Assembly: GCF_000063445.1 (NCBI RefSeq)
Contig: NC_009464.1
Span: 682,001-746,000, forward strand
DNA length: 64,000 nucleotides
Direction: 5' to 3'
From: Methanocella arvoryzae MRE50
GTDB lineage: Archaea; Halobacteriota; Methanocellia; Methanocellales; Methanocellaceae
Made by a program: the position numbers and the translations under genes
Shown here: positions 1 to 64,000 of the stretch, piece after piece
Layout: each line of letters starts with the position of its first letter
How positions within the stretch are numbered: the first letter of the stretch is position 1
Notes under the pieces: generated by a model
Seen by the model: only the letters and a program-made list of their open reading frames with translations
Told to the model about the DNA's origin: nothing
Databases searched by the model: none

Positions 1-57
1 CCTGAGGGTGACGCGGGATATTGTGAGTGCTAAGCTTACGATTCTAGTTTAGAGGCA

Positions 58-690
58 TTAGGGCTCGATCACTGAATTGTTGATTATAGTGTAGCTGTGG
101 TGGTCGTAAATGTCATCTCCGGGCAGGAGATAGACTTTATTCTTGTAAGCAAACGGGTGGTAATGGTCAATAGCATAAATTCGATCGTCATATGGCATCA
201 TATAAACATGGTAACTATCGATACCATTTACAAGACCCCATACTTCTGGAGAGCTGTTTGGACCTATAATCTGGCGTATTTCGATAACAATACAGGCCAG
301 TTCTCGATATAATTCATCCACGTTATCAGGGTTTTTAATATTGACATCTATCTCAAAGCATATGAAACTATGATTGATAATACTATTTGGCCCAGATACT
401 TCATTAGTATGGACACCTATTAGGTCGACAACAGAATACTGCGACCAATTAAGATCACTAATAACATTATTATCTACAGGGGATATATCCGGATTAGTTG
501 TTGTATCATTATTAATTATCGCTATTGTAGAATTGACAGTGTGATTCTCAAAGTTGCTTGAAGTAGTATTATCATCTAAATTGGGATTCGTGGTTACAAT
601 CGTTGTATTAAAAAAACCGAGGGTATTTAATGATATTACAACAATGATAAGTAGGAAGATTGCAATTGTTATTACTTTAAAAAGTTTCAT
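58..690 (-). CDS. Secreted or membrane-anchored hypothetical protein, Asn/Thr-rich
   Basis: About 210 residues and not recognised as a family. Residues 1-27 form a Lys-plus-hydrophobic signal anchor (MKLFKVITIAIF and on). The next 60 residues are rich in N-x-S/T sequons, which suggests a glycosylated extracellular protein. An upstream in-frame ATG at 711 exists, but GGTGAT lies exactly three bases before the ATG at 690, so 690 is preferred; this also removes an overlap with the upstream gene, which ends at 701. The DNA is much more AT-rich than most of the window, like the surface-protein island at 52.8-55.1 kb, which may point to transfer. It probably shares a transcript with the pilin-like gene before it. 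Confidence 0.65.
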   Translation of the reverse strand: MKLFKVITIAIFLLIIVVISLNTLGFFNTTIVTTNPNLDDNTTSSNFENHTVNSTIAIINNDTTTNPDISPVDNNVISDLNWSQYSVVDLIGVHTNEVSGPNSIINHSFICFEIDVNIKNPDNVDELYRELACIVIEIRQIIGPNSSPEVWGLVNGIDSYHVYMMPYDDRIYAIDHYHPFAYKNKVYLLPGDDIYDHHSYTIINNSVIEP

Positions 691-700
691 ATCATCACCA

Positions 701-2194
701 TTAAATCTCATAAAATGTTACAGTACCCTTGTAGCCACCGTTACACATATCAAATTGTGATCCGCCGATGTATTCATCACTGTATATACGATAATTTCCG
801 TTAGGTCCACCTATATCCCAATCGGCATAACCATCATTTTTAACATAACTGGATCTTAGGTTATGGCGGACTAACGGACCATCATAGCACCAGACACACA
901 TGCAGTTTGTTCTTTCATTCCCATTTCCCTTTATTATCCTAAAGTTCCCACTTGCCACATACGCCTGATAATCCTCCACCGGCTCTTCATCCCCCGGCCC
1001 CGGCTGCCCTTTCGCATTAACCTTAACGGATTTTTCCGCCTGCTCCCCGAACCACACACTATCCTCTGCGATCATCCTGAACTTCAAACTATAATCCCCC
1101 GGCCCGGGAGCCTTGATCTGAAACTGAAACGTGTATTCCCCGCCCGGCCGTACCTCGGTGACACCACTCATCGGCATGCTCGTCTTACCAGTAAACTTGT
1201 ACGCATCGCCAGTGTTGCCGTTAATCATACCGAGATCGACGTGATTGGTACCATCGACATACCACGTGCCAGTACCGGTATTCCTCATCGTAATCTTCGC
1301 CTGATAAACATCGCCTTCAAGCATCTCACCAGGAATATCCACTGATACAACCTTTGCATCCCTGACAACGGGGTCGACACGGATCGTTTTAGTCATCTCA
1401 TCCCCGAACCACCCGTAACCTCCGCCCTGCATACGATACGTCACCACATAACTACCCGGCTGCCCGGGCGCCTGCAAGACAGTAGAAAACACATTGCTCG
1501 TAGAAGGCAATACCCCACCCTCCGGGACGGGGATTGTGTCAGCGCCGAAAGCTCCCCCGTAGGACGCCAGCGTGTAGCCTTGAGCGTTGACCCACGGAGT
1601 ATTACCCGTATTCTCAAACGTCATCTGACACGGATAACGATCCCCCGCAATTACAGAAACAGGAAGATTATCACTAACATACCTGGCGTCGACATAATAC
1701 CTGAACAGCACGATGAAATGCGAGACCGCATGCTCCGACTCCATGCCCAGATCATCATACGCTACAGCTTCAATCTCATAATTGCCCTCTGTGAACCGTT
1801 TAGTATCCCCCGACCAATGGTCACCGGTGATCTTTGCCTTGACCCATTCACCGCCGCTGACCCGGTAAAAAACAAGCTTAATAGTCCTGCCCTGGCCGGG
1901 CATAAGCCGGCCAGATATTGTAATACGCTCATCAATATACCGGGTATCACCATCAACAGGGCTGGTAATAGTGATCGCCGAACTCTCCCCCGTCGGAGCT
2001 GATATGGCATTATCCGCACCCCACACCCTGAATTTAGAGATCCGGTCTGCAGCCGCCATTATGTTATCTCCTACAGTGAGTTCGATAGTGACGGCGAGCA
2101 TCAGGACGATGAAGAGCAGGATGAGAACCGCCTGCGCCTGAGCAGCGGCAGCATCGCAAGAAAGACGGCCGGTTTCTATCCTTGATCGGTTCAT
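701..2194 (-). CDS. Pilin-like surface protein with Ig-like domains and Cys-rich C-terminus
   Basis: 497 residues. Residues 1-22 are polar, then AQAQAVLILLFIVLMLAVTI forms one hydrophobic helix, resembling archaeal type IV pilin/archaellin class III signals; the exact peptidase site is not clear. Residues about 68-160 look like one Ig-like domain (ITSPVDGDTRYIDERITISG). Two following domains carry the N-T-G-N-T-P-W and N-T-G-T-G-T-W signatures of NBR1-type Ig folds (about 165-280 and 285-390). A P-G-P-G-D-E-E linker leads to a roughly 90-residue Cys/Gly/Tyr-rich end (CMCVWCYDG). The DNA for this end (701-965) is clearly more AT-rich than the rest, as if the gene had gained a new tail. AGGAGTGGT lies about nine bases before the ATG. 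Likely an exported adhesin or pilus-associated protein. Confidence 0.7.
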   Translation of the reverse strand: MNRSRIETGRLSCDAAAAQAQAVLILLFIVLMLAVTIELTVGDNIMAAADRISKFRVWGADNAISAPTGESSAITITSPVDGDTRYIDERITISGRLMPGQGRTIKLVFYRVSGGEWVKAKITGDHWSGDTKRFTEGNYEIEAVAYDDLGMESEHAVSHFIVLFRYYVDARYVSDNLPVSVIAGDRYPCQMTFENTGNTPWVNAQGYTLASYGGAFGADTIPVPEGGVLPSTSNVFSTVLQAPGQPGSYVVTYRMQGGGYGWFGDEMTKTIRVDPVVRDAKVVSVDIPGEMLEGDVYQAKITMRNTGTGTWYVDGTNHVDLGMINGNTGDAYKFTGKTSMPMSGVTEVRPGGEYTFQFQIKAPGPGDYSLKFRMIAEDSVWFGEQAEKSVKVNAKGQPGPGDEEPVEDYQAYVASGNFRIIKGNGNERTNCMCVWCYDGPLVRHNLRSSYVKNDGYADWDIGGPNGNYRIYSDEYIGGSQFDMCNGGYKGTVTFYEI

Positions 2195-2264
2195 CGTATA
2201 CCACTCCTGGGAATAAGATAGCTATATACTTGCATTATATTGCAAATAAGTACATGCGCCCGTA

Positions 2265-2273
2265 TTATATAAA
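2265..2273 (-). promoter_or_regulatory. TATA box of the pilin-like gene
   Basis: On the minus strand this reads TTTATATAA, a strong archaeal TATA box. A start site about 25 bases downstream would leave a leader of roughly 45 bases that includes the AGGAGTGGT ribosome site. Confidence 0.6.
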
Positions 2274-2349
2274 GTTTTTGAGTACCAGAAGATAGCGAGG
2301 CAGAATGAGATTATAGGTAGGGAGGAGGTTGCCCCGATTGTATGCTGGC

Positions 2350-3054
2350 TCAATTTACCTTACAGCTTTTCCAGTAGTAATACTTAGACTCAGGAATCCT
2401 GAAGGCCAGTAGCGCATCCCTTACCGCACACTTGTTGGTCCGGGTATACTCTTCTACGGCGGCGATAAACAGCGTTTTGTAGTTTTTGCCCCTGATCTCC
2501 GCCCATATCTTCGGCCTGTCGGTCTGCCATTCGGGATATACCTGCTCCACCCAGCGGGCAAAGACGTTCAGGGGGAAAACTTCGAGGTACTGTCCGCACG
2601 TGTAGCCGATGTCTTTCTGCTTCGAGGCGAGGTAGGTATAGTTTAGCACCGCGTCCACAAAGTAGTGCTTGTAGGCCGACGGAGCCTGGTCTTCGTAGAC
2701 ACCGTGGAAGCTGAAAGCGTGCTTTCTGAGCCCTGCGCCCTGGCGCTGGCGCATCTCGGCATAGAACTCCTGCGCTGCCTCTAGGCTGCCAGAATCCCGG
2801 TATTTATTGTACAGGCCAGAATAGTCAGAAAAGCCGGGACTGTCACCGCCCGAAGACCGGATCTGGTCCCTGAATTCGATGAATGCTGCGATCTTCTCGT
2901 AGGCGATGTTGATCTTCTTGGCCATCTCATCGCTCTTTTCGCCGCTGTCGGGGTGATAGCGCTTAAGGAAAACGTTCCGCACCCGCTTGAGCTCCTCTTC
3001 ATCGACGGCCTCCCCGACGCCGAAAAAATTGAGGTAGGCCCGGATGTCTTCCAT
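2350..3054 (-). CDS. J-domain protein
   Basis: 234 residues. The first 65 form a DnaJ-type J domain: predicted helices around a loop with H-P-D (KRYHPDSG, about residues 34-39), followed by a helix with KKINIAYEKI. This tripeptide is the Hsp70-stimulating signature. There is no Gly/Phe linker or zinc-finger domain, so it is not canonical DnaJ but a class III-like co-chaperone. The remaining 170 residues are rich in aromatic and charged residues and are not recognised; they may bind a client. A TTTAAATAG box lies at about 3078-3087 upstream on the minus strand. It stands alone between unrelated genes. Confidence 0.75.
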   Translation of the reverse strand: MEDIRAYLNFFGVGEAVDEEELKRVRNVFLKRYHPDSGEKSDEMAKKINIAYEKIAAFIEFRDQIRSSGGDSPGFSDYSGLYNKYRDSGSLEAAQEFYAEMRQRQGAGLRKHAFSFHGVYEDQAPSAYKHYFVDAVLNYTYLASKQKDIGYTCGQYLEVFPLNVFARWVEQVYPEWQTDRPKIWAEIRGKNYKTLFIAAVEEYTRTNKCAVRDALLAFRIPESKYYYWKSCKVN

Positions 3055-3126
3055 GATCAGGTAGTAATGATCGAGGGCTATTTAAAGTTGATGAATTATC
3101 GCCAGGAGTAATACTAATCAGTCTAA

Positions 3127-4011
3127 TCACAGGCGTATGTCAGCCAGTACCATCGAATGATCAGAGAGGCCGCTGACCCGTTCCTCATGTGAGTACTCGA
3201 CGCCGGACAGCCGTTTTCCCAGACCCGGCGTCAGGAACACGTAGTCCAGCCGGAAGCCCCTGTTGCCTAAGAACCAGGTATAATCTTCAGGCCCCGGTTC
3301 AGGGTGGAACTTTCTCCAGGCATCTGCCAGCCCTTCCCCATGCGAGTTCTTCAGCCGCTTCAGGTATGCCATCCGGTCGCTCAGGTAATAGCTATCTGTA
3401 TTATGGCTCCGGTCCTCTGCGTTCAGGCCGGTGTTGAAGTCTCCCGCGATAATCGCTTCGCTTCCGGTCTTCAGCTTTTCCCGGGCATACTCGATCAGCG
3501 CGTCCCATATCAACTGCTTGTGCCCGATGGACCTGACGAACGTTTCAGGACCGCCTTTTCTGCCCGGCCTGACGTCAGGAATGTGGATGCCGAGAAGCTC
3601 GAAGGACATCCCCTGTGATTTCAGCCCCAGGTTCGCCCACCTGTAGCGGTAGATCTCGTCCAGCCGGCGCGTGTCGACCTTGAAGCTTGCCGCCGGAGAA
3701 ACCGCATACATATCTGTCAGATTCCTGCCGAGGGCGATCAGTATGCCGTTCTTGTCCAGTCCCGGGTTGGAGCTGTGGCAGGTATATCCGGCCTCTCTTA
3801 AGCCGGCCTTGATGACGCCCCCGGTCTCCTCCGCGTCACGGTATTCCTGCAGTACGATGACGTCAGGGCTTTTCCCGAGGATCGCTCTGACTATGCCACG
3901 CAAATTTTCCCGGGAAGTGATGGGATCATACCCGGTTCTGCCGGCCCCGATGCCGCCGAAGCAGATGTTCCAGCTGAGGAGCCGTATTCGGTCAGAGCGG
4001 ACGAGACTCAT
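3127..4011 (-). CDS. Endonuclease/exonuclease/phosphatase (EEP) family protein
   Basis: 294 residues with the motifs of the DNase I/exonuclease III fold in order: RLLSWNICFGG near the start, VIVLQEY (catalytic Glu), LLGIHIPD, IAGDFNTGLN, LDYVF and a final LSDHSMV (Asp-His pair). This set binds Mg and cleaves phosphodiesters, on DNA, RNA or lipids; the substrate cannot be read. The open frame extends 306 bases upstream, but that part is low-quality Arg/Ser/Gln sequence overlapping the preceding gene. The ATG at 4011 overlaps that gene's stop as ATGA and begins just before the first motif. A paralogue lies at 8747-9619. Confidence 0.85.
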   Translation of the reverse strand: MSLVRSDRIRLLSWNICFGGIGAGRTGYDPITSRENLRGIVRAILGKSPDVIVLQEYRDAEETGGVIKAGLREAGYTCHSSNPGLDKNGILIALGRNLTDMYAVSPAASFKVDTRRLDEIYRYRWANLGLKSQGMSFELLGIHIPDVRPGRKGGPETFVRSIGHKQLIWDALIEYAREKLKTGSEAIIAGDFNTGLNAEDRSHNTDSYYLSDRMAYLKRLKNSHGEGLADAWRKFHPEPGPEDYTWFLGNRGFRLDYVFLTPGLGKRLSGVEYSHEERVSGLSDHSMVLADIRL

Positions 4012-4373
4012 GAAGGTAACGGAAGCAGCAGGTTCAGCGTTTGATTGCCTTCGCTCAGGTTGGCCGACATCGTGTAGACGTAGAAGTCTTTGGAAGCGCT
4101 GATACTGTAGTTGCCCGGCTGGAGATTGCTGAAGGCGTAAAATCCCCCGGAGTCCGTCTGAGTGGTCAGAGTAGGGGTGGTCGGCGACGCGCCTTCCTTG
4201 AACAGGTTGACCGTAGCCCCGGGTATGCTTGTGTTGTTCAGGCTGGTCACGTACCCGTGAATGCCTGTGCCGGGCGTGTCTGCTGTCTGAGCGTATACTG
4301 TCTGACCGACTATGCACAGGAGCAGAGAGATGGCGATTAAGGAAAAAGCTTTACGGATCACTTTGGACACCAC
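4008..4373 (-). CDS. Secreted protein with carboxypeptidase-regulatory-like domain
   Basis: 121 residues. Residues 1-28 are a classical Sec signal peptide (SLIAISLLLCIVGQTVYAQ). The rest is one small beta-sandwich of the CarboxypepD_reg-like/SpaA type: G-I-H-G-Y-V, then G-A-T-V-N-L-F, then the typical D-S-G-G-F-Y-A-F-S-N-L-Q-P-G-N-Y. Such domains are common in archaeal cell-surface proteins and are usually structural. Its TGA overlaps the ATG of the EEP nuclease (ATGA), so the two are probably translationally coupled, although the pairing of an exported domain with a nuclease lacking an obvious signal is odd. Confidence 0.75.
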   Translation of the reverse strand: MVSKVIRKAFSLIAISLLLCIVGQTVYAQTADTPGTGIHGYVTSLNNTSIPGATVNLFKEGASPTTPTLTTQTDSGGFYAFSNLQPGNYSISASKDFYVYTMSANLSEGNQTLNLLLPLPS

Positions 4374-4471
4374 CAGTTATCAGGTGATCAATGAGCCGAT
4401 TTATAGCTCTGCGCGCTGTAAATGTGGAATTTTTCCAGGTTGCAGGCTGTACAGGCAGCAGGAAGAAAAAG

Positions 4472-5167
4472 TTAGACAGGCGCAGAGATCGACTGGATCT
4501 GCCCCTGTGCGACGACCATCAGGCGGTCGTCAGGAAGCTTTACCCATGGCGTGCCGTCAAGCACCTGGGTAGAGACCATTGTGCGGGCGCCCTGCCTGTG
4601 ATAGAGGTTCTGGTAGTACATGGGCTTTTCCGGGTGGTGGCCGAAAGCGTAGACGTTCGTGCCGTCCGAGAGCAGGAAGTTGAGCCGTATCTGCCGGCCG
4701 AACTCGTAGTCTTCGAAGAGGCTGGTGATCCCGTACTGCAGCCCCGACATCGCATCCCCCCGGTCTTCGATGTGGTCCATGAGAATGTGAAAGACAGTTT
4801 CAGAGTCAGTCTCCCCGGTGGCCATGGGGTGTACGTAGAGGCCGTCGACGTGCCCGTTATGGGCGAACACCCAGTCTTTGCCGTCGTAGTGGCGAACGAA
4901 CGGGTGGCAGTTACGCTCGTTCAGTTCCCCGCGGGAAGCGTGCCGGATGTGGGAGATGATGATGTCGCTCTCTGCCGCTTCTACTGCCTTGAAGTAGGTC
5001 TTGCTCAGCAATGCTTTCTCTGGTAGTTTCTGCATGACAGCTCCGCCTTGTCTGTAGTAGGCGATACCCCAGCCGTGCGGATTGCGGCAGGAGTGATCTG
5101 CGAACCTGTGGAGCGTGGAAATGGCCTTGCCTGGCCTGCTGAAGCTGATACCGTATAATTCGCACAT
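4472..5167 (-). CDS. Class II glutamine amidotransferase (GATase_4/YafJ type)
   Basis: 231 residues. The chain begins MCELYGISFS, so Cys2 becomes the N-terminal nucleophile after Met removal, as in Ntn-hydrolase glutaminases. Family motifs follow: HGWGIAYY (about 31-38), HIRHASRGE (about 73-81) and FAHNGHVDG (about 100-108), which shape the glutamine pocket. No synthase domain is attached, so the acceptor of the released ammonia is unknown. The nearest minus-strand neighbours do not suggest a pathway. An A/T box (AAATATTTAAAATATG) lies 40-55 bases upstream on the minus strand. Confidence 0.85.
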   Translation of the reverse strand: MCELYGISFSRPGKAISTLHRFADHSCRNPHGWGIAYYRQGGAVMQKLPEKALLSKTYFKAVEAAESDIIISHIRHASRGELNERNCHPFVRHYDGKDWVFAHNGHVDGLYVHPMATGETDSETVFHILMDHIEDRGDAMSGLQYGITSLFEDYEFGRQIRLNFLLSDGTNVYAFGHHPEKPMYYQNLYHRQGARTMVSTQVLDGTPWVKLPDDRLMVVAQGQIQSISAPV

Positions 5168-5246
5168 GACTTGCTCTTTAGACCTCTTTATTGAGAAGAT
5201 GCGTCCCCATATTTTAAATATTTTTCATAAAATAGCCTCACAGTAA

Positions 5247-5278
5247 GGCGGTTTCCGGGCGTCTCCCCCGGAGCCGCC
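5247..5278. other. GC-rich stem-loop between divergent genes
   Basis: GGCGG and TCCGGG pair with CCCGGA and GCCGCC around a 7-base loop. It lies between the amidotransferase (minus) and a methyltransferase (plus), in an upstream region for both, so a regulatory or small-RNA role is more likely than termination. No T-run follows on either strand. Confidence 0.4.
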
Positions 5279-5378
5279 AGGATCAGGCAACGTGATGATG
5301 GCATATGCATCGATATGCAAGCGGGATCTGTAGAACAGACGTGATCTCTGCAAAAACTGAAGTGTGCATATTTTATCG

Positions 5379-6089
5379 ATGAACGACGATTATTTTTCCG
5401 AGGCTGGAATATTGAGGGAGCAGGACCGAAAGATTTTGAGAAAATTTTACAGGGATAACTATCTACAGTACGGCCATGACATAAAAAGCCTGGGCTGGCT
5501 CGAGGGGACGCAGGAAGCGCGTTTTACTGTGCTGACCTCGATCGGAGACCTGGACGGCAGCAGCATCCTCGACGTAGGCTGCGGCTTTGCGGACCTGTAT
5601 GGCTTTCTCCGGGACCGGGGCATCTCTGTGGATTATACCGGCATCGACCTTAACCCCGAGTTCATAGAAATCGCAAAGTCCCGTTACCCGGACGCCAGGT
5701 TTATCGTAGGCGACTTCGAGGAGACGAAGATTCCAGGCAGGTTCGACTGGGCGTTCGAATGCGGCATCTTCAACCTGAAAGTGCACGAGCACCGGCCTTT
5801 TGTCGAAAACACCCTGCGCAAGATGTTCAAGATGGCCTCGAAAGGCATCGCTGCAGACTTTCTGAGCCCGGCCTCGTATGATCTTACCGGCGAGATGTAC
5901 CATCCGGACCCGCTTGAGATGGTCAGGTACTGTAACAGGCTGTCGAAGAGAGTAGTGCTGCGCTGCGACTATAAGCCCACCGAGTTTTGCGTGTACGTCT
6001 ACAAAGACACAGACGTCGGCGTCATGAGCGCTTTCAGGGGATTCGGGAGCGCACTTAAGGACCTCACGACAGAAAAAGACTATCGCTAA
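5379..6089 (+). CDS. SAM-dependent methyltransferase, class I
   Basis: About 236 residues. The Rossmann fold is shown by motif I ILDVGCGFADLYGF (about residues 60-73), an acidic ribose-binding turn YTGIDLNPEFIEIA and motif II VGDFEE, then FDWAFECGIFN. The substrate is unknown. A GTG at 5364 would add five residues; ATG 5379 is chosen because the added part has no ribosome site either. The sequence after the domain (KRVVLRCDYKPTEFCVYVYK) completes the beta-sheet, so the protein is full length. Confidence 0.75.
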   Translation: MNDDYFSEAGILREQDRKILRKFYRDNYLQYGHDIKSLGWLEGTQEARFTVLTSIGDLDGSSILDVGCGFADLYGFLRDRGISVDYTGIDLNPEFIEIAKSRYPDARFIVGDFEETKIPGRFDWAFECGIFNLKVHEHRPFVENTLRKMFKMASKGIAADFLSPASYDLTGEMYHPDPLEMVRYCNRLSKRVVLRCDYKPTEFCVYVYKDTDVGVMSAFRGFGSALKDLTTEKDYR

Positions 6090-6169
6090 AAGCTGCCTGG
6101 CTGACGGTATCACGCTGGCCTGTCGCTGGTCGTTTTCTGCGAAGATTATTTAGCTACAGTCCGATTAAC

Positions 6170-6180
6170 ATTTATATAAT
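6170..6180 (+). promoter_or_regulatory. TATA box of the 118-residue acidic protein gene
   Basis: ATTTATATAAT, a consensus archaeal TATA box, 44 bases before an ATG that has AGAGGAGG upstream of it. Confidence 0.55.
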
Positions 6181-6223
6181 GAGCTGGAAACAGGTTGATC
6201 TCACCAGAGGAGGATAACGACAG

Positions 6224-6580
6224 ATGGTCGAACGACAAACAGTCGGAAGACAGATGGTTAAAAATACCATCGAGCTGCCCGGCGAAGAGCTGAACCGGCG
6301 GCTGGAAGACCTCTCTATGAAGATCGAGCGCGTCAGCATCCTCATAGAGGACGCGATGGTTGACCCGAACGACGTCATAGGCCTGGACAGCATGGCTTAT
6401 AACAACCTGATGATCTGTCTGGCCAAGTACGAGGAGTTCTTAGACCACCTGCACGAAACGACGCTGGATACGACTGATGACATCCGGGAACTTGTGGGCT
6501 GTCCGGCCGAATGCTACGGGGTCGTCGACGAGGACAGGGACGAGGATCAGTTCGTCGAAGACGAGGACCAGCAAGAGTAA
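6224..6580 (+). CDS. Small acidic hypothetical protein
   Basis: 118 residues, not recognised. It is predicted mostly helical, with amphipathic stretches at about 18-50 (ELNRRLEDLSMKIERVSILI) and 60-90, and ends in an Asp/Glu-rich tail (DEDRDEDQFVEDEDQQE). There is no membrane segment. A strong AGAGGAGG ribosome site lies 10 bases before the ATG and a TATA box lies further upstream, so expression is well supported. The acidic tail could bind a basic partner or nucleic-acid-binding protein; this is speculation. Confidence 0.65.
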   Translation: MVERQTVGRQMVKNTIELPGEELNRRLEDLSMKIERVSILIEDAMVDPNDVIGLDSMAYNNLMICLAKYEEFLDHLHETTLDTTDDIRELVGCPAECYGVVDEDRDEDQFVEDEDQQE

Positions 6581-6660
6581 GCTGTTCCGTACCATTCGCT
6601 TTTCTGCTCCGGGCTTCCCGGGCTAACGTATTTATAACCATCCGGCCATAGTCAACGGAT

Positions 6661-7449
6661 ATGCTAAATATTGGCAGGTTATCAGCTTTACTCATCATTA
6701 TCACAGCCGTTCTGGCAGCAGGGTGCACTCAGCCGGCGGAGACTGCGCCGGATCGGGAAACCATGTACCAGGTGTCGACCTTCAGCGCCCTCTCTCAGGG
6801 GGTTTACGAAGGAATTATACCGGTCGTAACCCTGCTGCAGAATGGAGATACAGGCCTCGGCACGTTCGACGCCCTTGACGGCGAGATGGTCTGCCTTGAG
6901 GGAAAGGTATACCAGGTAAAGGGAGACGGGACAGTAGTAGAGACGGGCGATAACGTTACCGTCCCGTTTGCGGCCGTGACCTTTTTCGATGCTGACAGCA
7001 CGAGGCAGCTGGAAGGTTTACAGGGCTTGAGCAACCTGACGACGCTGATCGACGCTGAGCTTCCGTCCGATGCCACTATGTATGCCCTGAAAGTCCACGG
7101 CAACTTTTCGCACGTGAAGACCAGAAGTGTCCCTGCTCAGGAAAAGCCGTATCCTGCCTTAGTAGATGCGGTGAAGAACCAGTCGGTCTTCGAGAGGGAG
7201 AACGTCTCGGGCACGATCGTCGGCGTGCGATTCCCCGCATATATGGACGGTGTGAACGTTGCCGGATACCATTGCCACTTCATCTCTGATGACAGGCAGT
7301 TCGGCGGCCACCTGCTGGACTGTACGCTGGAGAACGGGACGCTGATGATCGACGGGACAGACCGGTTTGTCATGGTGCTCCCAAGGGGCATGCAAGGCGT
7401 GGATTCGGCCAAGGCGGATAGCTCTGTAGTGAGCGCTATTGAACAGTAG
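6661..7449 (+). CDS. Lipoprotein acetolactate decarboxylase
   Basis: 262 residues. A lipoprotein signal (LIIITAVLAAGC, lipid Cys at 22) precedes a full alpha-acetolactate decarboxylase domain. Recognisable blocks are YQVSTFSALSQGVYEG, GLGTFDALDGEM, VPFAAVTFF, and the C-terminal GYHCHFISDDRQFGGH that supplies the three zinc-binding His. The family turns 2-acetolactate into acetoin. In bacteria it is usually cytoplasmic and sits with acetolactate synthase; here it is predicted to be outside the cell and no synthase is nearby. Secreted forms of this family are known elsewhere. TTTATAA lies about 25-30 bases before the ATG, consistent with a leaderless mRNA. Confidence 0.85.
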   Translation: MLNIGRLSALLIIITAVLAAGCTQPAETAPDRETMYQVSTFSALSQGVYEGIIPVVTLLQNGDTGLGTFDALDGEMVCLEGKVYQVKGDGTVVETGDNVTVPFAAVTFFDADSTRQLEGLQGLSNLTTLIDAELPSDATMYALKVHGNFSHVKTRSVPAQEKPYPALVDAVKNQSVFERENVSGTIVGVRFPAYMDGVNVAGYHCHFISDDRQFGGHLLDCTLENGTLMIDGTDRFVMVLPRGMQGVDSAKADSSVVSAIEQ

Positions 7450-7471
7450 GTAAGAAATTCAAGCGGTGTTT

Positions 7472-8233
7472 ATGACAATCGCCGACCCTGACCACACCCT
7501 TCCCGGCGAGCTGTGGACAGCGGCAGGCTTCGACGAGCACCCGGGGGGCGGTAAGGCCACTGAGCGGCTGCAGAAAATGGCAGGAGTCGCCCCTGGTCAG
7601 CGAGTCCTCGACATGGGCTGCGGCGCAGGCCGCACGGCTGACATGCTGGCAAAAAGCGGCGTCAGCCCGATCGTCGTAGATTTAGATGCCGGGGTACTGA
7701 TAAAGGCCAGAGCTCTGGCAACCCGGAGCGGTACCTCGGAAAAGCTAAGTTTCATACAGGCAGACTTGCATCACCTGCCATTTAAAGAAGGGACTTTCGA
7801 CGCTGCCCTGGCTGAGTCAGTGCTGGCATACTGTGATGCTGCCCATGTGGTCAGGGAAAGTTACCGGGTTTTAAAGCCGGGAGGCGCTTTCGGCTTTAAC
7901 GAGCTCACCTATCTGCACGCCCCGGATCCGGCGCTGAAGGCCGTGCTTCGACATACGCTGAAGGCCTCGCCACACCTCGAGAGGGAGTGGAAGCTCATTT
8001 TCCGGAGCGCAGGGTTTGCTGAGGTCGTCAGCACAATATCGAAAATCAGCCTCCGGGCACAGTTCCTGAGCCGGCTGAAGACAGGCGGCATGCTGGCGGG
8101 CGCCGGGAGGCTCGCAGGATGCTTAGCCAGGCCGGAGATCGCCAGGTCGCTACTTAATCCCGGAATCAGGGGCATAGTCATGAAGTTCCGGTCGTCTGTC
8201 GGCTACGGGCTGTACGCAGGCAGGAAACCTTGA
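7472..8233 (+). CDS. SAM-dependent methyltransferase (methyltransferase 11 type)
   Basis: 253 residues. Motif I is RVLDMGCGAGRTADMLA (about residues 45-61), the acidic loop IVVDLDAG, then LSFIQADLHHLPF, FDAALAESVLAY and the post-motif YRVLKPGGAFGFNEL. These place it in the small-molecule methyltransferase group with a C-terminal variable cap (about 150-253) that would set the acceptor; the acceptor is unknown. A GTG at 7466 is also possible; the GGTG ribosome site lies immediately before the ATG at 7472. It begins 22 bases after the acetolactate decarboxylase stop, so the two may be cotranscribed. Confidence 0.75.
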   Translation: MTIADPDHTLPGELWTAAGFDEHPGGGKATERLQKMAGVAPGQRVLDMGCGAGRTADMLAKSGVSPIVVDLDAGVLIKARALATRSGTSEKLSFIQADLHHLPFKEGTFDAALAESVLAYCDAAHVVRESYRVLKPGGAFGFNELTYLHAPDPALKAVLRHTLKASPHLEREWKLIFRSAGFAEVVSTISKISLRAQFLSRLKTGGMLAGAGRLAGCLARPEIARSLLNPGIRGIVMKFRSSVGYGLYAGRKP

Positions 8234-8300
8234 TCTGGCTAACCGCCGCCCTTAAAGATTTATACACCCTTTCGGTATATGATCAGAGCGGTGACTTTGA

Positions 8301-8735
8301 ATGGACGTTTTCATGCAGGCGGCGATCGACGAGGCGAAGAAAGGGCTGGCTGAAGGCGGCATACCTATCGGCTCCGTGATGGTGATCAACCGCAGGATAG
8401 TGGGCAGCGGCCACAACAAGCGGGTTCAGGACGGCGACCCGGTCATGCATGCCGAGATCGACTGCCTCCGCAGCGCAGGCAGAGTCGGCCGGTACAAGGA
8501 TGCCGTACTATACTCCACCTTGATGCCCTGCTACTTATGCGCCGGGGCAGTGGTCCAGTTCGGCATTAAGAAAGTCATCGTGGGCGAATCGAAAAACTTC
8601 GAGGGCGCCCGGGCTTTCATGGAAGCCCACGGCGTCGAAGTCGTGGATCTGGACCTGCCCGAGTGCAAGGACATGATGGCAGAGTTCATACAGAAGAATC
8701 CCGCCCTGTGGTTCGAGGATATAGGTAAGCTCTGA
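8301..8735 (+). CDS. Cytosine/nucleoside deaminase, yeast FCY1-like
   Basis: 144 residues. The zinc site is complete: HAE (about residue 50, with the catalytic Glu) and PCYLC (about 78-82). Overall it resembles fungal cytosine deaminase more than bacterial TadA: EGGIPIGSVM near the start, LYSTLMPC in the middle, VGESKNF, and the C-terminal signature LWFEDIGKL corresponding to the WFEDIG end of the yeast enzyme. Expected reaction: cytosine to uracil plus ammonia, for pyrimidine salvage; a guanine or other base deaminase is possible. Own promoter: GATTTATACACC about 40 bases upstream; GCGGTGAC ribosome site. Confidence 0.85.
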   Translation: MDVFMQAAIDEAKKGLAEGGIPIGSVMVINRRIVGSGHNKRVQDGDPVMHAEIDCLRSAGRVGRYKDAVLYSTLMPCYLCAGAVVQFGIKKVIVGESKNFEGARAFMEAHGVEVVDLDLPECKDMMAEFIQKNPALWFEDIGKL

Positions 8736-8746
8736 GCGTTCGAGCA

Positions 8747-9619
8747 CTATTGTTCCGACTCTTCCACCGTCATGTTTAACAGCTGCCGGGGATTGGTTTG
8801 GGCGAGGTGGGGCTTGAATTCTACTTCTATAGCTGAGTGGCCGCTGAGCTTTTTCTCCCGGAGGTAGTGCAGGTATCTGCACTCTACCGGGTTGAGCGAT
8901 TCGGAAGCGAAGACGTGGTCGTACCTGCGCCCGGTGCGCTGGCCATCTGTGGTTTCGTAGAGGCTGTACTCGGGCCTGTTGAGATACAGCTTGCGGTACA
9001 CGTCAACGAGATCGTACTCGCTCAGCTTTTCCAGGATGTTCCGCTCGCCGGTGTCCCACCGCTGGCCCCAGTACTTCTGGAGGACGATTTCGCCGGTGCG
9101 CTTGCGCTTCTGGCCCCAGGTGACGATCCGGCCGTCCGGCAGCTCTTCCTGAGGTGTGCTGAAGTCGCCGCAGAGGATGCGGGGGTACTGAGCCGGGTTC
9201 GCCAGTGCTTTGTAGATGCCTTCGAGAGTCTCGATTTTTTTAACGTTGTTATAGTCCCCGGAGGGAATGTGAGCCGTGTGCAGCAGCACGTCGCCCCACG
9301 GGCCGATGATGAAGCAGGACAGGACTTTTTCGGGCCACGGCACGTCGAACTTAAGGGGGGAGGAGATCAGCGGCCATCTACTGGCGATCAGTTCTCCAAA
9401 GCTGTTGCTCCTGAGCCGGGTCAGGTACTTGACGGACTGGAAGCTGTCGACGATGCTGTAATATCCGGCCGCCTTGAGCTGTTCCCTGTAGGTGGGCGCC
9501 GTTTTGGCTGTCACTTCCTGGAGTGCCACAACGTCGGGCTGCAGATTCTTGAGCTGCTCGACCTGAGCGGACATGTGTCCGCCGTACCCGCCCATGACGT
9601 TCCAGGAGATGAGTCGCAT
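8747..9619 (-). CDS. EEP family protein with altered active site
   Basis: 290 residues of the endonuclease/exonuclease/phosphatase fold. Motifs: RLISWNVMGGYGG, VVALQEVTA (catalytic Glu), LLHTAHIPSGD, ILCGDFSTPQEE, RRYDHVF and LSGHSAIEVEF. Compared with the paralogue at 3127-4011, GDFN has become GDFS and the terminal S-D-H has become S-G-H. The lost Asp normally orients the catalytic His, so activity may be reduced or changed. The start at 9619 has GAGGAAT upstream; the longer frame to 9700 adds unlikely sequence. The MITE-like element begins about 55 bases upstream of the start. Confidence 0.8.
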   Translation of the reverse strand: MRLISWNVMGGYGGHMSAQVEQLKNLQPDVVALQEVTAKTAPTYREQLKAAGYYSIVDSFQSVKYLTRLRSNSFGELIASRWPLISSPLKFDVPWPEKVLSCFIIGPWGDVLLHTAHIPSGDYNNVKKIETLEGIYKALANPAQYPRILCGDFSTPQEELPDGRIVTWGQKRKRTGEIVLQKYWGQRWDTGERNILEKLSEYDLVDVYRKLYLNRPEYSLYETTDGQRTGRRYDHVFASESLNPVECRYLHYLREKKLSGHSAIEVEFKPHLAQTNPRQLLNMTVEESEQ

Positions 9620-9770
9620 GATATTCCTCGCTGTAAGGTTTAGGACATAAAATATTATATACCTATCAGTAGGGCAGGCTGTCTCATAATTCGTTTTCAC
9701 TATACAATAAGGAACTAATTATCACTATTAGAGAAACAGTACGATCTTGTACTCTATGTTCGCCCGCCAG

Positions 9771-9792
9771 GACGCCTGCAATTGCAGGCGTC
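9771..9792. repeat. Perfect 22-bp palindrome inside the MITE-like element
   Basis: GACGCCTGCAA followed by TTGCAGGCGTC. Flanking CGCCCGC and GCGGGCG extend the pairing. A closely related hairpin (GAACGCCTGC, loop GAAT, GCAGGCGTTC) is at 38424-38447, and a looser one at about 10050-10075. Confidence 0.75.
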
Positions 9793-9810
9793 CGATGCGG
9801 GCGATGCGAT

Positions 9811-9981
9811 GACGATCGCTGCGCTGTGCTCGGACACAGATTGTACAGATTATACAGATTAGACAGATGGTCGTCGAATCAGACTGGTAAAGGCGATCAT
9901 TACCTGTTTTATCTATGGTATTCATCTGTGCAATCTGTACAATCTGTTAAATCTGTGTCCCAGCACAGCGCAGCGATCGTC
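9811..9981. repeat. Long imperfect inverted repeat, arms about 58 bp
   Basis: The arm 9811-9869 (GACGATCGCTGCGCTGTGCT and on, then several CAGATT units) is almost the reverse complement of 9923-9981, with a loop of about 53 bases. The same arm core (CGCTGCGCTGTGC then CACAGAT repeats) forms another palindrome at 29079-29324. Confidence 0.75.
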
Positions 9982-10243
9982 TTGCTGTCTCACCGAATCA
10001 GGGCAATCAGAGAACGCACAGCGCAGCGATAGTGTGCAGATCGCATTCGAGAACGCCTGTCAGGGCATGCGTTCAAAAGGCGTACATCCTGGCAAGATCG
10101 AATTGTACTTTGGGCAGCGCATTATCTTAACAGGCAACCACAATGAATTATGAGACAGCCTGAGGGGTGGATGGCGGGGACAGAGAAAATGGAACATCAG
10201 AAGATATATGCGTCCGAGTGGCAGATGATCTGTAAGTGATACG

Positions 10244-10399
10244 ATGAAGAAAGTAGCCGTAAGCGAACATAAGATTGAGTTAGTAAGAAAAGCTATGAAA
10301 GCCAGCGGCCTTGACCCGGACGGGCTGAGCGACTCGGACATCGTAGACCACGCGCTGACAGTGGCCGAGATATATTTCCTCGGAGACGAGGAAGAATAA
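10244..10399 (+). CDS. Small hypothetical protein, 51 residues
   Basis: Begins MKKVAVSEHKIELVRKAMKA and ends GDEEE. The composition is natural (charged, amphipathic helices) with S-G-L-D-P-D-G-L-S-D-S-D in the middle. AAGTGAT precedes the ATG by three bases, matching the GGTGAT-plus-three geometry of other genes here. Not recognised; it could be a small helical regulator. It is intact and lies just outside the MITE-like element. Confidence 0.5.
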   Translation: MKKVAVSEHKIELVRKAMKASGLDPDGLSDSDIVDHALTVAEIYFLGDEEE

Positions 10400-10525
10400 G
10401 CTGGCCATAGAGCGGCAATACTTTTTTACGCAAATTGTCCGATGGCAGCCGGTTTTCGGACTTCGGAACCTTTATCAGCAGTAATCGCTTAGTAGAGTAC
10501 TTAAAGATAATATGGTGATTGGGTT

Positions 10526-10996
10526 ATGACCGATAATCGCAGATATCGTCTGAGGATCAGGTTCCACAGGTGGTCGTGGGCCTGCCTGGCGCTGGCGTTT
10601 CTCTTTGCTTTGCCAGGGTTGCTGATCCTGTTCAATCCGGTGTTCCACGCAACAGGCATGAAAGATCTGGCCTCTGCAGGAGACAACATGAAAAACACCT
10701 CCAACGGCCAGAAAGCCACAATGGGGTCTGCAGGGGCATCGGCTGCTGCTGCGGCCGCGGCGGCATCAGGAAGGGATCCGTCTCCGAAGACTCCGATAAA
10801 AAGGCCTGCAAGAGCAGATCCAGAGGATGACGGGCCGAGTGATCCGTTCAGGAAGAAGACCGGCTCCGGCAAAGACATCCCCGGTTTCGACCCGAAAAGG
10901 CCGTCGGGGACCAATACGGGGAGCAGTAGCGGCAGTGGTTCTGATGGTACCAGCTGGAAAGACTGGTTTTTGCCTGACTGGTGGCCGTGGAAGTGA
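10526..10996 (+). CDS. Single-span membrane protein with low-complexity tail
   Basis: 156 residues. A basic N-terminus (NRRYRLRIRFHRW) precedes one hydrophobic helix at about 17-38 (ACLALAFLFALPGLLILF). The rest is disordered: an Ala run at about 72-82, then Pro/Lys/Asp- and Gly/Ser-rich sequence, ending W-K-D-W-F-L-P-D-W-W-P-W-K. The aromatic tail could be a membrane-interface or partner-binding peptide. GGTGAT precedes the ATG. Its stop lies within the putative ribosome site of the PrsW-like gene, so both are likely in one operon and may work together. Confidence 0.65.
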   Translation: MTDNRRYRLRIRFHRWSWACLALAFLFALPGLLILFNPVFHATGMKDLASAGDNMKNTSNGQKATMGSAGASAAAAAAAASGRDPSPKTPIKRPARADPEDDGPSDPFRKKTGSGKDIPGFDPKRPSGTNTGSSSGSGSDGTSWKDWFLPDWWPWK

Positions 10997-11001
10997 TCTG
11001 T

Positions 11002-12300
11002 TTGGCTGACGATAATCAATCTATGGCCGGACAGGCCCCTCAGCAGGCTGTTCAGCAGATGGCACCTCCTTCCGCTCCACCTGAGGCAAAGACTACTGCA
11101 GCCCCCGGCGCACCCTCGAAGCTGCCGAAAATAGAGTTCTGGACAGGGGTACGCATCGCGGCTTTCGGGATCATCATCCTCTGGACGCTGGTCAATATCG
11201 CCCTCTTCTGGGCGAACGGCGTCACTCCCCGCGGGCTGATCTGGGCATTCTGGTGGCCCACGTTCTTTATGGTGCAGTTTACGGTTTTCACCACGCCCTG
11301 GCGGGCGGTGAAGGCGAAAGAGATGGTGAGGATGTTCCTGATCGGCATGGGCATCGTGTTTTTCGCCGTTTACTTTGCAGAACTCGCAATGGTTGCCGCC
11401 ATCACGGCATTCCCGGAGATCAATCCGATCCGCCTGTTCCTCGGCCTCGATTTCGTGCTGGGGAGCTACGACCCGATGTCTGACGTGGCTTCGCCCGTGG
11501 TCGAGGAGGTCTTCAAAGTCCTCCCCGTGATCATCTACCTGCTGGTAGCCGGGCACGGGTACTGGAAGAGGGCGCTGGGCCCGCTGGACGTCGCCCTGCT
11601 CTGCGGGTCGGTGGGCGCCGGGTTCCACGTCATGGAGAACATCGCCCGGGTGACCAACAGTTACATGGGTACCCTGGGCTGGGACAGGTCTGTCAGGCCG
11701 GCCAGCTTTGGTATCGACCCCTTCTTCCTGTTCCCCGACATGTACCATGGGAGCGTATCTGTATGGCCAGGTCATGCCGAGACTGCCATGCTGATCGGGC
11801 TTTTCCTGGGCTTCGGCCTGATGCTCCGCAAAAAGCTGCCCTACGTCTGGGCCATTTTACCGGCACTGGCGATGGTATGGATGATCTGGCTGCACCTGCT
11901 GATCAACTACCTGAGACCAGGCTCACCACAGTTCTGGGCTAAACTAGTAATGGCCATGAACCTGAACGGCGGCCTGGTCCAGTACGTCCTGATACTCGGG
12001 CTACTGCTGGCCATAGGAGTGTCCATGGCCACGAAATTCCTGTTCCTGCAGGTGGACAGGAAGGCTACGTTGAAAGTGGTGGGCACAGAGGCGCTGGAGT
12101 ACGTTAAAGCCCACCGGAATGAGCCGCTCCTCATCTTGAAAAAGCTGTGGAGCCTCCGGCACTTCTGGGCTTATCGCCATGCCCTCGCGTATGGAGTCTT
12201 CTACGCAAACCAGCAGAAGCCGGAGGAAAGAGAGGAATGGCTGCCGTGGCTGTACGACCTGCGCCAGATGGCGCTGGGCAAACCGGAGGAGGAAGCTTAG
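11002..12300 (+). CDS. PrsW family intramembrane metalloprotease-like protein
   Basis: About 432 residues with 8-9 predicted membrane helices after a Pro/Ala/Gln-rich N-terminus. The family signature is present: VVEEVFKVLPV (E-E-x-x-K type), GFHVMENI (F-x-x-x-E type) and, later, WPGHAETAML and WLHLLIN with candidate His ligands. PrsW proteins of the CPBP/Abi superfamily cleave membrane-anchored regulators; the target here is unknown. Start choice is uncertain: TTG 11002 has GTGAT four bases upstream overlapping the previous gene's stop; GTG 10981 and ATG 11023 are in frame too. It is followed by a clear terminator. Confidence 0.75.
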   Translation: MADDNQSMAGQAPQQAVQQMAPPSAPPEAKTTAAPGAPSKLPKIEFWTGVRIAAFGIIILWTLVNIALFWANGVTPRGLIWAFWWPTFFMVQFTVFTTPWRAVKAKEMVRMFLIGMGIVFFAVYFAELAMVAAITAFPEINPIRLFLGLDFVLGSYDPMSDVASPVVEEVFKVLPVIIYLLVAGHGYWKRALGPLDVALLCGSVGAGFHVMENIARVTNSYMGTLGWDRSVRPASFGIDPFFLFPDMYHGSVSVWPGHAETAMLIGLFLGFGLMLRKKLPYVWAILPALAMVWMIWLHLLINYLRPGSPQFWAKLVMAMNLNGGLVQYVLILGLLLAIGVSMATKFLFLQVDRKATLKVVGTEALEYVKAHRNEPLLILKKLWSLRHFWAYRHALAYGVFYANQQKPEEREEWLPWLYDLRQMALGKPEEEA

Positions 12301-12311
12301 CGGGCTAACAG

Positions 12312-12348
12312 AGCTATTGTCTGGCGCCTGCCCGACAATAGCTTTTTT
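12312..12348 (+). terminator. Hairpin terminator after the PrsW-like gene
   Basis: AGCTATTGTC pairs with GACAATAGCT around a 12-base GC-rich loop and is followed directly by a run of six T. Confidence 0.75.
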
Positions 12349-12390
12349 AACATGAGCCTGATAAAATATGAATTACAGGAGGCTGAACAT

Positions 12391-12501
12391 ATGTTAAATA
12401 TAAAGTATTTGATTGTCGCTATAGTACTGGTAGAACTGGCGTTGATGGTAACCGGGTGCTGCAGCTGCTGCGGATCTTCTGGCTATGGTACAGGTGTCTG
12501 A
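12391..12501 (+). CDS. Tiny Cys-rich lipoprotein, 36 residues
   Basis: A GGAGG ribosome site lies eight bases before the ATG. The peptide has a short basic start, a hydrophobic stretch (YLIVAIVLVELALMVTG) and a lipobox VTGC, followed by C-S-C-C-G-S-S-G-Y-G-T-G-V. If Cys23 is lipidated, the remaining three Cys sit right at the membrane surface in a C-x-C-C pattern that could bind metal. No family is recognised. It is too short for most gene callers, but the ribosome site and lipobox support it. Confidence 0.5.
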   Translation: MLNIKYLIVAIVLVELALMVTGCCSCCGSSGYGTGV

Positions 12502-12604
12502 TACTGCTTCACTTTGGCTGGCAAAAGCAATGTGGCTGAGACAGTAAAAGTGACTAATTTCTCTCTTTTTTATCCGCACTATTAAGGGTGGTAAGGGAAA
12601 GTTT

Positions 12605-13528
12605 TTGGCTCACCGGAGTGCAGCAACAGGCATGAGAGATACTGGCGACGCCAGCGATAATTTTGAGATCAATTTACAGTCGGATGCCGACGCGTCTATT
12701 GCCCGCGTCTTCTTCGAAGGAGAGTGGCATGGCGACCTCGATGAGGCCCGGGATTTACTGAGTTCGGTCAGCGGGGCACTGGCAAATAGAGGCAGGCTCG
12801 ATTTCCTGGTGCTGTATGGAGGCTTCCTGGTCCTTCCCTGGCCAGATACAGTAAAGAGATGGTCGGTCGGAGACCCGGTGAGCCCGCCCTCAAAGATTGT
12901 AGATCAGCTGCTGGATTACGGAGAGAGTAACTTCAGGCATCTCGTGGGCGGCGCGATCGGCCGCAGGCTCGGCAAGGTGACACGCCATATAACCATGGGA
13001 GTGGACCTGTATTTCTTTATGGGCTCTGTCTGGGACCCTCACGCTGAACTGACCTTCGCAGCGGACCTCGATACGGGTCAGGTATGGCGCACCGGCAAAT
13101 CGTACCCGAATCCCCGGCAGCAGCACGGGCTCATACGTGTGGCCGATTTGCAGAGCCATTTCATCGATGCGGGGAAGAGGAAGGTGATGCTGCTGGGCTG
13201 CCACGACATGAACATGTTCAGCCCCCGATCAGCTCATAACGCCCGGGGCTGGCGATCTGACACAATCAGGGAGTTTAAGCGGCTGACGGCCGAAAAAAAT
13301 CCCGACCTTCTCATCTGGCACCCCCATAAGTCGGACACCCCCCGGACCTGGCTGGCAGGGCTGTGCGGGCTGAAAAGAGGCCTGCCCGGCATCAGCTATG
13401 CAGGAGCAGGCATATATTACAATGACGGCATGGCACCCCGGGCAAGCCTGAGCAAGGTATTGCAGGGCACTAAAAACATTGCGACGCTTGATATCGTAGT
13501 GAAAAGAAAAAGAGAAAGCCGGCCTTAG
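12605..13528 (+). CDS. Conserved-looking hypothetical protein, 307 residues
   Basis: No membrane segment or signal. Features seen: alternating beta strands (LDFLVLYGGFLVLPWP), an Arg-rich GAIGRRLGKVTRHI, GVDLYFFMGSVWDPHAELTF, KVMLLGCHDMNMFSPRS and DLLIWHPHKSDTPRTW. The several His/Asp pairs (GCHDMN, WHPHKSD) could bind metal, as in a hydrolase, but no known motif fits securely. The start is uncertain (TTG 12605 or ATG 12632). It ends 4 bases into the convergent MTH865-like gene. Confidence 0.6.
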   Translation: MAHRSAATGMRDTGDASDNFEINLQSDADASIARVFFEGEWHGDLDEARDLLSSVSGALANRGRLDFLVLYGGFLVLPWPDTVKRWSVGDPVSPPSKIVDQLLDYGESNFRHLVGGAIGRRLGKVTRHITMGVDLYFFMGSVWDPHAELTFAADLDTGQVWRTGKSYPNPRQQHGLIRVADLQSHFIDAGKRKVMLLGCHDMNMFSPRSAHNARGWRSDTIREFKRLTAEKNPDLLIWHPHKSDTPRTWLAGLCGLKRGLPGISYAGAGIYYNDGMAPRASLSKVLQGTKNIATLDIVVKRKRESRP

Positions 13529-13827
13529 ATGGGGCAGCGGGTGGTCAGGATCGTCGCCAGATCGCCGGCATTTTTGATCGGGAAGTCACTCTTGTCGAGG
13601 TGCTCGATCAGGTCGTACATGGTCCACTGACTGCCTTTATTAGAGCACGCCATAGGGGTGGATTTGGGGAAAACCTTGAGCAGCTCGTCCTTGCTGGTGA
13701 TGGGGAACCGGATGCCCGCTCCTTCGACCATCTCCACAATCTTCACCTTCATCATGTCCAGCTCTTTGACAGCATTTGTGCCTGGCGCCTGAGAGTGCTC
13801 TGAGTATACTGGTTTGTCAATCGTCAA
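13525..13827 (-). CDS. MTH865-like family protein
   Basis: 100 residues. The region from about 22 to the end (MKVKIVEMVEGAGIRFPITS, then SKDELLKVFP, a Cys in MACSNKG, and MYDLIEHLDKSDFPIKNAGD) matches what is remembered of the MTH865-like family, small helical proteins of methanogens with an EF-hand-like fold and unknown function. The C-terminus T-T-R-C-P-I adds a second Cys. It lies convergent to the preceding plus-strand gene and divergent from the response regulator. Confidence 0.7.
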   Translation of the reverse strand: MTIDKPVYSEHSQAPGTNAVKELDMMKVKIVEMVEGAGIRFPITSKDELLKVFPKSTPMACSNKGSQWTMYDLIEHLDKSDFPIKNAGDLATILTTRCPI

Positions 13828-13996
13828 GATATCACCATATACGTATTAGACGAGGTTATTCAATAAGCTTCTCTATAATAGGCTGGTTCAGAAGCGATGA
13901 CACCCCCGCAGCAGTCCCTTCTTTTCCGAAATCGAATTACTAAAACCGGATTACAGCAATGTTTTTAATGTTTATGATGCATTAGATCACCTGTTT

Positions 13997-15072
13997 ATGA
14001 ATGAGCGTATCCTGATAGTCGAAGACGAAGCGATTGTTCTGCTGGACATTCGCAGTCGTCTCATCGGGCTCGGCTATAATGTCGTCGGAACAGCTTCGAC
14101 TGGCGAAGAAGCCATTGTCAAGGCTAACGCGACCAGGCCTGACGCGATACTGATGGACATCGGCCTCAAGGGCAACATAGACGGCATATCCGCGGCAGAG
14201 GAGATACGGAAGACACAGGATACCCCGATTATATATCTGACTGCCAATTCGGACATCACCACCCTTCAGCGGGCGAAGATCACCGGGCCTTTCGGCTATG
14301 TGCTCAAGCCGTTCGACGAGCGGGAGCTCAGGGTCACCATAGAAATGGCCTTGTACAAGCACCGCATGGATCGGGACCTGTACGACGCCCGGCAGTGGCT
14401 GAAAGTGACGCTCAGGAACATCGGCGAAGGCGTCATCGCCTCGGACGACTCCGGCGGTGTCAAGTTCATGAATACGGCCGCCGAAACGCTGACAGGCTGG
14501 GCACTTAAAGATGCGGCGGGGAAAGACGTCTACTCGATCTTCCGGCTGGAAGACATAGAGAAGACCCCGACTTGTGGTAACCAGGCCAGCCTGGTCAGCA
14601 AGGAAGGCCACAGGAGACCGATCGATTACATGCTGATCCCAATAGAGGATGACTGGGGCAGAGTAATGGGTACGATCGCGATCTTCAAGGATATCACAGA
14701 GCAGAAACAGGCAGAAAAAAACTGTCGATGGCGGAGGAGCAGCTATGCGCCATAACGACGTTGATATCAGACGCTATTTTTACCTGCGATTCAAGAGGCA
14801 GGATTAAGTGTGCTAATCCCGCCGCAGCCAGCCTGATTGGAATGAAGGCAGAAGCCATGGCAGAGAAAAATCTGCTGGATACGGGCATCTTCAGCGAGGC
14901 CGACGCCCGGAAGATCGCTTCGCTCTTTGAGAAGGCGCTGAGTACCGGCATCGCAGGCCGGGAAGTTGTCAGCCTGTCGGGAAAAGACGGTGCGGTTTCG
15001 GCGAGGACTATTCAGGCCATGGCCCTTAGAGCCGGGCAAGAGCCGATGCTGCTAGTGACTATCACATTTTGA
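13997..15072 (+). CDS. Response regulator-PAS-PAS protein, split by a -1 frameshift
   Basis: Residues 1-120 are a receiver domain: ILIVEDEAIVL (acidic pocket), ILMDIGLKG (phospho-Asp near residue 54), IIYLTA and GYVLKPFDE (conserved Lys). A PAS domain follows (about 135-240) with the closing DITEQK. Frame 0 then runs to a stop at 14757 with a meaningless tail. The -1 frame continues without a break as EKKLSMAEEQLCAIT and a second PAS domain (TCDSRGRIKCANPAAASLIG) to 15072. The switch point is A AAA AAC at 14716-14722. Joined length is about 358 residues, with no kinase or DNA-binding output, typical of methanogen signalling proteins. Could be programmed, mutated or a sequence error. Confidence 0.8.
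14716..14753 (+). promoter_or_regulatory. Candidate -1 ribosomal frameshift signal
   Basis: Frame 0 reads GAA AAA AAC, giving the heptamer A AAA AAC in the correct phase. A 5-base spacer (TGTCG) leads to ATGGCG, a 14-base loop, and CGCCAT. Slippery site, spacer and stem match the layout of known -1 signals; the 6-bp stem is weak. Confidence 0.5.
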
Positions 15073-15484
15073 TGTAATCAATAACTTAGAGTTTGTCCTG
15101 TAGGGCTCCGCATGTCGAAGACCGAAGGACGAAAGTTATGCGATCCATATAAACTCTGGTAAAAAAATGGGAGGGCGGCGATTTGAGGCTCGCCGCGGGC
15201 CTTTGATGTTTAGCCCCTCTGGATACTACTGGTGCTTCCGTGGATGGAGTCAAACCGTATTGGTGTCAGCCTTGACTTGATTGTGATTGGATTGTACGTA
15301 TCAGTTCTGCCCTGGCCGGGCTTCACCTTTTACAATATTGAGTAGAACTCAGAACTATAAAGGTATTTTGTATTTTCCGGATAATTACAATTTTGGAAAT
15401 TAAATTCGTCAGATAAAGAAAATGTTAAATAGCTATTGCCGGTCTGGAACGATCAACTAAAATATGAAAGAACATTATTATTTA
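15073..15484. other. Non-coding gap after the response regulator
   Basis: No convincing open frame or RNA gene is seen. A short stem (GCGGCGA at 15175-15181 with TCGCCGC at 15190-15196) lies in a GC-rich part (about 15165-15340); the remainder, up to the tandem array, is AT-rich. Confidence 0.4.
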
Positions 15485-15718
15485 TCAGGCCATATGTGAG
15501 CCTGCACTCAGGCTATATAAGAGCCTGCACTCAGGCTATATAAGAGCCTGCACTCAGGCTATATAAGAGCCTGCACTCAGGCTATATAAGAGCCTGCACT
15601 CAGGCTATATAAGAGCCTGCACTCAGGCTATATAAGAGCCTGCACTCAGGCTATATAAGAGCCTGCACTCAGGCTATATAAGAGCCTGCACTCAGGCCGT
15701 ATGAGAGCCTGCAGTCAG
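15485..15718. repeat. 23-bp tandem repeat array, about ten units
   Basis: Eight identical 23-bp units run from 15498 to 15681, then one variant (15682-15704) and a partial unit (to 15718); a diverged partial unit precedes (15485-15497). Each unit is AGCCTG-CACT-CAGGCT, a small hairpin, followed by ATATAAG, which resembles a TATA box. There are no spacers, so it is not a CRISPR. The last units overlap the 3' end of the TPR gene on the minus strand and supply its stop codon. Confidence 0.9.
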
Positions 15719-16459
15719 CGCATCGATGCAGGACCGCACGTCGTCGTTGAACGGTTCGGCGATCAGCACTTCGTTGAGCAGTTTCAGGCCTTCGGTGCGC
15801 AGGCATTGATCCTGGCTGAGGCTGAGTGCCATGCCCAGGCTTATCCGGGCATCCATGCTCTCAGGATCGATGCCGAGGGCAGTCCTGAACTCGGCGATGG
15901 CGTTTACCAGGTGCTCTTCGTTAATGTGGGCTTCGTCAGACCGGGCCAGTTCGAGCAGCGCCTGGCCAAGGCCGCAATGATAGTCAGAATAGTCAGGATC
16001 TATAGCCACGGCTTCCCGGAACGAATCGATCGCCTCGAGTAGGTTCCCGCATGCCATCAGGCTGCGGCCGATGGCACAGTAGACGTCACCGAGGGCGCAC
16101 CTGGACTCATAGTCCTCGGGATTCAGGCGAATAGCTTCGCAGAGCTCCTTATACGCATCGTTATACTCGCAGTTTTTCAGCAGCGCGACCCCGAGATTGT
16201 AGTGGTAGAAGCCTTCGGCAGGGTTGAGCCGGATAGCTTCCCGGTATTCATGGATGGCGTCGGACAGAAACCCGTTCAGTTCCAGGATCGTGCCATTTGT
16301 ATAGTGATACATCTCGAGGACCGTATTCAAATCGCACTCCTCGATGCTCTTCAGGGCATAGTCCGTCTCTTCGCCCGGATCCCCCGAAAAGTCAGCGGCT
16401 GCGAGACCGGAGTTTTGATCGCTTTCATGAGTAGAGTTGTCCCTGGCCCACATACGCAT
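15692..16459 (-). CDS. TPR-repeat protein
   Basis: 255 residues. At least four 34-residue TPR units are visible, each ending in the A-I-R-L-N-P / A-V-A-I-D-P type turn: ETAIHEY-like region at about 65-80 (AIHEYREAIRLNPAEG), KELCEAIRLNPED, AIDSFREAVAIDPDYS and AIAEFRTALGIDPESM. The first 45 residues are acidic and probably disordered. TPR arrays mediate protein contacts; the partner is unknown. The 3' end runs into the 23-bp tandem array, and the last residues (TAGSHTA) are encoded by degenerate repeat units. Confidence 0.8.
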   Translation of the reverse strand: MRMWARDNSTHESDQNSGLAAADFSGDPGEETDYALKSIEECDLNTVLEMYHYTNGTILELNGFLSDAIHEYREAIRLNPAEGFYHYNLGVALLKNCEYNDAYKELCEAIRLNPEDYESRCALGDVYCAIGRSLMACGNLLEAIDSFREAVAIDPDYSDYHCGLGQALLELARSDEAHINEEHLVNAIAEFRTALGIDPESMDARISLGMALSLSQDQCLRTEGLKLLNEVLIAEPFNDDVRSCIDALTAGSHTA

Positions 16460-16724
16460 TCACTATAATCATGTACATATCCGACGAAAGATAATACTTC
16501 GCTCATAAATAGCCAATTGGGAATATGTAATTACTATGTTTCAGTTTATTTTTAAAATTAAATATATAGCAGAGCTACGGCTTATTTTTACTGGATTGAA
16601 GCATACTCTTCTCGTATAATACAGTGGAAATACCTGGCAGCCTGAGTTCTCTGGTTTTTAACTGCATGATCTGAAGGGATCGTGGTTCTGTTTGTGTTTC
16701 TGGTGCCATAATCCTTAAATATTT

Positions 16725-16746
16725 TATGCGCTTAAATAAGCGCATA
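16725..16746. repeat. 22-bp palindrome at the transposase start codon
   Basis: TATGCGCTTA, AA, TAAGCGCATA; the last base is the A of the ATG. A related TATGCGCCTA ends at 18274 by the stop codon, so the outer halves could be the element's terminal repeats (9 of 10 bases). As RNA it would mask the start codon. Confidence 0.6.
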
Positions 16747-18275
16747 TGAAGAGTAGTGTGAGGGTTAAACGGATCAACGGTAAGGAGTACCTGTACGAGG
16801 ACACGCCATACTATGATAAGGAGAAAAAACAGATCCGGCATCGCTCACGCTATCTTGGTAAAAACGTTGATGGTAAACCGGTTAAGAAGGTTAAGGCTCC
16901 GAGGAACACGTATCATTACGGTGAGTTTTTACCGTTGCTCGATACGGTGAAGAAACTGGGATTGGAAGAGATCCTCTCCGAGTACCTCAGTGATGAGAAG
17001 GCCAGAATGCTTTTAGCGTTGAGCTTTAACCGGGTGGTCCGTCCCTTGCCGTTCTACCAGGCAGCGTCATGGTATGAGACTACATGGCTCCAGAATGAAT
17101 GGGGACTGGACCTCTCGGGGCCACGGATCAGCGAACTCTTGTCTATGATCGGGGAGAGCAGCATACCAGATAAATTCGCCCGGAGATTGATTGAGAGGGA
17201 TGCACCCCAGGGCTCTTTAATCTATGATATTACCAGCATATCCAGCTACTCCCGGCAGATCGGGTTGTTAGAGCATGGGTATAACCGGGAGCATACCGAC
17301 ACCAGACAAGTGAACATGGGCCTGGTTATAGATAAAGAGAAGACGATACCTCTGCTGTATGACGTCTACCCGGGAAGTATTACAGATGTGTCCACTCTTC
17401 TTAACACTGTTAAGAAGATGAGGGCGATGGGTGTTCAGGATTGTACTCTCATTCTTGACCGGGGGTTCTTCAGCACTGGCAATATCGACGAGCTCATGAA
17501 AAGCACTTTGAAATTCGTGGTTCCGGCCACATATCAACTGAAAACTGTCAAACAACTGGTATCCAAGATGCATCGTAGTATCAATGATCCTAACAATCTT
17601 CACATGTACGGTAAAGAAACCCTGTTCGTTAAAAGCGTAGAGTTGGATGTGGGAGAACACTGTTTGAAAGGCTATTGTTACTATAGTCTACGGAAAGAGC
17701 ATGGCGACGAGGACTCGTTCTACAGGAAGCTGCATGACCTGAAAGCACGCCTGGAACGCTTCGAACTGAAAAAATGGATGAAACCCTACCACGTATTCCA
17801 GGAGACCTGCGCAGGGTACACGCAATACTTCACATGGAAACTGGTTGAGGGACGGTTCCAGGTAAAAATTAAGAAGAATGCTGTGGCTCAACGGGTAAAC
17901 AAGATGGGATTGTACATCCTTTTCACTAATGATACCCTGTCATGGGATGAATGTCTCAGCACATATAAAAGCCGTGACCTGGTCGAAAAAGGATTCGACA
18001 TCCTTAAGAACGACCTGGAAGCCAGACCCCTGAACATACAGAAAGAGAGCACGCTTAAAGGACTCCTGTTCGTAAATTTCCTGAGCCTCATCCTAAAAAT
18101 GAGACTGCTCCGTATGATGAAAGACACCGGCCTCCACGAAAAATACACTATCGACTCATTGCTGTTCGAACTGGAAAAGATCAAGAAAATAGAACTTGAA
18201 GACGGCACCCAGGTGACCACTGAATTGACGAAAAAGCACAAAGAACTCCTGAAACCACTAGGATTATGCGCCTAA
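16746..18275 (+). CDS. IS1634/IS4-like DDE transposase
   Basis: 509 residues. The N-terminal region (RHRSRYLGKNVDGKP) and helical region (KARMLLALSFNRVVRPLPF) precede an RNase H-like catalytic core: first Asp in LIYDITSISS, second in LILDRGFFSTG, and Glu in LVEKGFDILKNDLEARP. This is the IS4-superfamily layout, closest to IS1634. The frame is intact from end to end, so the element may be active or recent. No transposon-typical passenger genes are seen. The ends are not certain: candidate 10-bp inverted repeats lie almost at the start and stop codons. A TTAAATATTTTAT stretch upstream could be the promoter. Confidence 0.85.
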   Translation: MKSSVRVKRINGKEYLYEDTPYYDKEKKQIRHRSRYLGKNVDGKPVKKVKAPRNTYHYGEFLPLLDTVKKLGLEEILSEYLSDEKARMLLALSFNRVVRPLPFYQAASWYETTWLQNEWGLDLSGPRISELLSMIGESSIPDKFARRLIERDAPQGSLIYDITSISSYSRQIGLLEHGYNREHTDTRQVNMGLVIDKEKTIPLLYDVYPGSITDVSTLLNTVKKMRAMGVQDCTLILDRGFFSTGNIDELMKSTLKFVVPATYQLKTVKQLVSKMHRSINDPNNLHMYGKETLFVKSVELDVGEHCLKGYCYYSLRKEHGDEDSFYRKLHDLKARLERFELKKWMKPYHVFQETCAGYTQYFTWKLVEGRFQVKIKKNAVAQRVNKMGLYILFTNDTLSWDECLSTYKSRDLVEKGFDILKNDLEARPLNIQKESTLKGLLFVNFLSLILKMRLLRMMKDTGLHEKYTIDSLLFELEKIKKIELEDGTQVTTELTKKHKELLKPLGLCA

Positions 18276-18363
18276 AACCACGAGAACTCAGGTGGCAGGG
18301 CTTTCCCTCCTCCCCCAGGACGTGCAAAGTTCAGCAGTAAACGTTCCATGAAAAATCTGGGTC

Positions 18364-18620
18364 TGGGAGGTATTGAGAGGTCGTAGAGGAGGTCAGAGAG
18401 GTTCACGGAGTTTAGAGAGGATACGTTCAAGCTGGGAGGTCAGGGAGGTCAGAGAGGTCTGAGAGGAGGTTATGTGAGGTACCCGGAGGTCGGAGAGAAT
18501 TACTTAAAAAATCCTCCCAAACCTTTCCACACTCTCAGACCTCCTCTCTGACCTCTCTACCCTCTCAGCCCTCCCAGCTTGAAAATCCTCCCATACCTCC
18601 CGGGAACTCCCCGACCTCCA
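18364..18620. repeat. Purine-rich/pyrimidine-rich inverted repeat element, copy A
   Basis: The left arm (18364-18496) is nearly all purine, built of GGTCAGAGAGG-like units; the right arm (about 18511-18620) is its pyrimidine counterpart. The best block is TTCAAGCTGGGAGG (18428-18441 area) against CCTCCCAGCTTGAA (about 18570-18584). A related element with the arms in the opposite order is at 38474-38722. No coding sense is seen. Confidence 0.75.
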
Positions 18621-18713
18621 GGAGTTTTTCATCGACTTAACTTGAAAAACCAGTTTTCATGAGGTAAGTGCATAGAGAATTGGGAGGGACTCCTCGCGCT
18701 TTCCCCGGAGAAA

Positions 18714-18728
18714 TTTAATATATAAAAT
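18714..18728 (+). promoter_or_regulatory. TATA region of the second TPR gene
   Basis: TTTAATATATAAAAT lies 22-36 bases before the ATG at 18750, so the mRNA is probably leaderless or nearly so. Confidence 0.5.
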
Positions 18729-18749
18729 ATAGTATATGAATTCTTTGGT

Positions 18750-19316
18750 ATGCCAGCGACAGACTATTTCTCCCGGACATTATCGGCTATCCAGAGCCTG
18801 GTCAGACCACAGGCCGCACATCCCACACGTAATAATGCCGGCGAACTGCGCTATTCCCTCGCTGCGCTGCATTATGAGCAGGGACGGGTGGATGATGCGA
18901 TCAAAGACCTGGAGGCGGCTCTTCACCTGGACAGGAGCCATGCGGATGCCCATTACCTGCTGGCCAGGATCTACGAGGACAGGGGTGACATGGCTGGCGC
19001 AATCCGGGAGTATCGCAGCGCTATCAGGTCAGATCCGGTCCGGCTCATGTATCGCCTTTCTCTGGGCATGGCGCTGGAAAAGACGGGAGATACGAAAGCG
19101 GCGATTAAGGAGTATCATATAGCGATACAGACAGCGCCGTATGACGCGGAGGCCCATTTCAGGCTCGCTGCTGCGCTGGACAGCGTCGGAGCACTGGATG
19201 AGGCGATTCTGGAGTACAAAGAGACGCTCAAGTTAGACCCCTCGATGAAAGACGCTTCCATATGTTACCAGTCCGCCTTAAAACGGCAGAGAACTGTGCA
19301 GAAGAGCAGCAAGTAG
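18750..19316 (+). CDS. TPR-repeat protein
   Basis: 188 residues with four TPR units: RYSLAALHYEQGRVDDAIKD (about 33-52), HYLLARIYEDRGDMAGAIRE, YRLSLGMALEKTGDTKAAIK and FRLAAALDSVGALDEAILEY. The basic tail (KRQRTVQKSSK) is free. It is soluble, with no signal. It shares repeat style with the TPR protein at 15692-16459 on the other side of the transposase but is not a close copy. Function is presumably scaffolding; the partner is unknown. Confidence 0.8.
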   Translation: MPATDYFSRTLSAIQSLVRPQAAHPTRNNAGELRYSLAALHYEQGRVDDAIKDLEAALHLDRSHADAHYLLARIYEDRGDMAGAIREYRSAIRSDPVRLMYRLSLGMALEKTGDTKAAIKEYHIAIQTAPYDAEAHFRLAAALDSVGALDEAILEYKETLKLDPSMKDASICYQSALKRQRTVQKSSK

Positions 19317-19465
19317 CGTTTTTACCCTTACCGGCCGCCGGCGAAAAAGTTAACGGATAGTACCGGATAGTATGTAGAGACCCGGCTGCGCAGCCATTCA
19401 TGACTTATCCCTGTATGGCGCCTGCGACATGCCACACGTATTTCACCACACTGACTAAACCCCGT

Positions 19466-20695
19466 ATGGTAGCGATGGTTTCCGAGAGAGTACAGCTGGC
19501 GATCCTGATAGCGGGGATGTTTTTTCTGAGCCTCGGGTTCAGCGTCATCATGCCCGTATTGCCCTACTATTCTCAGAGCATGGGAGCCTCGGCTTTCGAC
19601 CTCGGCCTGCTTATGGCGTCATATTCTGTCATGCAGCTGATCTTCACTCCTTTTCTGGGCGAGCTTTCGGACCGGGTCGGCCGAAAGCCGGTGTTTCTGA
19701 TCGGCCTCTTCGGCTATGGCGTCTCCTTCCTGATCTACGGCTTTGCCACACAGCTCTGGATGCTGTTTGCCGCCCGCATGATCGGCGGCATCCTGTCCGG
19801 AGGCATATACCCTGCGTCGCTGGCTTATATTGCGGACATAACAAGCCATAAAGAGCGGGGAAGGATCATGGGAATGCTCGGAGCATCGTCCGGCCTCGGC
19901 ATGATTTTCGGCCCTGCCCTGTCCGGAGGCCTCTCCATCTGGGGCCTGACGGTGCCGTTTTTCACCATTGCGGCAGCGTCGTTCGGCTTCGTGGTCCTCG
20001 GGTACCTGCTGCTGGAAGAGTCGAGGTCTGTGGACGTACACCGGATCCGCCCGGGTAAAGTTTCGATCCTTGCTCCCCTGCGCTCGAGGCTCTGGATTTT
20101 GTTCCTGCTTGCGCTGCTCGTCACTCTGCTAATGTCAGGATTTCAGAGCGTCTTTGCCTATTACCTGATGGGCCGTTTCGGAGTGATGGATACACCTTCA
20201 GCCATGCCGGTGCTGGGAACCACGATGATGGTAACTGGGCCCACTATCATGGCTATCATGTTCACAGTCATGGGCATCACTGGCGTCATATGCCAGGGCA
20301 TATTACTGGGCATGACTATTGAGATGATCGGTGAGAGACATACGGTGATCACCGGCATGTTCATAGCCGCTGCCTCGTTCTTCCTGATCCTGGCCGCTAC
20401 GGAGCTTGTTTCACTGATGATGTTCTCGTGCACTCTGGCGCTGGGAACGGGGCTGGTCACCCCGTGCCTGAACTCCCTGGTCTCGAAACGCACCGACGAG
20501 GAACACCAGGGGGCGGCTATGGGAGTGATAGGCTCTTACAACAGCGTCGGCAGAATCGCAGGGCCGCCTCTGGGAGGGCTTTCCTTCGACGTCCACATGG
20601 GCCTGCCGTTCACGATCCTGGGCTTGCTGGCCGGCATGGGCGGGATGGTAGCCATGGCAATAGCCTTACGCCTGCGTAAGCAAGAGCGGAGGTGA
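19466..20695 (+). CDS. MFS drug exporter (DHA1 type)
   Basis: About 409 residues and 12 predicted membrane helices. The MFS signature between helices 2 and 3 is clear (GELSDRVGRKPVFLIG), with a helix-5 motif GASSGLGMIFGPALSG typical of antiporters. Closest in style to the TetA/Bmr multidrug proton antiporters; the substrate cannot be read. The frame extends to an ATG at 19400, but that part (TYPCMAPATCHTYF) is not hydrophobic; ATG 19466 or 19475 is preferred. Confidence 0.85.
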   Translation: MVAMVSERVQLAILIAGMFFLSLGFSVIMPVLPYYSQSMGASAFDLGLLMASYSVMQLIFTPFLGELSDRVGRKPVFLIGLFGYGVSFLIYGFATQLWMLFAARMIGGILSGGIYPASLAYIADITSHKERGRIMGMLGASSGLGMIFGPALSGGLSIWGLTVPFFTIAAASFGFVVLGYLLLEESRSVDVHRIRPGKVSILAPLRSRLWILFLLALLVTLLMSGFQSVFAYYLMGRFGVMDTPSAMPVLGTTMMVTGPTIMAIMFTVMGITGVICQGILLGMTIEMIGERHTVITGMFIAAASFFLILAATELVSLMMFSCTLALGTGLVTPCLNSLVSKRTDEEHQGAAMGVIGSYNSVGRIAGPPLGGLSFDVHMGLPFTILGLLAGMGGMVAMAIALRLRKQERR

Positions 20696-20814
20696 CCGGA
20701 GAAAATATTTATGGCTTCCCGGCACTGTGGTTTTTGCAAGAAAAGACTACGGCAGGAATCGTAGCTTAAGTAACGCTTATAGGTATATAAATCATAATTA
20801 TGCATGGTGAAAGA

Positions 20815-21297
20815 ATGGATAAGTTCATGATAATTACACTCACAGTGACTGCCTTGCTGCTCGTTGTGGCAGGCGGAGCAATCGTCTACTCATCGTCTGC
20901 CGGCGAAGTCGTCAACACATCAGGAGATGCAATGAAGATCGCAGAGAAGTTCATATCTACAGAGGCTACATTCAAGTTCGACGGCATGCCTGACACACTG
21001 ACCTTCAAGCCTGCAGTCGCTAAGACTCCCGATACTTACGAGATCATCGTAGAGTTCACCAGCAGGAGCGCTGGATTTGGTGACCGGAGCGACATGATGA
21101 CAGCCCAGGTACTCACGCCGCATGAGGCAGTGATCACGGTAGAGAAGGGCGTAGTAATTTCGGCTGTCATGGATGGCCAGTGGGACATGCTGACCCAGAA
21201 AGCTATAGAGAGTCCTGCCACTATGCCACGGCTCGAGGGTAACACAGTCATCCCCACTGTGCAGGACGATGGCACAGGTAACCAGCCTCAGCTATAA
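20815..21297 (+). CDS. Membrane-anchored hypothetical protein
   Basis: 160 residues. One N-terminal helix (MIITLTVTALLLVVAGGAIV) anchors an outside domain of about 130 residues with beta-strand character (FEIIVEFTS-like, QVLTPHEAVITVEKGVVISA). No known domain is recognised, though an anchored small beta domain of PepSY or DUF type is possible. GGTGAAAGA precedes the ATG and a TATA sequence (GGTATATAAAT, about 20782-20792) lies 25-30 bases upstream. A terminator follows, so it is a single-gene unit. Confidence 0.65.
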   Translation: MDKFMIITLTVTALLLVVAGGAIVYSSSAGEVVNTSGDAMKIAEKFISTEATFKFDGMPDTLTFKPAVAKTPDTYEIIVEFTSRSAGFGDRSDMMTAQVLTPHEAVITVEKGVVISAVMDGQWDMLTQKAIESPATMPRLEGNTVIPTVQDDGTGNQPQL

Positions 21298-21300
21298 ATA

Positions 21301-21326
21301 CGGGCCTGAGCGCCCGGCTTCTTTTT
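21301..21326 (+). terminator. Hairpin terminator
   Basis: CGGGC, six-base loop, GCCCG, then a T-rich run (CTTCTTTTT) just after the preceding stop codon. Confidence 0.65.
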
Positions 21327-21375
21327 AACAGATCAGCCCGCCTGGACCAGGTGGCATCAAGAGGATTAGGGAAAG

Positions 21376-21900
21376 CTACTTCGCGTATACCAGCACCAGG
21401 ATAACCCCGGGGCATCCCGGGGCCATCTCTTTATGGTAGAAGGGCACCACCTTGACGCCTTTCGGCAACGGAGATCCGTATGCCTCGAAGAGGGCATCCC
21501 ACCGGGCAGTCAGGTCATGGCCGGGCTGCAATGTCCAGGCCTTTCTGAAGCACTCTACCAGCCATGGCCGGATCTTGTAAAGCACGAGCCCGTCATCGAG
21601 AAACGCCTCCAGTGCCTCATGGGTGATCTCAGTTACGAAATAGATGTGACCATCTACAGTGGCTGCGCTGAAGAGGTCGTTGACCCGCTGGCTAAAGCCG
21701 CCGGTGCACTCCTGGTTACCGTACGCTTCCGCCACGAGCCGGAAAAACCCGAGCGTCTTCATGTTCCGGTAGACCTTGTAGACCTGGCTCAGCCCGCAGT
21801 CGTCTCCAGAACCCCGGTCGTGGCCGCCCGACTCGATGATCTTCCCGACTTCGGCTGCCACGTCTATGTTTACCGCTTTAAGCCTGTGCAGGGGGATCAT
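21376..21900 (-). CDS. Hypothetical protein, last gene of redox operon
   Basis: 174 residues, not recognised. It contains YKVYRNMKTLGFFRLVAEAY, an EITHEALEAFLDDGLVLYKI block and three Cys (DDCGLS, QECTGG, APGCPG). There is no membrane helix. Start ATG 21900 is supported by a GGAAGG ribosome site; the longer frame to 21990 overlaps the upstream gene and reads poorly. It begins 16 bases after the disulfide reductase stop, so it is likely cotranscribed and may be a substrate or partner; that link is inference. Confidence 0.6.
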   Translation of the reverse strand: MIPLHRLKAVNIDVAAEVGKIIESGGHDRGSGDDCGLSQVYKVYRNMKTLGFFRLVAEAYGNQECTGGFSQRVNDLFSAATVDGHIYFVTEITHEALEAFLDDGLVLYKIRPWLVECFRKAWTLQPGHDLTARWDALFEAYGSPLPKGVKVVPFYHKEMAPGCPGVILVLVYAK

Positions 21901-21916
21901 CCGGTTACCTTCCGAC

Positions 21917-22435
21917 CTACATAAACCGCTCAAAGCGATCCTTACTGACCTTGCAGACCGGGCAAACGCCCGGAGGCTCTTCCCTGGCACACAGGTATCC
22001 GCAGACCTTACACCGCCATACCGGATACTTCAGAGAGACGCCAGCCCCGGGAGAGGCTGTTGCAGCCATGGCAGGGGTCACCGAGACTTCCCGGGGCTGC
22101 CTGCGCTCGGGCACCGGAGCCAGCTTCTTTAAGCCCTGGAAAACCTCATCGGAAACGTAGAGCCCGCAGTAGCAGGCGCTGAACTGGGCTAAGTCAGGGT
22201 CGCGGTAATCGCATGGACAGATGATGTCGAGGTCTTCCTCTCGCTGTCCCGTCGCCAGCCTGCACGGGCAGGCGATATAGCCATACCGGCCTTTATTGAT
22301 CAGCAGCCCCTTCACCAGTGCCCTGGTGAAATTCTGGTCAGGGTTCAGGCGATAGCCGCCCCTCTCAGCGTCCCGCAACAGCTGCTCGTGGAAGGCCCGG
22401 ACTTCGGAATCATCCGGTTCTATGTTGCCGGTCAG
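21917..22435 (-). CDS. Ferredoxin:disulfide reductase with rubredoxin domain
   Basis: About 172 residues. Residues 20-95 form an FTR catalytic-subunit domain: ACPCRLA, IICPCDYRD and SACYCGLY supply the Cys set for the 4Fe-4S cluster and redox disulfide. After a 30-residue linker a rubredoxin domain follows (YPVWRCKVCGYLC and PGVCPVCKVSKDRFERF). The same fusion is known as ferredoxin:disulfide reductase in Methanosarcina; it passes ferredoxin electrons to thioredoxin-like proteins. The first standard start in frame is TTG 22378, but sense FTR sequence (DSEVRAFHEQLLRDAE) continues upstream, and CTG 22435 overlaps the previous stop and follows GGGAGGTG, so CTG is proposed. Confidence 0.8.
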   Translation of the reverse strand: MTGNIEPDDSEVRAFHEQLLRDAERGGYRLNPDQNFTRALVKGLLINKGRYGYIACPCRLATGQREEDLDIICPCDYRDPDLAQFSACYCGLYVSDEVFQGLKKLAPVPERRQPREVSVTPAMAATASPGAGVSLKYPVWRCKVCGYLCAREEPPGVCPVCKVSKDRFERFM

Positions 22436-22710
22436 GCCAGCACCTCCCGAATTTCGTCTTCCCGGAAGCCGACGATGACTTTGCTGTTATTGATCACCAG
22501 CGTAGGGAAAGACCGGGATTTGTTCCACCTGGCCATCTCAGCCACGGTCCGGTCGAATTCTGCACCGCTAAGAAGGTCGACGTAGACGTAAGAATATTCT
22601 ACGCCAAGTTCGGTCAGCAGTTCCCGGGTTTTACCGCACCATACACATGTACTCAGCGCGTACAGCACGACTTCGCCGTTTTTCCGGCCTGGGACATGTT
22701 CCATAGACAT
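22432..22710 (-). CDS. Glutaredoxin-like thiol protein
   Basis: 92 residues of the thioredoxin fold. VVLYALSTCVWCGKTRELL carries a C-V-W-C active site at about 22-25; SRSFPTLVINN gives the cis-Pro loop. It is first in an operon with the ferredoxin:disulfide reductase (CTGA-type overlap), so the reductase is its likely electron donor. Unlike classic glutaredoxin (CPYC), the Trp in the motif resembles archaeal small redoxins of the NrdH/glutaredoxin-like group. Start at 22710 or at ATG 22704. Confidence 0.8.
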   Translation of the reverse strand: MSMEHVPGRKNGEVVLYALSTCVWCGKTRELLTELGVEYSYVYVDLLSGAEFDRTVAEMARWNKSRSFPTLVINNSKVIVGFREDEIREVLA

Positions 22711-22864
22711 ATAACTGGAGAATCTCTCGCTCTTGTTATTAATACTTGCTACCCAGGCTCTGGCGTCTGCTCCGCAGATATCCCAAAAAAACAGGCTTTA
22801 GTTGCGATAAATCATCCTACGAGATTTTGCCGGGCAAAGAAAATGATCTTAACGGGTGTTAGAG

Positions 22865-23143
22865 ATGTACAGGGTATACGAGTACGAAGCGACGCGGACT
22901 TGCCCGTCGTGCTACGGCCAGGAGACTGTCCCTGTCGCAGCTTACGTCAACGAGGATACGGGAAAAGAGACTGTGCTGGCAAAGCGGATCCGGTGCGATC
23001 GACATGCGGGCTCTCAGGTGCCCTGCAAGCTTAGCAAACCCATAGGCACGATTATGGAAATCAGAATGGCCAGTGCGGACGCTTACGACTATATGGTCGA
23101 AAAAATCCGCAGTGGATACGGGATATCGTATATCGAGCGGTGA
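22865..23143 (+). CDS. Small protein with C-x-x-C motif
   Basis: About 92 residues, not recognised. RTCPSCYGQE near the start and later single Cys residues (RIRCDRHAG, QVPCKLS) could form a zinc ribbon-like site. It is predicted mixed alpha/beta without membrane segments. GTG 22856 is an alternative start; GGGTG lies before the ATG. It may bind nucleic acid or act as an adaptor; there is no context support. Confidence 0.55.
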   Translation: MYRVYEYEATRTCPSCYGQETVPVAAYVNEDTGKETVLAKRIRCDRHAGSQVPCKLSKPIGTIMEIRMASADAYDYMVEKIRSGYGISYIER

Positions 23144-23337
23144 TCCCGGCCTATGCTGAAGAAGCAGGTAAAACCATGGTATAGAGGTGAGCGGCGGGAT
23201 GATGCCCGCCGCCGGCTACCCAGGTTCTGGCAAGATAGAACGAGCGCACTAACGAGGTCTGCTGAGTACTGCACCCGCCTTATCGAGGCATACACAATTA
23301 AATAAAACTGGCATTATAGTAGATTTGGAGCCCAAAA

Positions 23338-24186
23338 ATGGCAGCAGCAGGCGCCGATACTGAGAGGAGGCAGATCGATTTCAGGGCAGAGGGAGAGGTC
23401 GGAGAATACTTTAAAAAGCTCGTCTTTCCGGCCATCATCGTGCTACTGCTGATACTGCTGCTGGGATACGCCGGATGGACATACGGGTTCCGGTTTCTCA
23501 TACCCAGGCTGATGGCCTCGTCCTTTTTTATCGCAGGCATGCTCATCGGTGCAGTGCTACAGCTGATCCTGCTGATCATCTTTACCCGGTGGCGGTTCTA
23601 CAATCACGTACTTTCCCGCAGCATCAGGGCAAACGAGAAAACCCTGCAGGAAATCGACCGGATAGCCAGAGAAGCTGCAGACAGGCTCGCCATGCGCCCC
23701 CCGGGCGTCTACGTGGTGCAGGATCCGCAAATCAACGCTTATGCGCTGGGGTTCCGCCGCAAGGTGATAGTCCTGAACACCGGGCTTATCGACGTGACCA
23801 GTGATGACGAGCTGAAGTTCATCATCGGCCACGAGCTCGCCCACGTGAAATATGGCTGGTCAGTGCCCGTAAAGATCTTCGGGCTCACGATAAAGCTGCC
23901 ACTGCTGCTCAGCTCTCAGCACAGGGAGTACACCTGTGACAGAGGCGGCCTCATCGCCTGCCGCAACCTGAACGCCGCCATCCTTGTCCTCGCCAGGCTG
24001 GCACTGGGAAAGCGCCTCGCCGATAAAGTCGACATCGAAAGCATGTATAAGGACAAGGATGAGGTCGAAAGAGACCGGATGTCGAAGATTTCGGAGTTCA
24101 TCGCCACCCACCCGCCGATAAAAAACCGGGTTTACCAGCTCAGGCAGTTCCATGAGTCAGAGCTATACCACAAGCTCATACGGTAA
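23338..24186 (+). CDS. M48 family (HtpX-like) membrane metalloprotease
   Basis: 282 residues. Two membrane helices at about 30-50 and 60-83 precede a cytoplasmic-facing protease domain. HELAH (165-169) gives two zinc His and the catalytic Glu; the third ligand Glu is in SQHREYTCDRGG. The block VYVVQDPQINAYALGFRRKVI before the active site is typical of HtpX. Expected role: degrading damaged membrane proteins. The C-terminus (ATHPPIKNRVYQL) matches the family's closing motif. It is monocistronic and convergent with the B-box gene. Confidence 0.85.
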   Translation: MAAAGADTERRQIDFRAEGEVGEYFKKLVFPAIIVLLLILLLGYAGWTYGFRFLIPRLMASSFFIAGMLIGAVLQLILLIIFTRWRFYNHVLSRSIRANEKTLQEIDRIAREAADRLAMRPPGVYVVQDPQINAYALGFRRKVIVLNTGLIDVTSDDELKFIIGHELAHVKYGWSVPVKIFGLTIKLPLLLSSQHREYTCDRGGLIACRNLNAAILVLARLALGKRLADKVDIESMYKDKDEVERDRMSKISEFIATHPPIKNRVYQLRQFHESELYHKLIR

Positions 24187-24234
24187 CAACCACAGCGTCT
24201 AATAGATTGGGCAAGCGAAAAAGAAAAAGGAGTG

Positions 24235-24978
24235 TTACAGCCAGTCCCGGGTCTCTTCGCCGCGGTTGATCTTCTCGGCACTCTGGTAGGCGTCGTAGAT
24301 TGAGTAGAGCAGTACAAGGGCGGGGAAGAGTAGTGCAGGGGCACAGCAGATAGAGCCGATGCCACTCATCAGACTGAAGAGGACGATGCAGGCCAGAATG
24401 ACCACCAGCAGGCCGTAGAAGAGCACTGCGAGCACGATACCCTTTTTGATGTGGCCGTTATATACCTGGCCGAGTCCGGGCACTACGAAAGAGAGCAATG
24501 CCGAGATCAGGGACTCCTTTTCAGCGGGCTTTCCTGCCGTGCCGGTAGCTGGCGGGGAGGCGGGAGCAGGAGTCGTTGCCGGCTCTCTGGGGGCTATTTG
24601 TGTGGGTTTAGCGGGAACTATGGCTGCGGGAGGTGCCGGTTCTGCAGGCGGGACGGGCGGCGCTGCCGGCGCTGCCGGAGCGGGAGCGGGCTTTTCCCGG
24701 GGTGGCTCGGAGGCTGGGCGTGCCGGAGGGGCGACAGGTGCCGGAGCCGGTTTGGGCGTGGGAGCCGGTGCAGGCGCAGGCTCTGCCGCAGCGGGGGCTG
24801 CCTGCTCTGTATGATCAGAGATTGACTGTGCCTGCAGGTTCTTACGCTCTTCTTCAGCGCAATCCCTGCAATAGACATGTCCTTCGAGATTAGTTGCGCA
24901 TAAGGCGCAGATACCTCTGCCGCAGGCTTCGCAAGTTGCGATCGCGCCCATGCCAGGATGATTGTAACAGTTACGCAT
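24235..24978 (-). CDS. B-box zinc-finger membrane protein
   Basis: About 247 residues. Residues 1-40 hold a B-box-type zinc site (NCYNHPG, TCEACGRGICALCATN, VYCRDCAEEE). A long Pro/Ala linker follows (about 60-155, largely A-P repeats). The end has three hydrophobic segments (LISALLSFVVPGLGQVYNGH, VLAVLFYGLLVVILACIVLF, PALLFPALVLLYSIYDAYQS), a TM2-like membrane module. Such archaeal proteins are common but unassigned. GAGGTGG lies nine bases before ATG 24978. Confidence 0.75.
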   Translation of the reverse strand: MRNCYNHPGMGAIATCEACGRGICALCATNLEGHVYCRDCAEEERKNLQAQSISDHTEQAAPAAAEPAPAPAPTPKPAPAPVAPPARPASEPPREKPAPAPAAPAAPPVPPAEPAPPAAIVPAKPTQIAPREPATTPAPASPPATGTAGKPAEKESLISALLSFVVPGLGQVYNGHIKKGIVLAVLFYGLLVVILACIVLFSLMSGIGSICCAPALLFPALVLLYSIYDAYQSAEKINRGEETRDWL

Positions 24979-25106
24979 TGGCTTCCACCTCAATAAGTCC
25001 GGGACTGATTATCTGCTTAAATATTGTATGAGTATGATAAATACGTTGTGTCAGCCCCCATATGCCAGCGTCATGCTTAATATCATAAAATCAGTTAAGA
25101 CTCCGT

Positions 25107-25313
25107 ATGAAGTGGAAGCTCAGTATATGGAGTGTGACTATTCTAATATTGATGTTCATCATGGTTATCGTGCTGGTGCTAAACCTGTTCGGCATCATAC
25201 AGCTCGAGACATGGGGCATATTCGGAGCTGTGGTAACAGTTTTCTGCCTCTGGCTCCTGGCCAGGCTGTTCTTCTCCGGTAAGGCTGAGGAAGAGCCGGA
25301 AGAGAAGGAATAA
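25107..25313 (+). CDS. Small two-span membrane protein
   Basis: 68 residues. Two hydrophobic helices (about 5-28 and 34-55) are joined by QLETW, with a charged tail rich in Glu (KAEEEPEEKE). Not recognised. The Lys start and acidic end suggest the tail is exposed to the cytoplasm. Its neighbours give no clue. Confidence 0.55.
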   Translation: MKWKLSIWSVTILILMFIMVIVLVLNLFGIIQLETWGIFGAVVTVFCLWLLARLFFSGKAEEEPEEKE

Positions 25314-25371
25314 CGGAATTATCACCTGTTACGGCGGCCTTTGAGTGACAGGCCGTGGAAATTGCCGATGG

Positions 25372-25503
25372 CTATTTTCTCACAAGCGACCGCAGCCGGG
25401 CAGCCAGGTAATCTCTCGCGCCGGTAAACTGGAACTCCAGCAAAAAGTATAGCATTGCAACGCAGGCAGTAGCGGCAGATACGTAAGGCACGAGCTCTTG
25501 CAT
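25372..25503 (-). CDS. Small membrane protein, 43 residues
   Basis: Starts at ATG 25503 right after a GGAGGTATC ribosome site; a TATA box (CTATATATAAC area, 25526-25536) lies 23-33 bases upstream. One hydrophobic helix (YVSAATACVAMLYFLLEF) is followed by a basic end (RDYLAARLRSLVRK). The combination of promoter, ribosome site and membrane helix supports a real gene despite its size. Confidence 0.55.
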   Translation of the reverse strand: MQELVPYVSAATACVAMLYFLLEFQFTGARDYLAARLRSLVRK

Positions 25504-25559
25504 GATACCTCCGTTGCCCCCAAACCTATATATAACTTGTTTGCCGTCGTCTGGCAATT

Positions 25560-25870
25560 ATGGGCGGTTATATCCGGCCACTGTCAGGCAGCATGACGAG
25601 ATCGGGAAGCGATGTTATATTTACTGTTCGCTATAAAATACATTTTTTGACGAGAAATCCCACTTTTTCCACTCAGGTATTAAAAATTTCGTAGTTAACC
25701 AGCAAAGTATTTATTATACCAGATTACATAATAAGCATTTGAGCGGGTGATTTGCCGTTTTTATAACTGCACAATCCAATCCATCCCCTACCAACCCGCT
25801 CACCCTATAAATTGGGGGTTATCCTGCTTTTCCCGGGCTCTCTTCTAAAACAATAAATATTTGTGCGCCG
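25560..25870. other. Non-coding gap with one short inverted repeat
   Basis: AT-rich. GAGCGGGT (25741-25748) and ACCCGCTC (25794-25801) can pair, with a 45-base loop. No RNA gene is recognised. Confidence 0.35.
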
Positions 25871-25888
25871 CCGTTGTTTCTGATATCG

Positions 25889-26302
25889 ATGTCTGCCAGC
25901 GACGTGGCGATGACGATGGATGAGTTTGTCGCCTACTACAAGAAAAACAGGGGCCTGGTCCGGTCGGCCCGAGCATATGATGCGGCGGGCGGGCAGTGGG
26001 TGCAGGGTGAAGAGATCTTCAGGAAGAGCGGTGCCTACACACTTATCGTGATCCAGTTCAAGAACAGGCACTTCCTCAGGGTTACAGTTAAGCCGTCCCT
26101 GAAAGTGGCATACAGCCCGGAGGTATACCGTAGCGCTGCCTTCTGGGTAGACAAAGGCGTCCGCCTGACGTACGAGGAAAAAGCCTTTCTGGAGGGCATA
26201 GGCAACGAGCCAATGGCCATGGACGAAATATTAAGAGTAATCGAGCGTTCAGGCTTCCCTGGCAAAGAGGCGCTACTCAAGAAGATCAGGAAAGCCCTGT
26301 AG
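25889..26302 (+). CDS. Hypothetical protein, 137 residues
   Basis: Soluble, mixed alpha/beta, not recognised. It begins MSASDVAMTMDEFVAYYKKN; a central beta-rich block (AYTLIVIQFKNRHFLRVTVK) and a C-terminal helical block (MAMDEILRVIERSGFPGKEA, ending KKIRKAL) that looks like a small winged-helix or HTH-like unit. GTG/ATG alternatives upstream (25874) are less likely. It faces the alba gene tail to tail. Confidence 0.55.
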   Translation: MSASDVAMTMDEFVAYYKKNRGLVRSARAYDAAGGQWVQGEEIFRKSGAYTLIVIQFKNRHFLRVTVKPSLKVAYSPEVYRSAAFWVDKGVRLTYEEKAFLEGIGNEPMAMDEILRVIERSGFPGKEALLKKIRKAL

Positions 26303-26309
26303 CTGAGCG

Positions 26310-26600
26310 TTAATCAGTTGCGGCCCGGGGACGCTTCAGGAAGATCTCAATAGAAGAGACGTTGATTTTCTCCCCTTTCTCGCTGGCGAGCTCTTCGGTG
26401 CTGATCTGGATCCGGTCGATCTCCACATCGGTCAGAAACCGGTGGCGGACAACCTCCGCCGTATCGACCGCCCGGGAAATCGCCCTGCCCCTGGCCTTGA
26501 TGGTGACTTCTTTCGCTCCCTCGTTAAACTGAGTGACTGCGGCGAGCACGTAGTTCATGACTGGCTTGTTGCCGACGAAGATGACGTTGTCCTCGGGCAT
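26310..26600 (-). CDS. albA: Chromatin protein Alba
   Basis: 96 residues, the standard length. [20 protein letters not shown] contains the DNA-contact Lys that in Sulfolobus Alba is acetylated; [20 protein letters not shown] is the most conserved block of the family. Alba dimers coat DNA and also bind RNA. This protein lacks the usual archaeal histone context; no histone gene is in the window. Gene is single, with a GCC-TTCG-GGC-type small hairpin in its upstream region (about 26657-26671). Confidence 0.92.
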
Positions 26601-26769
26601 GGTAAGTTCTCCGGCTATTGTAAGTCTAAAATTAATATGAGTTGCATTAATATATAGAGCCTTCGGCTCTTGAAGGACAGGCGTTTAAGGTGCCTGCTGG
26701 CCATGCAATCTTCCAAAACACGCAAATGCTATAAACCATGACGTCTTTTCGTCTATTCGCGGTGATCAA

Positions 26770-27855
26770 GTGATCAGGGCCAGGCAGTCAGTCCAGGAAA
26801 TAAAGGAGTACGTTGCGGGTAAGAACGTAGAGGAAGTCGCCGCTTCGTACGGCATTGACGAGAAGAGCATCATCAAGCTCGCGTCCAACGAGAGCTGCCT
26901 CGGAGCCAGCCCTCTGGCCATAGAGGCGATCCGGAAGGCGGCCTGCGACGCCCACGTCTACCCGAGCGTCGATGCTATCGAGCTCCGGGAAGCGCTGGCT
27001 ATGAGACACGGAGTGCCTGTCCGCAATATCGTCTGCGGCAACGGCATGGATGCCGTGATAGAAACGCTCCTGAGAGCGTTCCTGGAGACAGGGGACGAAG
27101 TGGTCATACCGTTGCCCGCGTTCTCGTACTATGAAAATGTCACCAGGTTTTGCGGCGCCACACCCAAGTACTGCGCCCGGCGTGCCGACTTCAGCCTGGA
27201 CGTGGACGCTGTGCTGAAGCAGGTCACCGACAGGACTAAGTTTATATTCATCACCTCGCCGAACAACCCGACAGGCAACCTGACCTCGCTGGCCGAGATC
27301 AGGTCGGTGGCAAACGCCGTCGACGGCATCGTGTTCGTGGACGAGGCGTACATCGACTTCTCCGGCGGAAAGACGGCGCTGGAACTCATGAAGGAGTGCG
27401 ATAACATCGTCATAGGCAGGACCATGTCGAAGGCGTGGGGCCTGGCCGGGATGAGGATCGGCTACGGGTTCATGCCTGACTGGATTTTCAGAGAGTACAT
27501 GAAAGTCGCCACTCCCTTCGCCCTTAGCAGGATTGCCATTGCAGCAGCGCTCGCCGCCCTGAAGGACGAGGAACACTACAACAGAACAGTCGAGACGGTA
27601 AAGGCTGAACGGCAGTTCCTTATGGAAAATGTGCCGTTCAAGGTATACCCGTCGGAGGCCAACTTCGTGCTGATTGACACAGCCCCCCTGACCTCGAAGC
27701 ACGTGGTGACCGAAGCGATGAAGAGAGGCGTAATCCTCCGGGACTGTGCCTCCTTCCGGGAGATGGGCGACCGGTACGTGCGCATCACGGTAGGCACCAG
27801 AGAGCAGAACGTCAGGCTGGTCGAGGTGCTGGCGGAGATCAAGGGGAGCAGATGA
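26770..27855 (+). CDS. hisC: Histidinol-phosphate aminotransferase
   Basis: 361 residues, class I/II PLP aminotransferase. Signatures: IIKLASNESCLGASPLAIEA (N-terminal substrate loop), FITSPNNPTGN, VFVDEAYIDFSG, and GRTMSKAWGLAGMRIGYG with the PLP Lys. It transaminates imidazole-acetol phosphate to histidinol phosphate. The start is GTG, with GGTGAT placed exactly three bases upstream. Its stop overlaps the next gene (ATGA), so hisC, the AK6-like kinase and the CDP-alcohol transferase form one operon. A related aromatic aminotransferase role is possible. Confidence 0.9.
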   Translation: MIRARQSVQEIKEYVAGKNVEEVAASYGIDEKSIIKLASNESCLGASPLAIEAIRKAACDAHVYPSVDAIELREALAMRHGVPVRNIVCGNGMDAVIETLLRAFLETGDEVVIPLPAFSYYENVTRFCGATPKYCARRADFSLDVDAVLKQVTDRTKFIFITSPNNPTGNLTSLAEIRSVANAVDGIVFVDEAYIDFSGGKTALELMKECDNIVIGRTMSKAWGLAGMRIGYGFMPDWIFREYMKVATPFALSRIAIAAALAALKDEEHYNRTVETVKAERQFLMENVPFKVYPSEANFVLIDTAPLTSKHVVTEAMKRGVILRDCASFREMGDRYVRITVGTREQNVRLVEVLAEIKGSR

Positions 27856-28358
27856 AGATAGCGCTGACCGGCACTCCCGGGACTGGCAAGTCGACCGTGG
27901 CCAGGCTGGTAGATGCCGGCTTTACCGTTGTAGACGTCAACGCGATCATCAAGGACACCTATAACCAGGGTGTAGATGAGGAACGCAACTCTGCCATCGC
28001 AGACCTCGACGGGCTGAGCCGCTACGTAGAGCAGTTGCCGGGGGATTGCATCCTGGAAGGCCACGTCGCCCACCTGCTGCCGGTCGACAGGATCGTAGTC
28101 CTGAGAGCCTCCCCTGTGGTGCTGCGGAAGCGGCTGGAAGCCAGAGGCTGGAGCGCTGAGAAGATCGAGGAAAACCTGGAGGCCGAGGCGCTGGACGTGA
28201 TTCTGGTCGAGGCGCTGGAGATGAGCGATAACGTTTATGAGATAGACACGACTGATAAAACGCCGACAATGGTGGCCGGCTGTGTCAGGGAAATCATCTC
28301 CGGCACCGACAATTATAAGCCGGGCTCCGTCGACTTTAGCGAGGCATATTTCTTATGA
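27852..28358 (+). CDS. AK6/Fap7-like adenylate kinase
   Basis: 168 residues. The Walker A is ALTGTPGTGKST at the very start. Other family marks: TVVDVNAIIKD, the ILEGHVAHLLP segment and the RLEARGWSAEKIEENLEAEA lid. The fold is that of the AK6/Fap7 group, which in eukaryotes and archaea acts in small-subunit ribosome maturation beside Rps11/Rps14 and has adenylate kinase activity. It overlaps hisC and the next gene by ATGA on each side, indicating tight translational coupling. Confidence 0.85.
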   Translation: MKIALTGTPGTGKSTVARLVDAGFTVVDVNAIIKDTYNQGVDEERNSAIADLDGLSRYVEQLPGDCILEGHVAHLLPVDRIVVLRASPVVLRKRLEARGWSAEKIEENLEAEALDVILVEALEMSDNVYEIDTTDKTPTMVAGCVREIISGTDNYKPGSVDFSEAYFL

Positions 28359-29002
28359 CGCTGGACTCTTTACGCTCGAAATTCGTGGTGGTGACTGAGC
28401 CGTTCGTCAACCTGTTCGACGGGCTGCACATCTCGGCTAACACCGTATCCATAGCCTCGCTGGCTTTCGCAGCCCTGGCCGGCATCGCATATTACTTTTC
28501 CGCCGGGAACCCGGCGATACTTGCAGCCGCGTTGCTGCTGGTGCTGCTCAACGGCTTTTTCGACGGCCTGGACGGCGCGATAGCCCGGAAGAACGGCACC
28601 GCTTCGAAGTACGGCGACTTCCTGGACCACGTGATTGACCGGTATGCCGACGTCTTCATGATCTGCGGCATCTTCCTGGGCGGCTACCTGCGATCCGACC
28701 TCGGCGCCATGGTCATCGTCGGCGTACTGCTCGCCAGCTACCTCGGCACCCAGGCCCAGGCCGTCGGCGTCGGCAGAGTCTACGGCGGCATCATGGGAAG
28801 GGCGGACAGGATGATCCTCATCATCGTGGCAACCTGCCTGCAGCTCGTCTATCCCACGGAAGTCGGGGCATACGGGATACAGTTCACCATTCTTGGCTGG
28901 GCTTTGCTGATCATCGGCGTATTAAGCCATGTGACGGCTTTCCAGCGGATCTGGTATACCAGAAAGCAGCTGCTGAGCGGCGAAAATGGGAAGAAGAACT
29001 AA
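28355..29002 (+). CDS. CDP-alcohol phosphatidyltransferase (archaetidylinositol-phosphate synthase-like)
   Basis: 215 residues and about six membrane helices. The catalytic motif D-x2-D-G-x2-A-R-x8-G-x3-D-x3-D is complete in FFDGLDGAIARKNGTASKYG followed by DFLDHVIDRYAD. The enzyme joins CDP-archaeol to an alcohol phosphate; in this archaeal subgroup with AK6 as neighbour the acceptor is thought to be inositol phosphate, the first step to inositol ether lipids. The acceptor is inferred from family, not from the sequence. Last gene of the hisC operon. Confidence 0.85.
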   Translation: MTLDSLRSKFVVVTEPFVNLFDGLHISANTVSIASLAFAALAGIAYYFSAGNPAILAAALLLVLLNGFFDGLDGAIARKNGTASKYGDFLDHVIDRYADVFMICGIFLGGYLRSDLGAMVIVGVLLASYLGTQAQAVGVGRVYGGIMGRADRMILIIVATCLQLVYPTEVGAYGIQFTILGWALLIIGVLSHVTAFQRIWYTRKQLLSGENGKKN

Positions 29003-29078
29003 ATCGAACGCTGGGTCGTGCTGGCCACCATTACAGGGATACTCGTAAACAGTTGTCTCTGTGTTGGTGAACGTACAC

Positions 29079-29324
29079 GAACGCTGCGCTGTGCTAATCC
29101 ACACAGATGCCACAGATTACGATTGATTCCACAGATTCCCCTTCTGAATCCACAGAGTAATACTCGATAGCACAGAAGGAATACGCTAATACTATTAGAT
29201 TACAGTGAGCAATCGTAGAAGTATTCGATCAGAATATTTTTTGGTTATCGGTACAATCGGTCGTAATCTGTAGCATCTGTTTCAATCCGTGGAATCTGTG
29301 AGGATTGGCACAGCGCAGCGTTCG
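29079..29324. repeat. Long imperfect inverted repeat, second copy of the CAGATT family
   Basis: The left arm starts CGAACGCTGCGCTGTGC and continues with ACACAGAT/CACAGATT units; the right arm ends in GCACAGCGCAGCGTTCG. The loop differs from the copy at 9811-9981. A further distal arm copy (GAACGCACAGCGCAGCGTTC, about 29355-29374) follows, as it does in the other copy. The whole gap 29003-29458 is non-coding. Confidence 0.7.
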
Positions 29325-29458
29325 TCTTGCAGTCTCACATACCCAAGCAATAAGAGAACGCACAGCGCAGCGTTCATATTACAGAGTCGCTGATCTTTTA
29401 CAATGTTTGGATAAGGTTACGTTTAAAATGAGTATAAAAGAAAGGCAAGCGCGAACGC

Positions 29459-29959
29459 TCACCTCTTATCTTTTTTCACCTTGATCAGATCGCCCAGGGT
29501 CATGACCCTGCTCTCGCCCTTGCGCTGGCCTTTTTCGGCTTCGGCCACGCCTTCCGTCAGCTTGATGTCGAGCTCGCGCTCCAGCTTCTTCACGAGAGCG
29601 TCTTCCGGTGCAAGCTCACCGCGTTCAACCTTGCGGATGATGTTGACCTTCGTGCCGGTCTTCGCCGCCAGTTCCTCGTCGGTCATGTGGCGTGCTTCAC
29701 GGGCACTCTTAATTTTGCCCGCGTAATCTTCGACCAGCTCATCCTTGATCTTGTCAAAGAGGTCGCTGCGAGTTCTCCGGGTGGCCGGCTGAGTGCCATA
29801 AGCGCCAGGGGCACCGGGGCGGGCACCGGAAGCGCCGCCAGGCCGGGAAACTTCCTTACCCAGGCCCTTACATTTTTCACAAGCATCAAGCTCCGCCCGA
29901 TCCACGATGATACGGTAGGATCTGCCGCGAATTTCGGCCCCACATATTTCACATTGCAT
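29459..29959 (-). CDS. Multiprotein bridging factor aMBF1
   Basis: 166 residues. A zinc ribbon (MQCEICGAEIRG and LDACEKCKG), a Gly/Pro/Ala-rich linker (about 38-65), and an XRE/Cro-type HTH (IKSAREARHMTDEELAAKTG, VNIIRKVERGELAPEDALVK) in the order expected for archaeal MBF1. The family links transcription and translation, binding ribosomal small subunits in Sulfolobus and TBP in eukaryotes. A basic end (VKKDKR) follows. It is divergent from PAN with about 100 bases between starts, a frequent archaeal arrangement. Confidence 0.88.
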   Translation of the reverse strand: MQCEICGAEIRGRSYRIIVDRAELDACEKCKGLGKEVSRPGGASGARPGAPGAYGTQPATRRTRSDLFDKIKDELVEDYAGKIKSAREARHMTDEELAAKTGTKVNIIRKVERGELAPEDALVKKLERELDIKLTEGVAEAEKGQRKGESRVMTLGDLIKVKKDKR

Positions 29960-30023
29960 ACGTATCTGGATAATACTGACATGTTTTCATCAATAAATCT
30001 TTCCGATAAGTCCGTAAGTTAAG

Positions 30024-30033
30024 CATATATACC
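30024..30033 (+). promoter_or_regulatory. TATA box of PAN
   Basis: CATATATACC lies 29-38 bases before the ATG at 30062; the mRNA leader would be very short, and no ribosome site is visible. Confidence 0.55.
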
Positions 30034-30061
30034 AAGAAAATCAACTTTGCAAACGATACTT

Positions 30062-31300
30062 ATGGCGGAAGGATCTGGCCTCGACTTTACTGGAGAAGTG
30101 CCTCTGAGCGACTTTTCTAAGTACCTGCTTGACAGGGTGAAGCAGCTGGAAGAACGAAATGTCCGCTTAAAGGAGGAATACAGGAAGATCGAGCTGGAAA
30201 AGAAGTCGGTCGAGAACAAGAAGGTACAGTACGAGCGCGAGATCCGGAAGCTCACGTCGGAGCTGGACAGGCTCAAGACTCCTCCGCTCATCGTCGGTAC
30301 CATACTGGATGTCATGGCCAACGGTAAAATGATCATCAAATCCTCGACCGGGCCAAAATTCGTGGTTAACTCTTCCCAGTTCATCAACTCTAAAGAGGTC
30401 TACCCGGGCGCCAAAGTCGCCCTGAACCAGCAGTCCCTCGCCGTGATCGAGGTGCTGCCCACGGTTAAGGACCCCTCCGTACTGGGCATGGAGGTAGTCG
30501 ACTCTCCCGAAATAGACTACCAGAGCATCGGAGGCCTGGAAGCCCAGATCAACGAGCTGAAGGAGACGGTCGAGCTGCCGCTCCTCAAGCCCGAGCTCTT
30601 CCAGAAGGTCGGTATCGAGCCGCCCAAGGGCGTACTGCTCTACGGGCCTCCAGGAACCGGCAAGACTTTGCTTGCCAAAGCCGTAGCAAACCGGACTAAG
30701 GCTACGTTCATCAGGATCATCGGCTCTGAGCTAGTGCAGAAGTACATCGGCGAAGGAGCGAGAATGGTCAGGGAGCTCTTCGAGCTGGCGAAGGAGAAAT
30801 CGCCATCCATCATCTTCATCGACGAGATCGATTCCATCGGCGCCAAGAGGCTCGACAGCATCACCTCTGGCGACCGGGAAGTCCAGCGCACGCTCGTCCA
30901 GCTGCTCGCTGAGATGGACGGCTTCGACCCGAGAGGTAATGTCCGTATCCTGGCGGCCACCAACAGGCCGGACATCCTGGACCCGGCACTGTTGAGGCCG
31001 GGCCGGTTCGACCGCATGATCAAAGTACCCATGCCCACCGCTGAGGCCAGGGAGCAGATCCTCAAGATCCACGCCCGCAAGATGAACCTCGCGGACGACG
31101 TGGACCTCAGGAAGATCGCCCTCATCACGGACGAGTCCAGCGGCGCCGATCTCTCCGCCATCGTCATGGAGGCCGGCATGTTCGCCATCCGCAACAACCG
31201 CGACGTAGTGGACTCCTCAGACTTCAACGCGGCAGTTGCCAAAGTCATGGGCGAGCGAAACCGGAGCATGGCACAGGAAAGCGGTGTTATGTTTGCTTAG
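30062..31300 (+). CDS. pan: Proteasome-activating nucleotidase PAN
   Basis: 412 residues. N-terminal coiled coil (about 20-75), OB domain (about 77-135) and one AAA+ module: Walker A GPPGTGKT (about 195-202), Walker B IIFIDEID, sensor ILAATNRPD, arginine finger region [12 protein letters not shown] unfolds substrates for the 20S proteasome. The last three residues are M-F-A, so the gate-opening Hb-Y-X tail has Phe instead of Tyr. A TTG at 30047 would add five residues; ATG 30062 is chosen. The gene is monocistronic and divergent from aMBF1. Confidence 0.93.
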
Positions 31301-31446
31301 TTTTAGATGAGTGTCGGGGAACCTTTCACAAAAGTTACCCCGTACACTGATTCCTTTAAAGAATTGTGCTCATTGCCTAAATTATGGGCAATGGGTATAG
31401 CCTACCCTACACCTGATAAAAAACGAGAAAACCGTTTTCCGCCGAT

Positions 31447-31815
31447 CTATTGTACCTTTTTCTGAATCACGGGCGCCACATAGTCCTTAAGATCAGGAAG
31501 CCTGGTAATGCAATCTGTGATCTTGCTGTAGACGTCGTGGCGGGAACTGACGATGATTACGTGAGCGGGAGGGTGTATCCGGCCCAGCACGTCGATCGCG
31601 ACCCCGGGGTCGTCGTTGAGAGACACGAGGGCGGCTGCCCTGCATGACTTTTTCAGCGGCACTTTCATGACGTTTACCAGGATCTTGTCTGCTGATGCAG
31701 GTTTCAGCTCTTTCGGCGCTATCGCAAAAGTCAGTCCGCCATGCCTCTGCAGATCTGAGATTGCAGTATTCAGCTTGGTCTGGTCATCGGCCCTTATTAC
31801 TGCAAAAGACTCCAT
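31447..31815 (-). CDS. DUF356-like methanogen protein
   Basis: 122 residues. The protein is alpha/beta with ESFAVIRADDQTKLNTAISD at the start and RIHPPAHVIIVSSRHDVYSK near the end; the IHPPAHIIVVS-type block is what is remembered of DUF356, a family of methanogens with no known function. Cys in KKSCRAAALV. Promoter CTTTATAA (about 31848-31856, minus) lies 35-40 bases upstream. Divergent from the Sua5 gene. Confidence 0.6.
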   Translation of the reverse strand: MESFAVIRADDQTKLNTAISDLQRHGGLTFAIAPKELKPASADKILVNVMKVPLKKSCRAAALVSLNDDPGVAIDVLGRIHPPAHVIIVSSRHDVYSKITDCITRLPDLKDYVAPVIQKKVQ

Positions 31816-31961
31816 TTTTACCCCTTGCTTAAAGATACCAGATGTATTGTTATAAAGTATAATAAACGTATCTATTGCAAAGCAATCATTTTGATACTAT
31901 GCTCTCGACAGCCGGGCGTAAACTGGAAAACCTATATAGCGCTCGCTTCCCATGTAATCTT

Positions 31962-32540
31962 ATGCGTAGAGGGACCGACATAGGCCTTGCAGCGGACATC
32001 ATCCTGAAGGGTGGCGTCATCGCGTACCCTACCGAGACAGTCTACGGTATTGGTGCGCTGGCTACGGACGTGAAGGCGATATCACGAGTATTCAAAGTCA
32101 AACGGCGCCCCGAGTCCATGCCGCTCTCAATCGCGGTCTCCAGCATAGAAATGTTGCAGGAAGTAGCGGAAATCGTGCACCCTGACTTTATCGAAAAGTT
32201 CCTGCCAGGGCCTGTGACCGTGATCCTGAGAAAAAAGCCGGTACTGCCGGATTCTCTGACTGCGGGGTCGGATTACGTCGGCATCAGGTTCCCTGACCAC
32301 CCGGTTGCCCTGGACTTGATTAGGAGGACCGGGCCTATTGTCTCTACCAGCGCCAACCTGCACGGAGAGCCGGACCCGGTCACCGCCGACGAGGTCACGG
32401 TCGAAGTGGACTACCTGCTGGAAGGGGGAAGAGCGAAGTATGCAGGCTCTTCAACGATAGTGGACCTCCGGGAGTATAAGGTTCTGAGAAAAGGCGCCAT
32501 GTACGACGAAGTCGAAGAATACATGCGAAAGACCGGATAG
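31962..32540 (+). CDS. Threonylcarbamoyl-AMP synthase (Sua5/YrdC)
   Basis: 192 residues. The fold marks are GGVIAYPTETVYGIGA (about 18-33), FKVKRRPESMPLSI (the K-x-R and S-M-P loop), FLPGPVTVIL, VGIRFPDHP and IVSTSANLHG. The enzyme makes threonylcarbamoyl-AMP for the t6A37 modification of ANN-decoding tRNAs. It is the short YrdC form without the Sua5 C-terminal domain. A CTATATAG box lies 22-30 bases before ATG 31962, so the mRNA is likely leaderless; the frame extending to 31875 is therefore not used. It probably shares a transcript with MetAP. Confidence 0.9.
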   Translation: MRRGTDIGLAADIILKGGVIAYPTETVYGIGALATDVKAISRVFKVKRRPESMPLSIAVSSIEMLQEVAEIVHPDFIEKFLPGPVTVILRKKPVLPDSLTAGSDYVGIRFPDHPVALDLIRRTGPIVSTSANLHGEPDPVTADEVTVEVDYLLEGGRAKYAGSSTIVDLREYKVLRKGAMYDEVEEYMRKTG

Positions 32541-32550
32541 GAGTGCTAAA

Positions 32551-33444
32551 ATGATAGCAGGGATGGCGGCGGACGAGCTTAAGGCCTGCCTGAAGGCGGG
32601 CGAGATCGTCAGATCGCTCAAATGCAGTGCGACTGCAAAAATCAGGGCGGGCGCCAGGCTGATCGACCTCGCCACCTTCGTGGAAGAGGAGACTGTCAGG
32701 ATGGGCGGAAGGCCCGCGTTCCCTTGCAACATTTCAGTTAACGCCATCGCCTCCCACTACACGCCTTCCCCCGGGTGTTCCAGAACACTGGAGAACGGTG
32801 ATGTCGTGAAGATAGATCTGGGCGCAATCGTGGATGGGTATATTGCGGATTCCGCCTTTACCGCAGAAGTGGGGACGTCCGCGCATAGAGATCTGATCGA
32901 CTCCACAAATTCGGCGCTGTCCGCGGCGATCGAAATAGTGCGCCCTGGCGTGACCACTTCAGAAATCGGCAGGGCGATTAATGCAGTCGCCTCCTCCCGC
33001 GGGCTCAGAGTACTGAGGGACCTGTACGGCCATAACATGAGCCGAAACTGCCTGCACGGAGGCCTGACCATTCCGAACTACGACGACGGCTCCGCCCGAA
33101 AGATCAGAGAAGGCGACATCCTGGCGATCGAGCCGTTCCTGACTCCGGGCAGCGGGGAGATTTCGAGGAACCCGGGAGGCAACATCTTCCAGGCAATCCG
33201 CCGGGACGCCTTTTACGCAACGGGAGCCGAAGAGAAAGAGTTGCTGCGCCGTCTCAACCGGGACTATGGGGGCTTTCCGTTTACATCTCGATGGCTGGGA
33301 GCAGAAACAGGTGCACTGCAGGGGCTGATCAGGTCGGCAGCAGTAAGAGAGTACCCCCTGCTGATCGAGAAGGACGGCGAGCCGGTGGCGCAGGCTGAAC
33401 ATACGCTGATCGTCACCCGGGACGGCTGTAAGATCATTACTTGA
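32551..33444 (+). CDS. map: Methionine aminopeptidase, type II
   Basis: 297 residues. Metal ligands are all present: Asp in VVKIDLGA, Asp in YIADSAFT, His in NCLHGGLTIP, Glu in AIEPFLTP and Glu in AQAEHTLIV. A helical insert (about 195-250) between the last two identifies type II, the archaeal/eukaryotic form. It removes initiator Met. GGAGTG precedes the ATG, 10 bases after the Sua5 stop. Followed by a nucleotidyltransferase 18 bases downstream, so Sua5-map-nucleotidyltransferase form a likely operon. Confidence 0.92.
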   Translation: MIAGMAADELKACLKAGEIVRSLKCSATAKIRAGARLIDLATFVEEETVRMGGRPAFPCNISVNAIASHYTPSPGCSRTLENGDVVKIDLGAIVDGYIADSAFTAEVGTSAHRDLIDSTNSALSAAIEIVRPGVTTSEIGRAINAVASSRGLRVLRDLYGHNMSRNCLHGGLTIPNYDDGSARKIREGDILAIEPFLTPGSGEISRNPGGNIFQAIRRDAFYATGAEEKELLRRLNRDYGGFPFTSRWLGAETGALQGLIRSAAVREYPLLIEKDGEPVAQAEHTLIVTRDGCKIIT

Positions 33445-33462
33445 ACATCAGATGGTGAAGAG

Positions 33463-34389
33463 ATGAGGCCAAGGTTAAGAGATTTCATCGAGACTAAGGA
33501 AGGCTGGATATTTTCAGTTGTCGACTACCATAACGAAGATGGCGTTCACTGCCTGCTCCGGTATCTTCCGGGACGCCCGGACGGCGAGAGGGAGCGGAAC
33601 GGCGTTCGCTACAAGAAAATGGGCTTCGACGAAGCCTACGAGTTCATCCGGAAAGAAAAGCCGGAGTGGATCAAAGGCGTCATGGTGGTGCCGTACGAGC
33701 ACGTCTACAAGCTATATCAGCCTCACGAAGGCCTGCTGAGCATAGTTGCCACCGATTCGAGGGTGAAGAAGATGGTCGAGGCCCTTTCCGCAGTGGAGTT
33801 CTGCGATATGGGCATTACCGGGTCAAAGCTGGTCGGCCTCGGGGCGGAAACCTCTGATGTAGACTTTATTGTTTACGGTAACAGCTGGTACAAGGCGAGG
33901 GATGAGCTGCAGAAAGCCATCGCCGAAGGCCGCATCGAAGGTATCGACGAGGCGGGATGGAAGAAGATCTACGCCAAGCGCAAGCCTGAGCTGACCTTTG
34001 AAGAGTTCTACCTGCACGAGCGGAGAAAAGGAAACCGGTGCCTGCTAGACGGCGCGCTTACGGATCTGCTGTACGTCAGGGACTACGATCAGATAGGTCC
34101 GGCACTGCCGGTCGGCAAAGACCTGGGCATGAGGACTATTACGGCAACTGTGACGGATGACGAGTTCGCATACGATAGCCCCGCCATCTACAAAGTAGAC
34201 CACCCCGAGATATCAATGGTGCTCTCTTACACACACACCTATGCAGGGCAGGTCAGGAAAGGCGAAGTCTTAGAGGCCAGAGGCAGGCTGGAAGAGTCCG
34301 CCACAGGTAAAGTGCTCGTCATAGGGACTTCGAGAGAGCCGAAGGGAGAGTGGATCAAATCGCTCACACTGCTGGAGCAGTCCCGATAA
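33463..34389 (+). CDS. Nucleotidyltransferase-domain protein
   Basis: 308 residues. ITGSKLVGLGAETSDVDFIV (about 120-140) is a minimal nucleotidyltransferase G-S-x-x-x-G-x-x-x-S-D-x-D motif with the two metal Asp. It is preceded by a 110-residue domain (RDFIETKEGWIFSVVDYHNE) and followed by an alpha/beta tail that ends in a possible small OB-like fold (KVLVIGTSREPKGEWIKSL). Similar archaeal proteins are annotated only as DNA polymerase beta-like; the substrate (tRNA, protein or nucleotide) is unknown. Ribosome site GGTGA before the ATG. Confidence 0.75.
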   Translation: MRPRLRDFIETKEGWIFSVVDYHNEDGVHCLLRYLPGRPDGERERNGVRYKKMGFDEAYEFIRKEKPEWIKGVMVVPYEHVYKLYQPHEGLLSIVATDSRVKKMVEALSAVEFCDMGITGSKLVGLGAETSDVDFIVYGNSWYKARDELQKAIAEGRIEGIDEAGWKKIYAKRKPELTFEEFYLHERRKGNRCLLDGALTDLLYVRDYDQIGPALPVGKDLGMRTITATVTDDEFAYDSPAIYKVDHPEISMVLSYTHTYAGQVRKGEVLEARGRLEESATGKVLVIGTSREPKGEWIKSLTLLEQSR

Positions 34390-34420
34390 TTTTTTATTTT
34401 CGAAGCCATAAGCTAATTAT

Positions 34421-35197
34421 GTGCAATATAGTGAAAGTAAGTATATACGTGTCTCTGACATCTCTTCTTATCTAATATGCCCACGCCTGGCATACTTCAG
34501 GAATAAAGAGCCTGTGGAAGGGTTTACGGCAGAGACAGTCAGGAGCGACTTGCTCAGAGAAATTTCAATATCGCTGCATTCGGCATACTCATCGGCAGAG
34601 CCTCAAAAAGCCCTGGAACAGATATACGAAAGGGCCTGTGAGGATCTTGCCATTGTATATGGGCTGGCCGGCGAAAAGATCCGGAAGAGGAGTCCGGTCA
34701 ATATAGATCGCATCCTGGCAGGGCTGCAAGCAGAGTCTGCCCGGCTGGGCAGAGAAAAGCTATCCATGCTGCTGAAATCCGAAGCGGTCAGGCTGAGCCA
34801 TCGCTCAGATAAGCTCCGGCTATCGGGCGCTGTAGACAGGATAGTGGCAATAGACGGCCGTTTGCGGCCGGTGGTCATATCAGCTTCACAGCCCCCGGAA
34901 AACGGCATCTACGGGTCGGACCGGATCAGGCTGGCAGCGTATTCAATGCTCGTCTCAGACCGGTTCGGCTGTGAAGCAGACTCAGGGTTTGTCGAGTACA
35001 TGGGCGGCTGGTGTATCAGAGAAGCTGAAATTCGCCCGGGGGACAGGCGAGAAGCGCTGTCGGTCAGGCGACGCATTGAGGAAAGCAGGACGGCGATGCC
35101 TGACGCCCGCAGGGGCAGGTGGTGCCATAAGTGCAGCTACAAAGAAAGGTGTACCGCCCGCGTCTCGTTCCTCGACAGCCTGTTCGGGAACGGGTAG
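34421..35197 (+). CDS. Cas4-like RecB-family protein with lost catalytic motif
   Basis: 258 residues. The Fe-S cysteines of Cas4/Dna2 are kept: ISSYLICPRLAYF near the start and CHKCSYKERC near the end. The fold can be followed through LSGAVDRIVAIDG (catalytic Asp position) and PPENGIYGSDRIRLAAYSML. Where active relatives have P-V-E-Y-K, this protein has P-V-V-I-S, so both the Glu and the Lys of the PD-(D/E)XK site are missing. No CRISPR or cas gene lies nearby. It probably binds nucleic acid without cutting it. GTG start. Confidence 0.75.
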   Translation: MQYSESKYIRVSDISSYLICPRLAYFRNKEPVEGFTAETVRSDLLREISISLHSAYSSAEPQKALEQIYERACEDLAIVYGLAGEKIRKRSPVNIDRILAGLQAESARLGREKLSMLLKSEAVRLSHRSDKLRLSGAVDRIVAIDGRLRPVVISASQPPENGIYGSDRIRLAAYSMLVSDRFGCEADSGFVEYMGGWCIREAEIRPGDRREALSVRRRIEESRTAMPDARRGRWCHKCSYKERCTARVSFLDSLFGNG

Positions 35198-35287
35198 CCG
35201 GCTGGTAGTCAGGAGTTCTCACGTACTATATAGATTACTTACACAACCGATAAATAAGAACGGCCACATAAATAGAAAGTGATCGAT

Positions 35288-35761
35288 ATGGACAGCATTT
35301 TTGGCTGGTTAATGCTAATCGTAGGTGCTCTACTATTAGTAGTAGAGGCGCTGACCCCCGGCTTTTTCGTGGCGGTGCCCGCCACGATTTTGATAGTGAT
35401 GGGGCTGCTGGTTGTGCTGGCACCCGGACTGCTGACGTTCCCGTGGGGCCTGATCATCTTTGCCTTAGTGACTATTGTGGTGAGCATAGCAACCATCCTC
35501 TTCTACAGGAGGCTGGCGCCGGGCCATAAGCCGATCGTCACCGGCGAAGACTCGCTCGCCGGCAAAACAGGCGAGGTCATCAGGGATGTAGTTCCCGGAA
35601 GCATCGACGGCAAAGTGAAAGTGGATGAGCAGATCTGGAGCGCCACGTCAGCCGAAAAGATCGAGGCCGGGCAGCGGGTGAGAGTCATTCGCGCCGAAGG
35701 CGTACATATCATCGTCTGTAGACTAACCGACGTTACGGAGGGAGGAGAATGCAAGAAATAA
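35288..35761 (+). CDS. NfeD-like membrane protein
   Basis: 157 residues. Three membrane helices (about 3-28, 32-50, 55-75; LMLIVGALLLVVEALTPGFF) followed by an OB-fold domain (DSLAGKTGEVIRDVVPGSID, GKVKVDEQIWSATSAE, IEAGQRVRVIRAEGVHIIV). This is the short NfeD form without the protease domain. NfeD genes are almost always paired with SPFH genes, as here; the OB domain is thought to interact with the stomatin partner. The stop overlaps the SPFH gene by 13 bases. GTG 35279 is a possible alternative start. Confidence 0.88.
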   Translation: MDSIFGWLMLIVGALLLVVEALTPGFFVAVPATILIVMGLLVVLAPGLLTFPWGLIIFALVTIVVSIATILFYRRLAPGHKPIVTGEDSLAGKTGEVIRDVVPGSIDGKVKVDEQIWSATSAEKIEAGQRVRVIRAEGVHIIVCRLTDVTEGGECKK

Positions 35762-36897
35762 CTTCAATCGGCGGATCATTGCTGTGCATAGGCGTGATCA
35801 TCGTCGCAGCTATCGTGTTCGTCCTGATATCGGGTATCAGGATCATCCAGCCCTATCAGCAGGGCTTACAGATCAGGCTGGGCCAGTACATTGGCCGGCT
35901 TAACCCGGGTTTCAACTGGGTCGTGCCTCTGATCACCACTGTGATCAAGATGGACTTGAGAACGCAGGTGCTGGACATCCCGAAGCAGGAAGTCATCACC
36001 AAAGATAACTCGCCCACGAATGTGGACGCCATCATCTACATCAAGGTAATCAACCCTGAGAAAGCTTACTTTGAAGTGACCAGCTATCACATGGCGACGA
36101 TCGCCCTGGCGCAGACCACGCTCAGGAGCGTCATTGGTGATATGGAGCTTGACGAAGTCCTGTATAACAGAGACAGGATCAACGGCCGGCTCAGAGACAT
36201 CCTGGACAAGGCTACCGACCCATGGGGTGTAAAGATCGAGGCCGTGGAGATCAGGGAAGTAGATCCGATCGGCACGGTCAAGGCAGCCATGGAAGAGCAG
36301 ACCTCTGCAGAGAGGCGCAGGCGTGCGGCCATCCTGCTGGCAGACGGTAACAAGCGCTCGGCCATTCTGGAAGCCGAAGGTGCGAAGCAGGCCATGATTC
36401 TAAGGGCAGAAGGCTCCAGGCAGTCCAAGATCCTCGAAGCAGAGGGTACCAGGGTATCCCGCATCCTCGAGATGCAGGGCCAGGCCCAGGCCCTGAGGCT
36501 GATGGCGCTCGGCTCTGCGCCGCTGGACAAGAAGGCCATAACCGTGCTCTCACTGGACACGCTGGCGAAGATGTCCAACGGGCAGGCGACCAAGATCATC
36601 TTCCCGTTCGAGATCTCCAAAGTCATCGAGCAGTCCGCAAAATACCTGGGCGCCACCGAGGAGACCGTGGGCGAGCTCGGCAAGCCGACGGACGTCAACA
36701 GCCTCGTAGGCCAGCCTGACGACGTGCTGGGCAAGATCCCCAACCCGGACGAGCTAAGAGCGGAAGTGGCGACCATCGAGGATCAGCTGAAGAAAGACCT
36801 CGAAGACACGGCCACCACGGCCACCAGCCTGAAAAAGAAAATGCCGGACGCCCAGCATGATGTAGTACACCATGACGCGGGCCCTGACTTAAAATAA
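35749..36897 (+). CDS. SPFH (stomatin/prohibitin) protein, QmcA-like
   Basis: 382 residues. One N-terminal membrane helix (LLCIGVIIVAAIVFVLISGI) then the SPFH/Band 7 domain (YQQGLQIRLGQYIGRLNPGF, VITKDNSPTNVDAIIYIKVI, AQTTLRSVIGDMELDEVLY). A long helix with AEG repeats (ILEAEGAKQAMILRAEGSRQ and on) gives oligomer rings. The C-terminal 70 residues are charged and specific. Such proteins organise membrane microdomains and hold membrane proteases. Operon with NfeD; a terminator follows directly. Confidence 0.9.
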   Translation: MQEITSIGGSLLCIGVIIVAAIVFVLISGIRIIQPYQQGLQIRLGQYIGRLNPGFNWVVPLITTVIKMDLRTQVLDIPKQEVITKDNSPTNVDAIIYIKVINPEKAYFEVTSYHMATIALAQTTLRSVIGDMELDEVLYNRDRINGRLRDILDKATDPWGVKIEAVEIREVDPIGTVKAAMEEQTSAERRRRAAILLADGNKRSAILEAEGAKQAMILRAEGSRQSKILEAEGTRVSRILEMQGQAQALRLMALGSAPLDKKAITVLSLDTLAKMSNGQATKIIFPFEISKVIEQSAKYLGATEETVGELGKPTDVNSLVGQPDDVLGKIPNPDELRAEVATIEDQLKKDLEDTATTATSLKKKMPDAQHDVVHHDAGPDLK

Positions 36898-36926
36898 GGC
36901 GGCTGTTGCCGCCTTTAATTTTTTAA
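36896..36926 (+). terminator. Hairpin terminator after NfeD-SPFH
   Basis: AAGGCGGC, loop TGTT, GCCGCCTT, then TTTAATTTTTT. The stem starts inside the stop codon. Confidence 0.8.
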
Positions 36927-37002
36927 TCCGCCTGCCATCAAGAGCCCGGGCGTGTTTTTTACAAGTGACAGTTTTCTGCACACGAGGCCATGATCTATCG
37001 GC

Positions 37003-37503
37003 ATGTACGAGCGGATTTATGCGGCGGTGGATACGAGAGCGCCGGGTTTTAGTCTAAAAGACGAGAATGGCAGAGAAATTTCCCTGGACGTTTTCAGAAA
37101 GGGCAAAAAGCTGGTCCTGGCCTTTGTCAGAGGAGTAGACGACGCCCATACCGGAGAGCAGCTGGACTACCTGAAGGACGACTACGAGCGTTTCATGCTC
37201 CGCGGGGCAGATGTCCTTGCAGTATCCGATGGCAGTATCAGCGTTAACAAGGCTTTACACGACTCGCATAAGCTGCCGTTCCACATCTTAAGCGATCCCG
37301 ACTGTACGGTCATCAAAGCCTACGGCCTGTACAACCAGTACGACAAGCTCATCGGCCCGGCGGTTTTTGTGCTGAATGAAGCCGGAGTCATACTCTTCAG
37401 GTACGAGGGTAAAAATCCCTCGGACATCGTAGAGGATGAGGAGATCATCAAAGTCCTGGAAGGCGACACCCAGTCCCGGCCCGGATGGCCGGAGAAAGGT
37501 TAA
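37003..37503 (+). CDS. Peroxiredoxin-like protein without peroxidatic Cys
   Basis: 166 residues of the AhpC/TSA fold: APGFSLKDENGREISLDVFR (start), LVLAFVRGVDDAHTGEQLDY, VLAVSDGSISVNKALHDSHK, LPFHILSDPDCTVIKAYGLY and PAVFVLNEAGVILFRY. At the place where active members have a Cys (as in W-C-x-x-C or T-P-x-C-T), it has D-D-A-H-T-G. The only Cys (SDPDC) is in a region not known to be catalytic. It is thus a likely non-enzymatic relative or uses another chemistry. Genes around it give no redox context. Confidence 0.78.
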   Translation: MYERIYAAVDTRAPGFSLKDENGREISLDVFRKGKKLVLAFVRGVDDAHTGEQLDYLKDDYERFMLRGADVLAVSDGSISVNKALHDSHKLPFHILSDPDCTVIKAYGLYNQYDKLIGPAVFVLNEAGVILFRYEGKNPSDIVEDEEIIKVLEGDTQSRPGWPEKG

Positions 37504-37573
37504 GACTGCAAGCCTTAAGGCTCCGATATCAAAAAGCTTTTCATGCCACAGCCCTTATTTTCCCCTGTTTACC

Positions 37574-38128
37574 ATGCTGACGCTCGGGCTTTACAATACT
37601 TACGACCGGAACAAGGTCGTGGAAGCGCATTACAGGGGCATTGCCAGAGGCGCTCCAATCGCCTACGCTTTCGGCTTTAACCTGGCGCTGGTGGGCTTTC
37701 CCTACGATTTCGAGAAGCAGGAGCTGGTCGATTTTGTCAGGGACAATACAACGATAGGCGAATCCGGGGCGTATCTTCAGAAGCTCCACGATGAAAAGCG
37801 GCTTTACGTGATGGACATCCCTCAGAAGGGGTTTCCTGCGCAGTTCGGCTCCCTGGTCGTGACCTCCAGCCACGGGGACAAGAAAAAAGCCGTATCCTCC
37901 CGGGAAGTCGCAGACATGATGGCGAGAAACAAGCCGCTCTTTATCCTGATCGGACTGGGGCGCAAGGGGCTTCCTAAAGAGTATTTTGAGATGGCCCCGT
38001 ATCATCTTGACATTACCGATGGCAAAGGCGTTTCTTTCGAGACCTGCACAGCCATCGGGGCAATAGCTGCGCGGCTATATACGCTGGCTGAGCAGCAGAA
38101 GATGGCCGGAAGTCGGAAGGATAGATAA
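37574..38128 (+). CDS. DUF531-like protein
   Basis: 184 residues. Begins MLTLGLYNTYDRNKVVEAHY and contains APIAYAFGFNLALVGFPYDF and LFILIGLGRKGLPKEYFEMA, then YHLDITDGKGVSFETCTAIG. This fits the remembered DUF531 family of Euryarchaeota, whose role is unknown; the alternating alpha/beta pattern is compatible with a SPOUT-like or Rossmann-type fold. The longer frame to 37436 overlaps the upstream gene and is not credible. No ribosome site is seen. Confidence 0.65.
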   Translation: MLTLGLYNTYDRNKVVEAHYRGIARGAPIAYAFGFNLALVGFPYDFEKQELVDFVRDNTTIGESGAYLQKLHDEKRLYVMDIPQKGFPAQFGSLVVTSSHGDKKKAVSSREVADMMARNKPLFILIGLGRKGLPKEYFEMAPYHLDITDGKGVSFETCTAIGAIAARLYTLAEQQKMAGSRKDR

Positions 38129-38189
38129 AAGTTCCATTGCCCGGATATATGTGGATATCGTCGGCGCCGGGCCGCCTTGTATTTAGTTC

Positions 38190-38258
38190 GCAAAGGCGCA
38201 GGGGCGCAAGGGCGCAAAGTCTGATCAGAAAACCTTTGCGCCCTTGCGCCTCTGCGCC
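38190..38258. repeat. Inverted repeat of GGCGCAAG units
   Basis: The arm 38195-38219 (GGCGCAGGGGCGCAAGGGCG and on) pairs with 38234-38258 with one mismatch in 25 bases and a 14-base loop. The related sequence GCCGCCAAG-CTCGCCAAG-AGGCCAAG stands at 63947-63981. Confidence 0.75.
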
Positions 38259-38416
38259 GAAGCGACCGAAGGGTCGAACCGTGTTGATTGCGAATTAAAA
38301 CCGAGGCCTCCAGGGGCCGAGCCAGTCCAATTTTTTATGTCCCCTACTTGAAAACCCACTTTTCATAAACGAGTAATTCCTAAAACTTTTTGAAGAGTTC
38401 CTGAGCCGGGATGTTC

Positions 38417-38456
38417 GCCTTTTGAACGCCTGCGAATGCAGGCGTTCTCAAGGCGA
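38417..38456. repeat. Palindromic hairpin
   Basis: GAACGCCTGC, loop GAAT, GCAGGCGTTC (38424-38447) with outer CGCCTT and AAGGCG pairing. Related to the palindrome at 9771-9792 in the MITE-like element. Confidence 0.75.
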
Positions 38457-38473
38457 TTCCTGACAGCCGATTT

Positions 38474-38722
38474 TCCCTCTCCAATCCTCCGGCCCCTCAC
38501 CGTCCTCCTCTCAGACCTCCAGACCTCTCTGACCTCCCAGCTTGAAAAGTCTCCCGGACCTCCGGGCACTCCCCAACCATCCATTTGCCGGATATGTGTG
38601 CGCAAGCCGGACAACAGGGAGGTTTCGGAGGCGCCGGAGATCAGAGAGAACGATCTCAGGGTGAGGTCAGAGAGGTCAAGAGGTCAGAGGGGAGGATAGT
38701 GAGGAACTGGAGGCCGGGGAGG
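38474..38722. repeat. Purine-rich/pyrimidine-rich inverted repeat element, copy B
   Basis: Pyrimidine arm 38474-38578 then purine arm about 38618-38722. It shares CTCAGACCTCC, CTGACCTC, CCCAGCTTGAAAA and the CCGGGNACTCCCC block with copy A at 18364-18620. The whole gap 38129-38920 has no credible gene and is filled by three repeat types. Confidence 0.7.
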
Positions 38723-38920
38723 ATCTGAATGACGAATATCCAAAAGTTACAGTAAAATCTCCCTGAATTCACCTGTGCTGCAACCAGCATATTTGCCCAT
38801 ATCTACCAAATATTCTGTAAGTATGGCCAAATAATTTTTTAATTAGAAATTTGTAACAAAACATATAAATTCGACAGCACCCAATCTTTGATCGTGTGGG
38901 GGTACTTCACAGGTGATACC

Positions 38921-39475
38921 ATGGATTACCCCAGGGTTAACGGAAACGCGAGTCACTACAGCCAGGGGTTCGCTTTCCTCATCAAAATAGCCGCGCTGAT
39001 AGTCGCGATCTGGCTCTTAAATGTGCTATTCGTAGCCACTCATGAGGCGGGGCACGCAACACTGGCTACGCTGTTCGGAGCAAAGGTCTTCGACGTGTCC
39101 GTAAGCCCGCTGGGCATAGCTGGAGCCACGACACACACAGTGCTACCGCAGCAGTACCAGGCCGAACTGGTTCTCGCTGGAGGTGCGATCTTTACTACAG
39201 CAGCTATTATCCTGGCGTACCTGGTCAGGCTGGACATTGCTGTGTATGTGCTGTCCCTGAGAACGGTGGAGAGCCTGATCAACTATTCCCCGGGAGCAGA
39301 TATGGCCACGTTATTCAGCACCATGGGCTTCAATACGCTACTCCTCTCAGGAGTGCTAATCCTTACGATTATCCTCGTAGTAGCATCTACGTTCCATAGA
39401 CGCTACACAGCCAGCAAACCAGTCGATGCGCTGACCGGGCACAAGACCCCCGTGGACCCCACAGCCACGGCGTAA
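38921..39475 (+). CDS. M50-like membrane zinc metalloprotease
   Basis: 184 residues. A first membrane helix (FLIKIAALIVAIWLLNVLFV) ends in HEAGH (41-45), the zinc-binding site of site-2-type proteases, followed by ATLATLFGAKVFDVSVSPLG. Two or three more helices follow, with INYSPGADM as the possible second metal motif (Asp). The small size matches the M50B-like group of unknown substrate. GGTGAT stands exactly three bases before ATG 38921. Confidence 0.75.
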   Translation: MDYPRVNGNASHYSQGFAFLIKIAALIVAIWLLNVLFVATHEAGHATLATLFGAKVFDVSVSPLGIAGATTHTVLPQQYQAELVLAGGAIFTTAAIILAYLVRLDIAVYVLSLRTVESLINYSPGADMATLFSTMGFNTLLLSGVLILTIILVVASTFHRRYTASKPVDALTGHKTPVDPTATA

Positions 39476-39579
39476 GCCGGTCAGCCGCATCTTATTTTTA
39501 GCGGTAACTTTATGGGCACCGCAACTGCTATATCAAGGACTGCGCCCATATACACTGATCTTACAGGCAGTGATGATCT

Positions 39580-39987
39580 ATGCCCCGAACACGCGTGACC
39601 CGTGACACATGGACCGCTCTGGCCAGAGCTTTTCTGATAGCAGTGCTCATGGCTCTTGTCATGATGCTGATGGCTTTTGGCTTCGTGTATCTGCTAAACC
39701 CCGGGGCGTCGCTCCCGATTTCTGCGGCCGTCATGCTGCTGGCCTTCGCGCTTGCCTTTATCGCTGCCGCTGTGCTTCTTCAGCGCACCGGAGCCGGGCA
39801 GACCACTGCAATTATTGGAGGCGCAGCCATAGCCATGGGCTTTACGATCTTTGTCGTGACCCTGTGCACCGGAGTCCTTTATCTGCAGAGCGGTGCTGCC
39901 GCCGTGGAAACCGACACGATGGTGGGCGGCTTTGCGATTGCCCTGGTGGCGAGCGTGATCATCAACCAGCTGACGCTTAAGCTGTAG
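39580..39987 (+). CDS. Four-span hypothetical membrane protein
   Basis: 135 residues and four predicted helices (about 14-39, 45-66, 74-101, 112-133) with a basic N-terminus (MPRTRVTRDTW). Not recognised. It is 105 bases after the M50-like protease and may be in the same unit. CTATATCAAGG upstream (about 39528-39538) could be a promoter. Confidence 0.6.
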   Translation: MPRTRVTRDTWTALARAFLIAVLMALVMMLMAFGFVYLLNPGASLPISAAVMLLAFALAFIAAAVLLQRTGAGQTTAIIGGAAIAMGFTIFVVTLCTGVLYLQSGAAAVETDTMVGGFAIALVASVIINQLTLKL

Positions 39988-40083
39988 TTTTAGAAGCGCG
40001 GCGTGTTGCCATATTAGATATAGCAGGCAGCCCGTGACTTTTTTCGCCACGCTATTAATTCCCGTAAAGCCTCAAAGGGTATA

Positions 40084-40839
40084 ATGGACTCCTATACAGG
40101 CTTCGCGGAGCGCTTCGATCTGCTGATAGACTGGGATCGCAGGCGAAAGCGGGAAGAGACATTTTTCAGGCGGGTGCTTCCCGAAAAGGCTAAGTCCGTG
40201 CTAGACTGCCACTGCGGGACTGGCTTTCACTGCGCTATGCTCAGCGAAATGGGATATTATACAGAAGGGGTCGACTGTTCTGAGGATATGCTCAGAGTTG
40301 CGGTGAGGAACCTGGAAGCCAGAGGCCTCTCTGTCAGGCTTCACAAGGCAGATGTCAAAGAGATGCAATCTGTGCTGGACAGGAAGTTCGACTGCGTGCT
40401 CTCCATGGGCAACTCTCTTCCCCACGAGCCTACAGACGACTGCCTGCTGAAAGCCCTGGCCAGCATGAGGCAGGCGCTGGTGCCCGGCGGCATCTGCATC
40501 ATCCACATGGAGGACTATGATGCCCTCTACAAAGACCATGATCGCTTCATCCCGTCCACTTACAGGAGACACCAGAACGGCGCTGAGGCCTTCATTTTTG
40601 CCATCGACTACTTCCAGGACCAGGTGGTATTTAACATCCTCTCGATCATAGAGCGGGAAGGAAATGCAGAATTCCACGCAGACGTAGTGAAGTATAACCC
40701 GGTCTCCGTGAAAAAGATGGAGCGGCTGATACAGGAAGCGGGGTTTACAGACCTCGCCATATACTGCGATTTCAGGCTCACTCCCCATGGCATGCGGGAA
40801 TCTTACGACGTCATCTTCGTAGCATATGCGCCTGCTTAA
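40084..40839 (+). CDS. SAM-dependent methyltransferase (glycine N-methyltransferase-like group)
   Basis: 251 residues. FAERFDLLIDWDRRRKREET starts the protein; motif I is SVLDCHCGTGFHCAMLSEMG (about 38-57); then GVDCSEDMLRVA, LHKADVKEM, FDCVLSMGNSLPHE and LVPGGICIIHMEDYD. The N-terminal part and the N-S-L-P-H loop resemble glycine/sarcosine-type methyltransferases. Substrate is unknown. The C-terminal (about 150-251) strands form the usual cap. Confidence 0.78.
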   Translation: MDSYTGFAERFDLLIDWDRRRKREETFFRRVLPEKAKSVLDCHCGTGFHCAMLSEMGYYTEGVDCSEDMLRVAVRNLEARGLSVRLHKADVKEMQSVLDRKFDCVLSMGNSLPHEPTDDCLLKALASMRQALVPGGICIIHMEDYDALYKDHDRFIPSTYRRHQNGAEAFIFAIDYFQDQVVFNILSIIEREGNAEFHADVVKYNPVSVKKMERLIQEAGFTDLAIYCDFRLTPHGMRESYDVIFVAYAPA

Positions 40840-40957
40840 GATGAAATAGGTAACAGGTGGAATAGCCTGGCCCGAGTTATATATTATTTTTCGGCGTCTG
40901 CAAGCCGATCTAAAGCAAACTATTATATCTTGTGTGCGTTCTTAAGTGATAGGTAAT

Positions 40958-41902
40958 ATGAGGGGATCTTCCGTCGACATAGAAAAGGTGCTTGAGAGCA
41001 GAGCGACGTTGATTGACAAAGAGATGGGGCTGCTGTCCTTTGTCATTGAGCCCCCCGAGCTCGCGGAGGTCGTCAGGTACGCCCTGTGCCAGAAGGGTAA
41101 GAAGATCCGTGCCTCGCTCCTCACTATAGCCTGCGAAGCAGTAGGAGGAAACATCGCTCAGGCGATGGTCCCGGCAGCCGTGGTGGAGATGATCCATAAC
41201 ACCTCTCTGGTGCTCGATGACGTGATCGACAACGCCGAGACCCGGCGCGGCCGATCCACGATCAACCACCGCTGGGGCAATAACATGGCCCTCATCGCCT
41301 GCGATGCCCTGTTAGCGCTCACCATCAGGCAGGCTTCAAAAAGCAGCGTGAATATGACGAACGCGATCATAGAGTGCGCTGCAAACTCCATGTTGAGCCT
41401 TGCAGAGGGCGAAGCGCTCGAGCTTGTAGGCAAGGACTACACACTTAAGGATTACTATAAGATCGCAGAGCGCAAGACAGCATCGCTGTTCAGCGCCTCG
41501 GCAGAGATCGGCGCCCTTGTCGGAGGCGGCACTAGCAAAGAGGTCAAATCGCTCAGAGAATATGGGACCAGCATAGGTATCGCATTCCAGATCAGGGACG
41601 ATATTCTCGACGTTACCTCCAGCAACGACTCGCTGGGCAAACCTACTCTCATTGACCTCAAGATGGACAGGCCCACGGTGATTATGCTGCTGGCCCACGA
41701 AGAAGGGCTGACCCGGGAGAAAATGCTGGCGATGAGCAGAGAGGACCTCCAGGAAGTGCTAAAGCCATCCGTAGCCAGGGCGGAAATGCTCGCCAGAGAG
41801 CAGATCGACAAGGCCAGGCGCCAGCTAGAGTCCGTAAGGGCAGGGCCTTCCCGAGACTTATTGTTCGCGCTGAGCGATTACGTGCTCGCCCGAGGGAAAT
41901 AA
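40958..41902 (+). CDS. Polyprenyl diphosphate synthase (isoprenyl synthetase)
   Basis: 314 residues. First Asp-rich motif LVLDDVIDNAETRRGRST (about 85-100), second FQIRDDILDVT, with KKIRASL earlier and KMDRPTVIML after. It condenses IPP with allylic diphosphates. Residues before the first motif (EMIHNTSL) have small side chains where short-chain enzymes have bulky ones, which may allow longer products; this is inference. It could make GGPP for lipids or a long chain for a prenyl lipid. AAGTGATAGGTAAT precedes the ATG; GTG 40946 is an alternative. It is convergent to a UbiA gene. Confidence 0.88.
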   Translation: MRGSSVDIEKVLESRATLIDKEMGLLSFVIEPPELAEVVRYALCQKGKKIRASLLTIACEAVGGNIAQAMVPAAVVEMIHNTSLVLDDVIDNAETRRGRSTINHRWGNNMALIACDALLALTIRQASKSSVNMTNAIIECAANSMLSLAEGEALELVGKDYTLKDYYKIAERKTASLFSASAEIGALVGGGTSKEVKSLREYGTSIGIAFQIRDDILDVTSSNDSLGKPTLIDLKMDRPTVIMLLAHEEGLTREKMLAMSREDLQEVLKPSVARAEMLAREQIDKARRQLESVRAGPSRDLLFALSDYVLARGK

Positions 41903-41917
41903 TAGCTTTTTTCTTTA

Positions 41918-42889
41918 TTAAAAGCGGATAATGTAAGCGAGCACCAGGATGATGCTGGCCAGAATATATACGTTACTGGTTGCCCGCAGGTAAGGGAGTA
42001 GCTTTTTAGCCTCGGCGTTGTACCGTAAGAGCCCGGTGGCAGCGTATGCGGAGGCAGGCAGCAGAAGCAGAATGATGGCTGCCAGCCATGGAATAATTCC
42101 GGCGAGCATGGCGAAGATGAGCGATCCGTAGGCTGCCGCCTGCATGATGAGGTACAGGTAGGAGGCATTCTTCGTGCCCAGCCGCACCACGAGGTTCTTT
42201 TTTCCGACCTGGCGGTCCGCTTCGTAGTCGGGGAACTCGAAGATGTACATTGCAGCCATGTTGAAAAAAGCTACCGGCAGTGATGCGACAACGCAAATTA
42301 CGAGCGCGGGGTAGATGCTGATGAGTTCCGGGATCGATGTCACGGGCACCTGGACGAAAAAGGCGCCCAGGACTATCAGAGGCGTTGCAGCCAGACGGGC
42401 AATCTCGCCCAGCCCCCGGTAGCACAGCTTGAACGGAGGAGCAGTATAGGCCACGCCCAGGCACACCCCGGCGAAGCCGATGAGGAGGATGGCAGGGCCT
42501 CTGGCAAGGACGATGAGCAGCCCTATGATAATGCATAGTGCAAAACAGCCAGTGCCCACGATCAGCACGTGCCAGGGCTTTAGCGCTTTCTCCGGGAGCA
42601 GTCCGCTGCCGCCGCTGTAGGGAGCCCTCGCCTGGTTCAGGATATCGGTGCCACTCCGGAAATCGAAGTAGTCGTTGATTATGATGGTGCCCGAGTGGAG
42701 CAGTAGCATGGCGATTATGGAGAGCAGAAAATACCCGAGGCTGAAGCTGGCAGGATAGTACATGTAGGCTATGGCAGCACCCAGCAGCACGGGCAAGGAT
42801 ACGAACAGCAGGAACCGGTACCTGAATTCCCGGAGCCATGCACCTATGTCGATCATCGATAGACCATGCTTCTTTCTGCCTGCCTGCAT
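41918..42889 (-). CDS. UbiA-family prenyltransferase
   Basis: 323 residues and 8-9 helices. The two Asp motifs are IIINDYFDFRSGTD (about 70-83) and FEFPDYEADRQVGKKNL (about 217-233), as in MenA/UbiA. It moves a polyprenyl group to an aromatic or polar acceptor. The dihydroxynaphthoate-octaprenyltransferase-like second motif suggests a quinone-like or methanophenazine-type product rather than DGGGP; not certain. It starts 9 bases after the beta-propeller gene stop, so they share a transcript. Convergent with the polyprenyl synthase, 15 bases apart. Confidence 0.85.
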   Translation of the reverse strand: MQAGRKKHGLSMIDIGAWLREFRYRFLLFVSLPVLLGAAIAYMYYPASFSLGYFLLSIIAMLLLHSGTIIINDYFDFRSGTDILNQARAPYSGGSGLLPEKALKPWHVLIVGTGCFALCIIIGLLIVLARGPAILLIGFAGVCLGVAYTAPPFKLCYRGLGEIARLAATPLIVLGAFFVQVPVTSIPELISIYPALVICVVASLPVAFFNMAAMYIFEFPDYEADRQVGKKNLVVRLGTKNASYLYLIMQAAAYGSLIFAMLAGIIPWLAAIILLLLPASAYAATGLLRYNAEAKKLLPYLRATSNVYILASIILVLAYIIRF

Positions 42890-42898
42890 GCGAGAGCC

Positions 42899-44080
42899 TC
42901 AACTAACCTTTATGGTGTAGATATCCCAGTTCCCCGTAGGGCTGTTCCGGTTGTCCATGTATATGATAGTATCGCCGTAGATCTGGGGGCTCATCTGATC
43001 GTGAGGCTCGTTCGTGATCTGCGTTTCCTTGCCTGTGGACAGGTCGAACATGTAGATGTCCCAGTTACCGGCCCGGTTATCGTCGTAAACGATCCTGCTG
43101 CCGGAAATGTCGGCGCTGTACTGCCGGCCGATAGCAACTATCTTGCGTGTCTGGCCAGAAGCGATATCGTACAGGTAGATGTGATGGTCCGCCCCATTAT
43201 GGTACACGACTACCCCGTCGGAGATCCTGGGGTGATCGCAGTTATCCGTGCTGATAGTCTGGCTTTTCCCACTTTTGATATCGTGGAGGATGATTTCTTT
43301 CTTAGTGCCGTCTATGGTCCACCAGACGAGGTAATTGCCTTCTCCCCTCGGCTCATGAGGCTCTGCGATGTCGACCGCCCACATACTATCGATACCGTCT
43401 GACATCCGGTGAGCGTAGAGGCTGAAGATGTGGATCCGGCCCAGCACCTCATTGGTGCCGCCCTCATCACCCGTATAGATCACGTAATCGTCGAAGATGC
43501 TCGGGAACGCGCGGGGGAACTGTTTCGAGGGGGTAATCGTCTCAGAGCTCTTACGGTCTATATCGTAGAGCTTGATGCTTGAGTCGCCGAGGTCCAGCAG
43601 GGCTACCTTACCCTGCCCTATGGCTCCGTACGAACGAACGTTGCCGCTGGCGATGACAGTGTCAGACAGCGACTTTACGTCGTAGAGGTGAACCTTATAG
43701 TTATTCTCACTGACTCTCTCGTCATAGACGACGTAGCGGCCCCAGATTCCGGGAGGCATGACGATTTTCACCTCGTCGGTGATCCTTGTATCATACTGGT
43801 AGTCGACGACGGGAGGGACTTCAGTAGGTTCTGCAGTTGGGCTGACTGTTAACCAGTCGTATGGTAACGGCGTCGGCGTCGGAGTAATCACAGGTGTAGG
43901 CGTGATGACCACGGTAGGTGACGGCACCGGAGTGGTAATGTCCGGGCTATCCGACGGCGGAAAGAGGTAGCCGTAAAGGAAGTAGGCGCAGCCGCCGAGG
44001 ATGATCAGCAGCACGGCAAGCACGCCGAAAAACATGACTTTGGCAACTATACTATCTTCAGGCGGCTCTGACGGACCCAT
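42899..44080 (-). CDS. Membrane-anchored TolB-like beta-propeller protein
   Basis: 393 residues. An N-terminal helix (VMFFGVLAVLLIILGGCAYF) is followed by a Thr/Pro-rich stalk (TPVPSPTVVITPTPVITPTP) and then six or more repeated blades: YVVYDERVSENNYKVHLYDV, YVIYTGDEGG, YLVWWTIDGT, VVVYHNGADHHIYLYDI, RIVYDDNRAGNWDIYMFDL and TIIYMDNRNSPTGNWDIYTI. Blades of this TolB/PD40 type are frequent on methanogen surfaces. Start ATG 44080 is chosen over TTG 44098. Promoter TATA GTATATATG at 44118-44127 (minus). Confidence 0.82.
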   Translation of the reverse strand: MGPSEPPEDSIVAKVMFFGVLAVLLIILGGCAYFLYGYLFPPSDSPDITTPVPSPTVVITPTPVITPTPTPLPYDWLTVSPTAEPTEVPPVVDYQYDTRITDEVKIVMPPGIWGRYVVYDERVSENNYKVHLYDVKSLSDTVIASGNVRSYGAIGQGKVALLDLGDSSIKLYDIDRKSSETITPSKQFPRAFPSIFDDYVIYTGDEGGTNEVLGRIHIFSLYAHRMSDGIDSMWAVDIAEPHEPRGEGNYLVWWTIDGTKKEIILHDIKSGKSQTISTDNCDHPRISDGVVVYHNGADHHIYLYDIASGQTRKIVAIGRQYSADISGSRIVYDDNRAGNWDIYMFDLSTGKETQITNEPHDQMSPQIYGDTIIYMDNRNSPTGNWDIYTIKVS

Positions 44081-44158
44081 GATACATACCCTTTTCAAAA
44101 CAATGGTTTAGCCCATTGCATATATACGTGACGGCATCATCCTTTAAGGGGCTTTTGG

Positions 44159-44213
44159 TGCCCCTTCGGGGCAAAAATATTCAGGAAAGGTAACTGATTG
44201 CCCCTCCGGGGCA
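44159..44213. other. Twin hairpins in a divergent promoter region
   Basis: TGCCCC-TTC-GGGGCA (44159-44173) and TGCCCC-TCC-GGGGCA (44199-44213), 26 bases apart, between the beta-propeller gene (minus) and the HTH-DDTD gene (plus). The repeated dyad could be a regulator binding site or a pair of RNA stems. Confidence 0.5.
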
Positions 44214-44304
44214 AATTTTGCGGACCACCTCAACAGATATATTTACGATCGTGCAAAATAACTAATACGCGACGTAAAGCTAAAAACAAAAGAGATGGTG
44301 GCCA

Positions 44305-45420
44305 TTGCTCAAACTTATCGAGAAACGCAGAGAGTTGATCAGCCTCATAGAGAAGATCACTCACGACAAAGGCTATTTTGACGTGCAGGACCTGGTTGAA
44401 GACACTGGCCTGCCCAGGAGCACCTTGCAGGACTGGATCAACCGTTTCGTGGACGAGGGCTGTGTGGAAGTGCTGGAGGAGCGCGCCGGCCGGCGCAGGG
44501 CCCGGTATGCCCGGAGAAGGACGAGAAATCTGCCGACGACTGCCTGCAAGCGCATTTTTACTACTGCCGACGAGACTGCCGGAACGGCAGGAGCCGTGGA
44601 GATCTTCCACGAGTGCCGAAGCGAAGGCTGTATCTCGTTCTGCGAATACATGTATGCACTGGGCAATCCCCGGGTCAGAAAGAATGGCCTGATCCTGAGG
44701 CAGAAGCTGGTGCCCGGCGACCTCAGGATGGACGATGCGGCGTCGCTCTGCCTGAAGAAGGTGTGCGTTAAAGACGGCCTGGTCTACCAGACCATAAGGA
44801 CGTTCGGCGGGCCTGCGTATTCTTTAACTGAGATGATGGAGCAGGCAGACGGCGTCCTCGACGTCAGGTACTCCCAGAAAGGCGCCTATACCGAGGGCGT
44901 AGTGGCTACAGAAGCCCTGAAGCACATCGTGATCGCCGTCGACGATACTGACAGCGCCACCCATGGAGCGACATTTGCGCTGACCCTGTCCCTGCTCGAC
45001 CAGCTCTCGGCGATCGAGGGAGTCCACCGGATTTCCCACAACGTAGGCTTCCTGTACCCGGATGCGCCGGGAAAGACTGCGGGCAATTCGGTCAGCTACA
45101 TCGAGCTGGGAGCGAAAGCAGAGCTGGTAGAGTCCATCATCCAGACGGCGATCGAATACGTCAAATCCCAGACCGGGTCAGAACACACAGGCATGGCAGT
45201 CAAGGTCGGGCTCCGCAATTGCCCGGAGCTGATGAGGTTCACCAGAAAAGCGCGCACTCAGATTGTGACAGTGGAAGAAGCGCTGGAAGCGGCCGAGAAG
45301 TCTAAGGTCAGGACTTACGAGATCACCGGCCGGAAAGGGCTAATCGGCGCCGTCGCCGCCCTGGGCATGGTAGACTGTCCGCCAGAGACACTTATGGATG
45401 TTAAAAAAGAGATCGGCTAA
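44305..45420 (+). CDS. HTH protein with TiaS-like DDTD domain
   Basis: 371 residues. The first 75 form a winged HTH (YFDVQDLVEDTGLPRSTLQD, WINRFVDEGCVEVLEE) with a basic extension (GRRRARYARRRTR). The central part has many Cys (RSEGCISFCEY, CLKKVCVKDG). From about 205, HIVIAVDDTDSATHGATFAL, then HNVGFLYPDAPGKTAGNSVS and a MAVKVGLRNC block resemble the DDTD-type domain of tRNA(Ile2) agmatinylcytidine synthetase TiaS and of methanogenesis marker protein 11. The role of the fusion is unknown; RNA binding or regulation is possible. TTG start after GGTGG. Confidence 0.7.
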   Translation: MLKLIEKRRELISLIEKITHDKGYFDVQDLVEDTGLPRSTLQDWINRFVDEGCVEVLEERAGRRRARYARRRTRNLPTTACKRIFTTADETAGTAGAVEIFHECRSEGCISFCEYMYALGNPRVRKNGLILRQKLVPGDLRMDDAASLCLKKVCVKDGLVYQTIRTFGGPAYSLTEMMEQADGVLDVRYSQKGAYTEGVVATEALKHIVIAVDDTDSATHGATFALTLSLLDQLSAIEGVHRISHNVGFLYPDAPGKTAGNSVSYIELGAKAELVESIIQTAIEYVKSQTGSEHTGMAVKVGLRNCPELMRFTRKARTQIVTVEEALEAAEKSKVRTYEITGRKGLIGAVAALGMVDCPPETLMDVKKEIG

Positions 45421-45454
45421 TACTATAATTGCTTAAAAGTTAGAAAGAGATCGA

Positions 45455-47641
45455 TCAGGCTTCAGGCGCCTTCTCGATCACCTTTTTCTTAGGGGCAGCC
45501 TTCCTGGCCGCCGGCTTCTTAGGCTCTGCAGTATTCTCATCCGATCCGCCCGTCTTTGCCATCACCTTCTTAGGCGCGGACTTCTTGGGCGCGGTCGCAG
45601 TACCGGTGGTAGCCTCGCCCGGCGCTGCAGCGGCCTCTTTCTTTTTCTTCTGCCACTCCTCGAAGTTGCACTGGGGGCATCCCAGTTCCCAGGGCTTCTT
45701 GCCCCCGGTCGTGATCTTGATGTGGCTGAGGCCGTGCCTCTCGCAGACCTTGTTGGTCGCCACGATCGTCCCGGACGGGGGCAGGGGCAGCGAGAAGGTG
45801 CAGTTCGGGTAGCCAGTACATCCGATGAACCGGCCGCCTTTCTTGCTCTTTCTTACCATGAGATCGGAGCCGCAGGTCTGGCACTTGCCGAGGATCTTGT
45901 CCTCCCGCAGCCCGTCGAACAACACTTCCCGGATCTCGTCGTGGTTTTTGTCTAAAACGCCGAAGATAGTCTCGAGCATGTTCTGGGACTCGTCGACCAC
46001 GGCATCTTCCTTGATCTTGCCGTCGGCGATCAGGTCCATGTCCTGCTCCAGCTTGCTGGTCATGTCCGGTTTGGTGATGAGGTCGGCGTACCGCTCGAGC
46101 GCATCGACCACGGCGATTGCTGTGTTGGTCGGCTGAGGCGGGTTGCCGTGCACGTAGTTACGGGCGTACAGCTTCTGAATCGCCTCGTGCCTCGTCGATT
46201 TGGTGCCCAGGCCGAGGTCTTCCATCATCTTGACCAGGCGGCCCTGGCCATACCTGGTGGGCGGCTGTGTCATCTTCTCCGGCATCTCGATCTTTTTGAC
46301 CTTCAGAGTTTCCCCTACTTCGAGGGCCGGCAGCACCTCTTCTTTGGGCATGCCGTACGGGTAGTAGTACCTCCACCCGGCCTCGGTTAACTTTGAGCCG
46401 CTGGCCTTGAACTTCTCCCCGGAGATATCGACTGTGGTGTTCCGGGTTTCCCACGTGGCGGCGGGCGCCAGCGTGGCGAAGAACCGGCGGACGACCAGTT
46501 CGTAGACCCTCCACTCGTCATCTGCCATGTCCGACTTTTTGGCGCTGGAGACAGGGTAGATAGGCGGGTGGTCAGTCGTCTCCTTCTTGCCCCTGGTGGG
46601 GACGAGTGTCTTCATCGCCAGCAGCTTTCGGGCGTACTCCCCGAACTCGCCGGCAGCGAAGTTTTGCAGTACGTCTCTCAGGTTTAAGCTGGAAGGATAA
46701 ACAGTATTATCGGTACGGGGGTAGGAAATCCACCCATTAACATATAAGTTTTCGGCGATCCGCATCGCGTTGGCGGCGCTGAAGCCTATGCTGGAGGCCG
46801 CCCGGATGAACTCGGTGGTCGAGAACGGGATCGGAGCTGCGTCGGAACGGGCATCTTTCTTGTATTCGACGACAGTGCCGGTGCTGCCCAGCTTTGCCCT
46901 GACCGAATCTGCCTTCTTCTTATCCTCGAACCGATTGCACTCGTGCTTCGCGGTGAAGTCGGTGCCGTTGCCCAGGGTGGCGTAGATCTCCCAGTAGGGC
47001 GTGGACACGAAGGCTTTGATTTCTTTCTCCCTGTCTACTAAGAGCGCCAGCAACGGCGTCTGTACTCTGCCCACTGACAGGAAACTTTTACCAAGACGGC
47101 CGCAGGTAAGCGAAATGTACCGGGTGAGGGCCGCGCCCCACACGAGGTCGATCTTCTGCCGGGCTTCGCCGGCTGCTGCAAGGTTGAAGTCAAGAGGCAC
47201 TCTGTTAGAGAAAGCCCGGTCAATCTCAGGCTTGGTGATGGCGCTGAACTTGGCCCGGTCGAACTTGATGTCCGGCTTGAAGCCGCTGATGATGCGGTAA
47301 GCCTCGACACCGATGAGCTCTCCTTCCCGGTCATAGTCAGTGGCGATGGTGACGCTGGTGGCATCTTTGGAGAGCTTCTTGAGCGCCGTGGCGATTTTCT
47401 TGTGAGTGTACCTCATTTCCGTCTCTGCCCGGATGAGGTCTTTCGGGGCGGTGACAGACCAGTTATTGTACTGTTCCGGAAAGTCGATGTTGACGATGTG
47501 GCCGGACAGACCCACAATCGAGGTGTCGCCCGAAGAGTAGACGGAGACTCCTTCGACTTTGGTCTCCTTCGTACCCTTACCGAACAGTATCTGGGCGATC
47601 TTTTTCGCGGTGATGTTCTTCTCAGTGATGATCAGGTGCAT
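45455..47641 (-). CDS. topA: DNA topoisomerase I (type IA)
   Basis: 728 residues. TOPRIM domain at the start (LIITEKNITAKKIA, TIATDYDREGELIG), then the catalytic region with the active Tyr in GWISYPRTDNTVYP and RYGQGRLVKMMEDLGLGTKS. The C-terminal part has a zinc finger (CQTCGSDLMV and FIGCTGYPNC) and a second, looser one (CERHG, GCPQC), then about 60 residues of Lys/Ala/Pro-rich tail (APKKSAPKKVMAK). It relaxes negative supercoils. Its start overlaps gatB by 10 bases, placing it last in the asnB-gatCAB operon. Confidence 0.92.
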   Translation of the reverse strand: MHLIITEKNITAKKIAQILFGKGTKETKVEGVSVYSSGDTSIVGLSGHIVNIDFPEQYNNWSVTAPKDLIRAETEMRYTHKKIATALKKLSKDATSVTIATDYDREGELIGVEAYRIISGFKPDIKFDRAKFSAITKPEIDRAFSNRVPLDFNLAAAGEARQKIDLVWGAALTRYISLTCGRLGKSFLSVGRVQTPLLALLVDREKEIKAFVSTPYWEIYATLGNGTDFTAKHECNRFEDKKKADSVRAKLGSTGTVVEYKKDARSDAAPIPFSTTEFIRAASSIGFSAANAMRIAENLYVNGWISYPRTDNTVYPSSLNLRDVLQNFAAGEFGEYARKLLAMKTLVPTRGKKETTDHPPIYPVSSAKKSDMADDEWRVYELVVRRFFATLAPAATWETRNTTVDISGEKFKASGSKLTEAGWRYYYPYGMPKEEVLPALEVGETLKVKKIEMPEKMTQPPTRYGQGRLVKMMEDLGLGTKSTRHEAIQKLYARNYVHGNPPQPTNTAIAVVDALERYADLITKPDMTSKLEQDMDLIADGKIKEDAVVDESQNMLETIFGVLDKNHDEIREVLFDGLREDKILGKCQTCGSDLMVRKSKKGGRFIGCTGYPNCTFSLPLPPSGTIVATNKVCERHGLSHIKITTGGKKPWELGCPQCNFEEWQKKKKEAAAAPGEATTGTATAPKKSAPKKVMAKTGGSDENTAEPKKPAARKAAPKKKVIEKAPEA

Positions 47642-49089
47642 TCAAGTAGCTCCTTCAGCAGCGTGTTGATCTCCTCAGGGTCGGCTCTGCCGCGGGTCTT
47701 CTTCATGACCATCCCCACGAGGTAGTTGAACGCCTGGGCCTTGCCAGACCGGTAGTCCTTGATAGCCAGACCGTTCTCCTTGATCACTTCGACTACTGCC
47801 GTGCGGGTGATGTCAGATTTCACCTTGGCCAGGTTCTTCCGGGCGATGATCTCCTGAGGCTCTCCGCCTTCGTCGAGCAGTGTCCTGATGATCTCGACCG
47901 CACCCTTGTCAGTGATGATGTCTTTCTTCAGCTGTTCCAGGATGTAGACCATCTTTTCAGGCTCGAACGCATCCCGGATATCCCGGTCACGATAGTTCAG
48001 CTCGCCCTTCAGGTAGTCTGCTACCCAGGTGGCCGCCATGACTGGGTCAATCTTGCTTGCCACGTACTCGTAGTAGTTGGCGTCCCGGATCTCCTGCGTC
48101 AGCACTTTGGCGTGGTTGTCCGAAATGCCGTACTGGGCCTTGAACCGCTCCCGCTTGGCGTCGGGCAGCTCCGGCAGGGCTTCCTTAAGCCTGTCCTGCC
48201 AGCTGCTTACGGACAGCGGCACCAGGTCGGCCTCGGGGAAGTAGCGGTACTCCTCCGCCTGCTCCTTGGAACGCAGCGTGATCGTGCAGTTGCGCTCGTC
48301 GTCGTAGTGCCGGGTCTCCTGTACCACTTTTACGCCCCGGCGCCTCATCTGCTGCTGCCGGGAGATCTCGAAGAGCAGTGCTCTCTCCACGCCTTTGTAG
48401 GACGAGATGTTCTTGATCTCGACCCTGGCGCCGCCCCGCAGTGAGACGTTGGCGTCGACCCTCAGCGAGCCGGGGAGCGAGCCGTCGAAGACGTCGAGGT
48501 ATTCGAGAATATTGCGCAGTTTGTTGATAAAACGTCGCGCTTCTTTAGGCGAGCGCAGATCGGGCTCGGTGACGACCTCGATAAGGGGCATGCCAGACCG
48601 GTTGTAGTCGACCAGCACGAACTTGCTTGTCTCGATCGAGCCCTGGTGCACGAGCCGGCCCGGGTCTTCTTCCATGTGAACCCGGCGGATGCGGATGGTC
48701 CGCTCGGTACCGTCTGTATCGACTGTGATCGCGCCGCTGAAGGCAATCGGGTAGTCGTACTGGGTGATCTGGAAGCCTCTCGGCAGGTCGGGGTAGTAGT
48801 AGTTCTTCCTGTAGAACTGGGTGTGCTCTGCGATCTGGCAGTTGAGCGCCAGGCCTACCATGATGGTGTACTCTACCGCTTTCTTGTTGATGACCGGTAA
48901 TGCTCCGGGCAGGCCCATGCAGACCGGGCAGGTGTGCGTGTTCGGCTCTGCCTCATGGTGCTTTGTGGAGCAGCCGCAGAACAGCTTGCTGTTCAGCTTG
49001 TTCAGCTGGCAGTGGATCTCCAGGCCGATGATGACCTCGGCCTTATCGTCGATTACGTAGGCCTCTTTGCCGGTAGATTCGCCCTGCAT
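47632..49089 (-). CDS. gatB: Asp/Glu-tRNA amidotransferase subunit B
   Basis: 485 residues. IIGLEIHCQLNKLNSKLFCG starts the kinase-like cradle domain; a zinc site is formed by CGCS and CPVCMGLPG. Further marks: YYYPDLPRGFQITQYD, RVHMEEDPGRLVH and DYNRSGMPLIEVVTEPDLRS. The C-terminal YqeY-like tail (about 330-485) binds tRNA. It phosphorylates and amidates Asp-tRNA(Asn) or Glu-tRNA(Gln) with GatC and GatA. Its start directly follows gatA (1-base spacing). Confidence 0.95.
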   Translation of the reverse strand: MQGESTGKEAYVIDDKAEVIIGLEIHCQLNKLNSKLFCGCSTKHHEAEPNTHTCPVCMGLPGALPVINKKAVEYTIMVGLALNCQIAEHTQFYRKNYYYPDLPRGFQITQYDYPIAFSGAITVDTDGTERTIRIRRVHMEEDPGRLVHQGSIETSKFVLVDYNRSGMPLIEVVTEPDLRSPKEARRFINKLRNILEYLDVFDGSLPGSLRVDANVSLRGGARVEIKNISSYKGVERALLFEISRQQQMRRRGVKVVQETRHYDDERNCTITLRSKEQAEEYRYFPEADLVPLSVSSWQDRLKEALPELPDAKRERFKAQYGISDNHAKVLTQEIRDANYYEYVASKIDPVMAATWVADYLKGELNYRDRDIRDAFEPEKMVYILEQLKKDIITDKGAVEIIRTLLDEGGEPQEIIARKNLAKVKSDITRTAVVEVIKENGLAIKDYRSGKAQAFNYLVGMVMKKTRGRADPEEINTLLKELLECT

Positions 49090-50484
49090 TTAGAACCCCT
49101 CCGGGAGCTTCTGGAAATTCGTATTCGCCTCGAACGTGTAAGCCGTCTGGATCAGCAGCGGCTCGGCGAACAGGTCGCCGATCAGCTGCATGCCGATGGG
49201 CAGTTTCCCCGCGAAGCCGCAGGGTATCGAGATCGAGGGCACGCCGGCCAGGTTGACGGGCAGCGTGTTGACGTCAGCCAGATACATGGATAACGGGTCG
49301 TCTGCCTTTTCCCCGATCTTGAAGGCCGGGGTGGGCATGGTCGGGGCTGCGATGACGTCGACGTCCTTGAAGGCATTAGCGAAGTCGTTGCGGATAAGCG
49401 TCCTGATCTGGAGCGCCTTCAGGTAATATTTGCCGTAGTACCCTTCAGATAAGGCATATGTTCCGAGCATGATCCTGCGCTTGACTTCGGGGCCGAAGCC
49501 TTCCGCCCGTATCCTGGAGAAGGTGGTGTGCCAGTTCTCGTCCTTGCCAGTCCTGAGACCGTACCGGAGGCCGTCGAACCTCGCGAGGTTCGAGGATGCC
49601 TCGCACATGGCGATGATGTAGTAAGCAGATAATGCGTATTTAGTGGTGGGCAGGGAAATTTCCTTGTAGTCGGCGCCAAGCTCGGCCAGCTTCTGGATAC
49701 CATCCCAGACGGCCCTCTCGACCTTCTTGTCCATGCCTTCGGAGAAGTACTCTTTAGGCACGCCGATGGTGAGACCTTTAACGTCTTCTTTCAGGTAGTC
49801 AGTGTAGCAGACTTTGTCCGCCTCTGCCACGCTGGTCGAATCCTTCGGATCTCCGCCGGCGATCACGTCCAGCAGCAGCGCTGCGTCGCCGACGTTGCGG
49901 GCGATGGGGCCTACCTGTTCCAGCGAGTTTGCGTAAGCGACCACGCCGTACCGGGAAACCAGGCCGTACGTGGGCTTGATGCCGACTACGCCGCAGAAGG
50001 CTGCAGGACAGCGGACCGAGCCGCCCGTGTCCGTACCCAGGGACATCCTGCTTTCCAGACCTGCAACGGCTGCCGCACTGCCTCCCGAGGAGCCGCCCGG
50101 TACACGGGTAAGGTCCCACGGGTTTCGGGTCGGGCCGTAGGCGCTGTTCTCGGTGGAGGTACCCATGGCGAACTCGTCCATGTTGGCCTTGCCGGTGATG
50201 ACCGCTCCCTCTTTCCTGAGGCGGGCCACGACCTCTGCGTCGAAGGGCGGGATGTAGCCCTGCAATATCTTAGAGCCGCAGGTGGTCTGCAGGCCTTTTG
50301 TCGTGATACAATCTTTTATGGCAACAGTGATGCCAGCCAGCCTGCCGGTGACTTTTCCCTCGTCGACAGCCTGAGCAGTCTCGAGAGCCTGGGCCTTGTT
50401 TAAAGTGATGAAGGCGTTGAGCTTGCTCTTCTCGATGCGCTCGAACGTCTTGTGGGCTGATTCAAGATAGCCGGACATGGTCAT
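49090..50484 (-). CDS. gatA: Asp/Glu-tRNA amidotransferase subunit A
   Basis: 464 residues of the amidase-signature family. Catalytic triad: Lys in GITVAIKDCITTKG, Ser in SLGTDTGGSVRCPA and the cis-Ser in VPGGSSGGSAAAVA. It frees ammonia from glutamine for GatB. Overlaps gatC by 4 bases (start codon within the gatC stop region). The length is typical, no domain is missing. In archaea GatDE handles Gln-tRNA, so this complex probably makes Asn-tRNA; this is from general knowledge. Confidence 0.95.
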   Translation of the reverse strand: MTMSGYLESAHKTFERIEKSKLNAFITLNKAQALETAQAVDEGKVTGRLAGITVAIKDCITTKGLQTTCGSKILQGYIPPFDAEVVARLRKEGAVITGKANMDEFAMGTSTENSAYGPTRNPWDLTRVPGGSSGGSAAAVAGLESRMSLGTDTGGSVRCPAAFCGVVGIKPTYGLVSRYGVVAYANSLEQVGPIARNVGDAALLLDVIAGGDPKDSTSVAEADKVCYTDYLKEDVKGLTIGVPKEYFSEGMDKKVERAVWDGIQKLAELGADYKEISLPTTKYALSAYYIIAMCEASSNLARFDGLRYGLRTGKDENWHTTFSRIRAEGFGPEVKRRIMLGTYALSEGYYGKYYLKALQIRTLIRNDFANAFKDVDVIAAPTMPTPAFKIGEKADDPLSMYLADVNTLPVNLAGVPSISIPCGFAGKLPIGMQLIGDLFAEPLLIQTAYTFEANTNFQKLPEGF

Positions 50485-50762
50485 ACTATCCTCGGCCCTT
50501 TGATGAAACCTTTCTCTTTACGGGCCGCGTTGGCGATGCACTCTTCCTGAGTGAGCGATTCCCCGGCCACGTCCTCCCGGAAGACGTTGGTCAGCCCGAT
50601 GACGTGGTGGGTTGGCTCCACGCCGTCCGTATTGACCTCGTCCAGCTCCCTGAAGTAATCCAGTATGGAGTTGAACTGCTTTGCGAAGAGCCCTGTTTCC
50701 TCGGGCGAGAGGTCAATGCAGGCAAGACTGCCTATGTGTTCTACGTCTTTCTCGGTGATCAT
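50481..50762 (-). CDS. gatC: Asp/Glu-tRNA amidotransferase subunit C
   Basis: 93 residues. ITEKDVEHIGSLACIDLSPE at the N-terminus, then FNSILDYFRELDEVNTDGVE and a C-terminal R-E-D-V-A/KGFIKGPRIV end typical of GatC, which wraps the GatA-GatB interface. Overlaps asnB (stop) and gatA (start) by 4 bases each. Confidence 0.93.
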   Translation of the reverse strand: MITEKDVEHIGSLACIDLSPEETGLFAKQFNSILDYFRELDEVNTDGVEPTHHVIGLTNVFREDVAGESLTQEECIANAARKEKGFIKGPRIV

Positions 50763-52117
50763 ACAAGCACAACCTTGTAGAGTGTCTGTAAATAGCCGGC
50801 CAGATCACAACCGTGGCTCCGGGCCAGCCGTTCCAGCGTCTTCTGGATGCCAGTGCCATACTGGATGGCCTTCTTGGGCGCACCAGATACATCTGGCGGG
50901 AAGTAATTTTCCGCTACTTTTCTTAGAACATATTTCCGTATATAATCCTTGCCATTAACTCGTAGCTTCAGAGAGGGGTCGAGCTGCCGGGCAAGACTTA
51001 CGACTGCGAGGTCGAGATACGGGACCCGGAGTTCGACGCCGGAGGCCATAGCTGCGGCGTCGTCCCGCTCGAGATTTACTTCGGCGAGATGACGCTGGTC
51101 GTGGTCGAGCATCTCCTGGAGCCGACTTTCTACATATCCGGCTTCGTACCGGGCATAGCCGGCAAACAGCTCGTCGGAGCCCTGGCCGGACAGGAGTACT
51201 TTATACCCGTCAGCCCGGGCCCGCGCAGATAATATATAGAGTGGCAATGCGATAGAGACTGAGACCGGGCTGGCGCTCTCGATGGCGTAGATAACGCCTG
51301 GCAACGCCTCTTCCACGTCTTTTTCTGTGACCTCGTAGACTGTATGCCGGTGTTCTGCGCCTATGGCTCTGGCGGCGTGTATGGCTGCTTTGACGTCGAA
51401 CGACCCGGGCAGGCCTACGGTCAAAAGTGGAGTATCAGGTGCCATGGCGCCGATCAGCGCGCTGTCGATGCCCCCGGAGAACGTGACTGCAGCATCTTTG
51501 TGTAACCGCAGCCAGACGGCCCGGCTGAGCGCTTCATCCAGCAGCCGGACGGCCTCCTGCTCGTCCACGATGGCCGGCTGCATCGGGGGAAGGTCTGCGA
51601 ACCTGCGCTCTCGGCCTTCGGCCAGCATACAACCCGGCGACAGCGACCTGATGTCCCGGATGCCGACTCGCATGAGCGCCTTACGCTCTGAGGCAAAGCC
51701 GAAGCCGGCTTCCGAGCAGCCATAGTAGAGCGGCTTGATGCCCAGCGGATCTCTGACGAGCGTGATGTGGCTACCATCCCGGGCGGCGAACGCGTACTCG
51801 CCGTCGATCTTCGGGGCTGCGCTCTCGAAGCCCGCTATGCCAGCTTTTAGTATCGACGCCAGCACTTCAGTGTCAGACGTGCTCCCGGGCAGAAAATCGG
51901 AGTGGTTGTATATCTCGCCGTTATAGACGAAGGTGACGTTACCGGCAGTGACCGGCTGAGGAAAGTCGCCTGTGACTTTCAGGTGCGCGTGGCCGAGGCA
52001 GGCGTCTCCGAGTTCCTGCACCGCCAGCCCGTCAGGGCCGCGATGCTTGAGGGCCTCGATCATCTGACAGGTTCGCTGTCTTGCCTTTTCGCCGACAAAG
52101 CCGGCTATGCCGCACAT
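50759..52117 (-). CDS. asnB: Asparagine synthetase, glutamine-hydrolysing
   Basis: 452 residues. MCGIAGFVG at the start gives Cys2 as glutaminase nucleophile; FVYNGEIYNHSDF completes the site. The synthetase domain holds VTFSGGIDSALIGAMA (PP-loop) and LSGQGSDELFAGYARYEAGY. It is the short archaeal type. The 4-base overlap with gatC ties free Asn synthesis to tRNA-dependent Asn synthesis in one transcript. The start is ATG 52117; the frame to 52126 adds MHS. TATA AGATATATAG at 52141-52151 (minus) drives the operon with a short leader. Confidence 0.93.
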   Translation of the reverse strand: MCGIAGFVGEKARQRTCQMIEALKHRGPDGLAVQELGDACLGHAHLKVTGDFPQPVTAGNVTFVYNGEIYNHSDFLPGSTSDTEVLASILKAGIAGFESAAPKIDGEYAFAARDGSHITLVRDPLGIKPLYYGCSEAGFGFASERKALMRVGIRDIRSLSPGCMLAEGRERRFADLPPMQPAIVDEQEAVRLLDEALSRAVWLRLHKDAAVTFSGGIDSALIGAMAPDTPLLTVGLPGSFDVKAAIHAARAIGAEHRHTVYEVTEKDVEEALPGVIYAIESASPVSVSIALPLYILSARARADGYKVLLSGQGSDELFAGYARYEAGYVESRLQEMLDHDQRHLAEVNLERDDAAAMASGVELRVPYLDLAVVSLARQLDPSLKLRVNGKDYIRKYVLRKVAENYFPPDVSGAPKKAIQYGTGIQKTLERLARSHGCDLAGYLQTLYKVVLV

Positions 52118-52140
52118 AGAATGCAATAAAGGGCATCTGG

Positions 52141-52151
52141 ACTATATATCT
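52141..52151 (-). promoter_or_regulatory. TATA box of the asnB-gatCAB-topA operon
   Basis: AGATATATAGT on the minus strand, 24-34 bases before asnB, implying a leaderless or nearly leaderless first gene. Confidence 0.6.
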
Positions 52152-52333
52152 TTCTCAGGCTGGCCATGATCAAGACAGTAAGACTGTACAAAGGAATAGC
52201 CCTATGGAAGAGACGCGGGGATATCTACGAGACACTTGTATCAGTACGACGGATTAACGAGAAGATTTATATATACCATGCATTTTATTTACAGGCGATA
52301 GTTATACATGAGACCGACAATGAGCCGATTGAT

Positions 52334-52630
52334 ATGATCGATGAGAGCAAGAAAACGACGAAAAGGAAGGTGCTGGAGTTACTCGACAGTACCAGCCGGC
52401 CGAAAGACGACGCGGAGATAATAGCTGCAGTCGCCATCGACGAAAAAGAGTTGCGACAGATCATCAAGGCGATCAACAACGAGCACTACACCTATGAAGA
52501 GTCGCTCTTAGGGATGGGCCTGGTCAAAGAATGGAAAAGACTCTTCAGGGAACCCGGCTTTACTATTACCGATAAAGGGCGGTACGTGTTGTTGTACATC
52601 CGGAAGAAAGAGCTAGAAGAGATGCTGTAG
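52334..52630 (+). CDS. Small winged-helix-like protein
   Basis: 98 residues. KTTKRKVLELLDSTSRPKDD and AAVAIDEKELRQIIKAINNE look like helices 1-3 of a winged helix, and PGFTITDKGRYVLLYIRKKE is a typical wing. No membrane part. The open frame starts at 52166, but a strong TATA (TTTATATATACC, 52265-52276) lies inside that extension and the added residues are unusual, so ATG 52334 is preferred. Could be a small transcription factor. Unknown target. Confidence 0.55.
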   Translation: MIDESKKTTKRKVLELLDSTSRPKDDAEIIAAVAIDEKELRQIIKAINNEHYTYEESLLGMGLVKEWKRLFREPGFTITDKGRYVLLYIRKKELEEML

Positions 52631-52693
52631 ATTAGTATAGCGAGAGAAGGGAATTATCGGAAATATTATATCTCGGGTAGCCATTATAAAATA

Positions 52694-52715
52694 ATGATAT
52701 CCTTCGGGATATCAT
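52694..52715. terminator. UUCG-capped hairpin
   Basis: ATGATATCC, loop TTCG, GGATATCAT. It stands after the winged-helix gene (plus) and after the minus-strand island genes; it may end transcription from one or both sides, but the T-run is poor. Confidence 0.45.
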
Positions 52716-52719
52716 CTCC

Positions 52720-52770
52720 TTAAAGTCCTGGCAGGCTAATGCGTGTCAAGGTATTACGTGTCAGGCGACT
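52720..52770 (+). repeat. Approximate direct repeat at the island edge, left
   Basis: TTAAAGTCCTGGCAGGCTAA and on, ending GCGACT; resembles 55094-55145 over about 51 bases (shared TTAAAG, TAAT, GTCAAGG, ATTAC, GCGACT). Confidence 0.5.
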
Positions 52771-52829
52771 TTTTATCAATGTCTTATGTCCATTTTTTAT
52801 AGATGCCTTAAAAGCTTCAATAAAGGAGA

Positions 52830-53522
52830 TTACTTTTCGTTCTTTCGTATTACTGATAGCAAATAGGATGAGATGAGGAGGCAACCAATTAATATCAGTG
52901 TATTGAAGTTAAAGCCTGGAGACGGGTTTGCTGAATGGTTGGGCAACGAGATAGCCGAAGGCATAGCTGTGGGAAGTATCTTCTGCGTTATATTAATATC
53001 TGGCATTATTTCAAGCGATATACATTCGCTATCGCTCAATCTTGGAAATTCCACGTCTTTATCCACAAGTTTTATCCAAAATATACGCTCATTATTTGCC
53101 CCCACCCACTTTTCAAGAAATACAAGCTTTTTTGAGTGATTTTTTTCTGGTTGTAGATATACATAGTAATATCCACTTAAGCTATTATCACATGCATTAT
53201 CCATCTGGATACTGCTAATACCATATCGAGTGAAAAAGTTTATAATTGTTGTATTTTTTGCCGCCACTTGATGCACGATTTGGAAATAGGTTACAGGATC
53301 GATATCTGGATTTATAGAACTACCCTGCAAGTTTTCCGTTTTATTTGGGGGAAACTTTGACCAAGGTAAAAATGGTTCATCCATAGGAGGATAGGATGCG
53401 TTAACATCAACCAAGGTATTATTTACCATAGTAAGCGCAAATGACGAACAGGATAGGATCACAGTAAATATTATTAATGCTAACATCAGTAATATTATTA
53501 AAAAAAATGAATGCCTTTTCAT
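52830..53522 (-). CDS. Secreted protein with PGF-type C-terminal sorting tail
   Basis: 230 residues. N-terminal signal (FFLIILLMLALIIFTVILSC), an outer domain with several N-glycosylation sequons and FQIVHQVAAKNTTIINFFTR, and a C-terminal tail S-P-G-F followed by a hydrophobic helix (LILIGCLLISSYLLSV) and basic RKNEK. The P-G-F + helix + basic end matches the archaeosortase (PGF-CTERM) sorting signal, so the mature protein is likely lipid-linked at the surface. The middle domain is unknown. Very AT-rich DNA. Neighbour of the transglutaminase-like gene. Confidence 0.68.
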   Translation of the reverse strand: MKRHSFFLIILLMLALIIFTVILSCSSFALTMVNNTLVDVNASYPPMDEPFLPWSKFPPNKTENLQGSSINPDIDPVTYFQIVHQVAAKNTTIINFFTRYGISSIQMDNACDNSLSGYYYVYLQPEKNHSKKLVFLEKWVGANNERIFWIKLVDKDVEFPRLSDSECISLEIMPDINITQKILPTAMPSAISLPNHSANPSPGFNFNTLILIGCLLISSYLLSVIRKNEK

Positions 53523-53614
53523 AGTGTATACCTACTATAGTCCGTTGTGAAACTTTTAGTACGGTCCGGCAGTCTACCAGACCTGCCGGATCGTACTATT
53601 AGTTTCAAGAATGA

Positions 53615-54955
53615 CTAGTTGTATTCTGATGGCTCTCCTAAATCGGTAATGATCTGGAAATCATTCCACTGAAGTAATAATTGATCACCATACGGATCAC
53701 TCATAACAACACTATCATCTGCATAGCGCATATTCTTTAGATGAATATGCGTATATCCGAATCGCTTATAGATCTGCGGGTCATCAAATGAACTGCAGAA
53801 TGCTGGGTCGGAATGAACCCATCTATTGCCATCCCATATTACTAAAAATGCATGACCTCTTAAAATTCCACTTGTATCGCGATAGTCCATTGAATAATAT
53901 TTAGCCGGGATGCGCAAAGCTCTTTCAAACGATACTGCTAATGTTGCATATTCGTCGCACATACCTTCATACCCATGACTTATTATATATTGATCGGATG
54001 CAGTATATTGACTGTAAGGATAGCCATCATTTGAGTTCATGTTACTAGAAACGTAGAAGCGTATTGAGTTTGACGTATCGAATGCATTATAAGTTTCTTC
54101 AACACACTCTGCTGCAGTGGCTGCTTCACGTAATATTGCATAATTATATTGATTATAGAGATCACTTACTCCTATATTTTCACCGCCATCTGGATCGGGT
54201 AAATGGTTTGCATCGTTATCATATACCTCTATACCATAGGTCCCACTATATGCGGTCAAATTGACAAAGTGTGTCGTAGTATCACCCGGAGAGACCCGGA
54301 CTTCTGTACCAATGGGTTTAAACCCGATGGATGTACCACTCAAGGGCATAAATGGAACTGTTACAGTTGTCGATGTATATGGAGCTAAATTATTGAACGG
54401 AGCGGCATAGCCGTATGAATCTTCCAGAGACCATAGTATCACTTGACCGCTTGCAGTGTTTGGACCCGCATTATATATGGTAATCTGATTATCAAAAATC
54501 ACATCCTGAATCCAATACCAGTTATAATAGGCTCCAGTAATATAGACTGTAGAGGAAGCAGCTAATGCGGATGCCGATACATCAGACGAATCAGCAGATA
54601 GCTGTTTTTCGAGATTCGCTTCAGATTTTTTCATTCTAACTATAAAACTCGATGGGTTTTCAATTACATCAAAGCCAGATTTATCTTCTTGTACCTTCTT
54701 TGATGTGTTCATTAAGACAAGACCAGGATATCGCCCCTCATAGGTCTTATCGACCAAAATTTTACCGTTATTAGTAAATTTCGGAAGTAGTATTTTATCC
54801 TTGTCTACCTTAGGCGAATCCATGCTAATCGTCTTGTTTATTGAGGACAACTTTTGATCGTCCATAACTGCATGTGATTCAGCTTGGACAACGCTTCCTA
54901 ATACTATGCAACTGAGTAGTATTGCGATCGTTACATAAGATAAGACTTTCCTCAT
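53615..54955 (-). CDS. Secreted transglutaminase-like protein
   Basis: 446 residues. Signal peptide at 1-25 (VTIAILLSCIVLGSVVQA). After an N-terminal region and a CARDB/Ig-like part (about 140-225; NAGPNTASGQVILWSLEDS) a transglutaminase core domain follows with Cys in YEGMCDEYATLAVSFERALR, His in ILRGHAFLVIW and Asp in WVHSDPAF. The fold either cross-links or cleaves peptides or amides. Outside the cell it may act on the S-layer or on foreign wall material. AT-rich. GGTGGTGAT and TGA of the small upstream gene precede the ATG, implying coupling. Confidence 0.78.
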   Translation of the reverse strand: MRKVLSYVTIAILLSCIVLGSVVQAESHAVMDDQKLSSINKTISMDSPKVDKDKILLPKFTNNGKILVDKTYEGRYPGLVLMNTSKKVQEDKSGFDVIENPSSFIVRMKKSEANLEKQLSADSSDVSASALAASSTVYITGAYYNWYWIQDVIFDNQITIYNAGPNTASGQVILWSLEDSYGYAAPFNNLAPYTSTTVTVPFMPLSGTSIGFKPIGTEVRVSPGDTTTHFVNLTAYSGTYGIEVYDNDANHLPDPDGGENIGVSDLYNQYNYAILREAATAAECVEETYNAFDTSNSIRFYVSSNMNSNDGYPYSQYTASDQYIISHGYEGMCDEYATLAVSFERALRIPAKYYSMDYRDTSGILRGHAFLVIWDGNRWVHSDPAFCSSFDDPQIYKRFGYTHIHLKNMRYADDSVVMSDPYGDQLLLQWNDFQIITDLGEPSEYN

Positions 54956-54958
54956 GAA

Positions 54959-55081
54959 TCAATCACCACCATACGAAGACTCATTAGGCCTATCCAACAT
55001 TACTACCGATGCGATATTACCATCGACAACAACAAGCGCCACTGCCGAAAGTGCCAATTCTATGATCGGATTCTGTCTCAT
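54959..55081 (-). CDS. Small leader protein, 40 residues
   Basis: Begins MRQNPIIELALSAVALVVVD and ends SSYGGD; SD GGGGGTAA lies eight bases before the ATG. The stop is separated by three bases from the transglutaminase-like start, and its last codons (GGTGGTGAT) are that gene's ribosome site. It has one hydrophobic stretch; it could be a small membrane peptide or simply a translational leader. Confidence 0.45.
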   Translation of the reverse strand: MRQNPIIELALSAVALVVVDGNIASVVMLDRPNESSYGGD

Positions 55082-55093
55082 ACAATTACCCCC

Positions 55094-55145
55094 TTAAAGC
55101 CCGGGCCATAATAACGCATGTCAAGGAATTACTAGCCATGCGACT
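55094..55145 (+). repeat. Approximate direct repeat at the island edge, right
   Basis: TTAAAGCCCGGGCCATAATA and on, ending GCGACT. Resembles 52720-52770. Together they frame the AT-rich genes between them. Confidence 0.5.
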
Positions 55146-55149
55146 TCAG

Positions 55150-56158
55150 GTTAATCACCATTTACCTTAAATACCATATATAATTATGGGGCCAATAGAC
55201 ACATATTTCTATAATAAAAATAATTAGTAGTGCTGTAAGTTATGTAGAAATATAGATATTATACACATATGATAAGATGAATTATTTATACGACATAGTT
55301 ATTTTTTCAATTGGTTGATAGATATGAGTTCGCCGGATAACCTCCAGGCAACTTTATACATATATAGGCCGATATTAACCCAGTGCAGCGTCGGTTTTTG
55401 CCTTTACCGCTGGCATCTGAAACCCGCGAGCATACATATATAGCTAAGAAATTACTGGCGGACAGGACGACTGCCCGGAGAGCCATCAAGGGCAGTGGAG
55501 ATAACGATATATAGCAGATCGTTCGTTGAGATGGAACTGGTTGAGGAAACACCCAATGGCAAAAAAAGGAGTACGTCATTATTTCAGCCTCGTCGACTCA
55601 TGCCCCATCTTCTCTCCAGAAGTTGTAGATGAAGGTTAATACGGCGACGTGGCAGACGGAGGATGGCCCCTCGTGATCTTCAGATGGGCGTGGGCAGAAT
55701 TTACCACTATCCAGCACGGCAGTCTTATTAGAGGTGCAATAGCTGATCGTCTCGATCTTCCGGCATGTCCGCTGTCGGGTGTCATCTTCAGAAAAAGGTT
55801 AAAACTGACCAGCTGGACTATATAATTTTCTTATCGCGAAGAATTCTCGCATAGGCTTTACCGATCCTATCGAATTGCCGCCCAGAGTTCCCCTATGTTC
55901 GCCCGGCGCATGGTTAACGCAAGGATTAGATAGACCATCGTGGCGACCAGAAGCATCCCGGCAAGCAGGTTTTCGGCACTTAGCCCCGGACACTACGTGC
56001 CTTTTTACGTGATCGTGGTCGGACATTGCCCATATGAGAACAAGAGGCGCTGACAGTTAAAAATTAGACAACGATCAGCCATGTTGTTTAGAAATTATCC
56101 CGATTTTACACTTGACTGAGTACATCACATACGTCAGGCTCGCCCGAGAGGAAACCCT
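55150..56158. other. 1-kb gap without a clear gene, perhaps decayed
   Basis: Composition switches from AT-rich to GC-rich at about 55320. Only broken peptides appear, for example MAKKGVRHYFSLVDSCPIFS on plus (about 55557-55640) and MLLVATMVYLILALTMRRAN on minus (55956 down to 55867, 29 residues, no ribosome site). These look like gene remains, but no parent is recognised. Confidence 0.4.
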
Positions 56159-56908
56159 TTATTTATCCGGCCTCGGACTGGCATGTTCAGCCTCATGTCT
56201 GCCGCCCCGCAGAGCCCTTTTTGCCATAATGACCAGACTCCTGTAGATGTAGGTCAGCCCGAACCAGATCTGCTTCAGCCGCAGATACTTCGTGAACTTC
56301 GACTCCCCCTTCCTGGCCCTTATCGTGACAGGACAATACCCGATCTTCAGGCCCTCCTTCCACGAGTTGAAGACGATGTCGTACTCTATGTCGAAACCGC
56401 AGGCCGACAGCCCCGGGTAGATAGTCTCCACCGCCTTCCTGGTAAAGACCCAGTAGCAACTCTGGATGTCAGGCAGATCCTGGCTGTAGGCCAGCGTAGT
56501 CAGCCCTGACGTCAGCCGGTTGATGAACAGCGAGAACCGGCCCAGCAGCTCGACCTGCTTCTGTGGATCCCGGCTGCCGAGGACGACATGGTAGCCCTGC
56601 CCGAGCCGCTCGATCAGCCGGTCGATCTCCCGGGGGTCGCAGGTGTAGTCCGCATCGATCATGGCCAGGTACTCGTGATCGCCCTTCAAAAAGTACTGCA
56701 TGGCCGTCCTGACCCCGCAGCCTTTGCCTTTGCCGAACTGCTGCTGCAAAAAAAGACAGCCTGCCCCCTCGGCGATCTCTCTCGTTCTATCCGTAGAGCC
56801 GCCGTCGACCACCAGTACCCTGAAGCTGGAAGGGATTTCGGGCACAAGCGCTTTCAACGCCTCTTCCTCGTTGAGCGTGGGCAGGAGCAGCAAGCAATTA
56901 CTAGTCAT
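56159..56908 (-). CDS. Family 2 glycosyltransferase (polyprenyl-phosphate mannosyltransferase-like)
   Basis: 249 residues. GT-A fold: LLLLPTLNEEEALKALVPEI, RVLVVDGGSTDRTREIAEGA, GKGKGCGVRTAMQYFLKGDH and MIDADYTCDP (D-x-D metal motif), then LGSRDPQK and SCYWVFTRKAVE. It resembles DPM1-like enzymes that charge dolichyl phosphate with a sugar for surface glycosylation. The end (about 200-249) is basic and lacks membrane spans. TATA AATTATATATAAAA (56927-56940, minus) lies just upstream. Confidence 0.85.
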   Translation of the reverse strand: MTSNCLLLLPTLNEEEALKALVPEIPSSFRVLVVDGGSTDRTREIAEGAGCLFLQQQFGKGKGCGVRTAMQYFLKGDHEYLAMIDADYTCDPREIDRLIERLGQGYHVVLGSRDPQKQVELLGRFSLFINRLTSGLTTLAYSQDLPDIQSCYWVFTRKAVETIYPGLSACGFDIEYDIVFNSWKEGLKIGYCPVTIRARKGESKFTKYLRLKQIWFGLTYIYRSLVIMAKRALRGGRHEAEHASPRPDK

Positions 56909-56926
56909 GCATATCTTAATATATCG

Positions 56927-56940
56927 TTTTATATATAATT
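56927..56940 (-). promoter_or_regulatory. TATA box of the GT2 gene
   Basis: AATTATATATAAAA on the minus strand, 19-32 bases before the start codon; it overlaps the 3' end of purB. Confidence 0.5.
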
Positions 56941-58282
56941 ACTTTGTCTTGTAGCCTTCTTTCCGCAGGACTTCTTCAACCTGCTCGACCGCAGTGCCGA
57001 TATACCCCTCAGGGTCGGTGATCATGTCGACTTCTGCAGGAGTGAGCTTCGCGGAAATTTCGGGGTTTTCCAGCAGCGCCTGTTTTAGTGTCAGGCCCTG
57101 CTCGAAAGCCTTCATCGAGGCTTCCCTGACGATCTCGTGAGCCTTCTGCCTGCCGAAGCCCCTGTTCGCTAAAGCGATCATGACCGCTTCGCTCATCTGG
57201 ACGCCCCGGAGGACGTTGAGGTTGCGCTTGATATTTTCAGGATAGAAGGTCAGGCCGGTGATGACCCGGATGGCCTTGTTCAGGATGTGGTCGAGGAGAA
57301 TCGAGGCCTCGGGGATGATGACCCGCTCGCACGACGAGTTGGTCAGGTCCCTCTCATCCCACAGCACGTTGTTCTGCAGCGCCGGCTCCACGTAGGACCG
57401 GACAACCCGGGCCAGACCGCAGACCTGCTCGGCATTAATGGGATTGCGCTTGTGCGGCATCGTGGAAGAGCCCACCTGCTTCTTACCGAAGCCCTCGGCA
57501 AGCTCGCCGATCTCGCTGCGCTGCATGAGCCTGATCTCGAGGCAGATCTTGTCGAGTGTGCTCGCGACGCCCGCGAGGAACATCATGTATTCTGCGTGCC
57601 GGTCGCGCTGGATGATCTGGCTCGAGACTGTGACGGCGGGGATGCCGAGGTAGCTCATCGTGAGCTCCTTGATCCTGATTCCATCCTTGCCGAAAGCCGC
57701 CTGAGTGCCTACGGCACCGCTCATCTGGCCGACAGCCACTCTGGAGCGCATTTGACTGAGCCGCTCCTGGTGCCGGGAAACCTCCATCGCCCAGATCGCA
57801 AAACGCAGCCCGTAAGTAGTGGGGACTGCAAGCTGGCCGTGAGTCCTGCCCGCGGTGACCAGCGTCTTCGTCGCATCCGCCTTTTCGAGCAGCGCCATCT
57901 TCAGCTTCTGGAGCTTGACCTCGATGATATCGAGAGAGTCTTTCAACTGCAGCCCCAGGCCCGTGTCCAGGATGTCGTTAGAAGTAGCCCCGTAGTGAAT
58001 CCACTTGCCCGCTTCCTCGCCGCAGACCTCTGCGAAGCCTAATACAACGGCCATCATGTCGTGGCTGATCTCGTCCTCGATCGCCCGGACCCGCTCGACG
58101 CTTACCTTATCCACGTTTTCGCCGATGATCCTGGCGCACTCTTTCGGCACGATGCCGACCTCAGCTTCCGCCCGGGCCAGCGCAGCCTCGACCAGCAGCA
58201 GCTTTCGGAGTTTGGCCTCCTCTGTCCAGACCGCCTTCATCTCCGGCGTCCCGTACCTGAACTCAATCGGGTGTATTGCCAT
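56939..58282 (-). CDS. purB: Adenylosuccinate lyase
   Basis: 447 residues of the fumarase/aspartase superfamily. WIHYGATSNDILDTGLGLQL, VTAGRTHGQLAVPTTYG (catalytic His), and the signature GSSTMPHKRNPINAEQVCGL. It cleaves SAICAR and adenylosuccinate in purine synthesis. Start ATG 58282 (AIHPIEFRYGTPEM) rather than 58291. Complete in length. The GT2 gene follows on the same strand 31 bases later but has its own TATA. Confidence 0.94.
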   Translation of the reverse strand: MAIHPIEFRYGTPEMKAVWTEEAKLRKLLLVEAALARAEAEVGIVPKECARIIGENVDKVSVERVRAIEDEISHDMMAVVLGFAEVCGEEAGKWIHYGATSNDILDTGLGLQLKDSLDIIEVKLQKLKMALLEKADATKTLVTAGRTHGQLAVPTTYGLRFAIWAMEVSRHQERLSQMRSRVAVGQMSGAVGTQAAFGKDGIRIKELTMSYLGIPAVTVSSQIIQRDRHAEYMMFLAGVASTLDKICLEIRLMQRSEIGELAEGFGKKQVGSSTMPHKRNPINAEQVCGLARVVRSYVEPALQNNVLWDERDLTNSSCERVIIPEASILLDHILNKAIRVITGLTFYPENIKRNLNVLRGVQMSEAVMIALANRGFGRQKAHEIVREASMKAFEQGLTLKQALLENPEISAKLTPAEVDMITDPEGYIGTAVEQVEEVLRKEGYKTK

Positions 58283-58429
58283 GAAAATCAATCATCCTGT
58301 GAGAGTAAAATCAAGGCTTAGATATGCACACGACCATTAAATAGTATACGCTGGCCAGAGTGATGAGAATAGCGTCCTGGCGTTTGATCAGTTTTCCGGC
58401 GTTTGTTATAGCTATCATCCACTATCAGC

Positions 58430-59134
58430 TCAGGCCGTTACCGCATGCGGCTCTATTTGTCTGAGCCGGTCTGGATAGTTGCTGCTGATGAAGTCGACGC
58501 CCATGTCGGCGTATCTGGCCACGTCGCGGGAGTCGTCGATGTTCCATACGCACACTAAAAAGCCGTCTCTGTGTGCCTCGTCGACGATGTCGCGGGAGAC
58601 GATGTCCTTTCTCAGGAAGATCGTGTCGGCGAGGAAATCGTTGTGTAAACGGTGGAACTCGATGGGGAGCTTGCTAGCGATGGCGGCGGTCATGATGCCT
58701 GGCCGGAGTTCTTTGACCCGCCGGATGGAGTAGTAGAAGAAGGAAGAGATGATACAGTCCTCTGAAAAGTTATTTTTCTCCACGATGTCGATCACGTCGT
58801 TTTCGAGGCCTTCGAGCTTCAGCTCGATGATCAGCTTTTTTTGGCCGCTCTTCACCAGATCGATGGCTTCCTGTAATGTGGGCACTTTCTCGCCCTTGCC
58901 GGCGTCGAGCTTCCTGATGTCGGCGAGGCTCATCTCGCTCACTTTACCCCGGCCGTTCGTCGTCCTCTCCACGGTATCGTCGTGCATGACAACGATGTGC
59001 CCGTCGGCGGTGCGCCGGACGTCAAGCTCGATCCAGTCCACCCCGAGCTCTATCGCTTTTTGAAAGGAGCGGAGCGTGTTCTCCGGCTCGTAGCCCGCGG
59101 CGCCCCTGTGACCGATGACCATGAAATCATACAT
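58430..59134 (-). CDS. Glycerophosphodiester phosphodiesterase
   Basis: 234 residues of a TIM-barrel PLC-like phosphodiesterase. MVIGHRGAAGYEPENTLRSF (His and Glu), WIELDVRRTADGHIVVMHDD (Glu, Asp, second His) and KLIIELKLEG give the active site. It hydrolyses glycerophosphodiesters or, in archaea, possibly lipid head-group products. No signal peptide. The frame to 59191 adds unlikely sequence; ATG 59134 is chosen (59122 is another option). Confidence 0.88.
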   Translation of the reverse strand: MYDFMVIGHRGAAGYEPENTLRSFQKAIELGVDWIELDVRRTADGHIVVMHDDTVERTTNGRGKVSEMSLADIRKLDAGKGEKVPTLQEAIDLVKSGQKKLIIELKLEGLENDVIDIVEKNNFSEDCIISSFFYYSIRRVKELRPGIMTAAIASKLPIEFHRLHNDFLADTIFLRKDIVSRDIVDEAHRDGFLVCVWNIDDSRDVARYADMGVDFISSNYPDRLRQIEPHAVTA

Positions 59135-59201
59135 ACGAGAATATGGGAGATACACGCTTAAAGAAATTAGGCGTGCGAGAGACGAAAACAAAACAGTGAA
59201 G

Positions 59202-59232
59202 CGGGGATAACCGCAAAAGCGGTAATCCCGCC
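59202..59232 (-). terminator. Strong hairpin terminator
   Basis: On the minus strand GCGGGATTACCGC, loop TTTT, GCGGTTATCCCCGC, then a T-rich stretch. It ends the coiled-coil membrane gene just before the diesterase gene. Confidence 0.7.
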
Positions 59233-59264
59233 GGTACCCGGCCAGAAATTTTCGTCAGGCAGGC

Positions 59265-59894
59265 TTAGCCTACCCCTGCCCAGACGCTTACGAGAGTCGC
59301 GTTACTGTCATACTCCCATGTTACCTGGCGCTTATCGAGGGTCCTCAGGAACGATAAGGACTTATTATAAGCGTTGATGCTGCCACTTTCGTTAAGGGTC
59401 CAGAGGACGTTGACCATGGCAACGTCAGTCTTGCCGACGTTGTAGACGTCGATGGTCAGGAGATTGTCGGTCCTGCCATCGGGCAGCACCTTAGGTTCGA
59501 CACGATAGGTGTACGAGACTGCCGGATCGGCCTCCAGGAAGGTGTTCAGCCGGTTGTCCACGAGGCTGCTCTTGTTCAGCAACGCGTTGTACAGCTCGGA
59601 CACGTTGTCATAATTTGCTTTGATAGAGAGATAATCGTCAGTCTGACGGTTGAAGTTAGCGTTCAGCGTGGCATAGTCGGCGCTGATCTGGCTGAAGTTC
59701 ACGCTTAACGCATCGTATTCGGCCTGTTTTTCCAGTATCGCCGCCTCCTGCGCTTTGTTCGTCGAGAACAGGGCAAACGTTACGGCACCCAGTACAATGA
59801 CGATCAGTACCAGTACAATCACAATCTTGCCTTCGATCGAGCCGCTGAAGGCGCCCTGGCCTCCGCTTAACGGTTTATACTTTTTACCGTCCAT
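59265..59894 (-). CDS. Membrane-anchored coiled-coil protein
   Basis: 209 residues. A helix at about 22-46 (GKIVIVLVLIVIVLGAVTFA) is followed by a coiled coil (about 47-115; EKQAEYDALSVNFSQISADY, NFNRQTDDYLSIKANYDNVS) and a beta-sandwich C-domain (YRVEPKVLPDGRTDNLLTID). Unknown; it resembles archaeal surface or secretion-associated stalk proteins. TATA (CAAAATTATATAGG, 59924-59937, minus) about 30-40 bases upstream. Single gene with terminator. Confidence 0.65.
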   Translation of the reverse strand: MDGKKYKPLSGGQGAFSGSIEGKIVIVLVLIVIVLGAVTFALFSTNKAQEAAILEKQAEYDALSVNFSQISADYATLNANFNRQTDDYLSIKANYDNVSELYNALLNKSSLVDNRLNTFLEADPAVSYTYRVEPKVLPDGRTDNLLTIDVYNVGKTDVAMVNVLWTLNESGSINAYNKSLSFLRTLDKRQVTWEYDSNATLVSVWAGVG

Positions 59895-60077
59895 ATTCCG
59901 TCCCCATGTGCCTTACTACTTACTCCTATATAATTTTGCGGTAACTGAGGAGATACAGGTTTACCGGACCGGCGCCGGATTTCGAGCCGCAATGGTGTAA
60001 TCCTGCCCTGCTCACGGCAAAGCCTTGACCAAAATGATTTATAGCCGGTGAGATACTAAATACGCAGTGGTGTATCA

Positions 60078-61028
60078 ATGGACAAGCTTGCACTTGTCAC
60101 CAGAAACGTAGAAGAAGTGGTGACTATAGACGAACTGAAGAGCCTGATGGATGCCAACCCGCACCCGAAGGTCTACGTCGGCTATGAGCCCAGTGGCAAC
60201 ATCCACCTGGGTCACATGATTACTGTAAACAAGCTTATCGACTGCCAGAACGCAGGGTTCGAAGTGACCGTCCTGCTGGCAGATCTTCACGCCTATCTCA
60301 ACCGCAAGGGCACGATGGAGGAGATCGCAAAGATCGCCGAGTACAACAAGCGCTGCTTTATCGCCATGGGCCTTAGCGAGGACAGGACGAGGTTCGTGCT
60401 GGGCACGAGCTACCAGCTATCCCCGAAGTACGAGACGGATGTCCTGAGGCTGGCCTGCGACACTACCCTCAACAGGGCCCGCAGGAGCATGGACGAAGTA
60501 TCCAGGGACGCGGAAGACCCGAGAGTATCCCAGATGGTCTACCCGCTGATGCAGGCGCTGGACATCGCCTACCTCGACGTCGACGTGGCCATGGGCGGCA
60601 TCGACCAGCGCAAAATCCACATGCTGGCCAGAGAATCCCTCCCGTCGCTCGGGTACAAGAGCCCGATCTGCCTCCACACTCCGATCCTGCTCGGGCTGGA
60701 CGGCACCAAGATGTCGTCGAGCAAGGGTAACAACATCAGCGTGGACGAGCCGGCAGAGTCCGTGACGAAGAAGATCGAGAAGGCGTTCTGCCCCATCGGC
60801 GTCACCGAAAACAACCCGGTGCTGGACCTCTTCAGGTACCACATATTCATGAAGTACGACAGCATCACGATCGAGCGGCCCGAGAAACACGGCGGCAACA
60901 TTACCTTCGATAGCTATGAGGCACTTCGCAACGACTTTGCGGAGAAGAAGGTACACCCGATGGACCTCAAGAAGGCGGCAGCGAAGTACATGAACCAGAT
61001 ACTCGAGGCCGTCAGAAGCCGAATGTAA
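60078..61028 (+). CDS. tyrS: Tyrosyl-tRNA synthetase
   Basis: 316 residues, the short archaeal form. VYVGYEPSGNIHLGHMITVN holds the HIGH-like H-L-G-H; the KMSKS-like loop is LDGTKMSSSKGNNISVDE. Other conserved residues are in DLHAYLNRKG and MGGIDQRKIHMLARE. There is no separate C-terminal anticodon domain, as is usual in archaea. Own promoter (GATTTATAGCC, about 60034) and GTGGTG ribosome site. The aIF1A gene follows 71 bases later. Confidence 0.95.
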   Translation: MDKLALVTRNVEEVVTIDELKSLMDANPHPKVYVGYEPSGNIHLGHMITVNKLIDCQNAGFEVTVLLADLHAYLNRKGTMEEIAKIAEYNKRCFIAMGLSEDRTRFVLGTSYQLSPKYETDVLRLACDTTLNRARRSMDEVSRDAEDPRVSQMVYPLMQALDIAYLDVDVAMGGIDQRKIHMLARESLPSLGYKSPICLHTPILLGLDGTKMSSSKGNNISVDEPAESVTKKIEKAFCPIGVTENNPVLDLFRYHIFMKYDSITIERPEKHGGNITFDSYEALRNDFAEKKVHPMDLKKAAAKYMNQILEAVRSRM

Positions 61029-61099
61029 GGTATAATTAGACAAATTCATATATTAGCATCGCTTTAAAGCATCTAAATCGAAACAGAAGTGGTGATAAA

Positions 61100-61420
61100 C
61101 TGAACAGGCCAAACAGAAATGAGCCCACAGTTGGCGAAGGCGAGCAGTTTACCAGAGTCCGCACTCCTAACAAGAGGGATGGCGAACTCCTCGGCACCGT
61201 TACCAACATGCTGGGCGCTAACAGGGTCGTCGTCCACTGCACTGACGGCGTTACCAGAATGTGCCGGATACCGGGCAAGATCAAGAAGAGGATATGGATC
61301 CGCGAAGGCGACGTAGTCATCGTCGTACCCTGGGAATTCCAGAACGACAAGGCCGACGTAATCTGGCGGTATACTCAGCCCCAGGTCGACTGGCTGCAAA
61401 AGAAGGGCTTCCTGTCTTGA
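61100..61420 (+). CDS. Translation initiation factor aIF1A, CUG start proposed
   Basis: 106 residues if started at CTG 61100. Sequence: (M)[20 protein letters not shown], then [20 protein letters not shown] and the OB fold [56 protein letters not shown]. The conserved R-V-R-T-P block lies before the first ATG (61208), and no ATG, GTG or TTG occurs in frame between the stop at 61037 and 61208. GGTGAT stands exactly three bases before the CTG, the same geometry as several ATG/GTG genes here. aIF1A stabilises the initiation complex with aIF2 and mRNA. Confidence 0.88.
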
Positions 61421-61663
61421 GCCAGAGAAAGGATTGTAGTGATCAACTAAAAACAGTTTATCACCAAAACAAACCTTGTGAAAAAAGATCAACGGCATGG
61501 CGCCAGACATCCAAACAAAGGACGGCGCCAGCCAATACTCGTTTTCTAAGAAAAGCTCACGAGCATACCAGACCTTCGCTCTCAAGCCACAACGATAATA
61601 TTATACAGGTTGGGCTTAAAAGATATCTCGAATGAGGCCTGATCGTAGGCGACAGGGGCATTT
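61421..61663 (+). other. Spacer between aIF1A and the RQC-HRDC gene
   Basis: No gene seen; the sequence is A-rich. A short inverted repeat GGCGCCAG/GACGGCGCC-like (about 61499-61529) is present. Promoter-like elements are weak. Confidence 0.35.
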
Positions 61664-61666
61664 GTG

Positions 61667-62719
61667 ATGTCTACACTGGACGATTTTATAGAAACAACTG
61701 TCGACGGAACCGAGGCTTCTAAGACTATTATCGAGTGCATCCGCCAGCTTCAGTGGCCATATGGCGCCACCCATATCGGCCAGGTCATCGCTGGTAAAAA
61801 GCTCAAGAAAGTGCTGGACCAGAAGCATGATCAGCTGCCAGTTTTCGGCATCGGCAGCCAATATTCCGCAGATCAGTGGAAAGCCTGGGTGAACGAACTG
61901 GTCGCTCAGGGCTATTTGACTAGAGAGCCGGGGCTGTATCCAGTTATAACTCTCAACGAGCGGAGCGTCGAGATTGCGGATGGCATTGCCAGAGTTCAGT
62001 TGAGCAAGCCTGTAGAGGTAAAAGTGGCCGAGCCGAAACCGGTAGAAGTTAAATCAGAGGGTCTGCCTGCTACGTACGATCTCAAGCTCTACGAGGTACT
62101 CCGGCTATGGCGCAATCGTCTCGCAGAAGAGCAGCAGAACCCACCTTACGTCATCCTCACCAACGGCGACATCAAGGCCATCTGCTCTCTCTATCCGATG
62201 TCGATCGACGAGCTCACGGCCATCAAGGGCATCGGCCCCAGAAAGGCGCAGAACTACGGAGAAGCCATCCTGGACATGGTCAGCGCCCACGTGAGCGAAA
62301 ACGGCATCGTAATGGGCAGCACGCTGGCTGAACCTCCGAAGGACGAGCCCAGTCCATGGGGAAACGATCCTCTGGAAGCGGCATACAACATGCAGGAGTA
62401 TATACAGTCGCTGCAGGATGAACTAAAAAAGACAAAGGAAGAGCTGGAAGCCCTGTACGAGCGGATTGCAGCCTCCGGCCAGATAGAGTCAGAGCAGTAC
62501 AGACTTTTCACGGAAGAGAAATACAGGCGGTCGATCGATCAACAGTTGTTCTACAGCCGGTACCCGGAGATTTTCCTGAGGAACGCTAAAATTACCCTGA
62601 CCAGCGCCCAGAAAGAGGTCCCGCCCGAGGCGTTAGAGCCGTACATAATCAGAGAGGCTCACACAGCCTATAAAGTTGAGAAAAGAGGCCATGAATCGGC
62701 AGATCAGGAAAGGCCTTGA
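61667..62719 (+). CDS. RQC-HRDC protein: RecQ C-terminal half without helicase
   Basis: 350 residues. Residues 1-110 match the RQC winged helix of RecQ (EASKTIIECIRQLQWPYGAT, HIGQVIAGKKLKKVLDQKHD, QLPVFGIGSQYSADQWKAWV, LVAQGYLTREPGLYPVITL). An acidic/Lys-Pro linker leads to an HRDC domain (about 150-215; YDLKLYEVLRLWRNRLAEEQ, IDELTAIKGIGPRKAQNYGE). The last 130 residues are coiled coil (LQDELKKTKEELEALYERIA) and charged. No helicase motor is encoded in frame or nearby. It likely binds DNA structures. GTG 61664 is an alternative start. Confidence 0.8.
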   Translation: MSTLDDFIETTVDGTEASKTIIECIRQLQWPYGATHIGQVIAGKKLKKVLDQKHDQLPVFGIGSQYSADQWKAWVNELVAQGYLTREPGLYPVITLNERSVEIADGIARVQLSKPVEVKVAEPKPVEVKSEGLPATYDLKLYEVLRLWRNRLAEEQQNPPYVILTNGDIKAICSLYPMSIDELTAIKGIGPRKAQNYGEAILDMVSAHVSENGIVMGSTLAEPPKDEPSPWGNDPLEAAYNMQEYIQSLQDELKKTKEELEALYERIAASGQIESEQYRLFTEEKYRRSIDQQLFYSRYPEIFLRNAKITLTSAQKEVPPEALEPYIIREAHTAYKVEKRGHESADQERP

Positions 62720-62735
62720 GAAACTGTGCGGCCGA

Positions 62736-63109
62736 TTACACGGGAGATCGGGGCTGCCGTATCTTGACAAATATGTTATAGATACCAAGAAGAACAAAGA
62801 AACCCCATAACAGGGCAGCTAAGAGCAGTAGTGCCCTCATGTAGCTGTTTTTTACGCTAAATGCGAGTAAGATGGCCACGAACAGCATGATAACTATCCC
62901 GAATACCCCTATCGCCCGCTCCCACATTTTCAGTTGCCGGCCTACCAGCCAGATTAAAATGAAGCCGCCCAGTAAGAGCATAATCGTACCATTAAGCGGA
63001 TTTCCTGCGATTACAGCATAAACTCCTATTGCTACCGTGATTAACCAATGATCGCGCCCAGAATAGCACCGATTTTTTGTGTATGCGGAAGGCTCCCGGG
63101 GACGATCAT
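62736..63109 (-). pseudogene. Small membrane protein gene with a -1 frameshift
   Basis: Starts at ATG 63109, which overlaps the previous stop as ATGA and follows GGGAGGT. Frame 0 reads MIVPGSLPHTQKIGAILGAI, then IG and a TAA at about 63042. The -1 frame continues from LITVAIGVYAVIAGNPLNGT to the stop at 62736 with three more helices and FFVLLGIYNIFVKIRQP. The joined product aligns along its length with the paralogue at 63372-63758. So one base appears to be missing around 63042; mutation or sequence error are likely, and the tail may still be made from a later start. Confidence 0.6.
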
Positions 63110-63351
63110 CTGAGACGGATACCTCCCATGCTTCGACCCCTGGTCCATATACTCGCAATATTAAGGGCAAAGTATACAAAGATCATTGGTACGACCCACG
63201 CCGGCCATTTACCCAGCAGGAACCAGCCAGTTAGCAGGATAGCGGGTATACCGATGAATTCAAACACTAGATATAGCAGGGCATATGGTTTTATGTGAGC
63301 ATCGTAGAACTCGTCGGGGCTCATTTGCCGGGGATCTTTGGTTTCAGGCAT
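63106..63351 (-). CDS. Small two-span membrane protein
   Basis: 81 residues from ATG 63351 (MPETKDPRQMSPDEFYDAHI). A short polar N-terminus with a SPDEFYDAH segment precedes helices at about 22-46 (LLYLVFEFIGIPAILLTGWF) and 48-68 (WVVPMIFVYFALNIASIW). GGTGGT stands upstream of the ATG. GTG 63375 would overlap the preceding gene. Unknown; second gene of the three-gene membrane operon. Confidence 0.6.
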   Translation of the reverse strand: MPETKDPRQMSPDEFYDAHIKPYALLYLVFEFIGIPAILLTGWFLLGKWPAWVVPMIFVYFALNIASIWTRGRSMGGIRLR

Positions 63352-63371
63352 CAGTAGACCACCCTCATTAG

Positions 63372-63758
63372 TCACCCGTTCTCAGATCGTTCGAGCGGCT
63401 GCTTCTTAATAAACACATTATAGGCCCCTATCAGCACAATAAAGCTCCAGGCTATAGTCAGTAATAGCATAATTCCCTTCAGGTACAAGTTTTCTGTGAC
63501 AAGTATAACCGATGCCCCAAGTAGAATGCCAAGGGTAAGGGATAGTACCGCAAGCGGACGCTGGTATTGCTTCGCATATTTACCTGCAAGAAGACTAAGA
63601 ACGAAGCAAATCGGCATTAACATTAATACAAATTGGGGATAGTTGCCAGTAGCGATCAGGACAAAAAAGTTAAACCCGAGGATAGGAATCATCCCAAGGA
63701 TGCACAATAAGATCAAGATATTTTTAACTGACACGTTCACTACTCCATGAGATACCAC
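63372..63758 (-). CDS. Four-span membrane protein, paralogue of the frameshifted gene
   Basis: Up to 128 residues. Hydrophobic segments at about 14-37 (LILLCILGMIPILGFNFFVL), 43-58, 68-86 and 93-117, then KKQPLERSENG. The end SFIVLIGAYNVFIKKQP matches FFVLLGIYNIFVKIRQP of 62736-63109. The start is unclear: GTG at 63758, 63740 or 63734. Not recognised. First gene of the operon. Confidence 0.6.
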   Translation of the reverse strand: MVSHGVVNVSVKNILILLCILGMIPILGFNFFVLIATGNYPQFVLMLMPICFVLSLLAGKYAKQYQRPLAVLSLTLGILLGASVILVTENLYLKGIMLLLTIAWSFIVLIGAYNVFIKKQPLERSENG

Positions 63759-64000
63759 CAGTCAATTACAAGCTAATGAGACATAATAATTATGCCACTA
63801 TGCCCATAATTATCTGAAAAATAAAAATGTTGCTCTTCCTCAATTTTGGACGGTTTACCGAAACCTGTTCTCACATTGTGCATGATCAGATCAGATCCCT
63901 GTCAAGGATGGGGACCAGGGATGGTTTCACGGAGATGAGCTTTTTAGCCGCCAAGCTCGCCAAGAGGCCAAGGCCGCCAAGAAATATGGGTGATACTAAA
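63759..64000. other. Non-coding end of window with one repeat arm
   Basis: AT-rich until about 63880. GCCGCCAAGCTCGCCAAGAG and on (63947-63981) is a GCCAAG-type repeat resembling one arm of the hairpin at 38190-38258; its partner arm may lie beyond the window. Confidence 0.4.

Follow-up and report, generated by a model that had tools for sequence, protein, structure and literature searches.

A frame break in a REC-PAS-PAS regulator gene of Methanocella arvoryzae MRE50 is probably a one-base loss in an A-run rather than a programmed frameshift

REC-PAS and REC-PAS-PAS regulators without an output domain are a known archaeal class, found mostly in methanogens (Galperin et al. 2018, PMC5847659). 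As for -1 frameshifting in archaea, a 2021 review listed one reported case, fucA1, in addition to viral ones (PMC8211752), and likely magnesium chelatase cases have been described in Methanocaldococcus and Methanococcus (Atkins et al. 2016, PMC5009743). For singleton frameshifts with BLASTp and Pfam validation, Antonov et al. (2013, PMC3711429) considered a sequencing error or an indel mutation the likely cause. The locus analyzed here, located in the single-contig genome (3,179,916 bp) of M. arvoryzae MRE50, encodes the same REC domain and PAS domain, followed by no output domain, as the archaeal regulators (cf. PMC5847659), but its second PAS domain lies out of frame by -1. It resembles Saccharolobus solfataricus fucA1 (Cobucci-Ponzano et al. 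2006; reviewed in PMC8211752) in having -1 overlapping ORFs, a putative stem-loop, and an A-rich phased heptamer, which ends with AAT in fucA1 and with AAC here. However, experiments have demonstrated the fucA1 product, and near relatives of that gene are available for comparison, whereas a fused product of the present gene is hypothetical and the frame break is not conserved. Like the singleton frameshifted genes of GeneTack (PMC3711429), it was found in a single genome and is supported by continuous homologs and Pfam matches, though in contrast to them the break coincides with an A AAA AAC heptamer and a modest hairpin. A literature search for MRE50 proteomics or frameshifts found nothing on this gene.

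Within the 64-kb window, i.e., the whole stretch of DNA analyzed, this was the sole overlapping pair of coding-like ORFs with a homopolymer of at least seven bases inside the overlap (cf. Table 1). A preliminary description of the locus had proposed that ORF1 ends in a short tail unless the frame is changed and that a second PAS domain follows in the -1 frame, and both points were borne out: past the frame break, ORF1 continues for 11 residues (NCRWRRSSYAP) up to its stop codon, and the -1 frame remains open through a domain recognized by Pfam. On inspection, each of the five PAS strands could be assigned in this second domain, and the stop codon follows just after the last strand. The codon score amounted to 0.42 bits/codon for ORF1 and 0.20 for ORF2, while the other two frames over ORF2 gave -0.75 and -0.28. 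Since ORF2 has no internal stop, coding-like codon use, and a recognizable PAS fold, it does not appear to be long decayed. Truncation of the ORF2 end by a repeated insertion was considered and rejected; the 441 bp from 15040 are single-copy in the genome.

Table 1 Features of the REC-PAS//PAS locus (positions within the window)
Feature	Position	Strand	Evidence
ORF1, REC-PAS response regulator, 252 aa, frame 0, stop TAA at 14755	13997..14755	+	Pfam Response_reg 3.9e-23, PAS 4.8e-08
Run of seven A at the frame change, followed by C; inferred ancestral run of eight (GAA AAA AAA CTG)	14715..14721	+	sequence; linker consensus (E9 in frame 0, L12 in frame -1)
A AAA AAC heptamer, in phase with ORF1	14716..14722	+	sequence
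Possible hairpin, ATGGCG (14728-14733) / CGCCAT (14748-14753), 14-nt loop	14728..14753	+	predicted fold
ORF2, second PAS domain, -1 frame, 114 aa from ATG 14728, open until TGA 15072	14728..15072	+	Pfam PAS_4 7.8e-07

The strongest indication of what the gene once looked like came from the linker between the two PAS domains. Measured from the Asp in D-I-T to the one in the following domain, it comprises 27 residues in 25 of the 26 homologous linkers, and joining the two frames of MRE50 at the A-run yields a linker of exactly 27 residues (DIT to DAI). In the linker consensus (n = 24), Glu occupies position 9 (22/24) and position 16 (20/24), while Leu occupies position 12 (20/24), none of these positions being fixed by the search pattern. 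Here, Glu 9 is encoded in frame 0 just 5' of the A-run, whereas Leu 12 and Glu 16 are encoded in frame -1 just 3' of it. The linker length and these three residues uphold the earlier proposal that the two ORFs can be joined as one protein with the frame change at the A-run. At the sequence level, the comparison demonstrates the derivation of ORF1 and ORF2 from a single ancestral REC-PAS-PAS gene, in which the frame would have been changed by one base inside the A-run, the simplest ancestor being GAA AAA AAA CTG with eight A.

The homologs are continuous across the site and do not share the frameshift. Eighty-nine of the 99 distinct homologous linkers remain open over 60 codons or more beyond the site, and the three other REC-PAS genes of MRE50 found by the search are open for 519, 841, and 699 aa. 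A phased X XXY YYZ motif of any kind is present nearby in 9/99 linkers and an A-run of at least seven in 3/99; two of the latter continue in the same frame over 975 codons, and L114, the third, stops early and is closed in the -1 frame too. The heptamer together with a -1 switch was found in none of the 99 linkers, and no early-ending REC-PAS homolog had a second PAS domain in the -1 frame. Searching the order (four genomes) and further relatives for an ortholog returned only paralogs and distant homologs with at most 54% identity. Among such paralogs and distant homologs, uninterrupted frames lacking a slippery site were seen, which is the outcome that the preliminary description had named as a refutation of its proposal. 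The frameshift signal had no counterpart among the genomes compared. Separately, the frame of one REC-PAS homolog from a KSB1 bacterium (L096, metagenome bin) ends around position 4918 and resumes in the +1 frame, over 877 codons, a break unrelated to the MRE50 site in both position and direction.

The nearest genome, and the only other one of the same genus that we compared (G001, which matches Methanocella sp. PtaU1.Bin125), encodes a 307-aa protein, an MTH865-like protein, and a TPR protein in the same order as around the MRE50 gene. The REC-PAS//PAS gene is absent from this conserved neighborhood: about 1.3 kb of MRE50 (roughly 13827-15162, spanning the whole gene) corresponds to about 170 bp in G001 without clear similarity. 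Judging from this gene order, the gene is either a gain of the MRE50 lineage or a loss in that of G001.

According to the preliminary description, the site was a textbook programmed -1 frameshift signal. Its elements are indeed present: ORF1 reads GAA (14714-16) AAA (14717-19) AAC (14720-22) across the run, which places an X XXY YYZ heptamer in the ORF1 phase, as in a programmed -1 site, and after a 5-nt spacer ATGGCG is able to form a 6-bp stem with CGCCAT. The proposed slip product EKKLSM was wrong, because the A site decodes AAC (Asn) ahead of the slip and canonical tandem slippage would yield ...EKNLSMAEEQL; EKKLSM would require an eighth A, be it in DNA or in RNA, in which case the peptide LSMAEEQLCAITTLISDAIFTCDSR (after K) is to be expected. 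Nor did the idea that the frame change is programmed find support. Whenever GAA AAA AAA C loses one A, what remains is a phased A AAA AAC, and the heptamer therefore provides no independent support for programming. The motif is not enriched in the genome either, which contains 23 GAAAAAAAC sites as compared with 27 for the same pattern read backwards. At least six of the 23 sites (L137, L141, L144, L148, L149, and L151) are phased inside long open frames, taken as genes from open frame and translation only, that run 237-837 nt beyond the heptamer without switching. One of them (L149) has a hairpin of -11.9 kcal/mol directly 3' of the heptamer, versus -13.6 kcal/mol at the ORF1 site.

The latter value applies to 14723-14760, for which the predicted fold adds three pairs across a bulge. 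The folding z score was -2.25 at 38 nt, -1.90 at 50 nt, and +0.37 at 78 nt (14723-14800), and equally good folding was seen in 4.3% of random windows at 38 nt, 16.7% at 50 nt, and 38.8% at 80 nt. On these predictions the stem would be only mildly unusual, near background, and ordinary at 80 nt. Near the site, no Rfam family scored above the curated threshold. When viral contigs were scanned for the flanks of the site with 6-10 bases between them, 20 short matches were obtained; in a collection of this size, chance alone should produce matches to 17 specified bases.

We conclude that the frame break most probably represents a singleton loss of one base in the A-run, by mutation or by sequencing or assembly error (probability about 0.84; like those of all other readings, it is a rounded judgment and not a computed value), and we infer that programming is absent. 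A continuous ancestral REC-PAS-PAS gene with an in-frame run of eight A would have lost one of them, converting GAA AAA AAA CTG into GAA AAA AAC TGT. A real mutation in the organism, meaning truncation or recent pseudogenization of a lineage-specific regulator paralog, has about even odds. The main product would then be the 252-aa REC-PAS protein, a form that other archaea also encode, and the fused form would be made at most by low-level, unprogrammed leakage. Since several REC-PAS relatives finish shortly past the first PAS domain, the 252-aa form need not be useless. That the published sequence omits an A present in the genome is a less probable, though serious, possibility, in which case the true protein would be an ordinary 359-aa REC-PAS-PAS response regulator. 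Two observations speak against a one-base loss: (i) a heptamer and a hairpin at a 5-nt spacing co-occur, as in a real shift site, and (ii) ORF2 is free of internal stops and coding-like, with a recognizable PAS domain and no sign of long decay.

Programmed -1 ribosomal frameshifting is an alternative reading. In that case tRNA-Lys and tRNA-Asn would slip on A AAA AAC with the aid of the hairpin, and one mRNA would give both REC-PAS (252 aa) and REC-PAS-PAS (359 aa, ...EKNLSM...), the latter recognizable by the fusion peptide NLSMAEEQLCAITTLISDAIFTCDSR. The phased heptamer, the spacer, a stem of -9 to -13.6 kcal/mol, and a genuine PAS domain in the downstream frame agree with it, as do the A_AAA_AAC shift site reported for the haloarchaeal virus HCTV-2 (PMC5009743) and the use of A-AAA-AAT by Saccharolobus fucA1 (PMC8211752). 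However, in E. coli shifting occurs far less readily on A_AAA_AAC than on A_AAA_AAG (PMC5009743), inspection revealed no Shine-Dalgarno-like sequence upstream of the shift site, and the automatic origin of the heptamer from a one-A loss, the nonswitching frames that carry it (including the one with its own hairpin), the disappearance of the stem signal in longer windows, and the lack of conservation in homologs render programming unlikely. We regard it as even less likely that these are two overlapping genes, with ORF2 starting at its ATG, 25-27 nt ahead of the ORF1 stop codon, by coupling or internal initiation and giving a stand-alone PAS protein with the N-terminal peptide (M)AEEQLCAITTLISDAIFTCDSR. 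While an in-frame ATG just 3' of the A-run and the coding signal of ORF2 would suit such an arrangement, no Shine-Dalgarno-like sequence was seen by inspection just 5' of this ATG, the linker length and the consensus residues on both sides of the run fit a single continuous protein, and the early-ending REC-PAS homologs have no second PAS domain in the -1 frame. Transcriptional slippage, by which RNA polymerase would add an A in the A7 run so that a fraction of the transcripts encodes ...EKKLSM... and both PAS domains in one frame, is very improbable: a homopolymer does lie exactly at the frame change, but realignment sites are often homopolymers of at least eight (PMC3711429), the run here has seven, and the feature is not conserved.

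A programmed event at this site would be among very few on archaeal chromosomes and, to our knowledge, the first in an archaeal signaling protein. As an indel, the case has mainly annotation value, and the proper name of the gene would be frameshifted REC-PAS-PAS regulator. It also calls for caution, as an in-frame A8 of such phase turns into a textbook slippery heptamer whenever one A is lost.

Several other elements were noticed downstream of the gene. At 15162-15275 lies a 110-bp intergenic element that shares 82% identity with a sequence at the equivalent position of G001 (C216:9349-9455); a search of 39 other relatives did not detect it. The element may represent a short ORF (about 37 codons, MGGRRFEARRG...) or else an RNA; it had no Rfam match and folded no better than shuffled sequences. 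A tandem array of about 10 copies of a 23-bp unit (TCAGGCTATATAAGAGCCTGCAC; 96% matches), which contains the short inverted repeat GCCTG..CAGGC, occupies 15485-15718 and extends into the 3' end of the TPR gene; it is absent from the corresponding stretch of G001. Farther downstream, at 16746-18275, there is an apparently intact transposase of the IS1634 family (509 aa; NCBIfam 8.9e-94).

Follow-up and report, generated by a model that had tools for sequence, protein, structure and literature searches.

The DNA analysed here (64,000 nucleotides of the Methanocella arvoryzae MRE50 chromosome, hereafter the window) carries on its forward strand a 106-codon coding sequence (61100-61420), delimited by direct reading, profile matches and coding constraint, which begins with CTG and ends with TGA (61418-61420). 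Upstream on the same strand lies an open reading frame (60078-61028, from the list of open reading frames) that we take, from sequence resemblance, to encode tyrosyl-tRNA synthetase (tyrS), and whose stop stands 71 nt before the CTG; the two appear to form an old gene pair. A possible TATA box, TTCATATATTA (61045-61055, forward strand), picked out by eye, could supply the downstream gene with a separate promoter and thereby a brief leader, and TTTCATATATTA is read upstream of the CTG in the orthologue of G001, one of three further Methanocellales genomes (G001-G003) compared here. The predicted fold of the leader (61070-61150) is no better than that of shuffled sequences (z -0.12).

The 106-codon frame matches the curated models of the archaeal initiation factor aIF1A (IF-1A) above every cut-off, scoring 168 bits (E=4e-50, cut-off 92) with NCBIfam NF003085, 143 bits (cut-off 103) with TIGR00523 and 87 bits (E=7e-25, cut-off 30) with the Pfam eIF-1a family PF01176. 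As aIF1A has a role in start-codon selection (PMC7531240), the gene shares with bacterial infC the property of encoding a factor involved in that choice. The genome holds four copies (G000:C1:743100, 1810880, 2720574 and 2934819), two of which start with CTG and two with TTG. Across the Methanocellales, all 12 copies in four genomes start with CTG or TTG, and G003 likewise has four copies.

The earlier note had proposed a CUG start for this gene from the letters of the window, and direct reading bears out its anatomy. Between the upstream in-frame stop (TAG, 61037-61039) and an ATG at 61208 the frame contains no ATG, GTG or TTG; its codons between that stop and the conserved core include ATT 61052, ATC 61058 and CTG 61100. 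The CTG (61100-61102) follows the Shine-Dalgarno (SD) motif GGTGAT (61091-61096, forward strand) after the 3-nt spacer AAA, and the corresponding anti-SD GGCTGGATCACCTCC occurs at three places in the genome. A pattern search of the window finds GGTGATNNNNTG at eight positions where 1.8 would be expected, a count of at least eight being reached in 0/100 shuffles. Among the eight are the sites of the three other genes cited in the note, at 688-699 (minus strand), at 26761 and at 38912. In 864 kb (725 genes) of the 3,179,916-bp single-contig genome, which served as background, the codons standing at the proper distance from a strong SD number ATG 28, GTG 3, TTG 3 and CTG 3; the three CTG cases comprise aIF1A, one other gene of the window with no standard start upstream, and one that is clearly internal. 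Two apparent weak starts in genes other than aIF1A were seen in this genome. On the minus strand at 22433-22435, a gene with ferredoxin:thioredoxin reductase and rubredoxin-like parts has an apparent CTG start behind GGGAGGTG, with a CTGA overlap with the stop of the upstream frame and no standard start upstream. At G000:C1:232406 (L278), a frame with a weak Prok-E2_E match and no standard start upstream has ATT directly behind GGAGGTGATCGC, a 10-nt SD match.

Comparison with relatives, the check that the note had suggested, gives good support to initiation at CUG 61100, whose use in vivo is deduced from sequence. CTG stands at this position in all four Methanocellales orthologues, with an unchanged GGTGAT and a varying spacer, and relatives outside the haloarchaea nearly all keep CTG or replace it with another weak codon. 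Coding constraint sets in at the called codon: among close relatives, differences at codon positions 1/2/3 number 59/67/209 after it, and 310/253/246, with no codon pattern, over an equal length before it. The ATG at 61208 is the first standard start in the frame, but it lies downstream of the RVRTP block, so that a protein beginning there would lack both this block and the N-terminal part of the Pfam/OB-fold domain, which extends from residue 28. The CTG itself was sequenced independently in three orthologues and in many relatives. Conservation and coding constraint thus rule out both a start at 61208 and a sequencing error, leaving these with a negligible probability. The first residue of a protein started at CUG is presumably methionine, carried by the initiator tRNA.

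The weak start extends far beyond this genome. Loci were taken from 100 genomes of the phylum Halobacteriota together with named records, and starts were read in 135 aIF1A copies, 125 non-haloarchaeal and 10 haloarchaeal, those of L066, L101, L113 and the haloarchaeal rows being assigned by inspection. The non-haloarchaeal starts are CTG 80, TTG 34, ATT 3 (L111, L117, L124), ATC 1 (L106), CTA 1 (L061), ATG 5 (L030, L110, L121, L126, L142), GTG 0 and unresolved 1, counts that are not independent since many copies are close kin. All ten haloarchaeal copies sampled start with ATG and, together with the five other ATG copies, indicate that the weak start is dispensable. One uncalled copy, L095, reads CAG where its relatives read CTG, behind the same SD, which may be a sequencing error or a lost start. 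No ATG, GTG or TTG precedes the conserved core in 54/125 aIF1A copies, against 0/90 control genes (aIF1, aIF6 and aIF5A from 30 of the same genomes), for which the start calls were ATG in 68/84. When starts were read from the SD register alone, ignoring the codon, 124 aIF1A copies yielded CTG 52, TTG 16, ATG 1 and GTG 0. In many loci an in-frame stop stands right before the SD, as in TGA GGT GAT AAA CTG of L003. A start that is neither AUG nor GUG, placed behind an SD as in infC, is kept across relatives. On a tree built from the protein core, a short alignment with many poorly resolved forks, 20 codon changes are placed, of which five are between a weak codon and ATG/GTG. Judged from these sequences, weakness rather than one given codon is what is kept, with CUG, UUG, AUU, AUC and CUA interchanging; the exchange of CTG and TTG is a transition and mutationally easy, which counts against the mechanism favoured below. 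L058 and L059 led to loci of another group, probably the Thermoplasmatota, in which starts are mixed, mostly ATG, with CTG or TTG behind GGTG in L236, L247, L252, L254, L256, L261 and L322. The open-access literature searched yielded no report of a weak start in archaeal aIF1A, which is not proof of absence.

The weak codons lie behind strong SDs. The median SD/anti-SD pairing energy is -9.4 kcal/mol for weak starts and -6.4 kcal/mol for control starts (p about 1e-10; p about 2e-7 at one copy per genome), a comparison that is partly circular because the start caller favours good SDs; in most loci there was one plausible start candidate only. Had the gene simply drifted towards a poor start, its SD ought to have been lost too. 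Where a weak codon stands behind a strong SD, the decision falls at the codon-anticodon step, and the near-universal presence of this layout in a large archaeal group suggests that a deliberately poor start controls aIF1A. In two of the ATG copies, L121 and L126, the SD is poor (about -3 kcal/mol), as though a better codon had been exchanged for a weaker SD.

Beyond the stop codon lies a further feature, noticed by looking and with no prior prediction. The 3'-UTR element CAGTTTATCACCA (61454-61466, forward strand), which could mask the SD and start, is the exact 13-nt complement of TGGTGATAAACTG (61090-61102), the segment holding the SD and start codon and its predicted partner; a pattern search finds it as an inverted second GGTGATAAACTG at 61454-61465, 33 nt past the aIF1A stop. 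As in the icaR type of control, the 3' UTR holds a motif that is complementary to the SD of its own gene. Support comes from the three other genomes and from its rank, this complementarity coming out on top when 13,515 candidate start sites were compared over 864 kb of the same genome. The element was found in 4/4 Methanocellales genomes, a basis of four genomes of one order, always at a distance of 11-33 nt from the stop. The exact match to the SD and start spans 13 nt here, 12 in G001 and 11 in G002; in G003 it spans 8 nt, with a G-U and additional pairs besides. When the complete predicted mRNAs of these four orthologues are folded, the SD-start segment is predicted to pair with the 3' UTR at mean probabilities of 1.00 (in the window gene), 1.00, 0.91 and 0.84; when the 3' UTR is left out, the segment is about half open. 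Downstream of the element, G001-G003 have T-rich tracts, which is consistent with its being transcribed. We infer that the element lies in the mRNA and pairs with the start. The element is absent from the eight other Methanocellales aIF1A copies, and it was rejected as a phylum-wide feature, no other aIF1A copy exceeding 8 exact nt of complementarity. L101 gives a gapped duplex (z -4.2).

Taken together, we favour, at a rough probability of 0.55, a mechanism in which the SD directs initiation at CUG, the start senses the balance of initiation factors, and a 3'-UTR layer is added in the Methanocellales. SD pairing would recruit the 30S subunit, and the initiation complex would then take or refuse the CUG, so that initiation on aIF1A mRNA would hinge on the tolerance of the complex for poor codon-anticodon pairing. 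This tolerance is set by aIF1, aIF1A and aIF2, and the mRNA would thereby read out the factor balance and keep aIF1A at the right level. If aIF1A acts mainly in stringency, the loop would be negative, as in infC; if it acts mainly in tRNA stability, the loop could be positive, or could track aIF1. In the Methanocellales copy linked to tyrS, the SD and CUG would stay masked for as long as their pairing with the 3' element is not opened. The likeness to infC on which the earlier note had built holds in its anatomy (strong SD, weak codon, initiation-factor gene), and the autoregulation of aIF1A that it had proposed is plausible. Its direction is a different matter: in Pyrococcus, aIF1 is reported to destabilise and proofread non-AUG complexes and aIF1A, opposing it, to stabilise the initiator tRNA when aIF1 is absent (PMC6237735), and since it is aIF1 rather than aIF1A that proofreads, feedback could run either way. 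Four aIF1A copies per genome also make a single feedback loop harder to picture. The more ambitious proposal that the whole phylum reads initiation stringency through a selected weak aIF1A start, to which the Methanocellales add a 3'-UTR lock on the SD and start, is put forward only tentatively.

Part of the same evidence can be read without sensing or feedback. The weak start may simply set aIF1A output low and constant relative to ribosomes, which would account for weakness being kept while CTG, TTG and ATT exchange freely, and which agrees with the poor SDs of two of the five ATG copies; such static tuning could be had more simply from a weak SD or promoter, yet the SDs are stronger than in controls (with the partial circularity mentioned above), and the 3' element would be left unexplained. 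We regard it as doubtful, if a serious possibility. Control might instead run across factors, with aIF1 proofreading the CUG complex and aIF1A synthesis following the aIF1/aIF1A ratio with no self-repression. The reported opposition of the two factors on non-AUG complexes (PMC6237735) would suit this arrangement, as would the fact that aIF1 itself mostly starts with ATG in these genomes. Sequence cannot tell such cross-control from the favoured mechanism, of which it is one version, and we consider it quite unlikely. It is a good deal less probable still that the aIF1A start depends on ribosomes arriving from the end of tyrS and, being coupled, tolerating a poor codon. The synthetase gene lies directly upstream in 38/135 loci (e.g. 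L005, L012, L019), with a 4-nt NTGA overlap (CTGA or TTGA) in 11 lineages, but 71 nt separate the two in the window, the 97/135 loci that have no upstream tyrS have weak starts all the same, and an ATGA overlap would serve coupling equally well. Most loci being unlinked, coupling to tyrS was dismissed as a general cause.

The 3' element also has a reading that dispenses with RNA pairing, namely that it is an inverted repeat to which a regulator binds at the DNA level, or that an antisense gene begins there. The two copies do form a perfect inverted repeat flanking the aIF1A gene, and GGTGATAAACTG on the minus strand resembles an SD followed by CTG. That minus-strand CTG is lost elsewhere, becoming CTT in G002 and CAG in G003, whereas the part shared among genomes is precisely what complements the SD and spacer, with pairing retained in G003 through a G-U. 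With the CTG of its frame varying, an antisense gene starting from 61465 was ruled out, and the DNA-level reading as a whole appears unlikely.

If the favoured mechanism is correct, stringency is sensed in all three domains of life through a poor start on the gene of an initiation factor, with a different factor in each (IF3, eIF1 and aIF1A) and the archaeal case independent. The setting of initiation-factor levels in archaea would then be directly testable with start-codon reporters, and the 3' element would extend 5'-3' UTR control to the archaea, for which a limited literature search found no example. A gene finder that recognises no start codons besides ATG, GTG and TTG will necessarily shorten or overlook the essential aIF1A gene in much of the phylum.

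Several components of this proposal are already known elsewhere, weak starts having been described in infC, in eIF1 (through context) and in chloroplast infA, and pairing of a 3' UTR with the SD in icaR. Bacterial infC has an AUU start, and the level of its product IF3 is under translational autocontrol. Changing this AUU to AUG abolishes autocontrol (Butler 1987, as cited in PMC9845219). Like aIF1A, infC encodes an initiation factor and has a poor start that is conserved behind an SD, and three aIF1A copies even use ATT; the differences are that aIF1A belongs to the IF1 line of descent rather than being an IF3-like fidelity factor, that its setting is an archaeon, that its codon is mostly CUG or UUG, and that its feedback is a proposal from sequence. 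Eukaryotic eIF1, autoregulated via a poor start context (Ivanov 2010, as cited in PMC6237735), is another initiation factor that possibly gauges the stringency of its own start, as proposed for aIF1A. There, an AUG in poor context is met by scanning, whereas in aIF1A the codon itself is weak and stands behind an SD. The Chlorella chloroplast infA, encoding IF1, belongs like aIF1A to the IF1 family and has a weak start codon, UUG, but it is an organelle gene reported from a single lineage, and we know of no survey of SD and weak codon for it. Replacing its UUG with AUG raises translation 300-fold (PMC9845219). For the 3' element, the closest parallel is icaR of Staphylococcus aureus, in which a 3'-UTR motif pairs with the SD region of its own mRNA and blocks initiation (PMC3868564). 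That is a bacterial regulator gene with a long 3' UTR and cleavage by RNase III, whereas the aIF1A element lies 11-33 nt from the stop, takes in the start codon as well in two species, and has a predicted function.
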